Below, one piece after another: positions 1 through 64,000 of a DNA stretch of 64,000 nucleotides. Location: positions 97,475-161,474 of the forward strand of contig JAKAUZ010000030.1 of the NCBI GenBank assembly GCA_021817415.1, in the 5' to 3' direction. A model generated the notes under the pieces. It was not told the DNA's origin. It did no database searches and saw nothing but the letters and a program-made list of their open reading frames with translations. Source of the stretch: Thermoplasmata archaeon (GTDB taxonomy: Archaea > Thermoplasmatota > Thermoplasmata > Thermoplasmatales > GCA-001856825). How positions within the stretch are numbered: the first letter of the stretch is position 1; each line of letters begins with the position of its first letter. The position numbers and the translations under genes were made by a program.

Positions 1-194
1 GTACTGCAGTTGCATATTATATTTACCTCAGGCTGTTGATGAAATACAAGGTATCTCACGTGTCTCCCTACCTTTTCTCTGTTCCTGCCTTTTCTATCTT
101 TCTGAGCCTGATAATAAATGGAGAGCAGATAATGGTAACTACTCTGGCGGGTTTCCTCCTTGTGTCTGCAGGCATTTATATCAGTTCAAGGTAG
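1..194 (+). CDS. C-terminal fragment of an EamA/DMT-superfamily permease, truncated by the window start
   Basis: Frame from nt 3 reads TAVAYYIYLRLLMKYKVSHVSPYLFSVPAFSIFLSLIINGEQIMVTTLAGFLLVSAGIYISSR*, typical of the EamA C-terminal end; absent from the ORF track because the start lies outside. Confidence 0.8.
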   Translation, partial: TAVAYYIYLRLLMKYKVSHVSPYLFSVPAFSIFLSLIINGEQIMVTTLAGFLLVSAGIYISSR

Positions 195-196
195 AT

Positions 197-1321
197 TCAT
201 ATATCATCTGGAGTACTCCTGCTATTAACAGGGAATCTGATGAATGATAGATAGAGTGTGAAGAGGAATGTAACGAGCATCAGCACAAGAGTCAGCACCG
301 CGAAGTCAGGAAGTAAAACTGGAATGTTGAAAAGCGGGTTTACCATCTCACTTGCCTGAATCCCCGTTGAGCCTGTGACTATTATGTAAGGGTACCTGGA
401 AATATTGAGCGTGATCTCAAAGAACAGAATGAATACGTATACAACCCCTCCTCCAACCAGAGCGGATATCATCCTGGTCTTTCTGAAGACTGTAGCAAAA
501 CCCAGCAGCGTTCCCATTATTAAGAGCACGGTTGAAATTATAAGATATCCTTTCGCTGACATCTGGGAATAGAGGTACTGTGAATTGATCTGCAGTTCTT
601 TTACAGTTGCAAAGAACATTATGATGGATAGGATCGAAAAGATTATGGTGGATAACCTTGCGATTCCTATCCCTTTTTTGAACTCTGATGAATTCTCCTT
701 CCTTCCTTTGACGGATGCATAAGCCAGTACCACGAATGAAGACAGCGCTATGGAAATGAACCATGTGTAAAGTGCCATTGGAGTGAATATTGGGTTGTTC
801 AGAGGATTCTGGTTGCTCGCTACAAACAGGGTGAGGCCCGCGACCTTCTCTGTAGTGACTCCATATGGGAAATCCAGCGTTGCAAAGATGCTGGTCATTC
901 CGTAGGCCACCATGAGGGCTCCAACCATCATAAATATTCCTACCACAATGTGGGCGTTATGCCCCATCCTGTCCCACGTGTACCAGTACAGGGCCATGCT
1001 TACGATGGCTATCATTATTCCTGCTACAGCTACGGATATAGGGTAGAAGAGGATGTTCGTTGCAATGTAAAGCAAAGACGGCCAGTATCCCGCAAGGAAG
1101 ACTGTCAGCCAGGTAGCCAGCACTCCTGCAAACAGGTCTACTCTAATCAGGTAAGAAGTCAATCTCCTTGCAAACTTGATGTAATCATTATCCTTGCTGA
1201 TTCTTCCTTTGATTTCATAAATCGGGATGAGCACGGTCAGTCCCAGTACAACGGTCACAAAGAAATAATGGGCAAAAAATGTGAGTGCAATTCCTGCCAA
1301 CCCCCAGTATAGATTGTCCAT
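197..1321 (-). CDS. Cytochrome bd oxidase-type subunit, CydA-like second subunit (CydA')
   Basis: Multi-TM protein with FAHYFFVTVVLG resembling the N-terminal His region of CydA; no GRxPW motif; 1 nt downstream of the CydA-like gene. Confidence 0.75.
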   Translation of the reverse strand: MDNLYWGLAGIALTFFAHYFFVTVVLGLTVLIPIYEIKGRISKDNDYIKFARRLTSYLIRVDLFAGVLATWLTVFLAGYWPSLLYIATNILFYPISVAVAGIMIAIVSMALYWYTWDRMGHNAHIVVGIFMMVGALMVAYGMTSIFATLDFPYGVTTEKVAGLTLFVASNQNPLNNPIFTPMALYTWFISIALSSFVVLAYASVKGRKENSSEFKKGIGIARLSTIIFSILSIIMFFATVKELQINSQYLYSQMSAKGYLIISTVLLIMGTLLGFATVFRKTRMISALVGGGVVYVFILFFEITLNISRYPYIIVTGSTGIQASEMVNPLFNIPVLLPDFAVLTLVLMLVTFLFTLYLSFIRFPVNSRSTPDDI

Positions 1322-1322
1322 T

Positions 1323-2867
1323 TCAACTACCTCCTCCTGTTGCGCTTCTCCTGAGATTCTTGAAGAATATCATATAAATTCCCCAGAGTCCGGCACCCAG
1401 CACTCCAAGTTCAAGAAGAATTATTGCGACCGTGAATGCAACTGTTATTGTGTGCGTCGTGACCACATCATTGTAGGTCACCAGTCCATAGATTGTCCAC
1501 GGGTGTCTTCCCATCTCCCTTGTTGCCCACCCAAACACTGATGCCAGAATGGCAAGAACGGCCGCTACATACGTGCTGTATAACACGAATGTTTCCGTCT
1601 TCATCCTCAGGATTACCCTTACAATCCTGTCAATTGTCTTTGAGTACAGTCCGAGATAACCTACTGCTATGACAAAAAGTATAACGCCCGATATCACCAT
1701 AAAGTAGTAGAAGAAATGGAGCCAGGGTGCATATACCTCGGTGGATTGTATTGTCAGCTGTGCCATTGGATTTGTTGCCCCCGGAATGGAAGACAGATAA
1801 TTGTAACCTTTGAACCAGTGACCCGCATTCCCAAACAGTAGGAAACTGATCAGCGGGTCAGATCCTCCATTTGGAGGTATGCCTTCAGTTGCATAGAAGA
1901 TGTTTCTCTGGAATTCGTAAAGCAACCTGCCCTGAAAATCTCCAATAATGGGCTGGATTACTGATGATATAGCCCCGATCGCAAAACTGACTTTGAGCCC
2001 CTTCCAGTTGTACGCTTTGTTTCCATAATTCTTGAGTATCTTGTAGGACAGATAGGAAGCAGAAAGGAATGAGGTTATTATTATCGCGGCGAACAGGTTG
2101 TGAAGATATGTCGCATAAGCCTCAGGGTTGAATATCGCCACCCAGGGGTTGCTCGTGAAATTGGAGAGCAGCTGGAATGCATTTGGTGAGGATAGCAGCA
2201 CCGATCCTGTTACTGGAAGCACAGTGGTAAGTATCTTTAGTTTTGCTGGATTGATGACCTGGCTACCTAGAGAGGGGACCCAAGGCAGGAAATTCTGGGC
2301 CACGTATGTCCCGGTTCCCCAGGGTACCTGCATCCACGCATTCACTGCAAGTATCATGTACGCGGACAGACTTGAACCGAAGAGTACTCCTGCACCAATT
2401 AGAACGTGAAGTCCCTTCCACCTTTTGAGGCGATTGAATGTTGTGAGATAAGTACCTATCAGAACTATCTCTATTATGAACGCATAGAGCTCAATAATCA
2501 GAGGTGCAGCAGCCATGCTTGCGATGAGGGCAATGGACCCAGACCATACCACGACAAGCCCAAATTCCACCAGTGTTCCGGTCACTGCTCCCGCAGCAAA
2601 CGTGATTCCCCACAGCTTTGATGCATTCTTCGCCATTTTCAGGTAATCATTATCCTTCTTGATCAATCCTATTGATTCCAGCGTCAGCACAACCGTCGGA
2701 AAGCCAACTGCGAAAATCAGGAAGAAAGCATGCACATAGATGCCAACTATAGTCATGTATTCTGCAAGGTTTGCACTTGACCAGGACCCACCAGTTTGCA
2801 AACCTGCAAGATTGAATAAATCGGTTACAGGATATATCATCTGGATCAGTGTTGATTGATTGGACAA
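1323..2867 (-). CDS. cydA: Cytochrome bd ubiquinol oxidase subunit I
   Basis: Conserved N-terminal His helix, TGTLVEFG, AWMQVPWG, and GWATREMGRHPW matching the CydA GRxPW motif. Confidence 0.88.
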   Translation of the reverse strand: MSNQSTLIQMIYPVTDLFNLAGLQTGGSWSSANLAEYMTIVGIYVHAFFLIFAVGFPTVVLTLESIGLIKKDNDYLKMAKNASKLWGITFAAGAVTGTLVEFGLVVVWSGSIALIASMAAAPLIIELYAFIIEIVLIGTYLTTFNRLKRWKGLHVLIGAGVLFGSSLSAYMILAVNAWMQVPWGTGTYVAQNFLPWVPSLGSQVINPAKLKILTTVLPVTGSVLLSSPNAFQLLSNFTSNPWVAIFNPEAYATYLHNLFAAIIITSFLSASYLSYKILKNYGNKAYNWKGLKVSFAIGAISSVIQPIIGDFQGRLLYEFQRNIFYATEGIPPNGGSDPLISFLLFGNAGHWFKGYNYLSSIPGATNPMAQLTIQSTEVYAPWLHFFYYFMVISGVILFVIAVGYLGLYSKTIDRIVRVILRMKTETFVLYSTYVAAVLAILASVFGWATREMGRHPWTIYGLVTYNDVVTTHTITVAFTVAIILLELGVLGAGLWGIYMIFFKNLRRSATGGGS

Positions 2868-2941
2868 GATTTAAGGGTTTCATTACATTAATCGATGTAA
2901 AAATTTTTAATATAATTCTGTCTGCATATATTTAAAGGAAG

Positions 2942-4321
2942 CTAAATCACATTGGTTTTATTTAAATTATCTACTTTAGCTTTAATTCTTTTCGTTATTT
3001 CATCTCTTATTCCTTTCCCCTGGTCTGCCTTGAAATAGAAATATCCCAGTCTTCTTTTCAGGATATCTTCTACAGTCAGTGCACATTCTTCGTTAATTGC
3101 GAGGTCAATTCTGTCTCCTTCCTCCCTTCTTCTGTACAATATCTGTGGAAGATCGCTGGTTCTCATCTTTCTTCCGAGAACTTTTCCAACAGTTGCAGCC
3201 ACTTTTCTTGATGCGGTCCTGTAGTTGGTTATCTTAACTCCCATCACCGAGACCATCTTTCCGGTCACGTCTATATGGAAATCCCTCGTCACTCTGCCCG
3301 GATCATTTCCCTTCCCGTAAAGTGGCCTTATCCCTACATACGTGCCTATTATGTCTGATCTGTCCAGTGCTGGAAATAGTCTTTTTACTGATTCGTATAT
3401 GTAGTCCTTCTCCTCATCCGTGACCTTCAAAGAATCGGGAGAAGTCACAAAGTCGTCAGTTGTACCTATGATCACCGTTTCGTTTCGCGGGATCACGAAC
3501 ATCTGCCTGCCGTCAATGTGAGACTTGAATGCAACTGCATTCCCGAAAGGAAAATGATCCTTTTTCATTATCAGATGGGAACCCTTGCTCAACTTGAATC
3601 CGTTCATATCCTTCCCTGAGTACTTTGCATAGGTCTCGCCGACCCATGGACCCGTAGAGTTCACTATAACTTTGCATTTGACCGAATACTCCCCTCCGAA
3701 CATAGTATCTCGTAGAGTAACCCTGTTCATCCCGTTTTCCTTGATGATTTTCTCTGCAGCCACATAATTTAACGTCATCGCCCCAAGCATTTTGGCCGTA
3801 ATTACATTATATATGACCAGTTGGGCATCATCTGTGACTGCATCCATGTATGTATAATGGCCCTTGAATCCCGGATATGAGTATTTGCCTTTGTGGAATC
3901 TGGGAATACTGTAATTCCTACCTAAGAGATTGTAAAAGAGCAACCCCGCCGCAATGGTGTACCTTCTCCAGGACCTGTCGTCAATAAGTATGTCAAAGTC
4001 TATCCCCTTTACAAAGTCAGTATTCTTCATCAGATAGTTTCTCTCCCTAAGCAGGTCCATCGTGACCATGACGTGGCCCTGTCCAAGATATCTAATCCCC
4101 CCATGAATGAGTTTCGAGGAGTTGCTGCTGGTACCTGACGCAAAATCAGCCCTGTCGACAAGTATCACGTCCAGGCCGTTTGCAGCCAGAATGCTTGCTA
4201 CTCCAGCCCCGGCGATTCCTCCCCCTATTATAAGGACGTCGAAGTATCTGCCGGCAAGCGTACCTAGGTCTTTTTTCCTGGTTTCCAGGGAGAACTCCAT
4301 AGGGTCCCATATCTTCCGCAT
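2942..4321 (-). CDS. glpD: FAD-dependent glycerol-3-phosphate dehydrogenase
   Basis: N-terminal dinucleotide fold IIGGGIAGAGVASILAANG, SGTSSNSSKLIHGGIRYL and C-terminal GIRPL motifs of GlpA/GlpD. Confidence 0.88.
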   Translation of the reverse strand: MRKIWDPMEFSLETRKKDLGTLAGRYFDVLIIGGGIAGAGVASILAANGLDVILVDRADFASGTSSNSSKLIHGGIRYLGQGHVMVTMDLLRERNYLMKNTDFVKGIDFDILIDDRSWRRYTIAAGLLFYNLLGRNYSIPRFHKGKYSYPGFKGHYTYMDAVTDDAQLVIYNVITAKMLGAMTLNYVAAEKIIKENGMNRVTLRDTMFGGEYSVKCKVIVNSTGPWVGETYAKYSGKDMNGFKLSKGSHLIMKKDHFPFGNAVAFKSHIDGRQMFVIPRNETVIIGTTDDFVTSPDSLKVTDEEKDYIYESVKRLFPALDRSDIIGTYVGIRPLYGKGNDPGRVTRDFHIDVTGKMVSVMGVKITNYRTASRKVAATVGKVLGRKMRTSDLPQILYRRREEGDRIDLAINEECALTVEDILKRRLGYFYFKADQGKGIRDEITKRIKAKVDNLNKTNVI

Positions 4322-4541
4322 TTATATCTATATTTATGAGAGTCGTAGGCTGGATAGACCAAGCAATTGTGAAGCACTTTTCAAAGAGGATACTTTGAAC
4401 CAAGCGACTCAAATGACCAGTAGTTGAGTTGTGAAGATATATTGGATCAAATAAGGACAGCAGATTGTTGATAACGATTTCCAATCAATTTTTCACCCTC
4501 CCTGAATCTTCAGCTGAAACTTCCCAATCAAAGTAATATAA

Positions 4542-5453
4542 TTGATTTATTTACTAATAATTACGAAAGTAGTCATATCGGGAGGAACTGGTTTCATTGG
4601 GACGAATCTTGCAAAGCATCTCATTTCGAAGGGAGAAGAAGTCACTATCCTGACAAGGGGTGAAAATAAAATAGATGGCAATCCAGGGTATATTCACTGG
4701 GACCCAAGTGTAGAAAAATACAATGACGGAATTGAAGGAGCTGACGTAGTGATTAATCTTGCTGGATATTCAATAGCTGCAAAGAGGTGGAGTACTAGAG
4801 TTAAAAATGAACTTGTTGAAAGCAGGGTCAAGAGTACTAATTACCTTGTAAAATCGCTTGAAAGATGGAATACTAAACTCTTCATAAGCGCATCAGCAGT
4901 TGGTTATTATGGGTTCAGAGGAGATGAATTAGTTGATGAAACTTCGTCCCCTGGGCAGGACTTTCTGTCATCCGTGGCGAAAAAATGGGAAGAAGCTGCA
5001 AAGTCTGTCAAGGAGGATTACGTATCAATCCTGAGATTTGGAATCGTTATTGGTAGGGAGGGAGGAATTTTGAAGAGGTTTTTGAAGCCCGTAAAATATG
5101 GACTTTCTAAGAAGATCGGTTCAGGGGAACAATGGATTTCATGGGTTGATATAGATGATGTGATAGGAGCAATAGACTTCATTATCAGCAATGATCTTAA
5201 GGGAACCTATAATGTTACCTCTCCAAACCCCCTGAGAAACAGGGAATTCATGAAAATTATTTCAGAAGAGATGGGTAAGAGGCAGCATGTTTCAGTTCCT
5301 GGAATATTAATAAAAACGTTACTAGGAGAAATGGGAGAGAGTTTAATCCTGAATGGACAGAGGGCGGTTCCCAGGAGGCTTGAGTCCGAAGGCTATTTAT
5401 TTAAGTATCCGGAATTGAATCACTCAATTAAAAAGGCCCTAAGTCAAGATTAG
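4542..5453 (+). CDS. TIGR01777-type NAD-dependent epimerase (SDR)
   Basis: ISGGTGFIGTNLAKHL Rossmann motif, SASAVGYYG, and C-terminal RAVPRRLESEGYLFKYPEL typical of this family. Confidence 0.85.
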   Translation: MIYLLIITKVVISGGTGFIGTNLAKHLISKGEEVTILTRGENKIDGNPGYIHWDPSVEKYNDGIEGADVVINLAGYSIAAKRWSTRVKNELVESRVKSTNYLVKSLERWNTKLFISASAVGYYGFRGDELVDETSSPGQDFLSSVAKKWEEAAKSVKEDYVSILRFGIVIGREGGILKRFLKPVKYGLSKKIGSGEQWISWVDIDDVIGAIDFIISNDLKGTYNVTSPNPLRNREFMKIISEEMGKRQHVSVPGILIKTLLGEMGESLILNGQRAVPRRLESEGYLFKYPELNHSIKKALSQD

Positions 5454-5819
5454 AGGACTTATTCTTGTTCCGCCCGGCAAAACAGTAAGGAAGAGATGAC
5501 TCTGAAAAGATGAAAATCACAATTAGTAGTTTTATTATCTGATACTACAATTATTAAATTTTAGGCTCATTGATTTTGAGATTTGTACATTTTAATCAGT
5601 GTTCCAGCTATCTTTGACCTATTTTTCAATCCTTAACCTTGCTTTATCTTCCCTTTAACATTCCTCAATAATCCATCAATTCTCTCCTCAATCCCGCATG
5701 CTCTGTTAAGATAGAGGAATATGGTAAGAAATTGTGAACTTGTTAAATTTGGAATGGGTAATTGAGCAAGGTAATCTTATCAATTGGAAAGAATATAAGT
5801 ACATCAGTTTATTAGAATA

Positions 5820-6260
5820 ATGATGGACAGCAATAATAGAAGAATATGGGAGATAACCTCAATATTTGTGGCTCTCGAAGCTGTCTTTATATATTATGTA
5901 GTCGGACTGTTGCTCGTCGGATATCGTCCTGGATCCGTGCTATTTGGTTTTAAGCCTGCTGGATCTGGTCTTGTTCTTATCGTGTATAATAATCCACTCA
6001 AATATTTTCTAGGCCTGAGTTACGTGCTCAAGACTTTCTTCCCCACCTACTGGTATCATGTCTACCATTTTAATCCGACATATGTTAATGCGGTTGCAGT
6101 TGAAAGTCAAATAAAGGCAGCAAATAATTTTATGTTTGCGGTCTGGCTAGGTCTAATAGTAGCAGCAATCATAGTCGCAGTCGTCTATGCGATCAAACTC
6201 AGAGCAAACCTTAAAGCAACTCCAAAAACACCTATGCCAGTCCTGGAAGTCAGCTGCTGA
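5820..6260 (+). CDS. Membrane protein of unknown function
   Basis: 146 aa with hydrophobic segments near both ends; no family recognised. Confidence 0.5.
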   Translation: MMDSNNRRIWEITSIFVALEAVFIYYVVGLLLVGYRPGSVLFGFKPAGSGLVLIVYNNPLKYFLGLSYVLKTFFPTYWYHVYHFNPTYVNAVAVESQIKAANNFMFAVWLGLIVAAIIVAVVYAIKLRANLKATPKTPMPVLEVSC

Positions 6261-6298
6261 GTAACGTGTTTTAAGTGCACCATCTTACGATTGGAATA

Positions 6299-6487
6299 TT
6301 ACTTTATGTCAACTTTCTTCACTTTAGTCTTGACTTCCGGGGGTTCGACGAAAGATCTGCCTGCTTTAAGCATTTCCTCTAATGCTTTAAGGAGATGATC
6401 CACCGTTCCAGTCATCGTTTTGCTCATGTTTGGAATTGTAACCTTGAGTTCTATGGTTATTTTGTCATTTCCATCTTCTTCTGCCAT
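6299..6487 (-). CDS. Small conserved-looking protein downstream of arsA
   Basis: 62 aa, directly abuts the arsA stop (6487/6488), same strand. Confidence 0.5.
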   Translation of the reverse strand: MAEEDGNDKITIELKVTIPNMSKTMTGTVDHLLKALEEMLKAGRSFVEPPEVKTKVKKVDIK

Positions 6488-7651
6488 TTATTTCATCTCT
6501 ATATTCAAATAGCCATTAATAAATTCTGCGCCAATAGGATTTTTATCGACGTATGCGGCTGGAAGGTAAAGCACCCTTTTCCAGTTCCCGAGTTCCAGTA
6601 TGAGCTCTCCTCCCTTATTGTAGATGTTCATGTCCTTTTTGTCAGCAAATGGGAGTTTGAACTTCACAAAGTATTTTCCTTTCTCCTTGGTGAATTCGAC
6701 ATTTGAACCTTTCTTGAATATCTTGTCAGGATCATTCATCCCATAGATTCGTCCGCCCATTTCCCTAAGTTTTTCAAACCCTATTGGCTCGGAGTTAAGG
6801 AGTGGAATCTTGAAAATATTCAAGTCAGAAAATGAATAATCAATTCCCTTGATGATCTCTTCCTGTGCATTTCTCCATCCGCTGAAGAAGTTTCCAGTGT
6901 TTTCCTGATATATCTTGTTGACAAAAATTGAGTCCACGGGATACCCGTAGAGCAGGAGGTAAGTATAAGCCCTCTTTGTCTCATTGAATGACATTCTATC
7001 AGGATTTGTGACCAGCCTTATTGTGGAGATGTTGGAATTTGTCAGGACATCCCTGATTTTCCTCAGTGCTGAATACAGTCTTTCCACACTCTTGAATACC
7101 TCATCATTTGGCATTGGCATCGGGCCTATCGTATTCATTACCGGTCTCACCAGCTTTGCAGCCAGCCTGCCAACAGGGAATATTTTGTCCATATACCATG
7201 TCATTGCTTCCGGAAAAGAAAGTAATTTCAACGACTCTCCCGTTGGGGCACTGTCTATGATTATATCATCATATTTTTTCCCCTCATAGTACTCCAGTAG
7301 GTACAGTAACTGAGCGGCTTCGTCAAATCCTGGGAGCGTAGCTATCTCCTCTGCCGACACCGGATCTAGCCCCTGAGACTGGAAAAGTCCCGTTAAATAA
7401 CCTTTGAGTTCGGCCCAGTGAGAGTTGATGGCTTCATTCACGCTTATCTCCTGGCCAAAAAGATTCTCCGCAATCTTTAATGGAACGGCCCCGATTTCAG
7501 TCCCGAATGCATCTCCCAGGCTGTGGGCTGGATCTGTGGAAATGACCAGAGTCTTTTTCCCCCTTGAGGAAAGCAAAGAGGCAGTTGAGGCTGCAATGCT
7601 TGTCTTACCTACTCCTCCTTTGCCGGTATACAGCAGGATGCGGGTACTCAT
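6488..7651 (-). CDS. ArsA/Get3-family ATPase with C-terminal Hsp20-like domain
   Basis: TGKGGVGKTSIAA deviant Walker A, DSAPTGESLKLL switch region, C-terminal KYFVKFKLPFADKKDMNIYNKGGELILELGNWKR. ORF track start is 7726; Met26 at 7651 precedes the conserved N-terminus and is the more likely start. Confidence 0.85.
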   Translation of the reverse strand: MSTRILLYTGKGGVGKTSIAASTASLLSSRGKKTLVISTDPAHSLGDAFGTEIGAVPLKIAENLFGQEISVNEAINSHWAELKGYLTGLFQSQGLDPVSAEEIATLPGFDEAAQLLYLLEYYEGKKYDDIIIDSAPTGESLKLLSFPEAMTWYMDKIFPVGRLAAKLVRPVMNTIGPMPMPNDEVFKSVERLYSALRKIRDVLTNSNISTIRLVTNPDRMSFNETKRAYTYLLLYGYPVDSIFVNKIYQENTGNFFSGWRNAQEEIIKGIDYSFSDLNIFKIPLLNSEPIGFEKLREMGGRIYGMNDPDKIFKKGSNVEFTKEKGKYFVKFKLPFADKKDMNIYNKGGELILELGNWKRVLYLPAAYVDKNPIGAEFINGYLNIEMK

Positions 7652-7763
7652 GGGAGGTAATTGTTTCTTAGTAATTCTATTCTTTCGTATTATTATCAGG
7701 ATTCGACGAAACTTATTCAAAATCATTGAGATTGGTTCACGTGCAAATGAAAATGATAGACCC

Positions 7764-7973
7764 TCACAGGGGTATAAAGGAATTGGAACTGTTAGGTTCG
7801 TTTGACGATTCTACAGGTTTCACATAATAGTTCCGTAAACCCTTTTCTTTCGATGACTCTACAATCTTTAATACCTGGGCATAGGTATAGTATTCACAGC
7901 ACAGACCGCATTCGTCGCCACTGCAGGTCTTTAATGGTGGGTATCTGACAGGCAGACTGGGAAGAATATTCAC
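7764..7973 (-). CDS. Small Cys-rich protein, possibly metal-binding
   Basis: 69-aa ORF with CSGDECGLCC near the N-terminus, reminiscent of YkgJ-type Cys clusters; short, coding status uncertain. Confidence 0.4.
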   Translation of the reverse strand: MNILPSLPVRYPPLKTCSGDECGLCCEYYTYAQVLKIVESSKEKGLRNYYVKPVESSNEPNSSNSFIPL

Positions 7974-8105
7974 AATGATATTTCCCTCCGATCTGATCTT
8001 CTAATCTTTACTGTTTCTTCTCATATTCTCCTATTTCCTCTTTCCAGTACTGTTCTTCGTTGCTTATTATGTTTCACTTAGAACTGGGTCTGCCATTCAG
8101 CGTCC

Positions 8106-8127
8106 AGTACCAATTGCAGTTGGTACT
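8106..8127. other. Perfect inverted repeat (hairpin), 8-bp stem and 6-nt loop
   Basis: AGTACCAA-TTGCAG-TTGGTACT in a ~490-bp intergenic region. Confidence 0.6.
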
Positions 8128-8465
8128 TAACTTACCTGGAAGAAGAGGGAGCAACCGCATCCAGTTTTAGCAAGGTAACATAAAGTCGCATCAAGAAAAA
8201 TAACTGCTGAAAGGAAGGCAGAATATTTCGACAAAAGTTCACCATGAATTCATTCTCAACCCGATAAGATAATCAGTAGCTAAGTCTGAACTTCTTTACC
8301 GGTTGGACAGAGACCTGATCTTCTTTTGGTTTTGGCTTTTCCCCTACGTATTGGATATATGTGGCCACATCTTTATTTCATTTTATAGCTAGAATCATCA
8401 ATATGTAACCAAAAAATCAGGCCTCTGGGTGGAAAAATAAATATTTGACGATAAAATGAGAATGA

Positions 8466-9188
8466 GTGAGCTTTACAGTACCGATAGCTCCTAGCGCTTC
8501 CACTGTAGACCTGGCTCTGCTGGTGGTGGAACTGATACTTCTTGTTTCAACTTTCACCGTCATCGTTCTTAACAGAAAGGAAGAGAAGGTGAGGGAAAGC
8601 GTAGTGGAAAAGATGCTGCATACTGCGAGGATAGTTTCCAGGCAGGAGTATTTTAATTCTGTTATTTTTGGAATCCAGGGGTCTTCAAAAGAGATACTTG
8701 GCTCGATTACAGGATCTAAACCGAACAGCGAGATGCTTGAGCAGGTGAATAGGATAGCGCAGGAATTGAAGAGAGCCAGTGACAAAGGTGTAAGAATCAG
8801 GTACCTTGTACCAAAATCCATTGACAGGCTGAAAGTCGCCTGCATTTATGAATCTGCAGGTGCAGAGGTTAGATTTCACCCCGGACTGCTCGTGATGGAT
8901 ATCAGATACATGATTGTTGATGGCAATCATGTGGTACTGGGGCTACCGGGAGAAAAGGGAGAGAACAATCCAACGAGGGAAGGGTATCTCGTCCCATCAA
9001 ACGGGCTGGCTGACATGTTCATAGAAATATTTGAAAGAAGATGGAAAGAGGCAACTCTGTGCGACAATTATATTAAGGAAATTGTCAACGAGTTGAAGTT
9101 ACACAATGCAAACATCACTCCATCGAAACTCTCCTCTGAATTGGAAGTCCCAGAAACCAAGATTCTGGAGATAGTGCCGCTTAACTGA
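8466..9188 (+). CDS. Membrane-anchored PLD-like domain protein
   Basis: N-terminal TM helix followed by GVRIRYLVPKS...VRFHPGLLVMDIRYMIVDGNHVVLGLPGEK, like archaeal PLD-related domains. Confidence 0.5.
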   Translation: MSFTVPIAPSASTVDLALLVVELILLVSTFTVIVLNRKEEKVRESVVEKMLHTARIVSRQEYFNSVIFGIQGSSKEILGSITGSKPNSEMLEQVNRIAQELKRASDKGVRIRYLVPKSIDRLKVACIYESAGAEVRFHPGLLVMDIRYMIVDGNHVVLGLPGEKGENNPTREGYLVPSNGLADMFIEIFERRWKEATLCDNYIKEIVNELKLHNANITPSKLSSELEVPETKILEIVPLN

Positions 9189-9297
9189 AGTGTGGAAATT
9201 CCAAACTAATCTCCATTGGGAAAGATGATGGAATATGAATAAATTGAAGCAAATTGTAACTTAAAGAATTTATACCTAAGTTTCCATAGTTCTGGCA

Positions 9298-9789
9298 ATG
9301 AGTGCGCTTAAGAGGGAACATGACACCATTTCCGGGAAAGATCCGGGGGAAGTGAAGTCGGAGCTTATTGAAAAGACATCAAGATTATACGGTCAACTAG
9401 CTAGGTCTTTCGAAGACCTTTCTACAAAAACTACGAGGCCGGACCTGAAGAAGCTCCTTATTGATTTCGCATATGAAGCGCAAGAAGATAGGACGAAAAT
9501 CGAGACGGCCATTACCGAGAAAGAACTTGAAATTGAGGTCTCTGACATTTCATATGAAATGTTCGACCACCTTGAGGAAAATTATGGGCCAGAAGATTCA
9601 GGGGAAAAGATCATAAAAAATGCAATTAATCTTTCGAATAATCTCAGGAACGTTTTCTCAATAATTTCAAGGGAATACACAGAACCATCAATAAAGGAAA
9701 TGTTTGACAAACTTCAGAAGCATGAGGTACTCAGGAAAAATGAACTGGAAGAGCTTTATGATGAAATAGTGACAAAAGGAGAATGGTAA
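9298..9789 (+). CDS. Alpha-helical protein, possibly ferritin/rubrerythrin-like fold
   Basis: 163 aa, highly charged and helical; repeated E-rich helices but no clear ExxH pairs. Confidence 0.5.
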   Translation: MSALKREHDTISGKDPGEVKSELIEKTSRLYGQLARSFEDLSTKTTRPDLKKLLIDFAYEAQEDRTKIETAITEKELEIEVSDISYEMFDHLEENYGPEDSGEKIIKNAINLSNNLRNVFSIISREYTEPSIKEMFDKLQKHEVLRKNELEELYDEIVTKGEW

Positions 9790-9790
9790 C

Positions 9791-9967
9791 TCAGAACATT
9801 CCCCTAAAGAACAACACAAAATGCTTCAGAAAAGCACCAAAGTGCAATCCGACATCCTTGAAATAAATTTTCAGGGATAACCCTAAAAGGTAATAGGTGG
9901 CCATAATCATCAATCCTATGGCTGTCAGAACCAAGAACACAGATAATCTTCCAGGAGGGCCTACCAT
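9791..9967 (-). CDS. Small membrane protein (58 aa), not in the ORF track
   Basis: Reverse strand reads MVGPPGRLSVFLVLTAIGLMIMATYYLLGLSLKIYFKDVGLHFGAFLKHFVLFFRGMF*; hydrophobic helix. Confidence 0.5.
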   Translation of the reverse strand: MVGPPGRLSVFLVLTAIGLMIMATYYLLGLSLKIYFKDVGLHFGAFLKHFVLFFRGMF

Positions 9968-10041
9968 TTCAATGATATCATGGTAAACATAATATAAAAG
10001 TGTTGGGAGCTGCCACCAAGAATAGATAAGATGAAATATTT

Positions 10042-11037
10042 ATGTTCAGCAGGGATACTTCTTTGAAAAAAATGACCAAAATGAGGAACGAAATTCTGGA
10101 TGAAGAGAAGATAGTGAGGAACAACTCGAATCATATTTTTGAGAGGGCGCTGGAATTTCAGAAGATGGTCTCTGACAGGAACGTCATACTGACTGGAAGT
10201 GGTACAAGCTATCATGCTGCGCTATTCTTGAGCAGCCTTCTTCTCAGAAATGGAAAAATCAACGTACCCATCATGTCATCTGAGGTCCCCAGATCGGGAC
10301 TGCCTAAGGGAATTGTGAGAAATTCCATTTCATTCATTTTTAGTCATTCGGGGGAGGGGAAGGATGCACTGGATGCAGCTCGGTTTCTTCGAAAAAATGG
10401 TTCATACCTGGTCGGGCTCACTGATTTCAGCAGTTCCACCCTTGCGGATATATCTGATTCGCACGTTGACCTTGGTGCAGGTAAGGAGAATTCAATAGCA
10501 GCCACCAAGAGCCACGTCGTTCAGCTTCTATTCGGGAAAGCACTTGCGGAAGCGGATAGTGGCGCAGATTACCTGAGACTTGTGGATACTTTCGTCAAGG
10601 AGTTCGATAGGATAAGGAGATCGGAGAAGGATATAGTGCACCTTGCTTCCGTGCTCAAGAATAAAATAGTGGTTCTTGGAACTGGTATTGCTGTGGTCCT
10701 GGCTATGGAATGTTCCCTTAAACTGAAAGAAACGAGCGAAGTCATTTCAGAATATTATCCTGTTCGAGAATATCTTCACGGTCCGATTCAAGGAGCAAAC
10801 CCCGACTGGAGCGCCCTATTTCTATCCATGAATGAACCTGTATTTTCAAAAGTAATTAATACCGGCGCAGCTGCTCACGACATTCCCTCATTGTTCGGAA
10901 TTGAGGAAAATGTGGATGAAGTGACAGGGTATTTCAGACTTCTCCCTTACCTGCAATTGCTTTCAAATTATAAGGCAACTGAAATGGGCAAAGATCCTGA
11001 CAATCCATCGAAACTCAGCAAGGTCGTTAGGTCCTAG
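10042..11037 (+). CDS. SIS-domain sugar isomerase/deaminase related to the GlmS isomerase domain (GlmD-like)
   Basis: GSGTSYHAALFLSSLLL, FSHSGEGKDALDAAR, NSIAATKSHVVQLL, EVISEYYPVREYLHGP; no glutaminase domain. Confidence 0.75.
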   Translation: MFSRDTSLKKMTKMRNEILDEEKIVRNNSNHIFERALEFQKMVSDRNVILTGSGTSYHAALFLSSLLLRNGKINVPIMSSEVPRSGLPKGIVRNSISFIFSHSGEGKDALDAARFLRKNGSYLVGLTDFSSSTLADISDSHVDLGAGKENSIAATKSHVVQLLFGKALAEADSGADYLRLVDTFVKEFDRIRRSEKDIVHLASVLKNKIVVLGTGIAVVLAMECSLKLKETSEVISEYYPVREYLHGPIQGANPDWSALFLSMNEPVFSKVINTGAAAHDIPSLFGIEENVDEVTGYFRLLPYLQLLSNYKATEMGKDPDNPSKLSKVVRS

Positions 11038-11058
11038 GCTTAAATTCCTTAGACTTTA

Positions 11059-11880
11059 TCAGGTACCGCCAGCGTTTCTTGCCGCAAATAGACTCATTTT
11101 CCCCTCATCGCTGGTTATGCTATCGTAAATCATATTTACAACCTCCCTTGCTGAGCCGTTTAGTTCCGGGATTGTGAGAATGAAATCCCCGTGAGAATCT
11201 TTCTTGTATCTGTTGCAGATTTTTCCCCTTGTCTTGATTCCCATTGATTCCAGATCCCTCGATATTTCCTTCGTCTGGATCAGGCTGAGATCATCTTGCG
11301 TTGTGACCAGGAAGAATTTTGTATTCAGAATCTGAGACCATACTTTTTGCGCAAGGATTTTCCACTCCTCCAGCAGGTCCAGTATTTTGTCAGTATGAAG
11401 GGTATCCCTCAATTTTAGGTAGAGCCTGACGTCCCTGCTGAGATGTTCATAGAACTCTTTCTGGAGCAATATAAGATGCATTGTTGATGATGATGCAGCA
11501 GTGTCCCATACGACGTAGTCGTATTTCCCGGAGAGTTCAAGGTCTACTATGTTTGAAATCATGAATTCCTCTGCCACCCCTGGACTTTCTGAAATGTGAT
11601 CCAGTACCCAGTCGCTGACATCAAACAACTGTTTCAGAATTGTTGCAACTTCAGGTCCATACGTGTCTTTCCATCTCTGAGAAACAACTTTTTCGCTTAA
11701 CTCTATGACTTCGAGATTCCTTTCCTGTGCCGGAAATACGAACCTTAGAGAGGGCATGAAATCGCTAGACACAATCACAGTCCTTCCTCTTCCTGCCAAG
11801 GCTAGCGCCGTTGAGGAGGCCACAGTAGTCTTTCCAACCCCACCTTTCCCAACGAATGCGATTATCATTGTGGAAGGCAA
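11059..11880 (-). CDS. Second ArsA/Get3-related ATPase, divergent
   Basis: FVGKGGVGKTTVASSTALALAGRG; the switch region is DTAASSSTMHLI rather than DTAPTGHTLRLL; no Hsp20 tail. Confidence 0.7.
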   Translation of the reverse strand: MPSTMIIAFVGKGGVGKTTVASSTALALAGRGRTVIVSSDFMPSLRFVFPAQERNLEVIELSEKVVSQRWKDTYGPEVATILKQLFDVSDWVLDHISESPGVAEEFMISNIVDLELSGKYDYVVWDTAASSSTMHLILLQKEFYEHLSRDVRLYLKLRDTLHTDKILDLLEEWKILAQKVWSQILNTKFFLVTTQDDLSLIQTKEISRDLESMGIKTRGKICNRYKKDSHGDFILTIPELNGSAREVVNMIYDSITSDEGKMSLFAARNAGGT

Positions 11881-12052
11881 TCATTTGCTTATATTATTGT
11901 CCTTCCTCTTGAAGTCAAAGTATCTTCTTTTCAAGGAACCATCACCAGCTACAAGGGGTCCCTGCGAATTAGGTCATAATTGGAGCGGATCTTTCACCGT
12001 TAAATGGAGCGCTCATCAGTTTCGTAGTTCTGACCACGAATTCCGGAGACCT

Positions 12053-12330
12053 TTATTCGGGGACTGCAATGAATAGGACTTTCAGATTCCTGATAATGAG
12101 CTTTGACGCAACAATTGTGGGAACCGAAACTGCCACCAGTGTCACGACCTCTGCAATCAGAGAGACGAACAGGATGCAGATATCGATTTCAGTGCATTCA
12201 GGTCACGCCCCCACATAAATTTATCAACTAGGTCAACCCTTCTAATAGTGGTTACTGCACCAACCCCCCTCGGGAATGAAGCGTCGGGCAAAGTTGTGAA
12301 TTCTTGGGAAAAATGGAAACGCCAGATCAA
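12053..12330 (-). pseudogene. Possible frameshifted small membrane protein gene
   Basis: Two adjacent open frames: ...GAVTTIRRVDLVDKFMWGRDLNALKSISASCSSL* and ...ICILFVSLIAEVVTLVAVSVPTIVASKLIIRNLKVLFIAVPE*. Confidence 0.22.
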
Positions 12331-12503
12331 AATGAGTGAAGCCGCTGCTTCAAGTGGATTTGTATCTGAGGCTTAAGTCACTCTTTTTATTGATATTTTG
12401 GAAAATTGGCAGTCCTATGTAAAGACAGGAGCCTGTTCTTGTTTGCCGTCTGAGTAATATTAAAGCAAGTTTATTTACATTCCATTGGTATATTTCTAAT
12501 TGC

Positions 12504-14105
12504 ATGAGTAAAACTATAGTTACATCTCCTGATGAACAGACTCCCCCTGACTTCGTTGGAGGAAACTATCATATTTCAATATCCGGGCAGGGAAATGTCA
12601 CAAAAATATGCTTCCTTCTGTCAAATGGCAATGCTCTTTTTTGTTTCAGGATTGATGATTTGTTCAGCAGAAACATGGAGGGTTTCATTGATTTTAGTTC
12701 AATGGAACTAAATAGAATATATGTCCCACCTCATGTCCCAGGCATCATCGTAGCCAAAGATATCTTCGGCAATCCAAGAAATGTTAAGGGATTCACAAGA
12801 ATATTCTGGGATGTGGAACGGAAGGTAAAGCAGATCAATACAAAATGGTCAAGTTTTCCAACATATTATTCCGAATTTGGTTCATTGAATCCTTCGATTT
12901 CTTTCTTGGTGAATGAAGGATTTGTGTACATATCGGTCGGAGAAACTGTCGAAAGGTCTGTTTTGAACAGTATTTCAACTGCAAGAAAGGAGCTGAGTGC
13001 AATCTTGGGCGAAACCAGACAATTTTATTCCAGGACAAGACGAATTTTTCAGAGCGCCGATGCAAATTCAAACGCCGTGCTTTCCTGTTTCCTCTCTAAC
13101 TCGGACACTGTCGACACCCACAGTGTTCTCCCTCTCGCATCAAAGAGCCCCCATTACTACGTTTCTGCTGGTTCCTGGGCGCGGGATCTGATACTCTGGA
13201 ATTTTCCCTGCATTTACAATTGTGATCCTTCACGCGGGAAGCAGGTACTCAGGAATTCTATTGAAATATTCATGAAGAATCCTGGGATTCATGCCCTGTA
13301 TGTCGATGGCAGGGTGCTTTATGACGGATTCGAACTTGATCAATTGGCTTCAATCATTCATGGACTTGAGATCGGGAAAGTGATAGGTGTTTATGATGAG
13401 TCAGAAATAGACGAGCGTTTGGAGTTGATACTGGAAGTCATGAAAAAATGGAAGGGCAAGAATACAGACCTTTACGGAACTGAACTGAATTCATCAGATG
13501 ATCCTGTCAGCTACCCCTACGTCACTTACAACAACGCTCTGCTTTCGACTGCACTCCTCCGCCTTGGAAAGGTTGTTGGTGAGTCATCAGATGTTCTGCA
13601 GACAAAAGGGAAAAAGATAAGGGATTCCATATTCGAAAAATTGGTAGTTGACCAGAGATTAGTCTATTCTTCTGATTTGGAAGGAAGGTACGAATTCTAT
13701 GACGATCCAACCGGAAGTTTATTTTCACTGCCCTTGATGGAATTCTTGGGAATGGATGATAAGGTATTCCTGAATACTAAGAGATGGATAGAATCTCCCG
13801 GTAACACATACTACATCCACGGTAGATATCCTGGATTGTCCAACGTGCACGTTAAGCATCCCTGGAGTTTCTATCTTTACTGGAAGAAGATGCTTGGTGA
13901 TGACGTGGAAATACCATCGATGGATTCAGGTCTGAGCTGCGAAACGTACGACGAGAATACAGGCATGTGCGCAACAGGGATTCATTTCCCTGGGGCATCT
14001 TGTGTTCGAGCATTATCTTCCATGGGGGATGTGCAACTGGATGACCATAGAAGATTCAAGCACATACTTGGATTCACACTTTTCATTCCCGAAGACAAGG
14101 AATGA
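12504..14105 (+). CDS. Six-hairpin (alpha/alpha)6-type glycoside hydrolase-like protein
   Basis: GSWARDLILWNFPC and downstream Trp/Tyr-rich helical repeats resembling six-hairpin glycosidases; adjacent to sugar transporters. Confidence 0.55.
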   Translation: MSKTIVTSPDEQTPPDFVGGNYHISISGQGNVTKICFLLSNGNALFCFRIDDLFSRNMEGFIDFSSMELNRIYVPPHVPGIIVAKDIFGNPRNVKGFTRIFWDVERKVKQINTKWSSFPTYYSEFGSLNPSISFLVNEGFVYISVGETVERSVLNSISTARKELSAILGETRQFYSRTRRIFQSADANSNAVLSCFLSNSDTVDTHSVLPLASKSPHYYVSAGSWARDLILWNFPCIYNCDPSRGKQVLRNSIEIFMKNPGIHALYVDGRVLYDGFELDQLASIIHGLEIGKVIGVYDESEIDERLELILEVMKKWKGKNTDLYGTELNSSDDPVSYPYVTYNNALLSTALLRLGKVVGESSDVLQTKGKKIRDSIFEKLVVDQRLVYSSDLEGRYEFYDDPTGSLFSLPLMEFLGMDDKVFLNTKRWIESPGNTYYIHGRYPGLSNVHVKHPWSFYLYWKKMLGDDVEIPSMDSGLSCETYDENTGMCATGIHFPGASCVRALSSMGDVQLDDHRRFKHILGFTLFIPEDKE

Positions 14106-14168
14106 GTGCTCTATTAATCACTAGGGCTATGAACTCTTCCTGTGCACTTTGCCAGATTTGCCTACCCC

Positions 14169-15488
14169 TTATTTGTGGACCAGTGAAGAATGTACCTTGT
14201 GTTCCTTGAGTGGAACTGCAAAAAATGTCAACGATGTGGCAATAACAGCTAATCCAGCTATTATGCCCAACAATCCTATGAATACTGCATTTCCTGAAGG
14301 AGAATAAATGAATGTTATCCACAGTCCTAGAACGAATCCAGAAAGAGACGATGGTATTCGTTCCAGGAAACCCTGTACGCCAAAATACATCGCCTCCCTC
14401 CTGTATCCCGTTATCTCTTCGTCTTCGTCTATTATTTCGCTTATTATTGCGTTCGGGAGAATGAAATATGAAGTGAGGCCAAGTCCCGACAGTACCATTA
14501 TCGCAAGCAGTACGTATATTCTAAGATTAACAGGTAGAAATATGAGGAAGAAAATCAGTGTGAATGAAATTCCAAGAATGAAAGTGAAAACTATGAAACT
14601 CCTCTTTTCTCCCCTCCGTTCTGTAAACCGCACCAGTAAGGGTGAGAATATGACTGCAAAGATCACTGCAAGTAGCGTAAATAATCCTATATAATCCTTG
14701 TAATTGGGGTTGTTTGGGAATACGAGGTCCTCCACAATGTATGCCAAGGCAGAAACAATGAAATAGAAACCGAACTGGAAAAAGAGGTACGCAATTATGT
14801 ATCTGTTGAAAGTCCTGTTCCTGAATGTCTGTACAAAGGCCCTTGCAATCGTATAGTCTGCAGGCAATTTTGAAGGTTGAGCTTTTTCACGAGTTGCATA
14901 GATGACCAGAAGGAAGACAACGAGCATTATTATGGTGAGAACGGTAGAAATGGCCTGGATGCTCTCGCCCTCTGCAAACATTATGACAGGTATAAGTGAT
15001 GCTAGAATCAGTCCTGCTATTGAAAAATATGCCATTATTGTGGTCAATCTTACCCTGTCCCTGGAAGTATCAGCTATTTCCGGTATAAGCGCAAGATATG
15101 GAGCTACAACATATGCAAAGAAGAAGTTGAATCCCATGAGCATTAATGTGAGAACTGCAACTCCTTCCAGTCCCCTGCCGATAGGTATCCATATGAAGAA
15201 GAAGAAAAAGAGGAGAGGCACCAATCCAGAGATTATGAAGAATTTTCTTCTACCAAGTTTTGATGAAGATTTGTCGCTCCAATTCCCGATGAACGGGTTT
15301 GCAACTGCCTGAATCAAGGTTCCTAGAAGATAGGCTATTCCAACAAGATATGAAGGAAGTATTTCCACTCCCTGGGATGGAGCGTAGTATATGAAGAGAT
15401 AAGATGACAGGAAGAAAGCCGGCAGCGTGTATCCCAAATTCCCAGTTGAATAGAGTATCTTCCTGGCGGTGGAGATGTGGTAGGTCAT
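14169..15488 (-). CDS. MFS transporter, GPH (glycoside-pentoside-hexuronide:cation) symporter family
   Basis: NPFIGNWSDKSSSKLGRRKFFI and IISEIIDEDEEITGYRREAMYFG motifs of the GPH family. Confidence 0.82.
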   Translation of the reverse strand: MTYHISTARKILYSTGNLGYTLPAFFLSSYLFIYYAPSQGVEILPSYLVGIAYLLGTLIQAVANPFIGNWSDKSSSKLGRRKFFIISGLVPLLFFFFFIWIPIGRGLEGVAVLTLMLMGFNFFFAYVVAPYLALIPEIADTSRDRVRLTTIMAYFSIAGLILASLIPVIMFAEGESIQAISTVLTIIMLVVFLLVIYATREKAQPSKLPADYTIARAFVQTFRNRTFNRYIIAYLFFQFGFYFIVSALAYIVEDLVFPNNPNYKDYIGLFTLLAVIFAVIFSPLLVRFTERRGEKRSFIVFTFILGISFTLIFFLIFLPVNLRIYVLLAIMVLSGLGLTSYFILPNAIISEIIDEDEEITGYRREAMYFGVQGFLERIPSSLSGFVLGLWITFIYSPSGNAVFIGLLGIIAGLAVIATSLTFFAVPLKEHKVHSSLVHK

Positions 15489-16786
15489 TCCTTGAGACCT
15501 TCCTTCAATGGAACCCTTGTGAAAATTATGACCATCACAATTGCCGATAACGCCGATATAACTGGCAGCAATTTCATCCCGAAATTCAAATTAGCTGCGA
15601 ATAATGTGACGTATACTCCGATGAAGAACCCTGACAATGAGTATGGTATTCTTTCAATCAGGCCCTGCATCCCAAAATAAAAACCTTCCCTCCTGAATCC
15701 AGTGTTGACTTCGTCCTCGTCTATTATGTCAGCCAATACAGCATAGGTCAGTATGAGTGGAGATGTCGCTCCCATCCCCACTATTGCAAGAACAGGTATC
15801 AGCTCCAGTATCGAATTCGGGGGGATGACTGGAAGTATGAAGAGTCCAATTGCCAGCATTAGAGAGAAGAATACCATTGCCTTCTTCTTCCCATATCTTT
15901 TAGAAACAAACATTGTCAGTGGGGAGAAAATGGCCACAAAAATAAACACTATAGCAAGCATGTAAGAAGCAAATGCTTCATAAGCAGTGGTGGAACTTCC
16001 GGGGAGAACCACTGCCCCTGCATAGTAGGTGAGAGCACCAATAAAAGAGTATATCCCGAATATCAGGAAAACATAAGAAGCCATGTAGATCATGAATGTC
16101 TTATTCCTTGCAGTTGCGATAAATGCATCTTTCAGGTTAAACGATTTTGGCGAAAATTGCTGGAATTTTTCCTTGATGGTCAGAAGAGGTATGAGGAAGG
16201 AAACGGCCATTATGGCGGAGATAAGAGATACTATGGCAAAGAGGGAGTATCCCTTTCCAACCAGTATGCCAACAAGAGTGAGAAGGATTATAACTGATGC
16301 TATTGTAAAATATGCACTCACTGACAACAGTTTGACCCTGTCCTGGGATGTCAGTGAAATCTCTGGTATCATTGCAAGATAAGGCAGGACAACAAACGTA
16401 TAGAAGAAGTTGAAAATCGCGAAATCTATCAGGAGATAGATGAAATTGGCAGTTTGGAGGGTAGAGATGGGTCTGAATAGCAGGGCATAGGATAGTACCA
16501 ATGGAACTGTTCCCATAAGCAGGAACGGTCTCCTCCTTCCCAGTTTCCACACTAGTTTATCGCTGATTTGCCCTACAAAGGGATTCGATATTGCCTGGAC
16601 TAGTACCCCTATTGCAAAGGCTGCTCCAATAAGTTCTCTTTTCAGTAATACTGTACCTCCGATAGGGGCGTAAATTGCCCAGATGTATATCAGCAGATAG
16701 GTGGGAATATTTACACCGATCTGTCCAAAACTATACGATATCTTCCTGGATAATGGCAGGATCTTTTGATCCGCGCCATTCACCAC
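15485..16786 (-). CDS. MFS transporter, GPH family (paralogue of the neighbouring gene)
   Basis: NPFVGQISDKLVWKLGRRRPFLL and LADIIDEDEVNTGFRREGFYFG; overlaps the neighbouring gene by 4 nt. Confidence 0.82.
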   Translation of the reverse strand: MVNGADQKILPLSRKISYSFGQIGVNIPTYLLIYIWAIYAPIGGTVLLKRELIGAAFAIGVLVQAISNPFVGQISDKLVWKLGRRRPFLLMGTVPLVLSYALLFRPISTLQTANFIYLLIDFAIFNFFYTFVVLPYLAMIPEISLTSQDRVKLLSVSAYFTIASVIILLTLVGILVGKGYSLFAIVSLISAIMAVSFLIPLLTIKEKFQQFSPKSFNLKDAFIATARNKTFMIYMASYVFLIFGIYSFIGALTYYAGAVVLPGSSTTAYEAFASYMLAIVFIFVAIFSPLTMFVSKRYGKKKAMVFFSLMLAIGLFILPVIPPNSILELIPVLAIVGMGATSPLILTYAVLADIIDEDEVNTGFRREGFYFGMQGLIERIPYSLSGFFIGVYVTLFAANLNFGMKLLPVISALSAIVMVIIFTRVPLKEGLKE

Positions 16787-17532
16787 GGTTGCATTCCCCC
16801 TAGGATATTTACGTGAAGCTCATGCTGGTACAAAACTCTGAATGGCTCACCACATTTCGATCCAATTCTTGAACCCACCAGTTCGCCAAGTGAAGTGATC
16901 AGGTCTATTGCGTCTTCGTTAAATTGAGATGCATGACATTCCAGTGCCCTTCTCTTGTACGTGTCGAAACTCATACAGTTGAAAATCACATTGGGCCTGT
17001 TGGTCCCACCAAGGGCAACTGCAGGTGCACTCGAATTAGGTATTCCTTTTCCTATATTTGGGAATTCGAAGAATAAAACTGACTGCAACACTGCCATTCC
17101 TGTGGAGATATGATCAGGATGCACCTCCATTTCCAGAAACGGATCGACCGTAACAACCAGATCAGGTTGGAATTTCCTCATTTTTTCGAGGAGGGTATCC
17201 CTGAGTACGCTCGGTGATGGGACCTCTGTGTCCTTAAATCCAAGGAATTCCATCTCCCTGATGCCAAGTGCTTTTATTGCCTCCTTTTGTTCTCCCATTC
17301 TGATTTCAGCGACTTTCTCCTCCTCCATATCCTTGGCGCCCTTCCTGCCGTCACTTACGAGAATCAATTTTACATGAGCCCCTGAGTGGACCCTTTGCGA
17401 TAGAAATGCTCCCGCGATAAGTTCAGAGTCATCTGGATGCGGGGAAATCGCCAAAATTCTTGAAGATGCTGATAGAGTGGCCAGCTTCGTGTCATCCAGT
17501 TCTAGGGAACGAAGATAGCTGCTGAATTCCAT
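16780..17532 (-). CDS. PIG-L/LmbE-family deacetylase
   Basis: ISPHPDDSELIAGAFL, SDGRKGAKD, VHPDHISTG: PIG-L Zn-binding motifs. Confidence 0.85.
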   Translation of the reverse strand: MEFSSYLRSLELDDTKLATLSASSRILAISPHPDDSELIAGAFLSQRVHSGAHVKLILVSDGRKGAKDMEEEKVAEIRMGEQKEAIKALGIREMEFLGFKDTEVPSPSVLRDTLLEKMRKFQPDLVVTVDPFLEMEVHPDHISTGMAVLQSVLFFEFPNIGKGIPNSSAPAVALGGTNRPNVIFNCMSFDTYKRRALECHASQFNEDAIDLITSLGELVGSRIGSKCGEPFRVLYQHELHVNILGGMQPW

Positions 17533-17679
17533 CTGTGAATATAAAACGATTCTACATTTATATTTTCGCTGAAATTTGGCAAATAAATTTTACGTCCATA
17601 TAATGATTGGAGTCGGCTCAAATCTGCTTTTCCTTACTCATAGGAAAAGTAGAAAATAGTATAATCAATTCCTGGAAGT

Positions 17680-19104
17680 ATGGATAAGAGATTCCCTTCA
17701 GATTTTGTTTTTGGCACCTCGATATCGGCATTCCAGACAGAGATGGGAACATCCAAACGATCCAGATTTCCAGGAACTGACTGGTACGTCTGGGCCAACG
17801 ATCCCGATTTGAAAAAGAATGGACTTGTCTCAGGGAACAAACCACAGAATGGTGATGGATTCTGGGACCGGTACCTGGAGGATTTTCATAATGCGGAAAA
17901 GTTAGGCACAAACGCAATAAGAATGAGCATCGAATGGGGAAGGTTGTTCCCTACAGATGCCTTTGGGATCGATGCTGAGTTCAGGAGAAATGAGAAAGGG
18001 GAACCAATAGATTTCTCCTTGACTAGAAATAATCTCGACAATCTCATTGCCATTTCTGACAACGAGGCGGTTGATCATTATCTGGAAATGTTTAAGGCTG
18101 CCAGGAAAGCCGGCCTCAAGGTATTTTTGACACTTTATCACTGGCCCCTGCCAGTATGGCTGCACGATCCTATCCGGTCCCACAAGGACATAAGCAAGTC
18201 CAGCAAGAAGGGATGGTTGGATATTCGTACCATCGAGGAGTTCGCAAAATTTTCAGCATTCGCAAGAGAGAAATTTGATGATTGTACTTTCAGCTGGGAA
18301 ACAATAAACGAGCCGGAAGTCATAGCAACGAACGGATACCTGTTCGGCGATACGTCAGGGTTCCCTCCAGGATTATCGAGCATACCACTGACATTCCAGG
18401 TCGAAAGGAACCTGGCATTAGCCCATAATCTGGCATACAGGGAATTGAAGAAGGGAGGGAGAGAGGTAGGCATTGGGACTGCACCTCCATATTTTGAGGC
18501 AGGGAACGACGATCCAAAGACTATTGAGGTCAAGGAAATGGCCAGATACATTAGCAACGAGTGGATACTTAATGCAGCGGTTCTGGGAAAGTTTGACAAT
18601 GATCTTGACGGCACTGCAGAAGAAATTATGGAAGGATTTGGCGGAGCAGATTATATCGGGATTGATTATTATATGCGATTGGTAGTGAAACATTCGGAGA
18701 ACCAATTGTATGGAGGAGCCCTTCCGCTTGAATTTGAAAGGTGCAGGGATTGCAGCGATTTCGGTTGGGATATTTATCCTGATGGCATAAGAGAAGTTTC
18801 AAAATGGATTTATGAGAAGTACAGAAGGCCGATATACATTCTAGAAAATGGAATCGCCGATTCTCGGGACAGGAAAAGAGGGAAATACATCACAAGTCAT
18901 CTGTCTAGCCTCAGTGATGCAATCAACGTTGATAATATTCCGGTAAAGGGGTACTTCCACTGGTCACTCATCGACAATTTTGAGTGGGCCAAAGGATATT
19001 CGATGCGATTTGGCCTCTACAAGGTGAATTACAAGACAAAGGTAAGGACCATGAGAGATTCCGCTTCAATATATGCGAGGATATGCAGGGAAAAGGGGCT
19101 ATAA
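17680..19104 (+). CDS. Family GH1 beta-glycosidase
   Basis: FPSDFVFGTSISAFQTE, acid/base TINEPEV, nucleophile YILENGIAD, YFHWSLIDNFEWAKGY. Confidence 0.9.
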   Translation: MDKRFPSDFVFGTSISAFQTEMGTSKRSRFPGTDWYVWANDPDLKKNGLVSGNKPQNGDGFWDRYLEDFHNAEKLGTNAIRMSIEWGRLFPTDAFGIDAEFRRNEKGEPIDFSLTRNNLDNLIAISDNEAVDHYLEMFKAARKAGLKVFLTLYHWPLPVWLHDPIRSHKDISKSSKKGWLDIRTIEEFAKFSAFAREKFDDCTFSWETINEPEVIATNGYLFGDTSGFPPGLSSIPLTFQVERNLALAHNLAYRELKKGGREVGIGTAPPYFEAGNDDPKTIEVKEMARYISNEWILNAAVLGKFDNDLDGTAEEIMEGFGGADYIGIDYYMRLVVKHSENQLYGGALPLEFERCRDCSDFGWDIYPDGIREVSKWIYEKYRRPIYILENGIADSRDRKRGKYITSHLSSLSDAINVDNIPVKGYFHWSLIDNFEWAKGYSMRFGLYKVNYKTKVRTMRDSASIYARICREKGL

Positions 19105-20025
19105 ACTCAAAGATAACATTCCCTCGCCGAAATCAAGCGTTTTCCCCAGCACTTCTTTTCTTTCAATCCTCTCATCTTTCCTGTAACCTTTGACCTCGAA
19201 TATTTCGTGAAACCCGGTAGATAGGTCATTGCCAACATATCCCATCCTGCTGTCTGTTCCCTCTGCTTTCTTGCAAATTGAAGCCTGTCCCTGGAAGTTT
19301 ATTTCGTAAAAGTCCCCTGTAAGCATTGGGTTAATTGCATACTTAACTCTGTCCACCCTCTGTGCTATGTAATAAGCGGAATCCATCCATTCCTCAGCTT
19401 GCCATCTACCATTCTCCAGAAAACCGTTCCATACGTTAGGATTTGCATCTGGCTGAATGATGACATCGGAATTAGTCATTCTGGCCACATAGGACGGGAC
19501 AAATGCATCCAGACTTATGGCTACAGCAAAATTCACTCCATCGATTACAAAATAATCTACCTTATCTGGAACCCCGGGAGCGATTCCAAGTTCAGTCTCC
19601 TCTCTGGTCAGGTTGATCTTATCCTGGTGGAATATCTGCTTCCCTGCTTTGTCAAAGACAATGCTCCTGTTGACAACTCCGACTGCATCATCATAAAGGA
19701 AATTACCACATATCAACGAGTAAACAGAATATTTTGAAGATAGTAGGGAAAAAATTGATTCAATTTTTCTCGTGTTCCTCCTGAACAGATCCTGGATGGT
19801 GACTTCGTTCCCTTTTTCGGAACACTCGTTGATTGTTTTCATTGTTGCTTCCATCAATGTCCTTCCATTTTTACTACCGAAAATAGGCAGGACCCCAGCC
19901 TCTTCAGGGAATATTATAAAATCACCATTACTTGTTTTCTTGAAGAATGATTCTATATGCCTCTCGAATCCTTCTAATGAAAAATCTTCCTCCTTAATCT
20001 TCATCTGGACTCCAAGTATTTCCAT
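19099..20025 (-). CDS. Nitrilase/carbon-nitrogen hydrolase superfamily homologue with Ser at the catalytic Cys position
   Basis: FPEEAG (Glu), HQDKINLT (Lys), then VAISLDAFVPSYVARM where ICxDxxxPE is expected; AGT codon read directly. Confidence 0.65.
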   Translation of the reverse strand: MEILGVQMKIKEEDFSLEGFERHIESFFKKTSNGDFIIFPEEAGVLPIFGSKNGRTLMEATMKTINECSEKGNEVTIQDLFRRNTRKIESIFSLLSSKYSVYSLICGNFLYDDAVGVVNRSIVFDKAGKQIFHQDKINLTREETELGIAPGVPDKVDYFVIDGVNFAVAISLDAFVPSYVARMTNSDVIIQPDANPNVWNGFLENGRWQAEEWMDSAYYIAQRVDRVKYAINPMLTGDFYEINFQGQASICKKAEGTDSRMGYVGNDLSTGFHEIFEVKGYRKDERIERKEVLGKTLDFGEGMLSLSL

Positions 20026-20205
20026 AGTAACTTCAGTCCATTCTGAGATTAAATTGTATTCTGCATTTCTGACCTCATTCTTCTGGTAAGTGCCTGTCCT
20101 GTGAATGGATGTTTCGTATTATTTAACTTAATTTAGACTGGCTCAATTGTTCAGTATACGTTTAACTATCAGTCACCTTTTTTAGGGATTGTGAAATGTC
20201 GGCGC

Positions 20206-21117
20206 ATGCCTGAGGTTCCTAAAACTGTTTGGCTGAATGGTAAGATCAAGAAATTTGAAGATGCAAATATCAGCATACTGAGTCATGGTCTGCATTATGG
20301 TACCGGAATATTCGAAGGAATAAGGTCTTATAAAACAGAGGATGGTCCCGCAATCTTTCGACTTGACGACCACGTGAAAAGGTTTTTCCAGTCAGCCAGG
20401 ATTTACAGCATGAATCTCAACCGCTCCGAGAACGAGATCAGGGAGGCGATACTTGATATCTCCATCAAAAACAATGCGGATGATTCCTATATACGACCTT
20501 TAGCTTTCTATTCCAGCACTAAACTGGGGCTTCATCCAAGTGACCCAGACATAACTATTGCAATAATCGTTTCAAGGCTGGATCTGTACATGGGCAAGAC
20601 GAACGATGGGATAAGAACTAAAATTTCCCCCTGGCGGAAGATTGATTCAACTGCTCTTCCCTCAATGGCCAAAGGGACCGGCCAGTACCTTAGCTCATAC
20701 CTTTCATCTAGAGATGCGAAGATGGACGGATACAATGAAGCCATTCTCCTGGATAGGTCTGGATATGTATGTGAAGGTCCGGGAGAGAACATTTTCTCTG
20801 TCAAAAATGGACAGGTATACACACCATCCCTTGAAAGCCCCATTCTAGCTGGCATTACAAGAGATACTGTCATCAAGATAATGGGAAAGAAGAATCAGGT
20901 TGTGGAGAAGAGGATAGGATTGAGCGAGCTGCTGACTTCGGACGAGGCCTTCTTCGCAGGTACGGCAGCTGAGATAACGCCTATTTCTGAAATAAGCGGC
21001 TACAAGTTAAATTCCTCAAATCCTCACAGCATCTCGAACAAAGTGAAAAGCATGTATTTCGATGTAGTGAGAGGAAAGAATGGAAAATTCAAATCATGGC
21101 TCACATACCTGAGCTAG
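20206..21117 (+). CDS. ilvE: Branched-chain amino acid aminotransferase
   Basis: VWLNGKIKKFEDANISILSHGLHYGTGIFEGIR, GPGENIFSVKNG, LAGITRDTV, EAFFAGTAAEITPI. ORF track start is 20191; Met6 at 20206 is the likely start. Confidence 0.9.
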   Translation: MPEVPKTVWLNGKIKKFEDANISILSHGLHYGTGIFEGIRSYKTEDGPAIFRLDDHVKRFFQSARIYSMNLNRSENEIREAILDISIKNNADDSYIRPLAFYSSTKLGLHPSDPDITIAIIVSRLDLYMGKTNDGIRTKISPWRKIDSTALPSMAKGTGQYLSSYLSSRDAKMDGYNEAILLDRSGYVCEGPGENIFSVKNGQVYTPSLESPILAGITRDTVIKIMGKKNQVVEKRIGLSELLTSDEAFFAGTAAEITPISEISGYKLNSSNPHSISNKVKSMYFDVVRGKNGKFKSWLTYLS

Positions 21118-21376
21118 GGCCACCGGTAACTTGATTCATTTCGGTTCACTTATATTTTAACCTCTTATGAAATGAGTCTCATAACCGCAATTGCTGTTTT
21201 ATTGGTAAGCTCTTTAAAGGAAGCTTGAAAACCCTTAGCTTCATAATAATGCATCAGTGCTTGGGAACGTTGCCATTTTTATTAGTTCGTTTACATCTTC
21301 CAGAAATGGTACTTTGGGAAAATAGGTAACGATTCAAAGAACCAATAAATATGAGGAGCTATTTCAATAAATCGAA

Positions 21377-21871
21377 ATGAAATTGAGAATCGAGATACCC
21401 CTATGGCTTTCATTCCTTGGATATTCCCTATTCTTCCTGATGGTGATTGGATTCACCATTGTACTTCCGTGGGTAGTTCCGGTCTCAATTATAATCGCGA
21501 CCGTCCTTATAGGGGTGATGACATGGGGGATTCACAGGAGAGCGTTTGGATGGCTCATTTCCATAATTCTAGGGGTAGGTGCCCTCCTTATGATTTATTT
21601 TGCACTGTCCGGATTCGTCTATTATGTGAAAACGGACGTCACAGGCAAGTTACTGGCCATTGCTGGCTTAACAGGCCTTGCTGTTATTCTTCTAGGCAAG
21701 AGGACAAGGGAAGTTGAAGAATTTGAGAAATTTATTGGATTCAACAGGCCGCTAGAATCAATACAAAGAAATGGAAATTACCTGCTCAGTAAGGTATACA
21801 AACCAAGGCCGAAGAGCGTTCTATCCAGGAAAAGGAAGAAGAAAGGATTATTAGGAAAAATTCAATTTTAG
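21377..21871 (+). CDS. Membrane protein of unknown function
   Basis: 164 aa, about 4 hydrophobic segments and a basic C-terminus. Confidence 0.6.
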   Translation: MKLRIEIPLWLSFLGYSLFFLMVIGFTIVLPWVVPVSIIIATVLIGVMTWGIHRRAFGWLISIILGVGALLMIYFALSGFVYYVKTDVTGKLLAIAGLTGLAVILLGKRTREVEEFEKFIGFNRPLESIQRNGNYLLSKVYKPRPKSVLSRKRKKKGLLGKIQF

Positions 21872-21962
21872 CTTATTCATCCTTTGTGATTGAATTTATT
21901 TCACAATCTCTTTCAATATTTGTACCATAACCGTTAATATGCCACCTGTATCTTAAACATTC

Positions 21963-22472
21963 ATGGATAAGAGGGCCGTCATTGCAATTGCTGCAGTAAT
22001 AATAATCATAGCTGCAGGAGTGCCTGCCTATCTCTACCTGTCCTCTTATAATGACGGGACTATCAGATTATCAGCGGCAGATGCACCCATTATGGGGGGG
22101 ATGTCCGCAGTGTACATCACTTTTTCAGAAATTGCAATGCATTCCAATGGATCTAGTTGGTCCAATTTCTCTATATCTGCTACCACGGTGAACATCCTAA
22201 ATGTGTCTGAAAATGCTTCAGCTTTCTTTTCAAGCATATCACTACCAGCTGGAAAATATACAATGATGCGAATCATGATCCAGTCTGTCAGTGTGATGAT
22301 ACTTGGAAACAATGTATCATTTAATCTTGCTTCCCACTGGGGTTTTGTGAATCACCCCTTCTTGGTTAATCCCCATTCAACTCTAAACGTCGTCCTTGAA
22401 TTCAACCTGAATGAGTGCCTCAATATGCAATCGAAGATGTTTACCCCGTACGTGGGAGTATTCGTCTCCTGA
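21963..22472 (+). CDS. DUF4382-like exported/membrane-anchored protein
   Basis: N-terminal TM followed by GTIRLSAADAPIMGGMSAVYITFSEIAMHSNGSSW, the DUF4382 pattern. Confidence 0.65.
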   Translation: MDKRAVIAIAAVIIIIAAGVPAYLYLSSYNDGTIRLSAADAPIMGGMSAVYITFSEIAMHSNGSSWSNFSISATTVNILNVSENASAFFSSISLPAGKYTMMRIMIQSVSVMILGNNVSFNLASHWGFVNHPFLVNPHSTLNVVLEFNLNECLNMQSKMFTPYVGVFVS

Positions 22473-22618
22473 ATGATACGGGAGATCAATTGGACGGAAT
22501 AAAATAATTTCTTTCAATTTTTTAATTCTGAATAATCAGCTTCTTGAATTGAATTGTAGATGTGATTGAAACTCCCACGCCCAAAAACAGTTTTAAATGA
22601 GATTCAATTGAGACCTCT

Positions 22619-23107
22619 ATGAACTCTATAAAGGAGACTGAATTCCCCACTTTCAAGTGCATGATTTCTGACACTGACGAAAGTTATGATTCTGTTGTTG
22701 AGTATTTCTTCTTCATGAAGAATCTTATCGCTGCGGACCTTGCGAGACTCAGGATTAGCGACAGGGAATGGGGCGGAAACTACGTTAAGATGATGCGTTA
22801 CCTGCAGGAACTGGCTGAATCGCTCGTCGTAGTGACCCCTCCACCTTCCCATCAGTTTCTTGTAGATATTTCCCGCAGTACTCATACGGATGAGGACAAC
22901 ATAGAAATACTGTTAAGGACAGAGAGCTTGGTAGTTGCCGACCTTGTTGAGGCATCAAACAGAATAAGAGAGCTGATATTCTGGTACATCAGGATAGGGA
23001 GGGACCCAAAATTCGCAAAAAGTTTCAATCCGGCGAGATTCGAGGGATTGCCTTTACTTAGGACTGCATTAGAGACGAGAAGTATTTACCTCTCGCAAAG
23101 GAAATAG
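22619..23107 (+). CDS. Hypothetical protein
   Basis: 162-aa ORF, charged and helical; no family recognised. Confidence 0.5.
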   Translation: MNSIKETEFPTFKCMISDTDESYDSVVEYFFFMKNLIAADLARLRISDREWGGNYVKMMRYLQELAESLVVVTPPPSHQFLVDISRSTHTDEDNIEILLRTESLVVADLVEASNRIRELIFWYIRIGRDPKFAKSFNPARFEGLPLLRTALETRSIYLSQRK

Positions 23108-23359
23108 TCTTTGGAATGACGGGATTCTTTTTCAACAATATGCGCAAACTTTCACAATATAATTATACCCAATATTTCTGGATAGATCGGAATTAAGATG
23201 GCATTCAGGCAGGGACAGGCAAAATGCCATGAATTACGTGTATCTTATGGAAAGATTTCCTGATATAGGAGACGTGAATTTCGTGTAACCTTGAAGATGC
23301 ACATCTCCTTTACACTCAAAGTAGGTTTAAACAAGTTCGGAAGACTTGGTTAAGAAGGT

Positions 23360-23551
23360 ATGGAGACCGCGGGTATTGCCGTAAAGGAATACCTTGAGAG
23401 TCTGATGAAGATTGAAAGGAATGTCCCTTTAGAGGAGATTTATTCTCCTCCTTCCATAGTAGATTTACTGAGTTCATTTTTCCTGACTGGAAATTTCCAA
23501 CCTGCATCCATGAATACAGGGGTAATACCAGGATTTCTTCTACTTACTTAG
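23360..23551 (+). CDS. Short hypothetical protein
   Basis: 63-aa ORF METAGIAVKEYLESLMKIERNVPLEEIY..., same strand as the MFS gene; weak support. Confidence 0.3.
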   Translation: METAGIAVKEYLESLMKIERNVPLEEIYSPPSIVDLLSSFFLTGNFQPASMNTGVIPGFLLLT

Positions 23552-23615
23552 GGCGGACCTGCCATGGTCAAAAAATATAATGGAGTGAGAATGACTCTAG
23601 GTAATTTATGGAGGG

Positions 23616-25043
23616 ATGAAAACGGTCAAGTATAAGTGGGTCGTGCTATCCAATACAACCTTAGGGTCCCTGATGGCATCGCTAGACTCTAACATAGTAC
23701 TCATTGCACTTCCCACCATTCCGCGGGATCTTCCACACGCCACCCTTTTCAGCCTCCTCTGGATAATAATAGGATACCAGCTTGTTACTGCGTCAGTTCT
23801 GATAAACTTTGGTCGACTAGCAGATATCTTTGGAAGGGTCAGACTTTACAATCTTGGATTTGCAATATTCACAATTGGATCTGCCCTCTGCAGTTTGTCG
23901 CAGACCAGTGACGAGCTTATAGCTTTCCGTCTCGTTCAGGGAGTGGGAGCTGGTTTCCTATTTTCAAACAGTGCAGCAATCATAACTGATACCTTCCCCA
24001 TCAACGAAAGAGGAATGGCATTGGGGATTAACCAGATATCAATTGTTGTTGGATCAGTGTTTGGACTGGTCATGGGTGGCTTTCTCACCTCATTTGCTGG
24101 ATGGAGATCCATTTTCCTAGTAAATATACCAATCGGAATATTTGCAACTGTCTGGGCTCATTATAAGTTGAAGGAACTCGCAAATATACAGAAGAAAGAA
24201 GGATTGGACATCCTTGGAAACGTTACTTTCGCTGGAGGGGTTGCATTGCTGCTCACGGGGATAACTCTTAATATTCTTTCCACAATGTCCTTTGACTCTT
24301 TCCTGCTGATGACAGTCTCTGGTGTGGCACTGTTGATCGCATTTATATTTGTGGAGAGGAGAACACTTGAACCCATGTTTGATCTTTCAATATTCAAGAT
24401 AAGGCTGTTCGCAGCTGGAAATGCCGCCATATTCATCAACTCCCTGGCCAGGGGAACCGTCTCGATTGTACTTGTGTTCTATCTACAGGGACCCTCCATG
24501 AATCTTTCCCCCTTGGTAGCAGGAATATTCCTGCTTCCCATTTCCATTTCAATGGCTGCCCTGGGGCCTGTTAGTGGATGGCTTTCTGACCGATATGGGG
24601 CGAGGGGTCTATCCACGCTGGGTCTCATTGTTTCTGCTATGGGATTCCTCCTTCTTGCAAGGATTGGCTTGGTCATAACATTCACCCATCTGATGGTTCC
24701 ACTGATACTTATAGGGGCAGGCATGGGACTTTTTGCTTCCCCCAATAGAGCCTCCATTATGAATTCGGTGAAGGAATCGAGGAGGGGAGTCGCTTCTGGG
24801 ACGAGCACCACTCTCGTGAACATAGAGTCAACCTTCAGTATGGCGCTTGCGTTTTCTGTGCTTGCGGTGGGAACTCCGCTTAAGGATCTGGAAGGCATTT
24901 TCCTTGGACAGAAAGTTGGAGGAAATGCAACCTGGATATACAGTTTCATCAATTCAATCCATTCAGTTTATTACCTATCGGCTGTTTTAATCCTCATTGC
25001 TATAATTCCATCTGTTTTGCGTGGTAAGCCTTTAAGTCACTGA
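23616..25043 (+). CDS. MFS transporter, DHA2-like (EmrB/QacA type)
   Basis: LMASLDSNIVLIALPTIPRDL, GRLADIFGRVRLYNLGFAIFTIGSALC, RLVQGVGAGFLFSNSAAIITDTFP. Confidence 0.88.
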   Translation: MKTVKYKWVVLSNTTLGSLMASLDSNIVLIALPTIPRDLPHATLFSLLWIIIGYQLVTASVLINFGRLADIFGRVRLYNLGFAIFTIGSALCSLSQTSDELIAFRLVQGVGAGFLFSNSAAIITDTFPINERGMALGINQISIVVGSVFGLVMGGFLTSFAGWRSIFLVNIPIGIFATVWAHYKLKELANIQKKEGLDILGNVTFAGGVALLLTGITLNILSTMSFDSFLLMTVSGVALLIAFIFVERRTLEPMFDLSIFKIRLFAAGNAAIFINSLARGTVSIVLVFYLQGPSMNLSPLVAGIFLLPISISMAALGPVSGWLSDRYGARGLSTLGLIVSAMGFLLLARIGLVITFTHLMVPLILIGAGMGLFASPNRASIMNSVKESRRGVASGTSTTLVNIESTFSMALAFSVLAVGTPLKDLEGIFLGQKVGGNATWIYSFINSIHSVYYLSAVLILIAIIPSVLRGKPLSH

Positions 25044-25080
25044 TTTCAACAGAGGTGCAGGTTTTTTCAATTATTTAGGG

Positions 25081-25803
25081 CTAGAATAGGTATCTTTCAA
25101 TCTCAGGAAGCGATTTCACGGTGAGATATGGATGTACTGCTGGATCTAGATCCTCGTTCTTCGTGTTGACCCAGACGCCCTTGATTCCTATGGACTGCGG
25201 TGAAAGTACGTCCCATTCCAGATTATCACCAACCATCCATGACTCCTCGGGAGAAGAGTTGAGATACTTAAGTGCCCTTCTGTAGACCTCGGCCTCAGGT
25301 TTACCGATCTTTTGTTCCTCTTCAATGAGCACTGAATCGAAAAGATCTGATAGCCCGAATCTTTCAATCTTTCCTCTCTGTGATTTTGAGCCTCCGTTGG
25401 TCACAAGCGCAAGTTTAACCCCTGCGTCCCGGATTTTCTCTATTGTTTCCTTCGCTCCCGGGAATAAGTAAAGCATCTCGTCTTTAATTGCTGAATATCT
25501 GTCAGCTATGCAATTGGCCAGTGATTCATTCTCAATACTGTAATCCTTGAGCACAAGGTCAACAATATTTCTTCTTGCTCTAGGGAGATCCCTCCTCCAC
25601 TGCTTGTGTCTCTCCTTATCTCCCCAGAACCAGCTTGACCTCTTGAGAATTGCCCTTTTGAACTCCTTCGCACCGACAACTTTTAGTTCATCAGAAAATT
25701 CATTTAACGTTTCTTCCCAGCACTTATCCGTGAGTATGTCAAATGCCACTATTGTGTCGTCGAGGTCCAGCATGATAGCGGAAGGTGTTCCCAATTTGGT
25801 CAT
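25081..25803 (-). CDS. HAD-superfamily hydrolase
   Basis: MLDLDDTIVAFD, LVTNGGSKSQRGKIERFGL, VGDNLEWDVLSPQSIGIKGVWVN. Confidence 0.85.
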   Translation of the reverse strand: MTKLGTPSAIMLDLDDTIVAFDILTDKCWEETLNEFSDELKVVGAKEFKRAILKRSSWFWGDKERHKQWRRDLPRARRNIVDLVLKDYSIENESLANCIADRYSAIKDEMLYLFPGAKETIEKIRDAGVKLALVTNGGSKSQRGKIERFGLSDLFDSVLIEEEQKIGKPEAEVYRRALKYLNSSPEESWMVGDNLEWDVLSPQSIGIKGVWVNTKNEDLDPAVHPYLTVKSLPEIERYLF

Positions 25804-26007
25804 CTGTGGGAACTGATTGTGTATTTGCTATTAATCTTGTTCCGGATATATCGGAACATTCGAAGAGTGGACACAGTGCTCTCCAGTTCTTGATCTCTCC
25901 CTGACCGGTCGGTTGCTTTCCCCAACGTTATAAATGTTGCCAGCCCAGACATCTAAGGGGTGGTCCTTGCGGGTATTCCATAAACAATGATGGAATGCTT
26001 ATATTGA

Positions 26008-26088
26008 CGCGGGGAGGGGGATTCGAACCCCCGGTCCCATAGGGAAACGGCTTAGCAGGCCGTCGCCTTACCGCTCGGCTATCCCCGC
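26008..26088 (-). tRNA. tRNA-Ser (anticodon GCT)
   Basis: GCGGGGA/TCCCCGC acceptor, D-arm, CTGCTAA anticodon loop, variable arm TTCCCTATGGGACC, T-arm GGGGGTTCGAATCCCCC; discriminator G. Confidence 0.93.
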
Positions 26089-26240
26089 TATATTTTGCCA
26101 AATCTGTCAGACATTTCAGTGGCTAACTGTTCCAGGATTTCTTCCAGTTCATCCCCCTCCAGTATCAATTCATCTCCATTGGGGTTTGTTATAACTACCC
26201 TGAAAGTCTCACCATCGTGATAAACGTCCACTTCTGCCAT
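26088..26240 (-). CDS. Small acidic protein (50 aa), not in the ORF track
   Basis: Reverse strand reads MAEVDVYHDGETFRVVITNPNGDELILEGDELEEILEQLATEMSDRFGKI*; stop codon overlaps the first base of the tRNA-Ser. Confidence 0.6.
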   Translation of the reverse strand: MAEVDVYHDGETFRVVITNPNGDELILEGDELEEILEQLATEMSDRFGKI

Positions 26241-26373
26241 CTTCTGCATGTTTATCAAAAAGGTGATATATCCCTTTTATTAACTCTTTTGCTGTTTCAT
26301 TTGCAGATCATCTATATGCAGTAGCTTCCCATAATACCAAACATTTATTTTCATGCATATTTGCTTGAACTTA

Positions 26374-26895
26374 ATGAGTAGCAGAATTCCACCAACAAGG
26401 ATTCCAAGATACAGGGCACTGGGAACATTTCTTAAGACTCCGCTTGAGAATGAAGATTTTTCCACTTTGATGTCTCTACTTAAGGAAAACAGGCAAGATG
26501 GAATAGTCATCCTTGAAATCGGGGACAGGGAGGTATGTGCTTTGAGAATAGAGAATGGGAGAATATACCTAAATGAAATGGTTGACGAGACGGTTTCGGA
26601 GTTAGACGTGCTCAGGGAGTTTCCCGTCTACGACAAAATTGCATTGAAATCGATGGTGGCAAAATACCTGGAAGCACTTACGGGAGACCTTATAGAGGAT
26701 AACGGTTTCCTCAATTCAGTCAAGAATGAAAGGGATAAGATCACTGAGAATGGTATTGAATTCATACTTGACGTATGGGGAAGATTCTGGAATGTCAGGA
26801 CCAGATTTAATGGAGATTCAAAGGATGGAATTTATATTCTGAACGAGAGAGACGTATATAGCGAAAGTGACGATAACACTTTCATCAGCAAATAG
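26374..26895 (+). CDS. Hypothetical protein
   Basis: Long ORF (180 aa from 26353; Met8 at 26374 more plausible); no family recognised. Confidence 0.55.
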   Translation: MSSRIPPTRIPRYRALGTFLKTPLENEDFSTLMSLLKENRQDGIVILEIGDREVCALRIENGRIYLNEMVDETVSELDVLREFPVYDKIALKSMVAKYLEALTGDLIEDNGFLNSVKNERDKITENGIEFILDVWGRFWNVRTRFNGDSKDGIYILNERDVYSESDDNTFISK

Positions 26896-26897
26896 TC

Positions 26898-28157
26898 CTA
26901 CTTTTTCCTGATCTTCTCAAGCATTTCCTGGGCCACATCTATTCTTATTTTCTTTTCCCTCACCATCATTTCAGCCACTGAATCTATCTCATTCCCGGTC
27001 GCACCGGCAGAAACTGCCACGTTTCTGGCGTGGAGTTCCATATGTCCTTTCTGTATTCCTTCCATGGCAAGCGCCCTTATTGCTGCAAAATTCTGTGCCA
27101 GACCCACAGAAGCCAAGACATTTGCAAATTCCTTTGCTCCATTTATTCCAAGTATCTTTCTCATCAGTTTAGCCTTCGGGTGGGTTGCCGTTGCCCCACC
27201 AACAATGCCAACTGCCATAGGCATCTCAATCGAACCGACCAGGTTTCCATCCGCGTTCCTCTCCCATCTTGTGAGTGATGTATATCTTTCCATTGCAGCG
27301 TACGCATGTGCTCCAGCTTCTATGGCTCTCCAGTCATTAGCAGTTGCTACGAGCACAGAATCGATCCCGTTCATTATTCCCTTGTTGTGCGTCGTGGCCC
27401 TGTAAGGATCTATTGAGGCGAACCTGTATGCCTCGATAATACCATCTACTGCATCATCCCCTCCAATTGTCTTTGCATCAAAAATTGCATGGGCTCTGGT
27501 GATCCTGTAAGTTGCGAGATTGCTCAGTATCCTGAGCCTCACCCTTCCTCCCGTAATGCTGGATATGTATGGCGCAAGAGCCTCTGCCATCGTATTGACC
27601 GCATTTGCTCCCATTGCATCCCTAACGTCGACCAGCAGGTGCACAACCACCATTGGATTCAGTTCATCCAGCACCCTTACCTCAATATCCTTCGCCCCAC
27701 CTCCCACCTTCACAAGTACCGGGTCCTGATCGTTTGCTAACGATAGCAGTTTCGATTTTTCACTTAGTATCTTGAACTTAGCTGAGAATGGATCGGTGAC
27801 ACCAGTGAGCTCAATCTGCCCTATCATGATTGGTTCTGATGAGATTGCGGTGAAACCACCTTTTACTCTTGCCATTTTCGCTGCGTTTGAGGCCGCTGCA
27901 ACAACACTTGGCTCTTCAATTGCCATGGGTATCAGGTAATCCTTGCCATTTATCATAAAATTGGTGGCTATTCCTATCGGTACCTCCATGACTCCAATGA
28001 CGTTCTCTATCATGTGATCCGCCAGGTGTTCTCCCAGACTCCCCATATTATCAAGAAGAGACAGGTCATTATCTTCCAGACTGGAAAATTTCTTGACAAT
28101 TTCCCTCCTTTCTTTGACACTCAATTTATAAAAACCCTGAATATCAGAGCCTGTCAT
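26898..28157 (-). CDS. Hydroxymethylglutaryl-CoA reductase, class II type
   Basis: HMGR-like MENVIGVMEVPIGIATNF, EEPSVVAAASNAAKMAR, DAMGANAVNTMAEALAP, GIVGGATATHP. Confidence 0.9.
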   Translation of the reverse strand: MTGSDIQGFYKLSVKERREIVKKFSSLEDNDLSLLDNMGSLGEHLADHMIENVIGVMEVPIGIATNFMINGKDYLIPMAIEEPSVVAAASNAAKMARVKGGFTAISSEPIMIGQIELTGVTDPFSAKFKILSEKSKLLSLANDQDPVLVKVGGGAKDIEVRVLDELNPMVVVHLLVDVRDAMGANAVNTMAEALAPYISSITGGRVRLRILSNLATYRITRAHAIFDAKTIGGDDAVDGIIEAYRFASIDPYRATTHNKGIMNGIDSVLVATANDWRAIEAGAHAYAAMERYTSLTRWERNADGNLVGSIEMPMAVGIVGGATATHPKAKLMRKILGINGAKEFANVLASVGLAQNFAAIRALAMEGIQKGHMELHARNVAVSAGATGNEIDSVAEMMVREKKIRIDVAQEMLEKIRKK

Positions 28158-28213
28158 ATCTCATGAATAATGATTTGAATAAAGATTTATCCGACCACTG
28201 AATTTCTAGACTA

Positions 28214-28699
28214 TTGATCAGCCCAATCCCATTGATAATACATAAAAACGAAGACGATCCAAAGAAATGCACAGCACGGAAACTCAAAAGATTCGACCTG
28301 GCAGAATTCATTGGTTTCATCCCCAGGGGGGCTATAGTCTTATACCCGGATTCAGAAACAAGGATATCTAAAAAGGATCTTTCCTACAGGTCGTTGCTTG
28401 CAATTGACGTCTCGTGGAACAATATAGACAACTACAACTTCTCCGAATACCAAGTTCGTTCATTGCCCTATTTGCTGGCAGCTAACCCCGTTAATTATGG
28501 CAAACCTTACAAGCTTTCAACAGTTGAAGCGCTTTCCTCCTCCTACTACATTATGGGAATGAAAAATATTTCAGAAAGACTCCTTTCAAAATTTGGATGG
28601 GGAATTCAGTTTCTGAACCTGAACAGAGAACCGCTTGAGGAGTATTCTAAAGCCTCGAATTCTGATGAGATAAAAGAGATAGAGAAACAGTACTTCTAA
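28214..28699 (+). CDS. tsr3: 18S/16S rRNA aminocarboxypropyltransferase Tsr3 family
   Basis: DDPKKCTARKL, AIDVSWNN, RSLPYLLAANPVNYGKPYKLSTVEALSSSYYIMG. Confidence 0.88.
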   Translation: MISPIPLIIHKNEDDPKKCTARKLKRFDLAEFIGFIPRGAIVLYPDSETRISKKDLSYRSLLAIDVSWNNIDNYNFSEYQVRSLPYLLAANPVNYGKPYKLSTVEALSSSYYIMGMKNISERLLSKFGWGIQFLNLNREPLEEYSKASNSDEIKEIEKQYF

Positions 28700-30108
28700 A
28701 CCCATTCCTCATTGATGAGTTCGGTGTTTCCTTGAGTGTATTCCCTGATTATACGCATTATTTTGTCACGAAATTCTTCCGGTATGTTGGCTCTGTCACA
28801 GCACTGTCCAGACTGATGAATTTTTTCCACGTGGGAGTGTTCCTTTCCCTCCTTCCCATTTGTTAGAACAAATATGGAATGTTCCATTTCATCCGTATCC
28901 AGCCTGAACTTTCTATCCTTGAATGATCTTCTGAAATCTTTAACGTCATCTTTCCTGTAGGAAATGATTGTTGGATCAATGCCATTTGCTGTCAGGAATA
29001 ACAGTACACCATTGCACTTGGAACACTTTCCACAGGGAATCATGTCTCCATTTTCAGAATGGCAACTGTGACATGACCTTTGAAGTCTTGCTATTTCAGG
29101 GTATCTCCTGAAGAGTATCCTTTCCTCCACGTATCCCGAGATTCCCCGTACCCCCGAGAAAAATGACGTACCAAATCCCTTCTCCCTGAAATAGGATGTC
29201 ATCCTGTCATCGAATGCCTGCGTCTGGTCATAGACACCATAAAAGTGGTTCATTCCAAACTCCTCTTTCATGTTCCTGGGATCATCGAATTCATCCCCCT
29301 TCATTACGTATGATATACCATGATGCCTGATGTACGGGAGCGACGAAAGTATGTATATTGGGAAGATGAATAGTTGGATTGGATAAGTATCAGACCACAT
29401 TTTCAATGCCTTTCTGTCCAGTGCATCGACCCTGCTGTTCATCTCTCTGTAGAACCTGTCTACGGTTGTCCAGACTCTTAGCGTATTTATGTCCCTCTTT
29501 GACATATAGTCATAAGCCACCTTGGCTGTTTTCCAGTGACCCCCTGATTCATTTATGTATATCGGGAAAACATTTGCCCCTACCTCCTTCATCATGCCGT
29601 AGGAGAGGAGGCTCTCCTTCCCTCCGCTTGAAAGAATGCCCACTGATCCATTCGTAGGAAATGGCACCGGCTCTGCTGGTCCTTCCCTAATATCCAGTAG
29701 CGGTATATAATCTGCTTCACTTTTATCAGGAACGGATGGTATGATTTCAGGCCTGAAGAATTCCCTCCTCTTTAGAATCTTGTTGATGTAGACTTCCCTG
29801 CTATTTATCTTCATCATTTCCCTGAAGAAAGAGATGTCCACATTCGAAAGAGGGAAGTCGGTAGACAGTTCATCAGTGAAAAGCGAGTAATTCACCAGTG
29901 GGGCTACTGAAATTATCCTCGCGTCCTGCTTAGTGATTGTTGAATCGTCCGAGTAGTTGAACTTGATAAGAAGGTCAACTCCATCCACACTGAATCTGGT
30001 GATTATCTTGTGATCTAGAACCTGTGGTTCCCGAACTTTTATCCTGTCAATGGACGCGAATTTTCTGGCTGCCTTCAATCCTATCGACCACTTCTGCAAG
30101 TTTGCCAA
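28696..30108 (-). CDS. PP-loop superfamily ATPase with Cys cluster, function unknown
   Basis: SSGGKESLLSYGMM PP-loop motif; CHSCHSENGDMIPCGKCSKC; distantly reminiscent of QueC/MurL-type enzymes. Confidence 0.65.
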   Translation of the reverse strand: MANLQKWSIGLKAARKFASIDRIKVREPQVLDHKIITRFSVDGVDLLIKFNYSDDSTITKQDARIISVAPLVNYSLFTDELSTDFPLSNVDISFFREMMKINSREVYINKILKRREFFRPEIIPSVPDKSEADYIPLLDIREGPAEPVPFPTNGSVGILSSGGKESLLSYGMMKEVGANVFPIYINESGGHWKTAKVAYDYMSKRDINTLRVWTTVDRFYREMNSRVDALDRKALKMWSDTYPIQLFIFPIYILSSLPYIRHHGISYVMKGDEFDDPRNMKEEFGMNHFYGVYDQTQAFDDRMTSYFREKGFGTSFFSGVRGISGYVEERILFRRYPEIARLQRSCHSCHSENGDMIPCGKCSKCNGVLLFLTANGIDPTIISYRKDDVKDFRRSFKDRKFRLDTDEMEHSIFVLTNGKEGKEHSHVEKIHQSGQCCDRANIPEEFRDKIMRIIREYTQGNTELINEEWV

Positions 30109-31102
30109 TTTCTTTTAGTGGATCTATTACTGGGATCCCATATCTCGATTCATAATCTTTCTTGATGTGATCAATTTCAGTGGCGTTGAGGTTCTCGGTG
30201 TTGAGAGTCAAGGCAATCACTCTTTTTCCGGAGAGCAATTCCAGGATACTGATAACCTTCCCAACGTCCGGCATTGGATATTTCTCAAAACCATCAAGGA
30301 ATTTCCTACCCGGTGCATCCTGTAGAATAATTGCATCTGGCCTCCCAGCAGCTATGATCTCAAAGCTTCCAGGATAGGCAGGATGAACGACAGATCCCTG
30401 ACCTTCCAGCAAAATAAATTCCGGCTTCTGATCATTCCAAGCTCTTAAAACCTCATGTTCGATTGCTCCTGCGACGAAATCATTTATGGTGGCGTCCAGA
30501 ACAGTTCCGTATTCAAACCCCTGCATCCATGAGGTCTGCCCCGTCCCTATCATGATGGCCCTTCTTCCCCTCTTTTCCAGTTCTCTCCATAGCATTATTG
30601 ACGTCGTTCTCTTCCCTATGGCGCTATCAGTCCCCAAGATGGCTATCTTGAAGGACTTGACATTCTCTATCTCTCCAGTAAAGGGAAATTTCCTGTCCCT
30701 GTATATTTTTCTAATGTCTATGATTTCCGCTCCACGATTGGAGGCTATCTTCGATAATTCCAGGTCTTCCGATATGAATTCGTGTAGGCCGTTCACTATT
30801 CCAAGGCCACTGTTGATTGCCTCCTTCACGAACTCCCTGTATTCTTTTGGCAGGAAGCCCCCATCTGTAGCAGCACCTATCACAAGGTATTTGGGCTCGT
30901 AAACCAGTGCCTCCTTCAGAGTAGAAACTATCGGTATCCCCTTTTTCTTTCCCTCCAGGTATTCTCCAGCATCTCTTCCTGCAAGCTGAGAATCGATCAC
31001 CGCCACAACATCATATCTGCTGGAATATCTCACCAGACCGTGTGCTGTTTTACCATACGTACTGGAGAACACCCCCTCTGCAAGCACAACTGCTTTGTCC
31101 AT
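30047..31102 (-). CDS. DUF1611-family P-loop protein
   Basis: ILGTDSAIGKRTTSIMLWRELEKRGRRAIMIGTGQTSWMQG and FILLEGQGSVVHPAYPG, typical of DUF1611. Confidence 0.82.
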   Translation of the reverse strand: MDKAVVLAEGVFSSTYGKTAHGLVRYSSRYDVVAVIDSQLAGRDAGEYLEGKKKGIPIVSTLKEALVYEPKYLVIGAATDGGFLPKEYREFVKEAINSGLGIVNGLHEFISEDLELSKIASNRGAEIIDIRKIYRDRKFPFTGEIENVKSFKIAILGTDSAIGKRTTSIMLWRELEKRGRRAIMIGTGQTSWMQGFEYGTVLDATINDFVAGAIEHEVLRAWNDQKPEFILLEGQGSVVHPAYPGSFEIIAAGRPDAIILQDAPGRKFLDGFEKYPMPDVGKVISILELLSGKRVIALTLNTENLNATEIDHIKKDYESRYGIPVIDPLKEIGKLAEVVDRIEGSQKIRVH

Positions 31103-31105
31103 CCT

Positions 31106-32050
31106 TCAGTTCCTTCCAGTGATTACCGCAACGTACAGATTCTCTCCTGGGTACTTTGGGGCATTCCTGATTGCTTCTAGAGGAGCTGTGCTTGCAGGCA
31201 AGGCATTTATTCCCATCTCCTTCTTCAACATCCGCTTGTAAAACAGCATCCTGCTATCCGAAATGTATTCTGCGTACCCATTTGTATCCTTGATCGCTTT
31301 CAGGGCCACGTCTCCATCGTATGCGTGCAAGGCTATAAGTGGCTCATTTACTAATGACTCCCTGAGGTTCTCAGGTTTAAGGTCCCTCAACACGCCCCCA
31401 TCCTTGAATGCTTTTACCACAGGATTTCCACCGGTCGTGCTTGCGCCCAGGATTCTCGGAATCCTGTCTGTCAATCCCGCCTTTCTCAAATTCACAAAAC
31501 CAATGTACATTCCTGCGAGAGTAGTCCCATTTCCTACGGGAATGGCGACGGCATCTGGCGCTCTACCAAACTGCTGGTAGAGTTCATAGGATATCCTTGA
31601 ATAAGCGTCATAACTCAGGTTCGTGGTACTGTTACCCGGGTTACCATCATACCAGTTATTGTCCATTGCTATCTCCCTGCTCATTTCAACCGCATCTTCG
31701 TAAGCCCCTGGAACTTCATTGACTACCGCTCCATTGTGTTTCATCGTCGCTATCTTGGGGGAATGATATCTTTCAGGAACATACACTTCCGCCTTGAGCC
31801 CAAAAAGTCCCGAATAATATGACATTGCTACTCCATAATTCCCGCAGGTGCCTATAGATATGGCATCATAACCTTGTTCTATCGCATATTTTACATGCCT
31901 CAGGGCAGCTCGATCCTTATGGGTCCCTGATGGATTCACGCCTTCAAATTTCAAAAAAATTTTCTTGAAGGAGAAAAGCCGCTCTAAGTGTTTGGCACGG
32001 AAAACAGGTGTGCCGCCTGGGTCAGAATCTTCACTTTCTTCTTCTATCAA
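31106..32050 (-). CDS. PLP-dependent fold-type II enzyme, threonine synthase-like
   Basis: FLKFEGVNPSGTHKDRAALRHV (PLP Lys), GTCGNYGVAMSYYSGLFGLKAEVYVP, PVGNGTTLAGMYIGF. Confidence 0.8.
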   Translation of the reverse strand: MIEEESEDSDPGGTPVFRAKHLERLFSFKKIFLKFEGVNPSGTHKDRAALRHVKYAIEQGYDAISIGTCGNYGVAMSYYSGLFGLKAEVYVPERYHSPKIATMKHNGAVVNEVPGAYEDAVEMSREIAMDNNWYDGNPGNSTTNLSYDAYSRISYELYQQFGRAPDAVAIPVGNGTTLAGMYIGFVNLRKAGLTDRIPRILGASTTGGNPVVKAFKDGGVLRDLKPENLRESLVNEPLIALHAYDGDVALKAIKDTNGYAEYISDSRMLFYKRMLKKEMGINALPASTAPLEAIRNAPKYPGENLYVAVITGRN

Positions 32051-32208
32051 CTTTACCTAATCCTCCTAAGAGGTTAATTGTGGAAGTTAATCATCGTATA
32101 AAAGCGTTTTGAACATAGTGCATTGAAAACTGCGGAAATTCCAGTGGAAATCACTTTTCATTTTCCCTTGTGGAAAAAAATTATAGTCCATAATAAAATG
32201 ATGAGTCA

Positions 32209-32640
32209 ATGTTTGAGATTACTGTTAGACTCAAAAATCCTTCACTGGATAACAACATTGACTTAACACTCTACGAATTCCTCTCTGATATCGGGTATAT
32301 TGAGGAGAGAGGAGAGAGCGATCTGGATAAGACAAGGAAGAGCGTTCCATACAGGATGTTCAAGGAATGTTTTCTTGATCGATCTGACAAGACATGGTCA
32401 GTTCAGGATCTGATCACTTATCTCAAGACGACCAAGCCTACCCTTTACAGATATCTGAACAGGTTGAAGGCACTGGACATAATCCAGGAAGTGCAGATAG
32501 GGAAGGAAAAAGGTTATGCTCTGAGATACAATTCACTTTCACTGGCCTGGAATTTCGTAGAATCCAATGTTAAAATAAGCATGGAAAACTACAGGAAGAC
32601 AATTGAAAATATTCAGAGAATGATAGGTGATAATAAATGA
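32209..32640 (+). CDS. Winged-helix-type DNA-binding protein
   Basis: KTWSVQDLITYLKTTKPTLYRYLNRLKALDIIQEVQIGKEKGYALRYN HTH pattern. Confidence 0.65.
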   Translation: MFEITVRLKNPSLDNNIDLTLYEFLSDIGYIEERGESDLDKTRKSVPYRMFKECFLDRSDKTWSVQDLITYLKTTKPTLYRYLNRLKALDIIQEVQIGKEKGYALRYNSLSLAWNFVESNVKISMENYRKTIENIQRMIGDNK

Positions 32641-32894
32641 TAACCCAACTGACAAAGGGATCAAAATACAGGATTACTTCAGCTAGTTCGACGGAGGAGA
32701 ATTTCATTACTGAAGGAATATTGCAAGGTTTTATTACCATGGGCGAGGAACCTGCTCTGCTCCTTGAAATGGAAAAAGAAGGAAAGAAAAGTCTGAGAAT
32801 TATTCCGGTCAACGCAATACTGATGATTGATATAATTGAGCACAATGAGGAAAAAGAAAAAGAGAGCAAGGGAGATACCAGCTATATTTCTTGA
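32637..32894 (+). CDS. Small protein co-transcribed with the winged-helix gene (possibly Sm-like beta-barrel)
   Basis: 85 aa, ATGA-type overlap with the upstream gene; beta-rich sequence. Confidence 0.5.
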   Translation: MITQLTKGSKYRITSASSTEENFITEGILQGFITMGEEPALLLEMEKEGKKSLRIIPVNAILMIDIIEHNEEKEKESKGDTSYIS

Positions 32895-32927
32895 AAGTGG
32901 TATCCTCAAGTAATCCAATGTTTTTCA

Positions 32928-33446
32928 TCAAATCAGATCGAACCTGATTAACTCAGTATATATAGGTCCCGATGCAGTAAGCTGCGACTCATAAAGGGAA
33001 AAGTGACCTACCTGCTGCTTCTGGACAATCCTATTCCCCACCCTTTCAGCAAATGAGCTGAAATCCTGTGTTACTTTTGATCTTAGAAGGGTGACATGAG
33101 GAGAAAACGGATGGTCCGTGGTAATCGACGGGGTCGCGCTATCCACTTTGCGTGCAAGTTCAATTAATTTTTCCTCCGGCCCTGCATTGATGAATACAAC
33201 CCTTCCTTTTCTTAGTGATGGGAAGGCACCAATCCCTGACATTTCTAACACAAATTTCTCAAGCTCTATCTTTTTCAGGTTCTCCACTATTTCCTGTGTT
33301 TCCCTGATCTCTCCCAAGAATTTCAACGTCAGATGAATATTCTCAGGTTGGACTGTCTTGCCCATTGTTTTTAGTGTTTTCAGAATAACCCTGATATCAT
33401 CATTGGGAGTTACCTTGATGGCAATAAAGGCTCTCATCTCCTTCAT
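32928..33446 (-). CDS. thpR: RNA 2',3'-cyclic phosphodiesterase (LigT/ThpR)
   Basis: Paired HxT motifs in IHLTLKFLGE and PHVTLLRSK. Confidence 0.88.
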   Translation of the reverse strand: MKEMRAFIAIKVTPNDDIRVILKTLKTMGKTVQPENIHLTLKFLGEIRETQEIVENLKKIELEKFVLEMSGIGAFPSLRKGRVVFINAGPEEKLIELARKVDSATPSITTDHPFSPHVTLLRSKVTQDFSSFAERVGNRIVQKQQVGHFSLYESQLTASGPIYTELIRFDLI

Positions 33447-33493
33447 ATCATGGAAAAGCGCAAAATTTTTTCTCTTGACTGTTATCTCCAGTT

Positions 33494-33871
33494 ATGATCG
33501 TGAAGGATGGTCTCTATTACACAAAAACTCACGAGTGGATCAGGTTAGAAGGGGACGTTGCTTCTGTCGGGATTACCGATTTCGCGCAGAATCAACTCAC
33601 TGACATCGTTTACGTAGACCTCCCAAAGGTGGGGGCTATGATAAAGGCGGGGGAAATTGCTGGGACAGTCGAAAGTGTCAAGTCAGCTGAAGATTTCTAT
33701 TCCCCTATAACTGGAAAAGTCCTTGAAGTGAACAAAGATCTGGAAAAGAGTCCAGAACTGATCAACAAGGACGCCTATCAGGCATGGATGTATAAGATGA
33801 AGATTAGCAATCCATCCGAAGTTTCTTCCCTGATGAAGAAGGATGATTACGAAAAATTGATAAAGAAATGA
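33494..33871 (+). CDS. gcvH: Glycine cleavage system H protein
   Basis: YTKTHEWIRLEGDVASVGITDFAQNQLTDIVYVDLP and lipoylation-site region ESVKSAEDFYSPITG. Confidence 0.93.
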   Translation: MIVKDGLYYTKTHEWIRLEGDVASVGITDFAQNQLTDIVYVDLPKVGAMIKAGEIAGTVESVKSAEDFYSPITGKVLEVNKDLEKSPELINKDAYQAWMYKMKISNPSEVSSLMKKDDYEKLIKK

Positions 33872-33875
33872 TTTA

Positions 33876-34484
33876 ATGACCTGGGCCCAGAAAAGAAGAT
33901 CTGAGGAGTATTATAGGAGGGCTAAAAAGGAAGGATTCAGGAGCAGGGCATCCTACAAACTTCTTCAAGTACACGAAAAGTTCCATCTGATAGATGAAGG
34001 AACCAAAATACTGGACATGGGAGCATCACCTGGAGGATGGAGCCAGGTGATTTCCAAATTGAATCCGGACGGCCTGAATGTTGCTACAGACATAATCCCC
34101 ATGGATCCAGTTCCTGGTGTGATTTTCTCCAAGGGTGACATTTTTTCCGATGAGGCCATAGACAGACTTCTGGAAAAATCAGAATTTGGATACGATCTGA
34201 TACTTTCAGACATACTGCAACACACGTCTGGGCAAAGATCAATTGACCATGCAAATTCCTATTTCATTGCAAAGAGAATTTTGGAGATGGCTGAACGTCT
34301 TCTGAACAGAAATGGGAAAATGCTGGTGAAGATGCTTCAGGGTGACCTGACGGATACAGCCAAGAAGGAATATATGGAAAAATTCAGGAAGGTCAGGATA
34401 ACCAAACCCCCTTCCTCTTCCCCTAGCTCATCTGAAGTTTATATCCTTGCAGAAGGTTTTCTAGGTGGAAAACAACTCCGCTGA
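33876..34484 (+). CDS. rlmE: FtsJ/RrmJ-family rRNA 2'-O-methyltransferase
   Basis: RSRASYKLLQVHEKFHL, ILDMGASPGGWSQV, DLILSDILQHTSG, KMLVKMLQG. Confidence 0.92.
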   Translation: MTWAQKRRSEEYYRRAKKEGFRSRASYKLLQVHEKFHLIDEGTKILDMGASPGGWSQVISKLNPDGLNVATDIIPMDPVPGVIFSKGDIFSDEAIDRLLEKSEFGYDLILSDILQHTSGQRSIDHANSYFIAKRILEMAERLLNRNGKMLVKMLQGDLTDTAKKEYMEKFRKVRITKPPSSSPSSSEVYILAEGFLGGKQLR

Positions 34485-35058
34485 ACCTTTCCACTTCTAT
34501 GATTGCAAGTGTACTGACACCTTTCTTTTCTGAGATTTCCTTTGCCATGTAGCTTTCTCTCTCCTCTTCCATCTTCCTGTACCCTTTCCTGTTCACAATT
34601 TTGTCCCACTGAATGCTGAACTGCTCAGGATCAGTAAAATCCCATTTTCTTCTGATCAGCCTCTTCTTTTGCAGACTCAGCCAGATCAAATCAGTGAGTG
34701 GAATATTCGCAACAAACAGTTCCTCATACTTCCCTGATGGTATGTCAATTCCAATTACAGAACTTCCAATTGAGTCCCCCAACTTTATGGCCCTTACGAA
34801 CGCCTCAGGCGGTATGGATGTTTCGCCAAAGCGCCTGATTAGGTATTCATAAATCAGTTCAATATCGTCCATCTCCACTTCATATGGGTGCTTGACAAAA
34901 TCCCTGAGTCCCGCGACTTCGTCTTCTGTAATTGCTAGCATTATCACATCGTATTTCTCACGTCTTAACATAGAATCTACCAAATCCCCCGAACTTTTAA
35001 GCCCCTTTACGATTCCAATAACGTCTACGAGCGATGGACCTTCTAGTCTGGCTCTCAA
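34423..35058 (-). CDS. Hypothetical protein
   Basis: 211-aa ORF overlapping the next gene's start by 4 nt; no family recognised. Confidence 0.6.
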   Translation of the reverse strand: MRARLEGPSLVDVIGIVKGLKSSGDLVDSMLRREKYDVIMLAITEDEVAGLRDFVKHPYEVEMDDIELIYEYLIRRFGETSIPPEAFVRAIKLGDSIGSSVIGIDIPSGKYEELFVANIPLTDLIWLSLQKKRLIRRKWDFTDPEQFSIQWDKIVNRKGYRKMEEERESYMAKEISEKKGVSTLAIIEVERFSGVVFHLENLLQGYKLQMS

Positions 35059-35999
35059 ATGTTCCTTCTCTCCCTGATCACATCTTTGAATTCTTCTTTG
35101 TCCTGAAATTCCTCTAGCTCAGAATAATATATTATGGGAACTGTGTCCTTTGACGGTTTCTCCCTTACCTTTTTGACTATGAGAAAACTATCCATATCAG
35201 TCATTTCAGAAAGTTTCTGCATTGAAACCATTTTCCTGCTAAACCTGAGTAACTCTTCCTCTATCCCTCCCAGAAATAGAGATTCCTGGTCCTCCATCAG
35301 GAAATTTAGTATTGATTTCTTGAATGGGTAAATTAAAAATCCTTTTTTCTGCAACTCGTTGTTTACCAGCCTTTCGAATTCCCTCATCTTCTTGAAATTT
35401 GGTTGCACCTTATCATCCATGATTTTCCAGAGGAATGATACGTGGCTCATTATTTCTTCCCCGAGGAATTCCTCCATTTTAAAGGCAGTTTCAATTGAGG
35501 CAGACATACCTGACTCATACATCAGGATGGTTCTTCTTGTCGTTCCTAAAGCGTTGGCTATGTCTCCCAGAGACAGCGTCCTTTCCTCCCTTATCTTCTT
35601 CAGCTTCGCTGAGTCAATACTGACATAGAAGCCTCCCGGACCTGCCCTGACCATCGGTTCCTCTTCATCTTTCAAGTAGTCTTCAAAAGTCCCGGGTGAT
35701 ACAATTGGAAGAGAATGTCTGGTATAGACTACACCGTCTTCTATCTTCTCGTTCCTGTTCTGCAGACTCAGCACAAGGGGGTAGGCGTCTATAAATCTTG
35801 CAAAAGAAATCAGAGATCTGGACCCTTCTTCAGTCAAGAATCCTGCATTAGGGACTATTTTGACTATCAGTATTTCTTTCAGGCTCTTCAAAACTAGATC
35901 AAAAGAGTATGAAAATTCGGGATCTGCGCATAGGACCTCGTAACCAAGTCTTTCCGATATTTTTCTGATGGAATTCAGTATTGCAAGTCTCTGGTCCAC
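35055..35999 (-). CDS. Archaeal Xre-type HTH transcriptional regulator
   Basis: LKKIREERTLSLGDIANALGTTRRTILMYESG HTH within an archaeal-type regulator architecture. Confidence 0.78.
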   Translation of the reverse strand: MDQRLAILNSIRKISERLGYEVLCADPEFSYSFDLVLKSLKEILIVKIVPNAGFLTEEGSRSLISFARFIDAYPLVLSLQNRNEKIEDGVVYTRHSLPIVSPGTFEDYLKDEEEPMVRAGPGGFYVSIDSAKLKKIREERTLSLGDIANALGTTRRTILMYESGMSASIETAFKMEEFLGEEIMSHVSFLWKIMDDKVQPNFKKMREFERLVNNELQKKGFLIYPFKKSILNFLMEDQESLFLGGIEEELLRFSRKMVSMQKLSEMTDMDSFLIVKKVREKPSKDTVPIIYYSELEEFQDKEEFKDVIRERRNI

Positions 36000-36022
36000 G
36001 CAGTATAAGATATTCTAAATAT

Positions 36023-36541
36023 TTAAATACTACTCTTTTTAACCTCGTCGATATCCACCAGGCTGATTAATTCTATGCCTTGCTGTTCCAGGTTTTCCCT
36101 AGCCCCCTCTTTCCTGTCCACAACGACAACAACCCTGTCCGTTCTCACCATTTTTTCATTCAGTCTGGTGATTGCCCTCAGCAGGGTGGAACCAGTTGTG
36201 GTTACGTCTTCGACGAAAGTAATCACTTCCCCATAGGTCATCTCACCCTCGACCATTTTTTCGAGCCCGTATTCCTTTCGCTCTTTTCTGACGATGATCA
36301 GTGGTTTGCCTGTTTCCAGTGAAACTCCTACGCCAAGAGGGACTGCACCTAATTCTACTGCAGCCACCTTGTCTCCTGTTATGAACTCCGCTGCCTTGAT
36401 TGAGGCAATTTTAAGAAAAGCGGGGTTCAAGAGAGCGGACTTCACGTCCACATAATAATCAGATTTCTTCCCTGAAGATAGAGTGAAATCCCCAAATTTT
36501 ATGTTTCCGTTCTTGACGAGATAGCTTGCAATTTCATCCAT
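36023..36541 (-). CDS. pyrE: Orotate phosphoribosyltransferase
   Basis: LSSGKKSDYYVDVKSA and PRPP loop VITFVEDVTTTGSTLLRAI. Confidence 0.9.
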   Translation of the reverse strand: MDEIASYLVKNGNIKFGDFTLSSGKKSDYYVDVKSALLNPAFLKIASIKAAEFITGDKVAAVELGAVPLGVGVSLETGKPLIIVRKERKEYGLEKMVEGEMTYGEVITFVEDVTTTGSTLLRAITRLNEKMVRTDRVVVVVDRKEGARENLEQQGIELISLVDIDEVKKSSI

Positions 36542-36723
36542 GGTGGCATATCTTTAGGTACTATTTTTCTCTTTACCAATATACCCGATTCATTGCACTT
36601 GACGCCTGGTTCTGCAATCAGGTTGTGCGAAATTCTCATTCTATCATTACGAACATATATTCATATAATACCGGGATATAGGCACTTAGAAAATATTTTT
36701 AGGATGGTCTGACTTTCCCATTA

Positions 36724-36796
36724 GCCGCTGTAGCTTAGTGGGTAGAGCACCCGGCTGTTAACCGGGAGGTCATCGGTTCGAGCCCGATCAGCGGCG
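36724..36796 (+). tRNA. tRNA-Asn (anticodon GTT)
   Basis: GCCGCTG/CAGCGGC acceptor, anticodon arm CCCGG-CTGTTAA-CCGGG, T-arm ATCGGTTCGAGCCCGAT. Confidence 0.94.
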
Positions 36797-36890
36797 TTCG
36801 TCTTTGTTCTATTGAGCTTTTGGGACGAAATGTTGGGAATATTAGCTTTCTGGATGCCAGACAAATTATATACAGTAGCCAGTTGAATTC

Positions 36891-38468
36891 TTGGTGCGTA
36901 AAATGGAAGCCAATTCCTCCCACGCCTTGGATCATGTAGTTGTACTGATGTTTGAGAACAGGTCTTTTGATAATCTTCTGGGGTACCTTTATTCTCCAGC
37001 TGAACGTGAAAATTTCGAAGGAGTGATTGGAAAAAATCTTTCAAATCCTGTTCCTAAGGATCTCTATCCAAATTCCCCTGGAAATGTGCCTGTCCATGTT
37101 GCAAACAGTATGGATATTCCTGACCCTAATCCGGGAGAAGAATACCCCCACGTTAATACGCAACTCTTCGAGACGGTGATCCCTGAACAGAACAGGTTTG
37201 CGGAAGTGGGTGATATGGTCACTCCATATAACGTTCCGCAGGATACTTCAAGTCCAACCATGAGAGGGTTTGTTTCTGATTATATTGGAACTTTCAGGAC
37301 GGAGATTGGACGATTGCCCATTGAAGAAGAATATTCACAAATAATGGCCTGTTATCAACCTTCTCAAATCCCTGCGCTCAGCACTGTGGCGAGAGGTTTT
37401 GCGGTATTTGACCACTGGTTTTGCGATGTTCCAAGCCAGACTTTCGCTAACAGATCTTTTTTTCACGCGGCCAGCTCGTCAGGACTTGTAAATAACATTC
37501 CATTAGGTAAGTTTTCGGTACTGAACACCTCGCCCACAATATTCGAAAGGATGGAATCGAACAAGGTGACCTGGAAAATATATTATGATTATGACCAGAT
37601 ACTATCCGTAACAGCCTTGATACACGCTAGCAGACTGTATCCTTTTTTCGCCACCCATTTTGGAACTATGGAGAATTTCTATGAGGATGCAAAGAATGGA
37701 AAACTCCCTAATTACTCCTTCATTGAACCCAATATGGTCTACCCTCATACGGATATGCATCCACCTTTCCAGGGAAGGCTGAGACGTGGTTTACGGCTTC
37801 CTCCACAGAATGCTATCCTTGGAGGAGAGCAGTTACTCACTTCAGTCTATAACGCAATAAAGTACTCTTCATCCGAAAGCGGATCTAACTGGAGCAATAC
37901 GTTCCTGCTCATCACCTTCGATGAACATGGAGGGACTTATGATCATGTTCCTCCTCCAACCGTTTCCCCTCCTGGAGGAACTGGCAGAAACGAGATGGAC
38001 TTCAAGTTCGACAGGCTTGGTCTGAGAGTTCCAACAATAGCCGTATCCGCATGGGTCGAGCCCGGAACTGTTGTCAATGAGGAGTACAGGCACACTTCGA
38101 TGATCAGAACACTGATTGAGCGCTGGACTTTAGGAGACCCGTTGACTGAAAGGGATGCGACTGCCAAGGGACTCTCATCGATAATTTCTAGATCATCTCC
38201 CATAACTCCGGAAAAATGGCCTGCACTTCCAGAAATGGAAGTTACATTCGGAAGCGAGGTACTTTCAAGCTTGGAATTGCCACTCACCACATTGGAAAAG
38301 GAACTGCTTGCAGAAGCGCTTGTTTTTGAAGCTAAATTGAATGGGACCGGTACGGTTGAAGATGTGGAGAGTATTGGTCACAGAGATGCTCATGGTCATT
38401 TACTGAGGCTGAAAAAGAAGTGGTTCCCGCAAATTGAGACCAAGATTTTTGCAAGGTCCTCGGAATAG
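36891..38468 (+). CDS. Phospholipase C/acid phosphatase-type phosphoesterase
   Basis: LDHVVVLMFENRSFDNLLGYL, VFDHWFCDVPSQTFANRSFFHAASSSG, LITFDEHGGTYDHVPPP. GTG at 36891; ATG at 36903 also possible. Confidence 0.87.
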   Translation: MVRKMEANSSHALDHVVVLMFENRSFDNLLGYLYSPAERENFEGVIGKNLSNPVPKDLYPNSPGNVPVHVANSMDIPDPNPGEEYPHVNTQLFETVIPEQNRFAEVGDMVTPYNVPQDTSSPTMRGFVSDYIGTFRTEIGRLPIEEEYSQIMACYQPSQIPALSTVARGFAVFDHWFCDVPSQTFANRSFFHAASSSGLVNNIPLGKFSVLNTSPTIFERMESNKVTWKIYYDYDQILSVTALIHASRLYPFFATHFGTMENFYEDAKNGKLPNYSFIEPNMVYPHTDMHPPFQGRLRRGLRLPPQNAILGGEQLLTSVYNAIKYSSSESGSNWSNTFLLITFDEHGGTYDHVPPPTVSPPGGTGRNEMDFKFDRLGLRVPTIAVSAWVEPGTVVNEEYRHTSMIRTLIERWTLGDPLTERDATAKGLSSIISRSSPITPEKWPALPEMEVTFGSEVLSSLELPLTTLEKELLAEALVFEAKLNGTGTVEDVESIGHRDAHGHLLRLKKKWFPQIETKIFARSSE

Positions 38469-38622
38469 ATTGGCGAATGAAGATACATTGAGATATAGAT
38501 TGATGATTGGCGCCCAGGAAAATTATCTGACTTGAGGAAAATGAAATGTAGCTATGGTTTCCCCCCTCCGTATATTTTTTGAGGTGGTTCCTTCTTCCTG
38601 TTTTGATGAAAAACACCAAGAG

Positions 38623-38696
38623 TGGGGCCGGTCGGGTTTGAACCGACGGCCACCTGGTTATGAGCCAGGCGCTCTGCCAGGCTGAGCTACGGCCCC
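38623..38696 (-). tRNA. tRNA with CAT anticodon (elongator Met or Ile2)
   Basis: GGGGCCG/CGGCCCC acceptor, CCTGG-CTCATAA-CCAGG anticodon arm, GTCGGTTCAAACCCGAC T-arm; Met versus Ile2 cannot be decided by eye. Confidence 0.92.
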
Positions 38697-38838
38697 AAGC
38701 TCTTCCCTATTACCTAAAGAATTAAAATCTTGTGCCTTCTTCGAAAAATGAATGCGATAACCCTTATAATTCATCCAGAAAATGCTCCAGAACGTTTTCT
38801 GATTGTCAGCTAAAGTCAAGTAATGAAAAAAATAAAAA

Positions 38839-39513
38839 TTAATTAGAGCCTTTTTCCTTGTTCTTGAAGGCTTCAAGCACGTAGTCGATGAAATTCTCTT
38901 CCGGATAAGCACCGACAAACTGTACGTCCTCATTTATGACTATGTGTGGGACTGAAGAGACTCCCCATTTATCTGCAAGTGTTGGAAATTCAATGGCCTC
39001 TACCATTTCTCCCGTAATATTGCTGTTTGCAAGTGCAAACTTGTGCGCGACGCTTACTGCCTTGGGACAATATGGACATGTTGGGGTCACAAAAACTTGA
39101 ATCTTTATTGGAGAACTCACATCTTCCAGCTTCTTTATGATTTCAGGCTCCAGTTCTGGATCATTCTTCGATACCCTCCTGATGTCTTCGACTAGCGAAG
39201 AGAACTCATAACCCATTGGAATCCCTTTGTACCTAATCCTTGCATTCTCCTTTCCGCTATCCTGGGTAATCACTGTGGTCGGCGCGCTCTCGATCCCCCA
39301 TTCCTTTGCCTTATCGGAATCAATGGAGTGGGTCTCGACCTTGATCCTGTCAGATAGCTCTCCAAGTTCATTGGCTATCTGTACAGTCTGCTCGCAATAC
39401 TGACAATCTTCTTTGCTAGTGAACACATATAGTTTAACGTCTTCTTTTAAATTCTTCTCAAATTCCTCTTGCAGATACTTCTTATCCTTATCTTTCAATA
39501 AAGACATCATCAT
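38839..39513 (-). CDS. Protein disulfide oxidoreductase, tandem thioredoxin-fold
   Basis: Two CxxC motifs, EDCQYCEQT and TPTCPYCPKAV, separated by one thioredoxin-fold length. Confidence 0.87.
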   Translation of the reverse strand: MMMSLLKDKDKKYLQEEFEKNLKEDVKLYVFTSKEDCQYCEQTVQIANELGELSDRIKVETHSIDSDKAKEWGIESAPTTVITQDSGKENARIRYKGIPMGYEFSSLVEDIRRVSKNDPELEPEIIKKLEDVSSPIKIQVFVTPTCPYCPKAVSVAHKFALANSNITGEMVEAIEFPTLADKWGVSSVPHIVINEDVQFVGAYPEENFIDYVLEAFKNKEKGSN

Positions 39514-39695
39514 TCACCTTTGAAGGTTATTAAGAGTTAGTTAATAAATATGTTGGAATCATTTCAACGATATGTGGATTGATTCTATTCTAATGAAGTA
39601 AAATTCGTGGCCTTTTCCCCCAAGAAAAGCAAACATGATTGAGAGATGAGTGGTAACTGACACATTATATTGGAAGACTTGATACTGTAAGGAAG

Positions 39696-40316
39696 ATGAA
39701 AAAACTCCTGGTTTTTGACATGGATGGTACCCTGATAGACTCTGATAAGACCATAATCAGGTGCCTCAAGCAGGTAGGATCAGATTTTGGATACGATGTA
39801 AAATATGTGAGCGAAAACATCGGAGTTAAGAAACTGGAAGAAATACTTGCAATGAATTCCATCCCAGAAGGAACAATCAATGAGATTCTTGAAAAATACA
39901 GGGAATGCTACTTGAACCAGTTCAAGCTGGATACCGTTCCGATGGAAGGTGCGTACAAGACACTGAAGGAACTGAACAGGGGGAACGTTCTCGGAATACT
40001 GACATTCAAGAACTCTTTCCTGACCAGGCAGATCCTCAATCATTTCTTTGAAGGCATCACTTTCCAGTTCATTGTTGGTGGAAACGACAATATTTCAAGC
40101 AAAGCAGAGGGATTGAAAAGAATAATCAGTGAGTCTGGCATTCCCTTTAGCCAGTCGTACTACATAGGAGATAGAAGCACTGACATGAAGGCGGCAATGG
40201 AATGCGGTATCAATGGCATATGGATAAAATTTGGACTGGGGGAGAAGGACGAATTCAACTTCCCATTCAAATACAGGACAGCCCATTCATTCGAGGAAAT
40301 ACCTTCACTGCTGTGA
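39696..40316 (+). CDS. HAD-superfamily hydrolase, phosphoglycolate phosphatase-like
   Basis: LLVFDMDGTLIDSDKTI, LGILTFKNSF, YYIGDRSTDMKAAMECG. Confidence 0.88.
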   Translation: MKKLLVFDMDGTLIDSDKTIIRCLKQVGSDFGYDVKYVSENIGVKKLEEILAMNSIPEGTINEILEKYRECYLNQFKLDTVPMEGAYKTLKELNRGNVLGILTFKNSFLTRQILNHFFEGITFQFIVGGNDNISSKAEGLKRIISESGIPFSQSYYIGDRSTDMKAAMECGINGIWIKFGLGEKDEFNFPFKYRTAHSFEEIPSLL

Positions 40317-40625
40317 TTCCACCCTGAAGCCGGCTTGATTTGCGGAACGCATTATTGCCTCGATTATTTCCTTGTTCGCATCCTTGGTGACACTGAGGTC
40401 GACAACTTTTTCCGGTAGAGATAACAAAACGTATCCGAGAGTTACATCCTCTGCAGTCACAGGTTCCTTCCTTGAATACTTTGATATAAGGTCTTCGACC
40501 GTCCACCTGTCCTGCGGGTCCACATTTATGAATTCTTCCACGGCATCCTTGAGCTTTTCCTCAAGCACACAAATTGTGGACCTATCTGCCTGTGAAAGGG
40601 AAAACATGAAAACGACGCATCTCAT
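40305..40625 (-). CDS. Small hypothetical protein
   Basis: 106-aa ORF 2 nt from its upstream neighbour, same strand. Confidence 0.5.
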   Translation of the reverse strand: MRCVVFMFSLSQADRSTICVLEEKLKDAVEEFINVDPQDRWTVEDLISKYSRKEPVTAEDVTLGYVLLSLPEKVVDLSVTKDANKEIIEAIMRSANQAGFRVESQQ

Positions 40626-40627
40626 CC

Positions 40628-40885
40628 TTACAACTTCCTGAGCCTGTAGACCATGTTAAAGTCCTCTTTCTGGAAATCGATTGAAAAATGATTGTTTTCT
40701 AGGAGGAGCATGAAAGTTTCTTCCTCAAGCGTCCACTTATCTTTTGGGACTATGAGGAGAAGCGTTTGGTCCTTCTTGAGCTCCCTCGAGCCCAGCCTAA
40801 TTGCACCTTTTATGTAGATGAACGGCTCGCCGCAATTCAGCGTTCTGAGGTCCTCGACTCTGTCAGCCTGGCCGTAAGATTCCAT
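40628..40885 (-). CDS. Small hypothetical protein
   Basis: 85-aa ORF in tandem with 40305..40625. Confidence 0.5.
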   Translation of the reverse strand: MESYGQADRVEDLRTLNCGEPFIYIKGAIRLGSRELKKDQTLLLIVPKDKWTLEEETFMLLLENNHFSIDFQKEDFNMVYRLRKL

Positions 40886-40909
40886 GAATTGTCATCTAAT
40901 TCCAATAGA

Positions 40910-41809
40910 TTATATTTCCGTCACATTCAATGCAGATTCTATCTCTCTGGTAAGCTTGTCCCTTTCATTTTCTGGAAGGTCCACCAGCGGGAAAATGCTC
41001 TGTACTTCCCTTTTCATTATGAGATTGCTGAATGCAGAAATATATGCCTGGGGGAAGGGATAACCACCCATTATCTTCTTTAGTGACGTTAGCTTCTTCT
41101 GCAATTTCCTTGCCTCCTGAATATTCCCATTGGAGAACTCCTTGTACACATTCACTGCCAGGCTGGAAAAATTAGACGTCCCGCAGATTCCTCCTGAAGC
41201 ACCTATTGAAAGCGATGGGAACAGCAAATCGTCCTGCCCCTGCAGAATTCTGAATCCTTCCCCAAGTAAATCCACAAATTGAGAAAAATTGGAGAAATTC
41301 CCACTGCTGTCCTTGATCCCGACCAGATTGCTATGTTCCTTCCTAAGTCTGGCAACGGTGTTTGGAGAGATGCTGTTGTTGGTGTTTTGAGGTATATTAT
41401 ATATCAGGACCTGGATATCAAGCTGCCCGAGGATTTTATCATAGAATCTGAATAGAGACTCCTGGTTCATATTCACGTAATATGGAGTGACAATGGACAG
41501 CCCATCGGCCCCTAGCTCTTTAGCATAATTGGCCATGGCCAGGGTCTCATCATAAGAGTTCCTTCCCACTCCAGCCAGGAAGTACATTCCTTCCTTCTTC
41601 TTGTCCATGAAATATTCAAGTATCTTGAGTTCGAGTTCAGCCGATGTGATTGAGAAGGCACCTGTTGATCCCATGGGGAATATACCATTTACTCCAGATT
41701 TGTGAAGGAATTCTATGAGTCCGTCCACTGCATCATAGTCAAGGTCTCCTTTGCTGATTGGGGTTATAGTTGGGGTTATAATTCCTTTTAATTCAGGCAT
41801 GAGGTACAA
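40910..41809 (-). CDS. DHDPS/KDG-aldolase family protein (DapA-like)
   Basis: GIITPTITPI, GIFPMGSTGAFSITSAEL, VLIYNIPQNTNNSISP, LVGIKDSSGNFS (Schiff-base Lys). Confidence 0.87.
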   Translation of the reverse strand: MYLMPELKGIITPTITPISKGDLDYDAVDGLIEFLHKSGVNGIFPMGSTGAFSITSAELELKILEYFMDKKKEGMYFLAGVGRNSYDETLAMANYAKELGADGLSIVTPYYVNMNQESLFRFYDKILGQLDIQVLIYNIPQNTNNSISPNTVARLRKEHSNLVGIKDSSGNFSNFSQFVDLLGEGFRILQGQDDLLFPSLSIGASGGICGTSNFSSLAVNVYKEFSNGNIQEARKLQKKLTSLKKIMGGYPFPQAYISAFSNLIMKREVQSIFPLVDLPENERDKLTREIESALNVTEI

Positions 41810-41812
41810 TTT

Positions 41813-44173
41813 TTAACTAATATTTGTAGATTTCATTCCACGTCGGTTGAAAATGAAATTATCTTCCATGAATTTCAGACCATCTCTGTTATCTTTCCTG
41901 ACGAATCTCTTGAACGTCTCATTTTCCTCGTAATCAAACACTATCCACGTGTCGTTGTCAACGGTGTATGCATAAACGTCTGGCTTTATTATGGACTGTG
42001 GCTTATAAATGGCTGTTGCTATGACGATTTTGGAGGGAATGGCTCTTTTCAGCACCTCCAGGACTGCTTCTATTGTTTTCCCAGTGTCTGCAATGTCATC
42101 CACCAGTAGAACATATCCGCCATTTCCCTGTTTCCTGAAATTGAAGTTGCTTATGTTCACCGAACCACTTGGTAGACCATCATCAGTGTAATAGCTTGCC
42201 TTAATTGATACCATATCCTTCACCTCAAGGTAATCGCTCAGCAGTCTCGCTATCACCATTCCTCCCCTTTCAATGTATACAATAAGAGAGGGCCTTCCAA
42301 ATCTGGAAAGGATGTCTTCTCCCATCCTTTTTGATAGGCCCTTCAGGTCGTCGAATTTCAGTGCTATGAATTTTTTCTTCTCCCTTTCGAAATCAAAGAA
42401 GGCCAGCCATTCTTTTGCATTGAGGAGTATGTCATTTATTACTCCTGATTCCTTCAGTTGCCTTGATACTCTCACCGCCTGAGGAGGGATCAGGGAAGAG
42501 AGTTTCATTATTTCATCATTACTGAAAAGTGATTCAGGGGTACCGTTGAAGACGATGCTTCCATTCTTCATCACTATTGCTCTCCTTGTGTATTCAGCGA
42601 CCAGCCTCATCTCATGAGTTATTATTATCACAGTCACTCCCTTTCCATTGAGGTCTGAAAGGAGATCCATCAGTTCCCTTGACATTCTGTAGTCGAGCCC
42701 GGCTGTAGGTTCATCCACAATAAGAAGTTCTGGTCTTGAAACAAGAACTCGGGCAAGCGCTAGTCTCCTTTTTTCTCCTCTGCTTAGTGACTCAACATTC
42801 TCGTCCGCCCTGTCAAGAAGATTCACCTTCCTGAGCACATCCTCCATCTGCTCGTACTGCTTGCGTCTGGACACTCTGGACTTGCTCAGGATAGAATATA
42901 TCTGGTCTCTTACCCTCCCATTGGCCACCTGCTGTCCTGGATTTTGGAGTACGTACCCAACGTGCCTCCTAACGAACTCTATTGCACTTAAATTTTTCAA
43001 ATCCCTGTTCAAAACCTTTAAAGAACCCTCCCAGCCACCAAGTTGCCCTGCAATGACCTTTGACAGAGTGCTTTTGCCTGATGCATTCTGACCGATAAGT
43101 GCAACGAACTCCCTCTTTCTGACAACCAGATTTATTCCATTTAATGCGATGGTCCCGTCTTCATACGTAAAATTGAGGTCACGGGCTTCAATCATCACTT
43201 CCCCCTTCTCCGGTTCCTCCCTTTCAACCTTGAACCCTTTCACCTTGCGTGGATCGACCCTTGAATGCAACAGGCTTCCATCTCCCAGGATTTCCATCAC
43301 CTGCGGGATCTCTATGTATTTCCGGACTTCATCGTTTGAATAAACATTTTCAGGGGTATCGATCATTGCTATTTCACCTGAGTGCATTACAGCCATTCTA
43401 TCCACAAATCTCTTCATTATTTCAGGATCTTGTTCGACCAGGATTATTGTTATTTTTCCCTCTTTTTTCAATTTCTCTATGGCCTCTATCAGTATCGCCT
43501 TCCCCTGCGGGTCAAGATCAGATGTTGGTTCGTCCAGTATCAGTATGTCTGGTTTCTGCGCAAGGAAACTTGCAATGACTACCCTCTGTTTTTCACCCGT
43601 TGATAGTTCAGATGGATAAACCCTGGACGCAACTTGGAAAATTTCACCTAACCCAACAGTCTCCAGAGACCATTTAATTCTTCTTTCGATCTCATTCTTT
43701 GTTAAGTTGAGACCAAGTAGCCCTGACTTCAGTTCGTCCATTACAGTACCATTCACAAAATGACTCTCTGGATCCTGCCTCACAAAACCCAGCCTTCCTG
43801 CCTGCAGACTCTTAAACCTTACTGGGCTCTTGTCTCCGTCTTCCAGATGCTCCGCAACAACCTCCCCAAGAATCTTCACTTTGCCCTCGAAATAATATTT
43901 TCCCAGTTCTTTGGGCTGTTTTATCTGCTGTGGTATGAGTCCAGCAATTACGTAGCACAGCGTAGTCTTCCCTGAACTGGTTGATCCAGTGATGCCAAAC
44001 ACCTCGCCTTCTCTTATTTTCAGATTGATGTTTCTTAACGAGAACTCTTTCCTTATTCCTGTGAATGTTGGAAATCTCCAATATAAATTTGAAATCTCGA
44101 CCACATTTTTCATGTTCAGACCCTTAATAGCATTGCGAATTAAAATAATGTTGGAATTCATTATTAATCCCAA
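41813..44173 (-). CDS. ECF/CbiO-type double ABC ATPase fused to a C-terminal phosphoribosyltransferase domain
   Basis: Two Walker A (GSTSSGKTT, GQNASGKST), two signatures (LSTGEKQR, LSRGEKRR), two Walker B (ILDEPTSD, IVDEPTAG), then PRTase PRPP loop VLLVDDIADTGKTIEAVLEVL at about 42075-42113. Start may be the later Met at ~44113. Confidence 0.88.
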   Translation of the reverse strand: MGLIMNSNIILIRNAIKGLNMKNVVEISNLYWRFPTFTGIRKEFSLRNINLKIREGEVFGITGSTSSGKTTLCYVIAGLIPQQIKQPKELGKYYFEGKVKILGEVVAEHLEDGDKSPVRFKSLQAGRLGFVRQDPESHFVNGTVMDELKSGLLGLNLTKNEIERRIKWSLETVGLGEIFQVASRVYPSELSTGEKQRVVIASFLAQKPDILILDEPTSDLDPQGKAILIEAIEKLKKEGKITIILVEQDPEIMKRFVDRMAVMHSGEIAMIDTPENVYSNDEVRKYIEIPQVMEILGDGSLLHSRVDPRKVKGFKVEREEPEKGEVMIEARDLNFTYEDGTIALNGINLVVRKREFVALIGQNASGKSTLSKVIAGQLGGWEGSLKVLNRDLKNLSAIEFVRRHVGYVLQNPGQQVANGRVRDQIYSILSKSRVSRRKQYEQMEDVLRKVNLLDRADENVESLSRGEKRRLALARVLVSRPELLIVDEPTAGLDYRMSRELMDLLSDLNGKGVTVIIITHEMRLVAEYTRRAIVMKNGSIVFNGTPESLFSNDEIMKLSSLIPPQAVRVSRQLKESGVINDILLNAKEWLAFFDFEREKKKFIALKFDDLKGLSKRMGEDILSRFGRPSLIVYIERGGMVIARLLSDYLEVKDMVSIKASYYTDDGLPSGSVNISNFNFRKQGNGGYVLLVDDIADTGKTIEAVLEVLKRAIPSKIVIATAIYKPQSIIKPDVYAYTVDNDTWIVFDYEENETFKRFVRKDNRDGLKFMEDNFIFNRRGMKSTNIS

Positions 44174-44301
44174 CAGGAATTTCTACTGGAACATAAATTC
44201 TTGATTTGAACTCTTGACTTCAAGGGATTGATCATTTAGGTTATAATATATGTCTTAATTCGTTACTTGAAAACTATTAATAAAGAAAGCTATACAATTA
44301 A

Positions 44302-45660
44302 TTGATGGTTCAAATGGGTAACGATAACAACTCTGAGCCTATTAATGAGACAACTGAGCCTATTTCGGCCAAAACAGAATCAAGTAATCAAAAAATCACC
44401 AATGGTCAAAAGAAATACCCTTGGGCAGTTTTCGTGGCACTTGCAATGGGGATGTTGGTCTATGGAGTCGCAGAAAGCTATGGACCTGTGACCGCGCTGA
44501 CGGGTCATCTACAGAATTATGCATATCTTGCTTTCAGCCTTCCGTACATCGCTGGTGGCGTTGGTGCCTTGTTTTCCGGGACACTGGCAGACCGCATCGG
44601 CAGAAAGGGGTCTTTCATGGTAACAGTTGGTATGATTCTTGTTGGAATCATAATTTACGTCATCGGCATCAAATATATCGCTGCAATAGTACTATCTTTT
44701 ATACTTGTTGGCATGGCTGCGATTGGACTTGAAACTCCGGTACTATCTATGATAGCTGAATCCGTGCCAGCGCATCTGAGAGGCAAATCCCTGGTTATTG
44801 TCCAGAATTTTGGTAATATTGGGGTCGCCCTGATGTTCATTCCTGCCCTCCTGGTATCATCCAGTGCCACCCAGGAAGCGGCAACAGTGTTTCTATTCGT
44901 TGTCCCCTTGATAGCTCTTCTATTAGCGTGGGGCCTGGTGCATGAATCGGAACCTTGGAATGCAATAAAGGGCAAGAAGAACGTAGACATAGAAGATGCG
45001 TGGCAGGAACAGGATGGGAAAATTGAGCCAGTCAAACCAACTATAGGCATTCCAATGAGGTTCCTGATCCTGATCATAATTGGGATGGCCCAAGATGTGG
45101 CATTTGTATATTTCACGTATACCATGGGCTATACCTACTTCTATAGTCTGGAGGGAGTGATCGCAGTTATTGGTGGTCTGACAATGACCGTAGTTGGTGT
45201 GGTATTCGGAATTCTTTTCGTTGAAAGAGTCAGCAGGAAAGCATTCACTATATTCTCTTACGGCATCCTGGTTGGTTTTTGGGGGTTGATGTGGGTTTTT
45301 GAGGCTCTAACTCACAGTACTGCCGGGCTTGTCTTTTTGACAGTCATAACTCTTCTGTTTATTCCTGGTGAGGTAACCTGGGCTTCAAGAGGAATGCTTG
45401 AACCAGAGTTGTTCCCAACTGGGAAGAGAGGAACGTACATGTCGGTCGTCAGGTTTGCGGTATGGGGTGGAGCAGGAATAATCAACGGAGTCCTGAACTT
45501 CTATGTTCTGCCCTTCGTCTATGCAGCAGCTATCGTGATGCTAGTATTTGCACTATCGCTAGTGATGACCATTGTCTGGCAAATAAAAGGATTCGAAACG
45601 AGGTCATTGAGCCTCTCTGGCCTTGATTCAACGAAGTCCAAGTCAAGACCGGAAAAATAG
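44302..45660 (+). CDS. MFS transporter
   Basis: 12-TM-type pattern, GTLADRIGRKGSFMVTVG. Confidence 0.85.
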   Translation: MMVQMGNDNNSEPINETTEPISAKTESSNQKITNGQKKYPWAVFVALAMGMLVYGVAESYGPVTALTGHLQNYAYLAFSLPYIAGGVGALFSGTLADRIGRKGSFMVTVGMILVGIIIYVIGIKYIAAIVLSFILVGMAAIGLETPVLSMIAESVPAHLRGKSLVIVQNFGNIGVALMFIPALLVSSSATQEAATVFLFVVPLIALLLAWGLVHESEPWNAIKGKKNVDIEDAWQEQDGKIEPVKPTIGIPMRFLILIIIGMAQDVAFVYFTYTMGYTYFYSLEGVIAVIGGLTMTVVGVVFGILFVERVSRKAFTIFSYGILVGFWGLMWVFEALTHSTAGLVFLTVITLLFIPGEVTWASRGMLEPELFPTGKRGTYMSVVRFAVWGGAGIINGVLNFYVLPFVYAAAIVMLVFALSLVMTIVWQIKGFETRSLSLSGLDSTKSKSRPEK

Positions 45661-45848
45661 AGTAATAAAATTTTTCTTTATTTTTTATTTTTTCCCAAGA
45701 TTGTAAATCCCCTGTAGCATGCCTGATCAATTTCATAATTGTTGGAGAATTCGAAAGTTGGTTCTGGGCACAATCCAAATTATGGGCAATATCTGGTCAC
45801 GGGACAAGAGAAGTTTAATAATCCGCTGGGGATAGGCCCATTTACAAG

Positions 45849-47045
45849 ATGACTGATGGCGGTTTGAGGGAGGTGATGAATAACAAGGTGGTTCTCACAA
45901 TATCAGCAGCGGAGCTTCTACGCCTCCTCGGGAGGTCTGGAGTGTGGGTTTTCATCCCAATTTTCTTCCTTAAAGAAGGGTATGCCGATTACATGGAGAT
46001 CGGGGTAATGTTCATGGTATCAGCATTTGCCACGATACCAACCAGCCTTTTTGGAGGGAATCTGGTAGATAAGATTGGGAGGAGGAGGATTGCTCTGATA
46101 GTGCCCCCTGCGATCTCTTTACTGTTCCTCCTGATGTTCCTGGACATTTACTATAAATTTAACATACTGTTATCAATTGCTGCGTTTGTCCTGTTCCAGC
46201 CGATTGCCAGCCTCCAGTCCATCGTCGATAATGTCATAATAACAGATTCCACTTTGGAAAGCGAAAGGATTAATGCCTTCAGCGTGACCAGAATTGGGGC
46301 CAATATAGGATTTTCACTTGGACCGGCGATCGCAGGATTTGCCCTGGCCTACAACTATGCAATACTCGCGATCATACCAATGGTCGCTGAGATGTTTGGT
46401 TTCACACTCTATTACAAGTACGTGCGATATATCGAACCTCCCAGCCAGGGGACCAAGAAACTTACCTCTTTCCCCAGAGGTGATTTCAGGTTTCTCATTA
46501 TTTCTATCCTCATATCCCTTGCATGGTTTTCAGTTGGACCCTGGGCATATGTGCTCCCACAGTTCCTCTCAAATGTTGACATGATAAGCAGTTCCACCGT
46601 TGGATTGCTGATAGCTTCAAACGGAGTTGCAGTCGTATTACTGCAGGTCCCCGTCAACAGGGCATTGGTCAGGATGAATGATCTATCGAGGGTTGCTCTT
46701 GGCTTGGTGATATATGCCATAACGTTTGCCATTTTTGGATTTGTAAGGAATACACTGTTGCTACTTGGGGATATAGTTGTTCTTACACTGGGTGAAAATA
46801 TCATCTCACCTGCATCAAATGCCATAATTGGAAAGATTGCTCCAGAGAGTAAAAGAGGGGAATACTATGGTGGTTTCAATCTTGTAAACAGCTTTCTAGG
46901 CCCATTTTCCCCACTTGCTTACGAGTTCCTGCTTGCTTTTTTCCACAATAGTCCGATCATACTCTGGGGAATAATTGGTCTCATCTGTACCTCTCTTGCC
47001 ATCGTCCTATTCTCGTTCGGGATAAAATTGGTTCCTAAGCGCTGA
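45849..47045 (+). CDS. MFS transporter
   Basis: GGNLVDKIGRRRIALIVPPAISL, hydrophobic MFS pattern. Confidence 0.85.
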   Translation: MTDGGLREVMNNKVVLTISAAELLRLLGRSGVWVFIPIFFLKEGYADYMEIGVMFMVSAFATIPTSLFGGNLVDKIGRRRIALIVPPAISLLFLLMFLDIYYKFNILLSIAAFVLFQPIASLQSIVDNVIITDSTLESERINAFSVTRIGANIGFSLGPAIAGFALAYNYAILAIIPMVAEMFGFTLYYKYVRYIEPPSQGTKKLTSFPRGDFRFLIISILISLAWFSVGPWAYVLPQFLSNVDMISSSTVGLLIASNGVAVVLLQVPVNRALVRMNDLSRVALGLVIYAITFAIFGFVRNTLLLLGDIVVLTLGENIISPASNAIIGKIAPESKRGEYYGGFNLVNSFLGPFSPLAYEFLLAFFHNSPIILWGIIGLICTSLAIVLFSFGIKLVPKR

Positions 47046-48732
47046 ACTTACCCTCGATATCCCATTTCCCTGGTGGGAGCACTGGATATATGGCTTCCTT
47101 CTCCACTCCCAGAAATTCTGATATCTCTTTGATTACCTCTTCCTTACCTTCTCCCGGTATCACAATTACCCTGCTTCCTTTTATGCAGGAGACAGGAGCA
47201 GAAACAACATATTCCCTATTCTCGTATATCTGGAAGCCAACTGCAATTTTCAGCTCCAGGTGAGTTACGTAATTCTTTTTGCCCCGGATAATCCAGGCTC
47301 CCCTCGCCAGATATTCGCCTGATTCTGGTGATTTGCTCACCTGGCTCTTTGTGACATAATAGACGGCCCCATTGCCAAACCCTGCATTCCACGCCTTTGA
47401 CATGCTCCACGCAAATATGGCTGCTTCCTCTATCCCCTGCTGTGATGGAGGTGCGCGGACCTTCATTATGACTGATGGAGCTCCGTGGATGTCTGCGTGA
47501 AAATATAGATCATTTTCGTCCATGTATTTTTTCACCACAGAGTCATTAGACTCTGCGTCCTTCCCTGCAATGACAAGATTACCATCGCTATTGATGAACC
47601 ACCGGTAATTCGTATAGATCCTGTGTACTGTCTTTTTCTGGGATCGTTCAACCGGCCTCTCTTTTCCAAACGTAACCCTGGATAGTTTTTCCTTTATCTT
47701 CTTGCTGGAATCGAAGAAATTTGTGGCGTTCTCCCCGGCAGTCATGTTCAGCTTGATAGGTATTTCCATTTCGTCCTTCTTGTAATATACCAGACCCTTC
47801 TCATAATCTATAATTGCCTCGTCGTTCTGGTGTTTATTTGACGAGATTACAAGATTGTTGACCTCGTCCAGATTTGCCATAACGATTTCCCCGAAACGCC
47901 TGAATCTTTCCATCTCTTCAGTCATCTTTTCTACACTTCTTCGTATCGACTCGTCTTTCCCTGTTCCTGTCTCGATGGACAGTTCATAAATCTTTTTCAG
48001 GCCGTCTAAAAGGTCAAGTACCTCTGGTTCCTCACTTCTGCAGCGACTCTTCCACACGAAGTAGCTGTCATCGTATAGAAACACCTTTCCCTCCTCAGCC
48101 CCCTCAAGTATTTCCCTCAGAAGTTTCTTGATATCGTCGCTTCTTCCCAGGAGTTGCTCATTTGTCGTAATACTGCCTCCCAATCCGCATATCACTTCTT
48201 CGGCATATTTGGAAAGACCTATTCTTGATGCAAGCGTTCTTACTGGGTCTCCACTTGATTCCTTTATCTTTTCGACGAGGGGGAAAGACTCATTTTCAAA
48301 ATCGATAAAATCCGGATAGATGTATTTGCTCCCCTTTTCCATAGCAACGTTCTTTCTCTTTGCGTGTCTTTTAGAATATTCGATGATTCCGTTTGAGACC
48401 ACGAAAATGTTCCCTCCTGCCATCATTTCAATTACTATGTCCTTCCCACCCCTGATCTCCAGGATGCGGTCCGTTCCGACCTGTTCAACTGAATCTATGG
48501 GCATGTTCTCAACTGGGATCAGGTTCTTCTTCCCGTCTATGAGGTTCTCCTCTCCTAGGAATAGAAACTCATTACCCATGACGTGAAGGTAGGTGGAATT
48601 GATCCCTGACTTCCTGAATTTGAATGCAATTCCATTGCCTCCCACGTAGTTCTTCTCAATGTACCCCCCTTCGTAGACGCTCAGGAATTTCGCAATTGCC
48701 CTTATCTCTGCGAATGAAATGCCCCCCTTCAT
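47035..48732 (-). CDS. rqcH: NFACT-family protein, RqcH/NEMF homologue
   Basis: YRWFINSDGNLVIAGKDAESNDSVVKKYMDENDLYFHADIHGAPSVIMK NFACT-R motif, coiled-coil middle. Confidence 0.87.
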   Translation of the reverse strand: MKGGISFAEIRAIAKFLSVYEGGYIEKNYVGGNGIAFKFRKSGINSTYLHVMGNEFLFLGEENLIDGKKNLIPVENMPIDSVEQVGTDRILEIRGGKDIVIEMMAGGNIFVVSNGIIEYSKRHAKRKNVAMEKGSKYIYPDFIDFENESFPLVEKIKESSGDPVRTLASRIGLSKYAEEVICGLGGSITTNEQLLGRSDDIKKLLREILEGAEEGKVFLYDDSYFVWKSRCRSEEPEVLDLLDGLKKIYELSIETGTGKDESIRRSVEKMTEEMERFRRFGEIVMANLDEVNNLVISSNKHQNDEAIIDYEKGLVYYKKDEMEIPIKLNMTAGENATNFFDSSKKIKEKLSRVTFGKERPVERSQKKTVHRIYTNYRWFINSDGNLVIAGKDAESNDSVVKKYMDENDLYFHADIHGAPSVIMKVRAPPSQQGIEEAAIFAWSMSKAWNAGFGNGAVYYVTKSQVSKSPESGEYLARGAWIIRGKKNYVTHLELKIAVGFQIYENREYVVSAPVSCIKGSRVIVIPGEGKEEVIKEISEFLGVEKEAIYPVLPPGKWDIEGKFSA

Positions 48733-49526
48733 TATATCCTGTACTCCGACGGGTCGTTATATGGCAACAACGCTTTTAAATTGTTGGATTTAAATCCTCC
48801 CTCCCTCAGTACGTCGTGGACCGTCTGGATCGCTATCTGTGGAGTATTATTGACCTGTGACAGATGAGCAAGGATTGGAATTGTGTCACTGTCCATCACG
48901 CTCTTCAGGATATTCCCCGTCTGCTCATTTGAAAGATGCCCCCTGGGATTTCTTATTCTCCTTTTCAGCGTCTCAGGGTAAGGACCATTTTCCAGGAGCA
49001 GTGGATCGTGATTGGCTTCGATGACCACCAGGTTGCATTCCTTCAACCTTCTCCTGAGCAATGCGTTCCCTTCTCCCAGGTCCGTCACTACTGCCACTTT
49101 CTTGTTGCCGTTCTGGACGGTGTAGGCGACTGGATGCCTGGCGTCGTGGGATACTCTTATAGCCTCTATGGTCAGGTCGCCCACCTGCTCCGGGGTCCCT
49201 TCCTTTATGAAATTCACAATCTCTACTCCCATTTCCTGGTAACCCCCATAACCCCCTCTCTGTTCCACGTAAATGTCAGATGTTTCGTAAGTACCGAACA
49301 CAGGTATCTTCGTCCTGTTTCTGAAAGTGTGAACGCCAGATGCGTGATCCGAGTGACCATGCGTGATGAAGACTGCATTTATCTGACCGACCTTGAAGCC
49401 TTTGGTATTTAACGCAGTTTCCACCTTCCTGTAAGATAATCCCAGATCAATCAGAATGCAAGTATCATCGCTGCAGATCAATGTGGAATTGCCCGTGCTT
49501 CCGCTCCCAAGAGATGTTATCAACAT
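48732..49526 (-). CDS. Metallo-beta-lactamase-fold hydrolase (YycJ-like)
   Basis: SLGSGSTGNSTLI and Zn motif THGHSDHASGV; VIEANHDPLLLENGPYP. Confidence 0.88.
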   Translation of the reverse strand: MLITSLGSGSTGNSTLICSDDTCILIDLGLSYRKVETALNTKGFKVGQINAVFITHGHSDHASGVHTFRNRTKIPVFGTYETSDIYVEQRGGYGGYQEMGVEIVNFIKEGTPEQVGDLTIEAIRVSHDARHPVAYTVQNGNKKVAVVTDLGEGNALLRRRLKECNLVVIEANHDPLLLENGPYPETLKRRIRNPRGHLSNEQTGNILKSVMDSDTIPILAHLSQVNNTPQIAIQTVHDVLREGGFKSNNLKALLPYNDPSEYRI

Positions 49527-49654
49527 AGCCAGTTTGAATCACCAATTACAATTTAGTTAATTACTCTTGGTTAATATTTTGACTAAAGTCACTGGCTTCA
49601 TCATTTCCGGTGATCCAGGTTTCATTCTGTTGCAATCGCCATTTCCCTCGTGGT

Positions 49655-50404
49655 TTATATCGATCTTATCCTTTTCAAAATGTTCCCTACGATGTCCTCT
49701 AAATCGTCTCCCCTTTTGGTTTCGGAACCCTGATGCATGGTCTGTGCCGTTTCCTGTGAGGTTGTCTGGCACTCACCATCCGTTATGCTGTCATTTTGGA
49801 ACAGCTGGACGAAAGGAGAGCTGGGGGGCATGGATACTTCCACTGTGCTTACGGTAGCCGGATTCGGGCTGTAACCACTCATGTTTGTTCCAGTCTGCCT
49901 GTTCCAGTCTGAGACCTGGGATGGATCGTAATTTATGCAGAACGGGCCCGACTTCTCGAATTCAACTCCATACAGTGTTACACCAGTCGGGGGCATCTTA
50001 GTACTGAAACCACCTTCCAGGACGCTCCACCTCTGCCCTGGACTGAAGGTGAAGATGAACGCTATTATCCTGTTTCCATTCAAGAAGTCCACAACCCCGA
50101 TCGGCATTGAATTCTGGTTTATTCCTCTATTTCTGACTGGAGACAGATTGATCCCCCAGTAAGTCAACCTGTTCTGGACGTAGATCGGCCAGTATGCGTT
50201 TCCGAAATAATATCCATTCCTGAACAGTACCACTGTTTCCTTCATGGTTGAGTCGTTGAAAAAGCTCCAGGTCACGAGACCCTGAGAGGGGTTGAACCAC
50301 TTCCAGTTGACATAGACGTTCGTAGACTCATATTGCATTATCTGGGTGTGATCCTGTCGTACTGCATATCCGCTGTTTCCAATGTTACCACTGATGATCG
50401 GCAT
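49655..50404 (-). CDS. Hypothetical protein, no recognised family
   Basis: 249-aa ORF rich in Trp/Tyr/Asn/Gly with a low-complexity C-terminus; no clear signal peptide. Confidence 0.55.
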   Translation of the reverse strand: MPIISGNIGNSGYAVRQDHTQIMQYESTNVYVNWKWFNPSQGLVTWSFFNDSTMKETVVLFRNGYYFGNAYWPIYVQNRLTYWGINLSPVRNRGINQNSMPIGVVDFLNGNRIIAFIFTFSPGQRWSVLEGGFSTKMPPTGVTLYGVEFEKSGPFCINYDPSQVSDWNRQTGTNMSGYSPNPATVSTVEVSMPPSSPFVQLFQNDSITDGECQTTSQETAQTMHQGSETKRGDDLEDIVGNILKRIRSI

Positions 50405-50573
50405 TGTTTACAACTTGTGCAGATATAATTTCAATTTAAAGTTTCTTCGGCACAAGATTGAAACATCACTCCTTAAAAAATGTCCGTCCATGATGCATCA
50501 AAGGTACCTACAAAGAACGGTATTCCATACTCCAAGAATAGTGACCAAAGTGATTCCTGCATTCACCATGAAT

Positions 50574-52019
50574 TCACTCGACACAGCAAGACATTTTGGA
50601 CATGTCCCTTATGAACGATTGTGCTGCCAGCTTAATTCCCTCCGACATCGACGGGAAGATGTGGCTTGTCGCAATAACGTCATCTATGGTATAGCCGTTC
50701 TTTACTGCATATGCCCCTTCTGTTATGATATCTGTCGCATTTGGAGCCATGATTTGCATGCCAGCAATTCTGTTATCCAGAGGATTCACCGTGATCTTTA
50801 TAATGCCTTCAGTCTCTCCAATTATGCTTGCCTTCGTGAGATTCTCAAGGGAGAACACCCTGTTTGAACACGAGCCATTCTTCATCGAGAACTCGTTCTC
50901 AGTCATTCCGACCCCTGCGACTTGTGGACTTGTGAAAACTGCCCACACTGTAGAGTCGTAATCGATCCTCATATCTTCGCCGAACATGTTGCTGACAGCT
51001 ATGACACCTTCTCTTGCAGCCAGTGTTTCCAGGAACATTTTCTTTGAAACGCAGTCGCCTGCAGCATATACTCCGGATGCCGACGTTTTCATGGTATCAG
51101 ATGTTATTATGAGACCTCTTGAATCTGTTCTTACTCCCGCGACTTCCAGGCCAATGTTGTCAGTATTTGGCGCCCTCCCGGTCGCAACTATGAGCTCTTT
51201 CACCCCTATATTCTCCTTTCCCTTATGGGTTATGACTTCTATGTTTTTCACCTCGCCGGATTTGTGGACTGCACTCACTCGTGCCCTCATGTGGAATCTG
51301 ATCCCTTCCTCTTCCAGCTTCTTTTTCAATGCGGCCTGAATTTCCGGTTCTGACTGTGGAAGCAGTGAGTCAAGTGCTTCGATCACTGTCACCTTTGACC
51401 CGAAATGCAGGAGTGCCTGCCCTATTTCAAGACCTATGGCTCCACCGCCTATTATCGCAACTGAGTCTGGCAGCTCATTGAGCTCCCATATGGTGTCACT
51501 TGTAAGAAATCCAGCATCTTTGAGTCCCTCTATGTTTGGCACCGATGGATGTGAACCGGTTGCGATGAGTATACTCGATCCTGAGAGTCTTCCTATCTCA
51601 TTTCCGTCAGAACCTGTGAGTGCCACTGTCTTTTTGTCCACAAATTTGCCCAGCCCTGTGAATAGCTTTACGTTCCGGTAGTTCTCAATTACCTGAGCGT
51701 ACTTGGTTTCCCTTGCATGGGTGACGTAAGACCTCAGGCCCTTCATCACCTCCGAAAAGTTGTGTCTTACAGGTGTATCATATATTCCGGCCATCCTTGA
51801 ATGTCCCGGCCTGAAGACAAGATGTGAAGCCTCCAGAAGATACTTTGAAGGAACGCAGCCAACGTTAACGCATGTCCCTCCGAGTTGACCGGTTCCAACC
51901 ATTGCTATAGTCATTTCACCGTTGCTTAACTCAGAAGCTTTTATTGCAGCAGAAAATGCGGCCGCTCCCTTTCCAAGTATCACTAGATCAAATTTCTGTA
52001 CCTCTTCGCTCAAAATCAT
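50574..52019 (-). CDS. merA: Mercuric reductase
   Basis: GGTCVNVGCVPSKYLLEASH redox motif, FAD/NAD motifs, SHIFPSMSEGIKLAAQSF, C-terminal vicinal Cys MSCCVE. Confidence 0.9.
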   Translation of the reverse strand: MILSEEVQKFDLVILGKGAAAFSAAIKASELSNGEMTIAMVGTGQLGGTCVNVGCVPSKYLLEASHLVFRPGHSRMAGIYDTPVRHNFSEVMKGLRSYVTHARETKYAQVIENYRNVKLFTGLGKFVDKKTVALTGSDGNEIGRLSGSSILIATGSHPSVPNIEGLKDAGFLTSDTIWELNELPDSVAIIGGGAIGLEIGQALLHFGSKVTVIEALDSLLPQSEPEIQAALKKKLEEEGIRFHMRARVSAVHKSGEVKNIEVITHKGKENIGVKELIVATGRAPNTDNIGLEVAGVRTDSRGLIITSDTMKTSASGVYAAGDCVSKKMFLETLAAREGVIAVSNMFGEDMRIDYDSTVWAVFTSPQVAGVGMTENEFSMKNGSCSNRVFSLENLTKASIIGETEGIIKITVNPLDNRIAGMQIMAPNATDIITEGAYAVKNGYTIDDVIATSHIFPSMSEGIKLAAQSFIRDMSKMSCCVE

Positions 52020-52027
52020 TCACCTTT

Positions 52028-52261
52028 TCATTGATCGATGAGAGTTGCCGTATAGTGTGAAGGTTTCTTGAACACCTTATTGCTCAGAAGTTCCTCCGGC
52101 TTTACTTTCTCAGGATCAATATCAACTTCTCCCATTCTTTTCTCCAGGGATACCCTAACGTCCAAAACACCATCCTGGTCCATAAGACCTCTGGTGACGG
52201 TTGCAACACAGTCATCGCAGGTCATTCCATATATTCTCAGTTTTACCCTTCCTTCTCCCAT
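52028..52261 (-). CDS. Heavy-metal-associated (HMA) domain protein, MerP/N-MerA-like
   Basis: IYGMTCDDCVATV GMTCxxC motif, directly upstream of merA. Confidence 0.85.
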   Translation of the reverse strand: MGEGRVKLRIYGMTCDDCVATVTRGLMDQDGVLDVRVSLEKRMGEVDIDPEKVKPEELLSNKVFKKPSHYTATLIDQ

Positions 52262-52313
52262 GGATATGGAATACTGGCGATTATTAATATAGAAAGGTAA
52301 ACTTTTTTTTACC

Positions 52314-52712
52314 TTGGTCTATTATCAACAGATTAGAGTGGGCACAGTTAAAAACAGTGAAGAGAGAAGATTACAGAACAGGAAAAAAGCATGCATGATC
52401 GAGGATGGTGATTCCACTGTTTGCATAGATCCCTCACTTCCTTTTCTTAACCTCATTGGCAAAAAATACACCATGATGGTGCTGGGGGTTATAGGGAACC
52501 TGGGAAACAGGAAGAATTTTAATGAAATACTCAGAGATATCCCCTATTCCAGCGCAACAATTATATCAAAGAGGCTAAAGGAGCTTTATGACTTAGGCTT
52601 GATAGAAAGAAACGTTGGAGTCGACGGTGTTACCTATTCCCTCACGAAGTTGGGGGAGAGTTTGAGAGAGAGCTTATTACCATTGCTCCACCTTGCTGAA
52701 AAAATTGACTGA
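52314..52712 (+). CDS. HxlR-like winged-helix regulator divergent from mer genes
   Basis: FLNLIGKKYTMMVLGVIGNLGNRKNFNEILRDIPYSSATIISKRLKELYDLGLIERNV, plus N-terminal Cys pair. Confidence 0.78.
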   Translation: MVYYQQIRVGTVKNSEERRLQNRKKACMIEDGDSTVCIDPSLPFLNLIGKKYTMMVLGVIGNLGNRKNFNEILRDIPYSSATIISKRLKELYDLGLIERNVGVDGVTYSLTKLGESLRESLLPLLHLAEKID

Positions 52713-52905
52713 CGCGGTGGAACGACAACAAAATGAATCCTGAAAAATACGTTAAGACGCGTTCGGAGGATATCCTAGGCTCAGTCGATATAAAACCTGA
52801 TTTTGAAAAATAGATTGGTAAACTTAAATTCGTAAAGCAAGACCTAGTCCGAAAGGAATATAGGTTACCCCCTCTGTCACAATCGCCGCAGGCTTTGTCC
52901 TGCAT

Positions 52906-54147
52906 CTATTTCTTCAGCTCATCGTGCATTACGTCCCAGTTCCCCTTCTTCATTTCCCAGTTCCTGATTATTCTGTAATATACAAAAGAGCCTGATATTT
53001 GAATCAGGCCTCCTATCAACAGTGGAGACGGCATGTATAGATCCATCAGGTATCCAGACAACCCAGATGTGGACTGCGATCCCCTTGTAGCAATTCCCTG
53101 TATGCTTGATGCAGTTCCATAATCCTCCTTTCCTATACCCCTGACACTTATTGCGCTCCTCATAGGGGCTCCAATTCCAGCAATCCCGCTTCTGAGCGCA
53201 TATAGAAGAAAGGCGATGGTAACAAATGGCGAAAAAGCCAGGACTACCATGAGCAATCCCTGAAAGAACCTGGTCACCGATGATACGCCAATGGCACTGA
53301 TTTTGACAGAGTTAAGATATTTCCCAGATATGTAAGAGCCTAATGCGGTTGCAGCGTAGGCCAGGGTAAATATCTCCCCGACATATGATACCGTCAGATG
53401 ATATCTCAATTCAAACCAGAGAGGAAGGAGGGGAATTGCGATCCCTATGGCTGCACCATTTATCATGTTTGCGGCAATAATCCTCATAGTGTAGGAGAAA
53501 CTCTCTTTCTTCATCACCTTCGTTGTCTTCCTGGGCCTCCTCTTTTCCTTTAGCATGAAGAGTGAAACAAAAGATACCAGGAGAATTAAGAATGAGACTG
53601 CGAAAAGGATTCTAAAAGTACCGGCGGAGCCAAAATAGGGATTCAGGTAGTCGTGAGTTATCACGAGGAAACCGCCTACGATTGATGAGAGAGATGCTAC
53701 CACATTTATATTGGCCAACCTGTGAATTCTGGGCATCTCCTCGGGCCAGTTGCTAGCTACGAAGGCCGTCATCCCTGGGGAGAATGCCCCCCTGAGCCCA
53801 CCTGCAGTGCCTGATATCCCCCCGACTATTGCATACAGGGCTATCAAATAAATGTTAGTGGAAAGTGCCAGCCCTGCAAGACCTATCAGTGGAAACAGTT
53901 CACCCAGGATGAGTGCCTTCGCATATCCTATTCTGTCCCCTATGATCCCTATTGCAAGTGAGAGAAATATATTGAAGAGTACTATGAACAGGTACAGCAC
54001 ACCTATGAGGACGAGGCTATATCCGAGCGAGTGCAGGTATAACGAGAACGCGAGTGATACGAAAACCAGGGCTATGCTTCTGGCCGACCTAGAAATTAAA
54101 AGATATGGAAAGGACGCATCTATTTTGTCCTGGGACTCGCTGAACAT
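52906..54147 (-). CDS. MFS transporter
   Basis: FLSLAIGIIGDRIGYAKALILGELFPLIGLAGLAL, two halves of about six TM helices. Confidence 0.85.
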   Translation of the reverse strand: MFSESQDKIDASFPYLLISRSARSIALVFVSLAFSLYLHSLGYSLVLIGVLYLFIVLFNIFLSLAIGIIGDRIGYAKALILGELFPLIGLAGLALSTNIYLIALYAIVGGISGTAGGLRGAFSPGMTAFVASNWPEEMPRIHRLANINVVASLSSIVGGFLVITHDYLNPYFGSAGTFRILFAVSFLILLVSFVSLFMLKEKRRPRKTTKVMKKESFSYTMRIIAANMINGAAIGIAIPLLPLWFELRYHLTVSYVGEIFTLAYAATALGSYISGKYLNSVKISAIGVSSVTRFFQGLLMVVLAFSPFVTIAFLLYALRSGIAGIGAPMRSAISVRGIGKEDYGTASSIQGIATRGSQSTSGLSGYLMDLYMPSPLLIGGLIQISGSFVYYRIIRNWEMKKGNWDVMHDELKK

Positions 54148-54210
54148 GAAATCTAAAATCCCTCTAAAGTATATATCAATATTGAAATTTCCTATTGGTT
54201 AAGGGAGATT

Positions 54211-54354
54211 TTACTTCCAGAATAGTCCCAGAATAATGAGAACAACTCCAATGAATAGAAGCCCTAGATAGACAGGATGGAAACCCCTTGAAATGTAAAG
54301 GATGATGATTATTGCCAATTCGAGTACACCCACTGCAAGCATTCTTAGTTTCAT
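54211..54354 (-). CDS. Small two-helix membrane protein (47 aa), not in the ORF track
   Basis: Reverse strand reads MKLRMLAVGVLELAIIIILYISRGFHPVYLGLLFIGVVLIILGLFWK*. Confidence 0.55.
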   Translation of the reverse strand: MKLRMLAVGVLELAIIIILYISRGFHPVYLGLLFIGVVLIILGLFWK

Positions 54355-54474
54355 ACTCCCAAATGGATACGCAACCTTAATGTTTACGTGGGGGTAGAAT
54401 GTCTCCCTAAACTATGATCTATACAATAGATTCGAGTACATCGTTGATTGAAGAAGATAATTCATCCGGTGAAA

Positions 54475-54520
54475 GTGGACCGGCCTAGATTTGTTAAAGT
54501 CTTAAGCGAATACTTCACTT
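54475..54520 (+). repeat. Dispersed repeat copy A
   Basis: GTGGACCGGCCTAGATTTGTTAAAGTCTTAAGCGAATACTTCACTT; shares TTAAGCGAATACTT exactly with copy D. Confidence 0.6.
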
Positions 54521-54579
54521 ATATATTTTTGAGGATAAGAATTCAATATCTGTCGCACATATAATTAAAAAGGGTGACA

Positions 54580-54831
54580 ATGACTGGAATGGTCAAGAGG
54601 ATCAGAGAAAAGAAGGTTTTTGATGTAACCTGTCCAAAGTGCGGTGAAGCTTTCGGAGTTGGATTCAATCCTGTCATTGACGGTAGGTTCTGCCATGTGA
54701 TCAAAAGTGACGGGACATGAATACGGGGTTTTAGCGCAATCCATATGAGAATCTAGAGTAATCTCAAATGCCCCTACTGCAAGAACAAATTTGTGGAAAT
54801 GGGAGAATGGAGTTATCAAATTCCAATCTAG
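54580..54831 (+). pseudogene. Decayed double zinc-ribbon protein gene
   Basis: MTGMVKRIREKKVFDVTCPKCGEAFGVGFNPVIDGRFCHVIKSDGT* then, after stops, SNLKCPYCKNKFVEMGEWSYQIPI*; two CPxC halves separated by stop codons. Confidence 0.45.
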
Positions 54832-54865
54832 GTTGTACAACTTGCATTTTCCATAACGTTTAATA

Positions 54866-54891
54866 ACTATTGCTACCTATTGCTATCTATG
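54866..54891. promoter_or_regulatory. 10-bp-period direct repeat overlapping the antitoxin start, possible operator
   Basis: ACTAT-TGCTACCTAT-TGCTATCTAT-G immediately before and overlapping ATGGTAACA. Confidence 0.35.
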
Positions 54892-55149
54892 GTAACAACA
54901 GTTCAAATTGACAATGAACTCAAGGAACGGTTGAACCGCTTAAAAATCCATCCAAGAGAATCTTACAACGACCTGATTTCAAGATTGATAGACTCATATT
55001 CACCAGATGTTGCCAGCAGGGAATCACTGATAGAAACACTCGACATTCTTTCTGACCCGGAAATAATGAGGGGAATTGCTCGAGGACTTGAAGACATTAA
55101 GGCAGGAAATACAAAGTCTCTCGATCAAATCAGCAGGGAGCTTGAATAG
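54889..55149 (+). CDS. RHH-like antitoxin, RelB-type partner
   Basis: MVTTVQIDNELKERLNRLKIHPRESYNDLISRLID, followed 2 nt later by a RelE-like gene. ORF track start is TTG at 54880; ATG at 54889 preferred. Confidence 0.78.
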   Translation: MVTTVQIDNELKERLNRLKIHPRESYNDLISRLIDSYSPDVASRESLIETLDILSDPEIMRGIARGLEDIKAGNTKSLDQISRELE

Positions 55150-55151
55150 TA

Positions 55152-55403
55152 TTGCCGTTTGACATCGTCCTCACAGAGGAATCTGAGGAGTTTATCAAGA
55201 AATGTGACAAGGCAGTAAGGAACAGGATAATCAAATCCCTTCGCAAACTTGAAAACGAACCCGAGAGCGGAAAACCTCTGACCTCTATACTTACGGGACT
55301 CTGGAGCCTGAGTATTGGGGACTATAGGGCAATTTATCAAATAAAGAACAGTGAGCTAATAGTTGTAGTTATCAAGATCGGACATAGAAAGAACGTTTAT
55401 TGA
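55152..55403 (+). CDS. RelE/ParE-family toxin
   Basis: FDIVLTEESEEFIKKCDKAVRNRIIKSLRKLENEPESGKPLTSILTGLWSLSIGDYRAIYQIKNSELIVVVIKIGHRKNVY. Confidence 0.87.
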   Translation: MPFDIVLTEESEEFIKKCDKAVRNRIIKSLRKLENEPESGKPLTSILTGLWSLSIGDYRAIYQIKNSELIVVVIKIGHRKNVY

Positions 55404-55415
55404 TGATTAGTTCGA

Positions 55416-55459
55416 ATGAGCCTGTCTGGATTTGATTAGTTTTAAGTGAAGATTGAGAT
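55416..55459 (+). repeat. Dispersed repeat copy B
   Basis: ATGAGCCTGTCTGGATTTGATTAGTTTTAAGTGAAGATTGAGAT; 13 nt downstream of the toxin stop. Confidence 0.45.
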
Positions 55460-55665
55460 GGAATCAACTTCTGCAAATTATGCTCAATTTATCATTAAAA
55501 CTTTTATGATTGTTGGGCTGAAACGAATAACTCTTTTTCAATCCTTTATGCCCTCGCGTATCAAACCTTTTACAGTTGTTCTATCAACAACGCAGACTTA
55601 TGGGCCCTGGAAGTGTGTTGCATAACTCCACTGTATTTCATAATACGGGGGAGTGATTGGCTTGT

Positions 55666-55818
55666 ATGACACCAAATCCAATAACAGCTACAGTGAATAG
55701 GAGCACAAGAGGGTATTGGATCGGTCCAGACAGAAGGTATTACATCTACGACAGATCCCTTGTGGACAAGATTGAAGATATCATTGAACCATCATTCCTT
55801 TTGCATGCAGAATCATAA
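55666..55818 (+). CDS. Small ORF (50 aa), not in the ORF track
   Basis: MTPNPITATVNRSTRGYWIGPDRRYYIYDRSLVDKIEDIIEPSFLLHAES*; lies between repeat copies B and C. Confidence 0.35.
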   Translation: MTPNPITATVNRSTRGYWIGPDRRYYIYDRSLVDKIEDIIEPSFLLHAES

Positions 55819-55827
55819 AAATTCAGA

Positions 55828-55866
55828 GTTGACCGGTCTGGATTCATTCATAATAAAATGACTTTC
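55828..55866 (+). repeat. Dispersed repeat copy C
   Basis: GTTGACCGGTCTGGATTCATTCATAATAAAATGACTTTC; divergent in its second half. Confidence 0.4.
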
Positions 55867-56019
55867 CCCATTTATAGGGTTTGGAAAAATGATAAAAGGC
55901 GCGCTGTTAACATCATTCAGACCAAGAATCGGGAAGTACTTGGGGAGTGAGTGACAGAAATACCGTCAATATTTAATAATTGGTAACTAACTGGCGAACC
56001 AGCGAGAAGTCATTTGAAT

Positions 56020-56877
56020 TCATAAAGAGAAGTAATTGTAGGCCCTAGAAAGGTTGAATCCGTTGTCATGGTAGAAGTTGTTGGTCGCCGCATTCATTAT
56101 CATGAAGTCAGCAATTGCGACCTTTGCACCTCGCCTGAATAATGAGTTCAGCCCGGTAAGCAAGAGTGTCGATCCAATCCGGTGTCTGAAGAACTCTGGA
56201 CTCACTGCGATATCGAAGTCTCCCAGCCCCTTTGGACGCACTTCGGCAATTATGTGACCCGCAAACTTGCCATCCACTTCTGCAATGTAAGTTTCGGAAC
56301 TCCATTTACCTACCCAGTCTGAGTACACCTTGAGGTCGTTGAATGATCTGTAGTGAATATCGTGCATCCTCTTGATATCTTCCTCATCTCCTTTCTGGGC
56401 CGGTCTTATCGATACCCCATCTGGGATTTCAAATTTCAGGTAACCGTTGAGTTCCCTCGTTGCTAGCGCCATTCCATTCAGCCACTTCAGTCCAAATTCG
56501 ATCGCAACTCCTCCTCCAAAATGATTGTCCAAAGGGACACGAAGTCTGGCAGGTCTTTCCAGTGAGTCAAAGATAGTCGAACATTCCTTCAGTTTTTCAG
56601 AATCTTTTGAACTGAGCTTTCCCTGCGGGTCTCCATAATATCCATCTATTTCTCCCCACAATTCCTCTATCGTGGTAACATTTCCAATCTTCCGGGATAG
56701 TGCCACCCCAGACGTTTTCCCCTTCTCGACATACAGCCAAGCTTTTGCATTCTGCTTGGATAACTCATCAGCGCTTAACGTGTATTGCCAGAACGTTTCA
56801 TAGAGCCTCCCTCTATTGAAGGAGATGCACAAATCGGAAACTTCACCTAAATCATCCGCAACCTGCCATGTGCCCAT
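56020..56877 (-). CDS. GNAT-family N-acetyltransferase
   Basis: VSIRPAQKGDEEDIKRMHDIHYRSF, TYIAEVDGKFAGHIIAEV, IAVSPEFFRHRIGSTLLLTGLNSLFRRGA. Confidence 0.8.
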   Translation of the reverse strand: MGTWQVADDLGEVSDLCISFNRGRLYETFWQYTLSADELSKQNAKAWLYVEKGKTSGVALSRKIGNVTTIEELWGEIDGYYGDPQGKLSSKDSEKLKECSTIFDSLERPARLRVPLDNHFGGGVAIEFGLKWLNGMALATRELNGYLKFEIPDGVSIRPAQKGDEEDIKRMHDIHYRSFNDLKVYSDWVGKWSSETYIAEVDGKFAGHIIAEVRPKGLGDFDIAVSPEFFRHRIGSTLLLTGLNSLFRRGAKVAIADFMIMNAATNNFYHDNGFNLSRAYNYFSL

Positions 56878-57509
56878 CTTTCATACATTCATGGTGTGCA
56901 GATATATCTTATGCGTTCATCTTCAACGGATATTCTTGTCTATGAGAAACATAAAAGTCCCGTACCAGTTTATCTACGTGTAGGGCCTATCAACGCTCAT
57001 TTTTAGCGCATTGGGGAAGTCAGTGTTGGGCAGCTATCATTTGAAGGGTTCCCGTGAGATATCTGGTCGAGGTGGAGCGATAAGGGACCATGTCACATTC
57101 TACCTTTCCCAGTGTTTATCCGAATGCAAATTTGCTTGTTAAACCTCAGGTTTGATGTATACATTTACCGGCTCCTGGTCATTGAAAATTTTCCATTCAG
57201 GATCGCGTATCATGGTTGAAGAAGAATTCGTTGTTAAGGGTGCCCAGATCCCCTGTCAGCATTCCTGCCCTGAAGTGGCCATAATCAGAATCCAGTAATC
57301 CCATCCCTCTGACAGGAAATGTCATTTCTGGTACTGGAAGAATGAGAAGATTTGTCCTGTCCACGAACTTGAATTTTTCCCTCTTTGTGCCATCCATTCC
57401 ATTTCTCTCCTCATTAACAACCGTAGTTACCCGTAAAATTTACTCAACTCAGAAATACTGTCTATTCAATCCTGTCCTTAATTTGGTGATATAATAAGAG
57501 CATAGTTTA

Positions 57510-59297
57510 TTAGAGCCCACCTTCAGCGTGGACGTAGGCTGAAACGCTCCGTTTATAAAGGTTTTTGAAAACTCCCTCCTGATTTGCCAATGCGTCAAGT
57601 GTTCCCTCCTGCACGACTTTGCCCTTTTCTAACACTATAATCCTGTCTGAGAGGGTGATGAGTGAGAACCTGTGAGATATGAGGATAAGAGTTCCATTCT
57701 TTGCGTAGTTTCTCATTGCCGTTATGATATTCTTCTCAGACCTTGAATCGATCTGGGCTGTAGCCTCATCCATTATAATAATGTCTGGGTTTCTCACGAA
57801 AGCCCGCAAAATAGATACCGCCTGACGTTGACCTTCAGAAAGGTTCCTTCCCATTTCCCCTACCGGTGAATCTATACCCTTTGGGAGAGTGCGGAATATG
57901 TCACTCATTCCATAGAGTTCTATAAGGGATTGAACCTCCTCCTTTGTTATTCTGGTCTTGGAATATTCTATGTTTTCAAATATTGAACCGTTAAATAGGA
58001 ATGGTTCCTGAAGAACGGGAACTATCAACTTCCTGTAGTCTCTGGTATCCAGGGTGTTTAAAGTCCTGAGGTCTATTGTAATATCTCCCTCATCCGGGTA
58101 CTTGAACTTGAGGATTACGTTAGTAAGTGTTGTCTTTCCAGCGCCTGTTCTCCCAACTATCGCAACGCACTCCCCCTTTTTTATCTCCACGGTTACTTTA
58201 TCGAGAGCAACGCTGCCATCGTATGTGACCCTCATTCCCTTCCCCTTGATTGAATTGGAGAATGTATGTACTTTTTCTATTCCACTATCTTTTTCTGGGC
58301 TGCTATCGATGATGCTGTAGATACGGGAAGCTCCAACTATTGAATTCTGATAGGTATTATAGAGCTGTGAAAGCTGTACGATGGGATTGAAGAACTGCTG
58401 AACATAAGCTATGAATGATACCAGGATACCGAGGCTTATCTGGCCTTTCAACAGGGCGATTGATCCTTCATAAATCACCAAGACTATTCCAACGGCTTCA
58501 ATTACCCTTATTACAGAACCGTAGGAGGATGACAGCTTCGTTGCCTTCATGTTTGCATTGAAATTTTCTGAGTTCAGGGTTCTGAACCTTTCCTCAATCT
58601 TTTGCTCTGCGTTGAATGCCTTCACCGTCCTTATCGCAGCTATTGTCTCTGCAAGATTACCGGTTATTGCTGCGATTGCTTTCCTGGTTTTCAGGTAGTT
58701 CGCCCTTACCTTTGTCTGTAGAGCGAGGGTGAATATACCAAGAACTGGCATTACGAGGAGACTGTATAGTGCAAGTGGAGTATCAAGGTAGAACATAATA
58801 CCCGCTGCGATGACGATAGTTGTTACCCCGGAAATCACCTGCGGTAACTGATACGTCAGGAAGTCTGATATTGATTCTGAGTCATTCTCTATCCTGCTTA
58901 TCAGATACCCAGCCTTAACCTTGCTGAAAAATTCCAGCGGAACCCTCTGGAGGTTCTGGAATGCTCTGTCCCTCAATCTCTTTATGACACCCTGAGCAAC
59001 CTTCGTTGATGCAAGTGACATCGATCTGTTGCTGAAGAATTGAAAGAAGTAAAGGAGAAAGAAGAGTGAGGCGTAGAGGGCAAGGGACGTTACGTTCCTG
59101 GAAAGTATGGCATTAACAGCAAATCCAAGGGCAAGCGGATAAAGGACCCGTGCTATAGCAGTTATTACAACTGATGTGGTGAAGACGGCCGAATTCCGCT
59201 TCCAGTAAAGTATATCCTTGACCATCCGGAGCATGGTCTTTCCGCCCTTCTCCGGCTTTAGGAACTCGTCTTCCACGGCGTCATATCCTGTTGACAT
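57510..59297 (-). CDS. ABC exporter half-transporter, subunit 2 (canonical Walker B, LSEGQ signature)
   Basis: TM domain plus NBD: GRTGAGKTTLTN, LSEGQRQAVSILRAF, IIIMDEATAQID, LISHRFSL. ORF track start is 59366; Met24 at 59297 is likelier. Confidence 0.88.
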   Translation of the reverse strand: MSTGYDAVEDEFLKPEKGGKTMLRMVKDILYWKRNSAVFTTSVVITAIARVLYPLALGFAVNAILSRNVTSLALYASLFFLLYFFQFFSNRSMSLASTKVAQGVIKRLRDRAFQNLQRVPLEFFSKVKAGYLISRIENDSESISDFLTYQLPQVISGVTTIVIAAGIMFYLDTPLALYSLLVMPVLGIFTLALQTKVRANYLKTRKAIAAITGNLAETIAAIRTVKAFNAEQKIEERFRTLNSENFNANMKATKLSSSYGSVIRVIEAVGIVLVIYEGSIALLKGQISLGILVSFIAYVQQFFNPIVQLSQLYNTYQNSIVGASRIYSIIDSSPEKDSGIEKVHTFSNSIKGKGMRVTYDGSVALDKVTVEIKKGECVAIVGRTGAGKTTLTNVILKFKYPDEGDITIDLRTLNTLDTRDYRKLIVPVLQEPFLFNGSIFENIEYSKTRITKEEVQSLIELYGMSDIFRTLPKGIDSPVGEMGRNLSEGQRQAVSILRAFVRNPDIIIMDEATAQIDSRSEKNIITAMRNYAKNGTLILISHRFSLITLSDRIIVLEKGKVVQEGTLDALANQEGVFKNLYKRSVSAYVHAEGGL

Positions 59298-61008
59298 AAC
59301 CACCTTCCTCGCCGGTAGGATCCTCCCGAAGTTCCCCTTCTTCCAGCAATAATACTTTATCGGCAAATGAGAGAGCAGATGCCCTCAGGCTTATCATGAT
59401 TATTATTGTGTTCCTCATGAACTCCCTCAGGTTTTTGAATATGTTTATTTCAGTATCAGGATCAACGCTAGATGTAGCATCGTCAAGAATGAGTATCAGG
59501 GGATTTCTCAGAACAGCTCTTGCGATCGCAATTCTCTGTCTCTGTCCCCCCGAGAGCGTTATGCCCCTCTCACCTATCATCGTATCGTATTTTAGTGGCA
59601 GAGACTCTATGAAATCAGATATGGATGCTATTCTGGTTGCGTCCTTTATGCTTGTATCTGGAGCGTCGAGTCCAAAGAGTATATTCTCCCTTATCGTACC
59701 TGAAAGGAGAATGATTTCCTGAGGAACGATAGATATTCTGCTCCTCAGGATGCTCAACGGAATATCCCTGGTGTTCCTACCTCCAAGCGATATGGTTCCT
59801 GAGTCAGCCTCATAATATCTAGTTATGAGATTTACCAGTGAGGACTTACCTGCACCTGTCTTCCCCGTAATTCCGACGAATTCTCCTGGTAGGGCCCTGA
59901 ACGTGACATCCTTCAATATCACATTGTTGCCTCTTGCGAATTTCACGTGATCGAAGGTCAGTATTCCAGGCTGAATTGTTTCTTGGGAATGTTCCACATC
60001 TTCCTCCCCTCCAGAGGCAGTTATTTCCTGAATCCTTCCTATGGCTGCTCTTGAATTCTCCGAGAACACTATCATTCTCCCCAGGAAGGAGACAGGGTCT
60101 GTGAGCATGGCAAATATGGTTACTGCCGCCACCAACCCACCAACACTTGCCTTGCTTATCAGGTCCAGGTAACCACCAATTCCAATAATCGCACTCGAGA
60201 CTGCGGCAACAGTGAGAGGCATGAGGTTGTTGATTATTACCCTGGTTTTCACCACTTCATAATTTTCGTCATAATACTGTTCTGTAATCGCGGCGTACTT
60301 ATCAATCTCTTTCTTCTCAGAGGCAAGCCCCCTAACAACCCTTTGACCGACAATGTTTTCCTGAAGTGTTTCCCCAAGCTTCCCATAGGTATCCCTGATC
60401 TTCTTCCAGACCGGTCTTTGCCTTCTTGACGAAACAATACCTAGGAAAATCAGGACAGGTACTGCCAGCGCCAGTAAGAGCGAGAAGAGCGGGGAAATCA
60501 TGAACAGCAGTATGAACGCTTCTATGATGAGGAATACAGTTGGGAAGAGACTAGTAAACATACTAAGATTGAAATTTCTTGTCGCCTCAATGTCCATTGA
60601 TCCTCTTGAAAGCAGATCGCCTGAAGTCTGTGTTTCGAAGAACAGGAACCTCTTCCTGACCAAATGAGATACGAAATCCTTTCTCAGATTATACGCGTAC
60701 GTCTGGCTGATGTATTGCCCACCGTAATTCAGTGAAAATGTCGCAGCTGCTGATATTGTATAAGCCAGCACTATCAGTAATGCAATGTGAGGAATAGATG
60801 AGTAGATTCCATATTCTACGGCTGTTACCGCCTCGCCGATGAATACAGGTACGAGCAGTAAAGAGAAGTTTGATATTATTCCGGCTACAATAACGATCGA
60901 AAAGGAGAGAGCACTGTTTTTCAGATATGGTCGCGCAAATAGCACTGGCTCAAGTATTTTCAATAAAGAACCTTTTTTCCTCCTTTCGCCAGAAGTTTCA
61001 ACTGCCAT
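59281..61008 (-). CDS. ABC exporter half-transporter, subunit 1 (degenerate catalytic Glu and H-loop)
   Basis: TM domain plus NBD: GKTGAGKSSLVN, LSGGQRQRIAIARAVL, LILILDDATSSVD, MISLRASAL. Confidence 0.88.
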   Translation of the reverse strand: MAVETSGERRKKGSLLKILEPVLFARPYLKNSALSFSIVIVAGIISNFSLLLVPVFIGEAVTAVEYGIYSSIPHIALLIVLAYTISAAATFSLNYGGQYISQTYAYNLRKDFVSHLVRKRFLFFETQTSGDLLSRGSMDIEATRNFNLSMFTSLFPTVFLIIEAFILLFMISPLFSLLLALAVPVLIFLGIVSSRRQRPVWKKIRDTYGKLGETLQENIVGQRVVRGLASEKKEIDKYAAITEQYYDENYEVVKTRVIINNLMPLTVAAVSSAIIGIGGYLDLISKASVGGLVAAVTIFAMLTDPVSFLGRMIVFSENSRAAIGRIQEITASGGEEDVEHSQETIQPGILTFDHVKFARGNNVILKDVTFRALPGEFVGITGKTGAGKSSLVNLITRYYEADSGTISLGGRNTRDIPLSILRSRISIVPQEIILLSGTIRENILFGLDAPDTSIKDATRIASISDFIESLPLKYDTMIGERGITLSGGQRQRIAIARAVLRNPLILILDDATSSVDPDTEINIFKNLREFMRNTIIIMISLRASALSFADKVLLLEEGELREDPTGEEGGYVNRI

Positions 61009-61272
61009 TATGAAGCCCTGCTCCCCTTTTTTGTAACTTTGTCTAATGCCCTAATCAATATTATCCTTTGCCTCATAATAGGAACGATGCGATACGCTAA
61101 ATTTTCCTTATCACTCTTTCCTTATCATTGATGCTTGGAGTCGTAGCATCCCAGTTTAATGGAATTTCTGATATTCATGGGGAAATATCCTGATATCTTC
61201 TAATAGACGCAATAAAGGAGGCGGTGCAGGTGTATTTTTTTCTAGATCCAATTTCTACGGGAACTGGATGGT

Positions 61273-61318
61273 ATGGACGCGGTCGGGATTTGCTTATTAT
61301 TTTAAGCGAATACTTTTG
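61273..61318 (+). repeat. Dispersed repeat copy D
   Basis: ATGGACGCGGTCGGGATTTGCTTATTATTTTAAGCGAATACTTTTG. Confidence 0.6.
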
Positions 61319-61363
61319 GAGGTATTCTCTAATAACTTCTTGGTCATTCGATTTAGTGTTTCA

Positions 61364-62110
61364 TCAAATAAGGGACAATAACTTTTTGATTAGTGCTTTG
61401 CTTTCCTTATGGGAAATACGGTCAAAAGTTGAATTGTCCTCTATAATTCCACTCTCCAGGAAGTCGCGCAAGAAATCAAATCCGGATATGATTGAAGACA
61501 ACCAATCAAATCTGGCAAACTGAAATGCATCACTCTGAAGTAACGCAATGATATCACCACAATCCTTGGTGAATTTGTCACTTAAGTGGTCCTTGTCCGG
61601 TGTAGTTTCAAGCGATAGGTCATAGTGTCTGTCCCATGCCGCTTTTAATTTTAGCAGGAGGAGCATTGAGATCTCTGGGACTAAGACTTGAAACTCAGAC
61701 TCAAAGGAATATGAAATATTCTTGGGAACAGTCCCGTATTCTATTTCCATCAAATTTAGCAATTTTCCCGTTCCGTGGAATTGATCTTTCCTTGGCAGAA
61801 AGTCAAGATAAATATCTCCGGAATCCAAACGCTTTAAGTATAGTGTGTTTCCTGCAGAATCTCTTTCTCTGATGTAATCCCGGGTCGAGTACAGGTGCCT
61901 CTTTAATGCGTCTTTGAAACGACTAGTTGCAATCAAATCGATATCGAGTGAATATTTCCAAGGATTAAACGAGTGGACTGCCCAGCCTCCTATGAGAATG
62001 ATGCCGCCTTGCCTGTAATTTCTGTTAGCAATGCTCCAGTCGAAAATGTACCTGAGCTCTTCGAACGAGCCCCTGGCCAGAGTGGTCTCTCCACCTTCTT
62101 CATTTACCAA
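61364..62110 (-). CDS. AbiEii-like nucleotidyltransferase (candidate toxin)
   Basis: IILIGGWAVHSFNPWKYSLDIDLIATSRFKDALKRHL, nucleotidyltransferase GG...D.D pattern; overlaps the upstream HTH gene. Confidence 0.72.
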   Translation of the reverse strand: MVNEEGGETTLARGSFEELRYIFDWSIANRNYRQGGIILIGGWAVHSFNPWKYSLDIDLIATSRFKDALKRHLYSTRDYIRERDSAGNTLYLKRLDSGDIYLDFLPRKDQFHGTGKLLNLMEIEYGTVPKNISYSFESEFQVLVPEISMLLLLKLKAAWDRHYDLSLETTPDKDHLSDKFTKDCGDIIALLQSDAFQFARFDWLSSIISGFDFLRDFLESGIIEDNSTFDRISHKESKALIKKLLSLI

Positions 62111-63152
62111 GCTTATTCACCAGATCTCTTGCAGCAATCCGTCCATCCATTCCTAATCCTGCAAGATCCAATATGTTCTGGCACACGTCAACAATCCGAA
62201 CGCCTTTAAACATGGTGGAAGATTTCATGATATCTCTATCCGGTAAATACACCTTCAAGCGACATCCGCCAGCCTTCCCCTCGGAAAAGGATCTAATGGC
62301 CCCTCTGTCGGATGGATTTAGGAGGTAGATATATGCAGTATCTTCCCTCATTATTGATGAACCATGTGAAACGGCAGATGAATGGGCAGTGAAAGCATAA
62401 TCAATTCCAAGCCTGTTGAGATTGAGCGCGACTTCATTTATACACTGGGTTGCTGTACTGAAATTAGTGTTTATAGTCTCCACGAGCAGACCCTCAAGAG
62501 CTCTTTCCCACGAAACCACATTGAAAAGCCTGTCCGTGTCTTTAATTCTTAAACCGTAATCCACAGTTATTATTCCAGAGTCTTCTAGTTTATGAATTAT
62601 GTTGTTTGTCCATCCATATGAGACACCGGTTTTTCTAGAAACAGAAAGGATACTGTATGGCTTGTCAGTCAATAAGGAACAGACAATTTTCCACGCCTTA
62701 TCTGAAGTGAGTCTTGACGGGTTTGTTTTTAAGTGGTGGGAGGGGGCATTAAGCTCAGAAGCAGTTGCCCTCGGTGATAAGTACTGATACAACTTTGGAG
62801 GAATAAGCAAAGTCTCTACACCAAGCTTGGTGGCAAGTCCTTGAGTGCTGTACTTCAGTGTTTTTCCAGCACAAACCAATCTAATCTCCTTCTTGCCCAA
62901 CAATTGTTTATTTATTAAGTGCGAAATGGCATATATTCTATATATTGTGTCTTCATTTATTCTAGGCTTGATTTCAACGAAAGTCAGTATGTCTCTGGAC
63001 TCAATTGCTAAATCTATCAGTAATTCCCTTTCCCCAAGAGATATTGGGTAAGAGTGAATTATTTTTGCACCCTGTGAAATCCGGAGTTTCTCAAGTATAA
63101 ACTGATAAACTGGCTTTAGATCCTCATTCGTGTATCTGTATTTAGTGATACT
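62100..63152 (-). CDS. AbiEi-like winged-helix protein with N-terminal PD-(D/E)XK-like domain; 5' end unresolved
   Basis: ORF track begins at TTG 62903, but the same frame is open 83 further codons to a stop at 63153-63155 and reads ...LGERELLIDLAIESRDILTFVEIKPRINEDTIYRIYAISHLINKQ. No ATG/GTG/TTG in the extension. Confidence 0.6.
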   Translation of the reverse strand, partial: SITKYRYTNEDLKPVYQFILEKLRISQGAKIIHSYPISLGERELLIDLAIESRDILTFVEIKPRINEDTIYRIYAISHLINKQLLGKKEIRLVCAGKTLKYSTQGLATKLGVETLLIPPKLYQYLSPRATASELNAPSHHLKTNPSRLTSDKAWKIVCSLLTDKPYSILSVSRKTGVSYGWTNNIIHKLEDSGIITVDYGLRIKDTDRLFNVVSWERALEGLLVETINTNFSTATQCINEVALNLNRLGIDYAFTAHSSAVSHGSSIMREDTAYIYLLNPSDRGAIRSFSEGKAGGCRLKVYLPDRDIMKSSTMFKGVRIVDVCQNILDLAGLGMDGRIAARDLVNKLGK

Positions 63153-63214
63153 TTATTAATGTATCGCTGATAACTATCAGTAAACAGAGATATTTTAAAT
63201 ACATATCAGTGATA
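63144..63214. promoter_or_regulatory. Operator-like array of TATCASTGATA near-palindromes upstream of the AbiE-like genes
   Basis: TATCGCTGATA (63162-63172), TATCAGTGATA (63204-63214), half-sites AGTGATA (63144-63150) and TATCAGT (63175-63181); AT-rich TATTTAAAAT-like box between on the minus strand. Confidence 0.5.
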
Positions 63215-63236
63215 AAAATTCGAAGAATAAAAACTA

Positions 63237-63280
63237 GTGGACCGGTCAGGATTTGATTAAAACTTTAATGGAATACCGTG
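63237..63280 (+). repeat. Dispersed repeat copy E
   Basis: GTGGACCGGTCAGGATTTGATTAAAACTTTAATGGAATACCGTG. Confidence 0.6.
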
Positions 63281-63335
63281 GACAACAGATCGTCAACACG
63301 TTAAATATTAATGGAAAACAAGTTCTTCCATGCCG

Positions 63336-64000
63336 TCAGGTTCTGTCTGCCAGTATTAAATCCAGGTAAACGTCAGGCAAGAAGACGTGCACATTTCCGC
63401 GACGATGATCTACGGTAAGGGTGTGTGCGTCAGGACTGGTTTGTATTTTCTCCACGAACTGGAGAGTGTTTGTGTCAAAGACATCTATCACTCCAGGATT
63501 CCCCACCGCAACGTAAAGCCGATCCAAATTCCGGTTCAGCCAAATTACATCCGGTGGTCCTGACAGAGGCCCGAGAACTTCTATTGCATCTGTTCCCAAG
63601 TCAAGACCGATTAAGATGCCCTCATCACAGGCGCAATATAGTGTGCCGTTCTTCTTATTCTGTTCCAGCCCGTGTGGTCCCCTAGCCGGGATGCTAAACG
63701 TTCTGGAAACCCTAGAAAGATTATCGGCCCTAACAGAGACTATTGAAGGCGGATCAGCAACGTTCACGTAGAATGAGTCCGTATCTGCATTATAGAGTGC
63801 CCATCGAGTTCTTCCCGGAAGTTCGATCTTTCCCATCACTTTCCCGCTGCTGGTGTCGATGAAGGTCAGAGAGGGTGGGGCATTGCTCTTTTCTGTATTG
63901 CCAACACCTGCAACCATGAGGATGTTTCTTCCTTCATCAAATGCCATGCCGTTTGGCCTGACCCCAGTAGGGACGCGAAATTTCTCTGTGGCTTTTTTTC
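63336..64000 (-). CDS. YncE-like beta-propeller protein, 5' end beyond the window
   Basis: Repeats TLFFIDTSSGKVMGKIELPG-like, GVIDVFDTNTLQFVEKIQTSPDAHTLTVD; frame continues past 63947 to the window edge (...RVPTGVRPNGMAFDEGRN). Confidence 0.75.
   Translation of the reverse strand, partial: KKATEKFRVPTGVRPNGMAFDEGRNILMVAGVGNTEKSNAPPSLTFIDTSSGKVMGKIELPGRTRWALYNADTDSFYVNVADPPSIVSVRADNLSRVSRTFSIPARGPHGLEQNKKNGTLYCACDEGILIGLDLGTDAIEVLGPLSGPPDVIWLNRNLDRLYVAVGNPGVIDVFDTNTLQFVEKIQTSPDAHTLTVDHRRGNVHVFLPDVYLDLILADRT

Follow-up and report, generated by a model that had tools for sequence, protein, structure and literature searches.

The window is a stretch of DNA of 64,000 nucleotides from a Thermoplasmata archaeon, and carries on its minus strand an AbiEi-like antitoxin/repressor gene directly upstream of a nucleotidyltransferase toxin gene (Table 1), an arrangement shared by nearly all homologues. 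The minus-strand frame from 63152 to 62100 has 350 open codons and is preceded by a TAA at 63155-63153. As a sequence-only reading of the locus had stated, the frame is open from 63152 and its first 83 codons include no ATG, GTG or TTG, the first such codon being the TTG at 62903. Of the 42 non-overlapping ORFs in the window with 200 or more codons, this one has the longest start-less lead, the next being 34 codons. Start-type codons make up 5.7% of the codons in those 42 frames, which gives p ~0.008 for 83 consecutive codons without one. Since no other window ORF of this size has a lead above 34 codons, nothing points to non-canonical initiation as a general habit of the organism.

Table 1. 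Features of the antitoxin-toxin locus, in window coordinates
Feature	Position (nt)	Strand	Evidence or remark
Toxin partner, 248-aa AbiEii-like nucleotidyltransferase	61364..62110	-	TTG start; motifs; hhalign to AbiEii-type partners
Antitoxin/repressor gene, 343 codons + stop from the conserved start	62100..63131 (stop-to-stop 62100-63152)	-	Collinear with orthologues L003-L008
AbiEi_2-like C-terminal domain, about residues 206-343	62103..62516	-	Profile-profile alignment with PF09952 proteins
Winged helix-turn-helix (wHTH), about residues 143-205	62517..62705	-	Weak HTH matches (window protein, homologues); AbiEi_2 alignment
PD-(D/E)XK-like N-terminal domain, residues 1-120; D40, E53, K55	62772..63131	-	AlphaFold2, Foldseek, NucS_C match in L037
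TTG, first canonical start-type codon in frame (codon 77)	62901..62903	-	Used by the 267-aa call
Out-of-frame ATG AGG ATC TAA	63116..63127	-	By-product of codons 2-3 (AAT GAG)
ACG replacing the conserved ATG start	63129..63131	-	ATG there in L003-L008, L013, L014, L016
4-nt leader deletion, abutting the start codon upstream	63131..63132	-	L008 alignment: GATAC----ACG vs GATACAATAATG
TATA-like TTAATAAA	63152..63159	-	Conserved in leader alignment; putative function
Proximal operator-like palindrome, mutated TATCAGCGATA	63162..63172	-	Perfect in most relatives, 42 nt from distal
Distal operator-like palindrome TATCACTGATA	63204..63214	-	Conserved across family
Remnant of tRNA-Ala 3' end, possible attachment-site scar	63238..63257	-	2 mismatches to tRNA-Ala tail, 0 expected by chance

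The close orthologues of the antitoxin gene are six genes from other Thermoplasmata assemblies (L003-L008), 70-89% identical, and in the alignment all six have an in-frame ATG where the window has ACG. Most other close homologues have ATG or GTG at the conserved start position. This ACG, codon 8 of the ORF, is where coding begins; the preceding seven codons are a 5' leader conserved as DNA. The coding part of the extension is thus 76 residues, and the standard 267-aa call loses these from the N-terminus of a 343-aa protein. Conservation in the six orthologues, with a dN/dS of about 0.2-0.4 over codons 2-76, similar to that of the central part of the gene, indicates that the upstream extension is coding and not a chance open frame. 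Two changes are visible in the window relative to L008, the replacement of ATG by ACG and the loss of 4 nt directly upstream (GATAC----ACG AAT GAG GAT in the window, GATACAATA ATG AAT GAA GAT in L008). The coding frame is unshifted and agrees with that of every orthologue. The ATG at 63127-63125 is out of frame and runs into a TAA after three codons, as had been noted from the sequence. No second copy of the antitoxin gene was found in the genome.

The first 120 residues of the antitoxin are, on the modelling, a real PD-(D/E)XK-like domain. In an AlphaFold2 model built from seven sequences the N-terminal domain block has a pLDDT of 58-90, the remainder of the model being poor, and its topology is H-E-E-E-H-E, matching the PD-(D/E)XK core alpha-beta-beta-beta-alpha-beta fold. 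A model of this domain from the single sequence was poor and was set aside. Foldseek matches the domain to Bax1, EndoMS/NucS and Can2, and the distant homologue L037 exceeds the Pfam NucS_C cut-off. Together with the conservation in the orthologues, these matches bear out the earlier proposal that the extension is real, nuclease-like protein sequence; neither homologues beginning at the TTG at 62903 nor a lack of a nuclease-like fold was found. D40 is invariant in 27 sequences. The catalytic D...E-x-K set is complete in the window protein but is not conserved across the family, with the lysine of E-x-K, and sometimes the acid, replaced in the close orthologue L003 and in L006, L017, L029, L032, L035 and L036. 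Since E-x-K is lost in several members, the domain more likely has a structural or ligand-binding function than a cleaving one, and nuclease activity would not be expected as a general property of the family.

Searches of the window proteins with Pfam, NCBIfam and PADLOC gave no assignment, only sub-threshold HTH matches, and an Rfam search gave no match. A PDB sequence search with the single antitoxin protein also had no match; the antitoxin profile has a weak one to ST1444 (2eo0). Homologues were sought in IMG/VR, plasmids and phages, and none were found. PF09952 itself has no direct match in the window genome or in 27 family members, and the full-length match to PF09952 proteins is a profile-profile one: against AbiEi_2 proteins of the same phylum, hhalign gives 99% (E 4.3e-18) over 314 columns, N-terminal domain included. 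The combination of a nuclease-like fold with a wHTH, which the sequence-only reading had thought unusual, turns out not to be so, because AbiEi_2 antitoxins of the same phylum share the layout over the same length.

The toxin gene begins at a TTG that overlaps the end of the antitoxin gene by 11 nt. Motifs I-IV of AbiE nucleotidyltransferase toxins are hG[G/S]x9-15DhD, KLxAaxxR and +DxxD (PMC3985639), and the window toxin has IGGx13DID, KLKAAWDR (with the aromatic residue one position over) and KDCGD. The predicted toxin ORF is intact, with all four AbiEii motifs present. It has no direct Pfam match (PF08843, AbiEii), and its profile matches the AbiEii-like partners of AbiEi_2 proteins at 83% (E 9e-6). 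Judged from sequence, the window module is an ordinary two-gene AbiE-like (type IV, AbiEi_2-type) toxin-antitoxin module.

Nearly all close relatives have two TATCANTGATA palindromes 42 nt apart upstream of the gene, and palindrome pairs spaced 42-44 nt also occur in several homologues at about 25% identity. AbiEi is known to repress its own promoter via inverted repeats (PMC3985639, PMC7319586), and by analogy the paired palindromes are probable autoregulatory operators. The proximal palindrome of the window has one substitution. Imperfect operators accompany three of the four damaged antitoxin 5' ends and two of 16 others (Fisher p=0.03), in a small, post hoc comparison of related sequences. 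The TATA-like element ends 20 nt before the ACG, and 23-24 nt before the ATG in the close orthologues that keep the box, a spacing that would fit a leaderless mRNA. Leaderless mRNAs are widely used by Thermoplasma, according to a review (PMC7531240).

The module lies beside traces of a tRNA gene. Several loci that lack the tRNA carry the 3' tail of tRNA-Ala(CGC) about 120 nt before the start of the antitoxin gene, the module follows an intact tRNA-Ala in L007 (3815-3886), and in L008 there are 3.6 kb between the tRNA (245-316) and a second copy of the tail (3869-3887). This pattern suggests tRNA-targeted integration next to the module. Directly downstream of the operon, at 57510-61008, are two adjacent genes resembling ABC exporter half-transporters. 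The module is preceded by a repeat-type beta-propeller-like ORF (63336-64000) of 220 codons, which is open at the contig end and has no Pfam match.

Several relatives have decayed modules. The toxin is broken by frameshift, stops or deletion beside an open antitoxin frame in L003, L016, L017, L018, L025 and L026. Decay of the toxin next to an open antitoxin frame is as expected of a toxin-antitoxin pair, and the five cases other than L018 may be taken as indirect support for the toxicity, and the neutralization without a complex of toxin and antitoxin, that mark AbiE systems. In L018, which comes from a one-contig genome, the conserved start position holds no start codon, the remaining frame is open, and the toxin is cut at about codon 178. 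The antitoxin of L020 meets a stop at codon 4, again with the remaining frame open, beside an intact toxin. L027 is decayed and has lost the start region. Given these losses of the 5' end, the state of the window has parallels and does not have to stem from an assembly error. The loss of the antitoxin 5' end with an open frame is independent in the window, L018 and L020.

Between the window and L008, dN/dS is 0.37 over codons 2-76 and 0.26 over codons 77-205. The window branch has 9 synonymous and 9 non-synonymous changes, and the L008 branch has 4 and 5, respectively. Neither relaxed selection nor accelerated substitution is detectable on the window branch relative to that of L008. The intact frame, the past purifying selection and the lack of acceleration on the window branch indicate that the loss of the start is recent.

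The explanation favored here, with moderate confidence, is that this is an AbiE-like antitoxin/repressor gene whose ATG recently gave way to ACG, along with a 4-nt leader deletion, and that the module was recently silenced. In the ancestral state the antitoxin would start at the conserved ATG on a leaderless or nearly leaderless mRNA, repress its own promoter via the paired palindromes and neutralize the nucleotidyltransferase toxin. In the window, the ACG would abolish or strongly cut translation of the antitoxin. In E. coli, initiation at ACG gives 0.1-1.5% of ATG expression (PMC6925171), and a review of archaea names only AUG, GUG and UUG as start codons (PMC7531240), so that antitoxin synthesis is probably abolished or very low. 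Translational coupling of the toxin to the antitoxin is plausible, since the TTG of the toxin lies inside the last codons of the antitoxin gene, and toxin translation would then probably fall too. The outcome would be a silenced module with ORFs that have not yet decayed. The mutated proximal operator counts in favor of a disabled antitoxin gene, although the correlation behind it is small and post hoc. The intact toxin ORF with all its motifs speaks against silencing, because an active toxin without its antitoxin should be harmful; survival with this ORF would then call for a low toxin level as well. Of the three causes that the sequence-only reading had offered, a recently disrupted gene is thus the best, a 1-nt frameshift falls to the alignment, and unusual initiation is possible but found no support.

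It is unlikely that the ACG is a weak but functional start that yields enough antitoxin for a live module, with the levels of repressor and antitoxin reduced. In its favor, both the frame and the toxin are intact, relaxed selection is not seen, and the ACG lies 23 nt past a conserved TTAAT/TTTAT, in the range (22-27 nt) of the start codons of most relatives. However, no relative was found with a start other than ATG, GTG or TTG and an otherwise healthy sequence, and both the weakness of ACG in E. coli and the start codons named in the archaeal review argue against it. There is likewise only a small chance that the ACG is truly the start of translation on a leaderless archaeal mRNA, or that loss of the 5' end is a recurrent, selected switch-off of the coupled operon in which the frames are kept open.

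An assembly or sequencing artefact, with a normal start in the organism and a draft metagenome consensus that is in error or mixes strains, appears quite improbable. The assembly is a draft of 88 contigs that is 89% complete with 3.75% contamination, about 0.85 kb separates the gene from the end of the contig, and an intact toxin is what a working module should have. On the other hand, a substitution and a 4-nt deletion within a few bases, plus an operator change, are atypical of random consensus errors; the 350 codons carry no other frame damage, and L018, from a one-contig genome, has a similar 5' loss.

Initiation at the TTG at 62903 is very unlikely. It would give a 267-aa antitoxin lacking most of the PD-(D/E)XK-like domain, and this truncated protein, with its wHTH and C-terminal domain, might still protect, since the C-terminal domain alone suffices for antitoxicity in classical AbiEi (PMC3985639, PMC7319586). 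However, this TTG is inside the predicted fold, past the third strand and the main helix, close homologues conserve all of the part upstream of it, and none of the six orthologues starts there. A natural or programmed frameshift joining the ATG at 63127 to the long frame can be dismissed almost entirely: the 4-nt deletion does put this ATG 27 nt past the conserved TTAAT, a distance shared by several orthologous starts, but it meets a stop after three codons with no slippery motif, an equivalent ATG is present in orthologues that start MNE alongside their normal in-frame start, and the alignment of the orthologues rules out a 1-nt or programmed shift.

The locus thus probably holds a recently disabled or strongly attenuated antitoxin gene of an AbiE-like module, with the overlapping toxin silenced along with it. 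The puzzling ORF without a start can be traced to a recent mutation at a definable site in a module of known kind, and the gene model is corrected by 76 residues. A Thermoplasmata AbiE-like family that Pfam, NCBIfam and PADLOC miss is described as well, with its conserved pair of probable operators. Related lineages have a broken toxin, antitoxin start or operator, and their comparison could reveal the order in which such modules are dismantled.

The N-terminal 120 residues of the antitoxin have the same fold as PD-(D/E)XK nucleases (NucS/EndoMS, Bax1, Can2, Hjc), which differ from the window family in that the E-x-K pair is not conserved in the latter. The AbiE system of Streptococcus agalactiae (COG5340 AbiEi with AbiEii) resembles the window module in gene order, in the wHTH and C-terminal domain of the antitoxin, in the motifs of the nucleotidyltransferase toxin and in the inverted repeats of the promoter (PMC3985639, PMC7319586). 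However, its AbiEi is short, has two domains and lacks the nuclease-like N-terminal one. The AbiEi_2 antitoxins (PF09952, type IV), which are probably the COG4861 group of PMC3985639, differ in that the window family falls short of their model and its window member lacks a start codon. Those of the same phylum (L039-L041) are alike in the N-terminal domain, the wHTH and the C-terminal domain, and in these systems, as in the window, the antitoxin gene lies upstream of a gene for an AbiEii-like nucleotidyltransferase.
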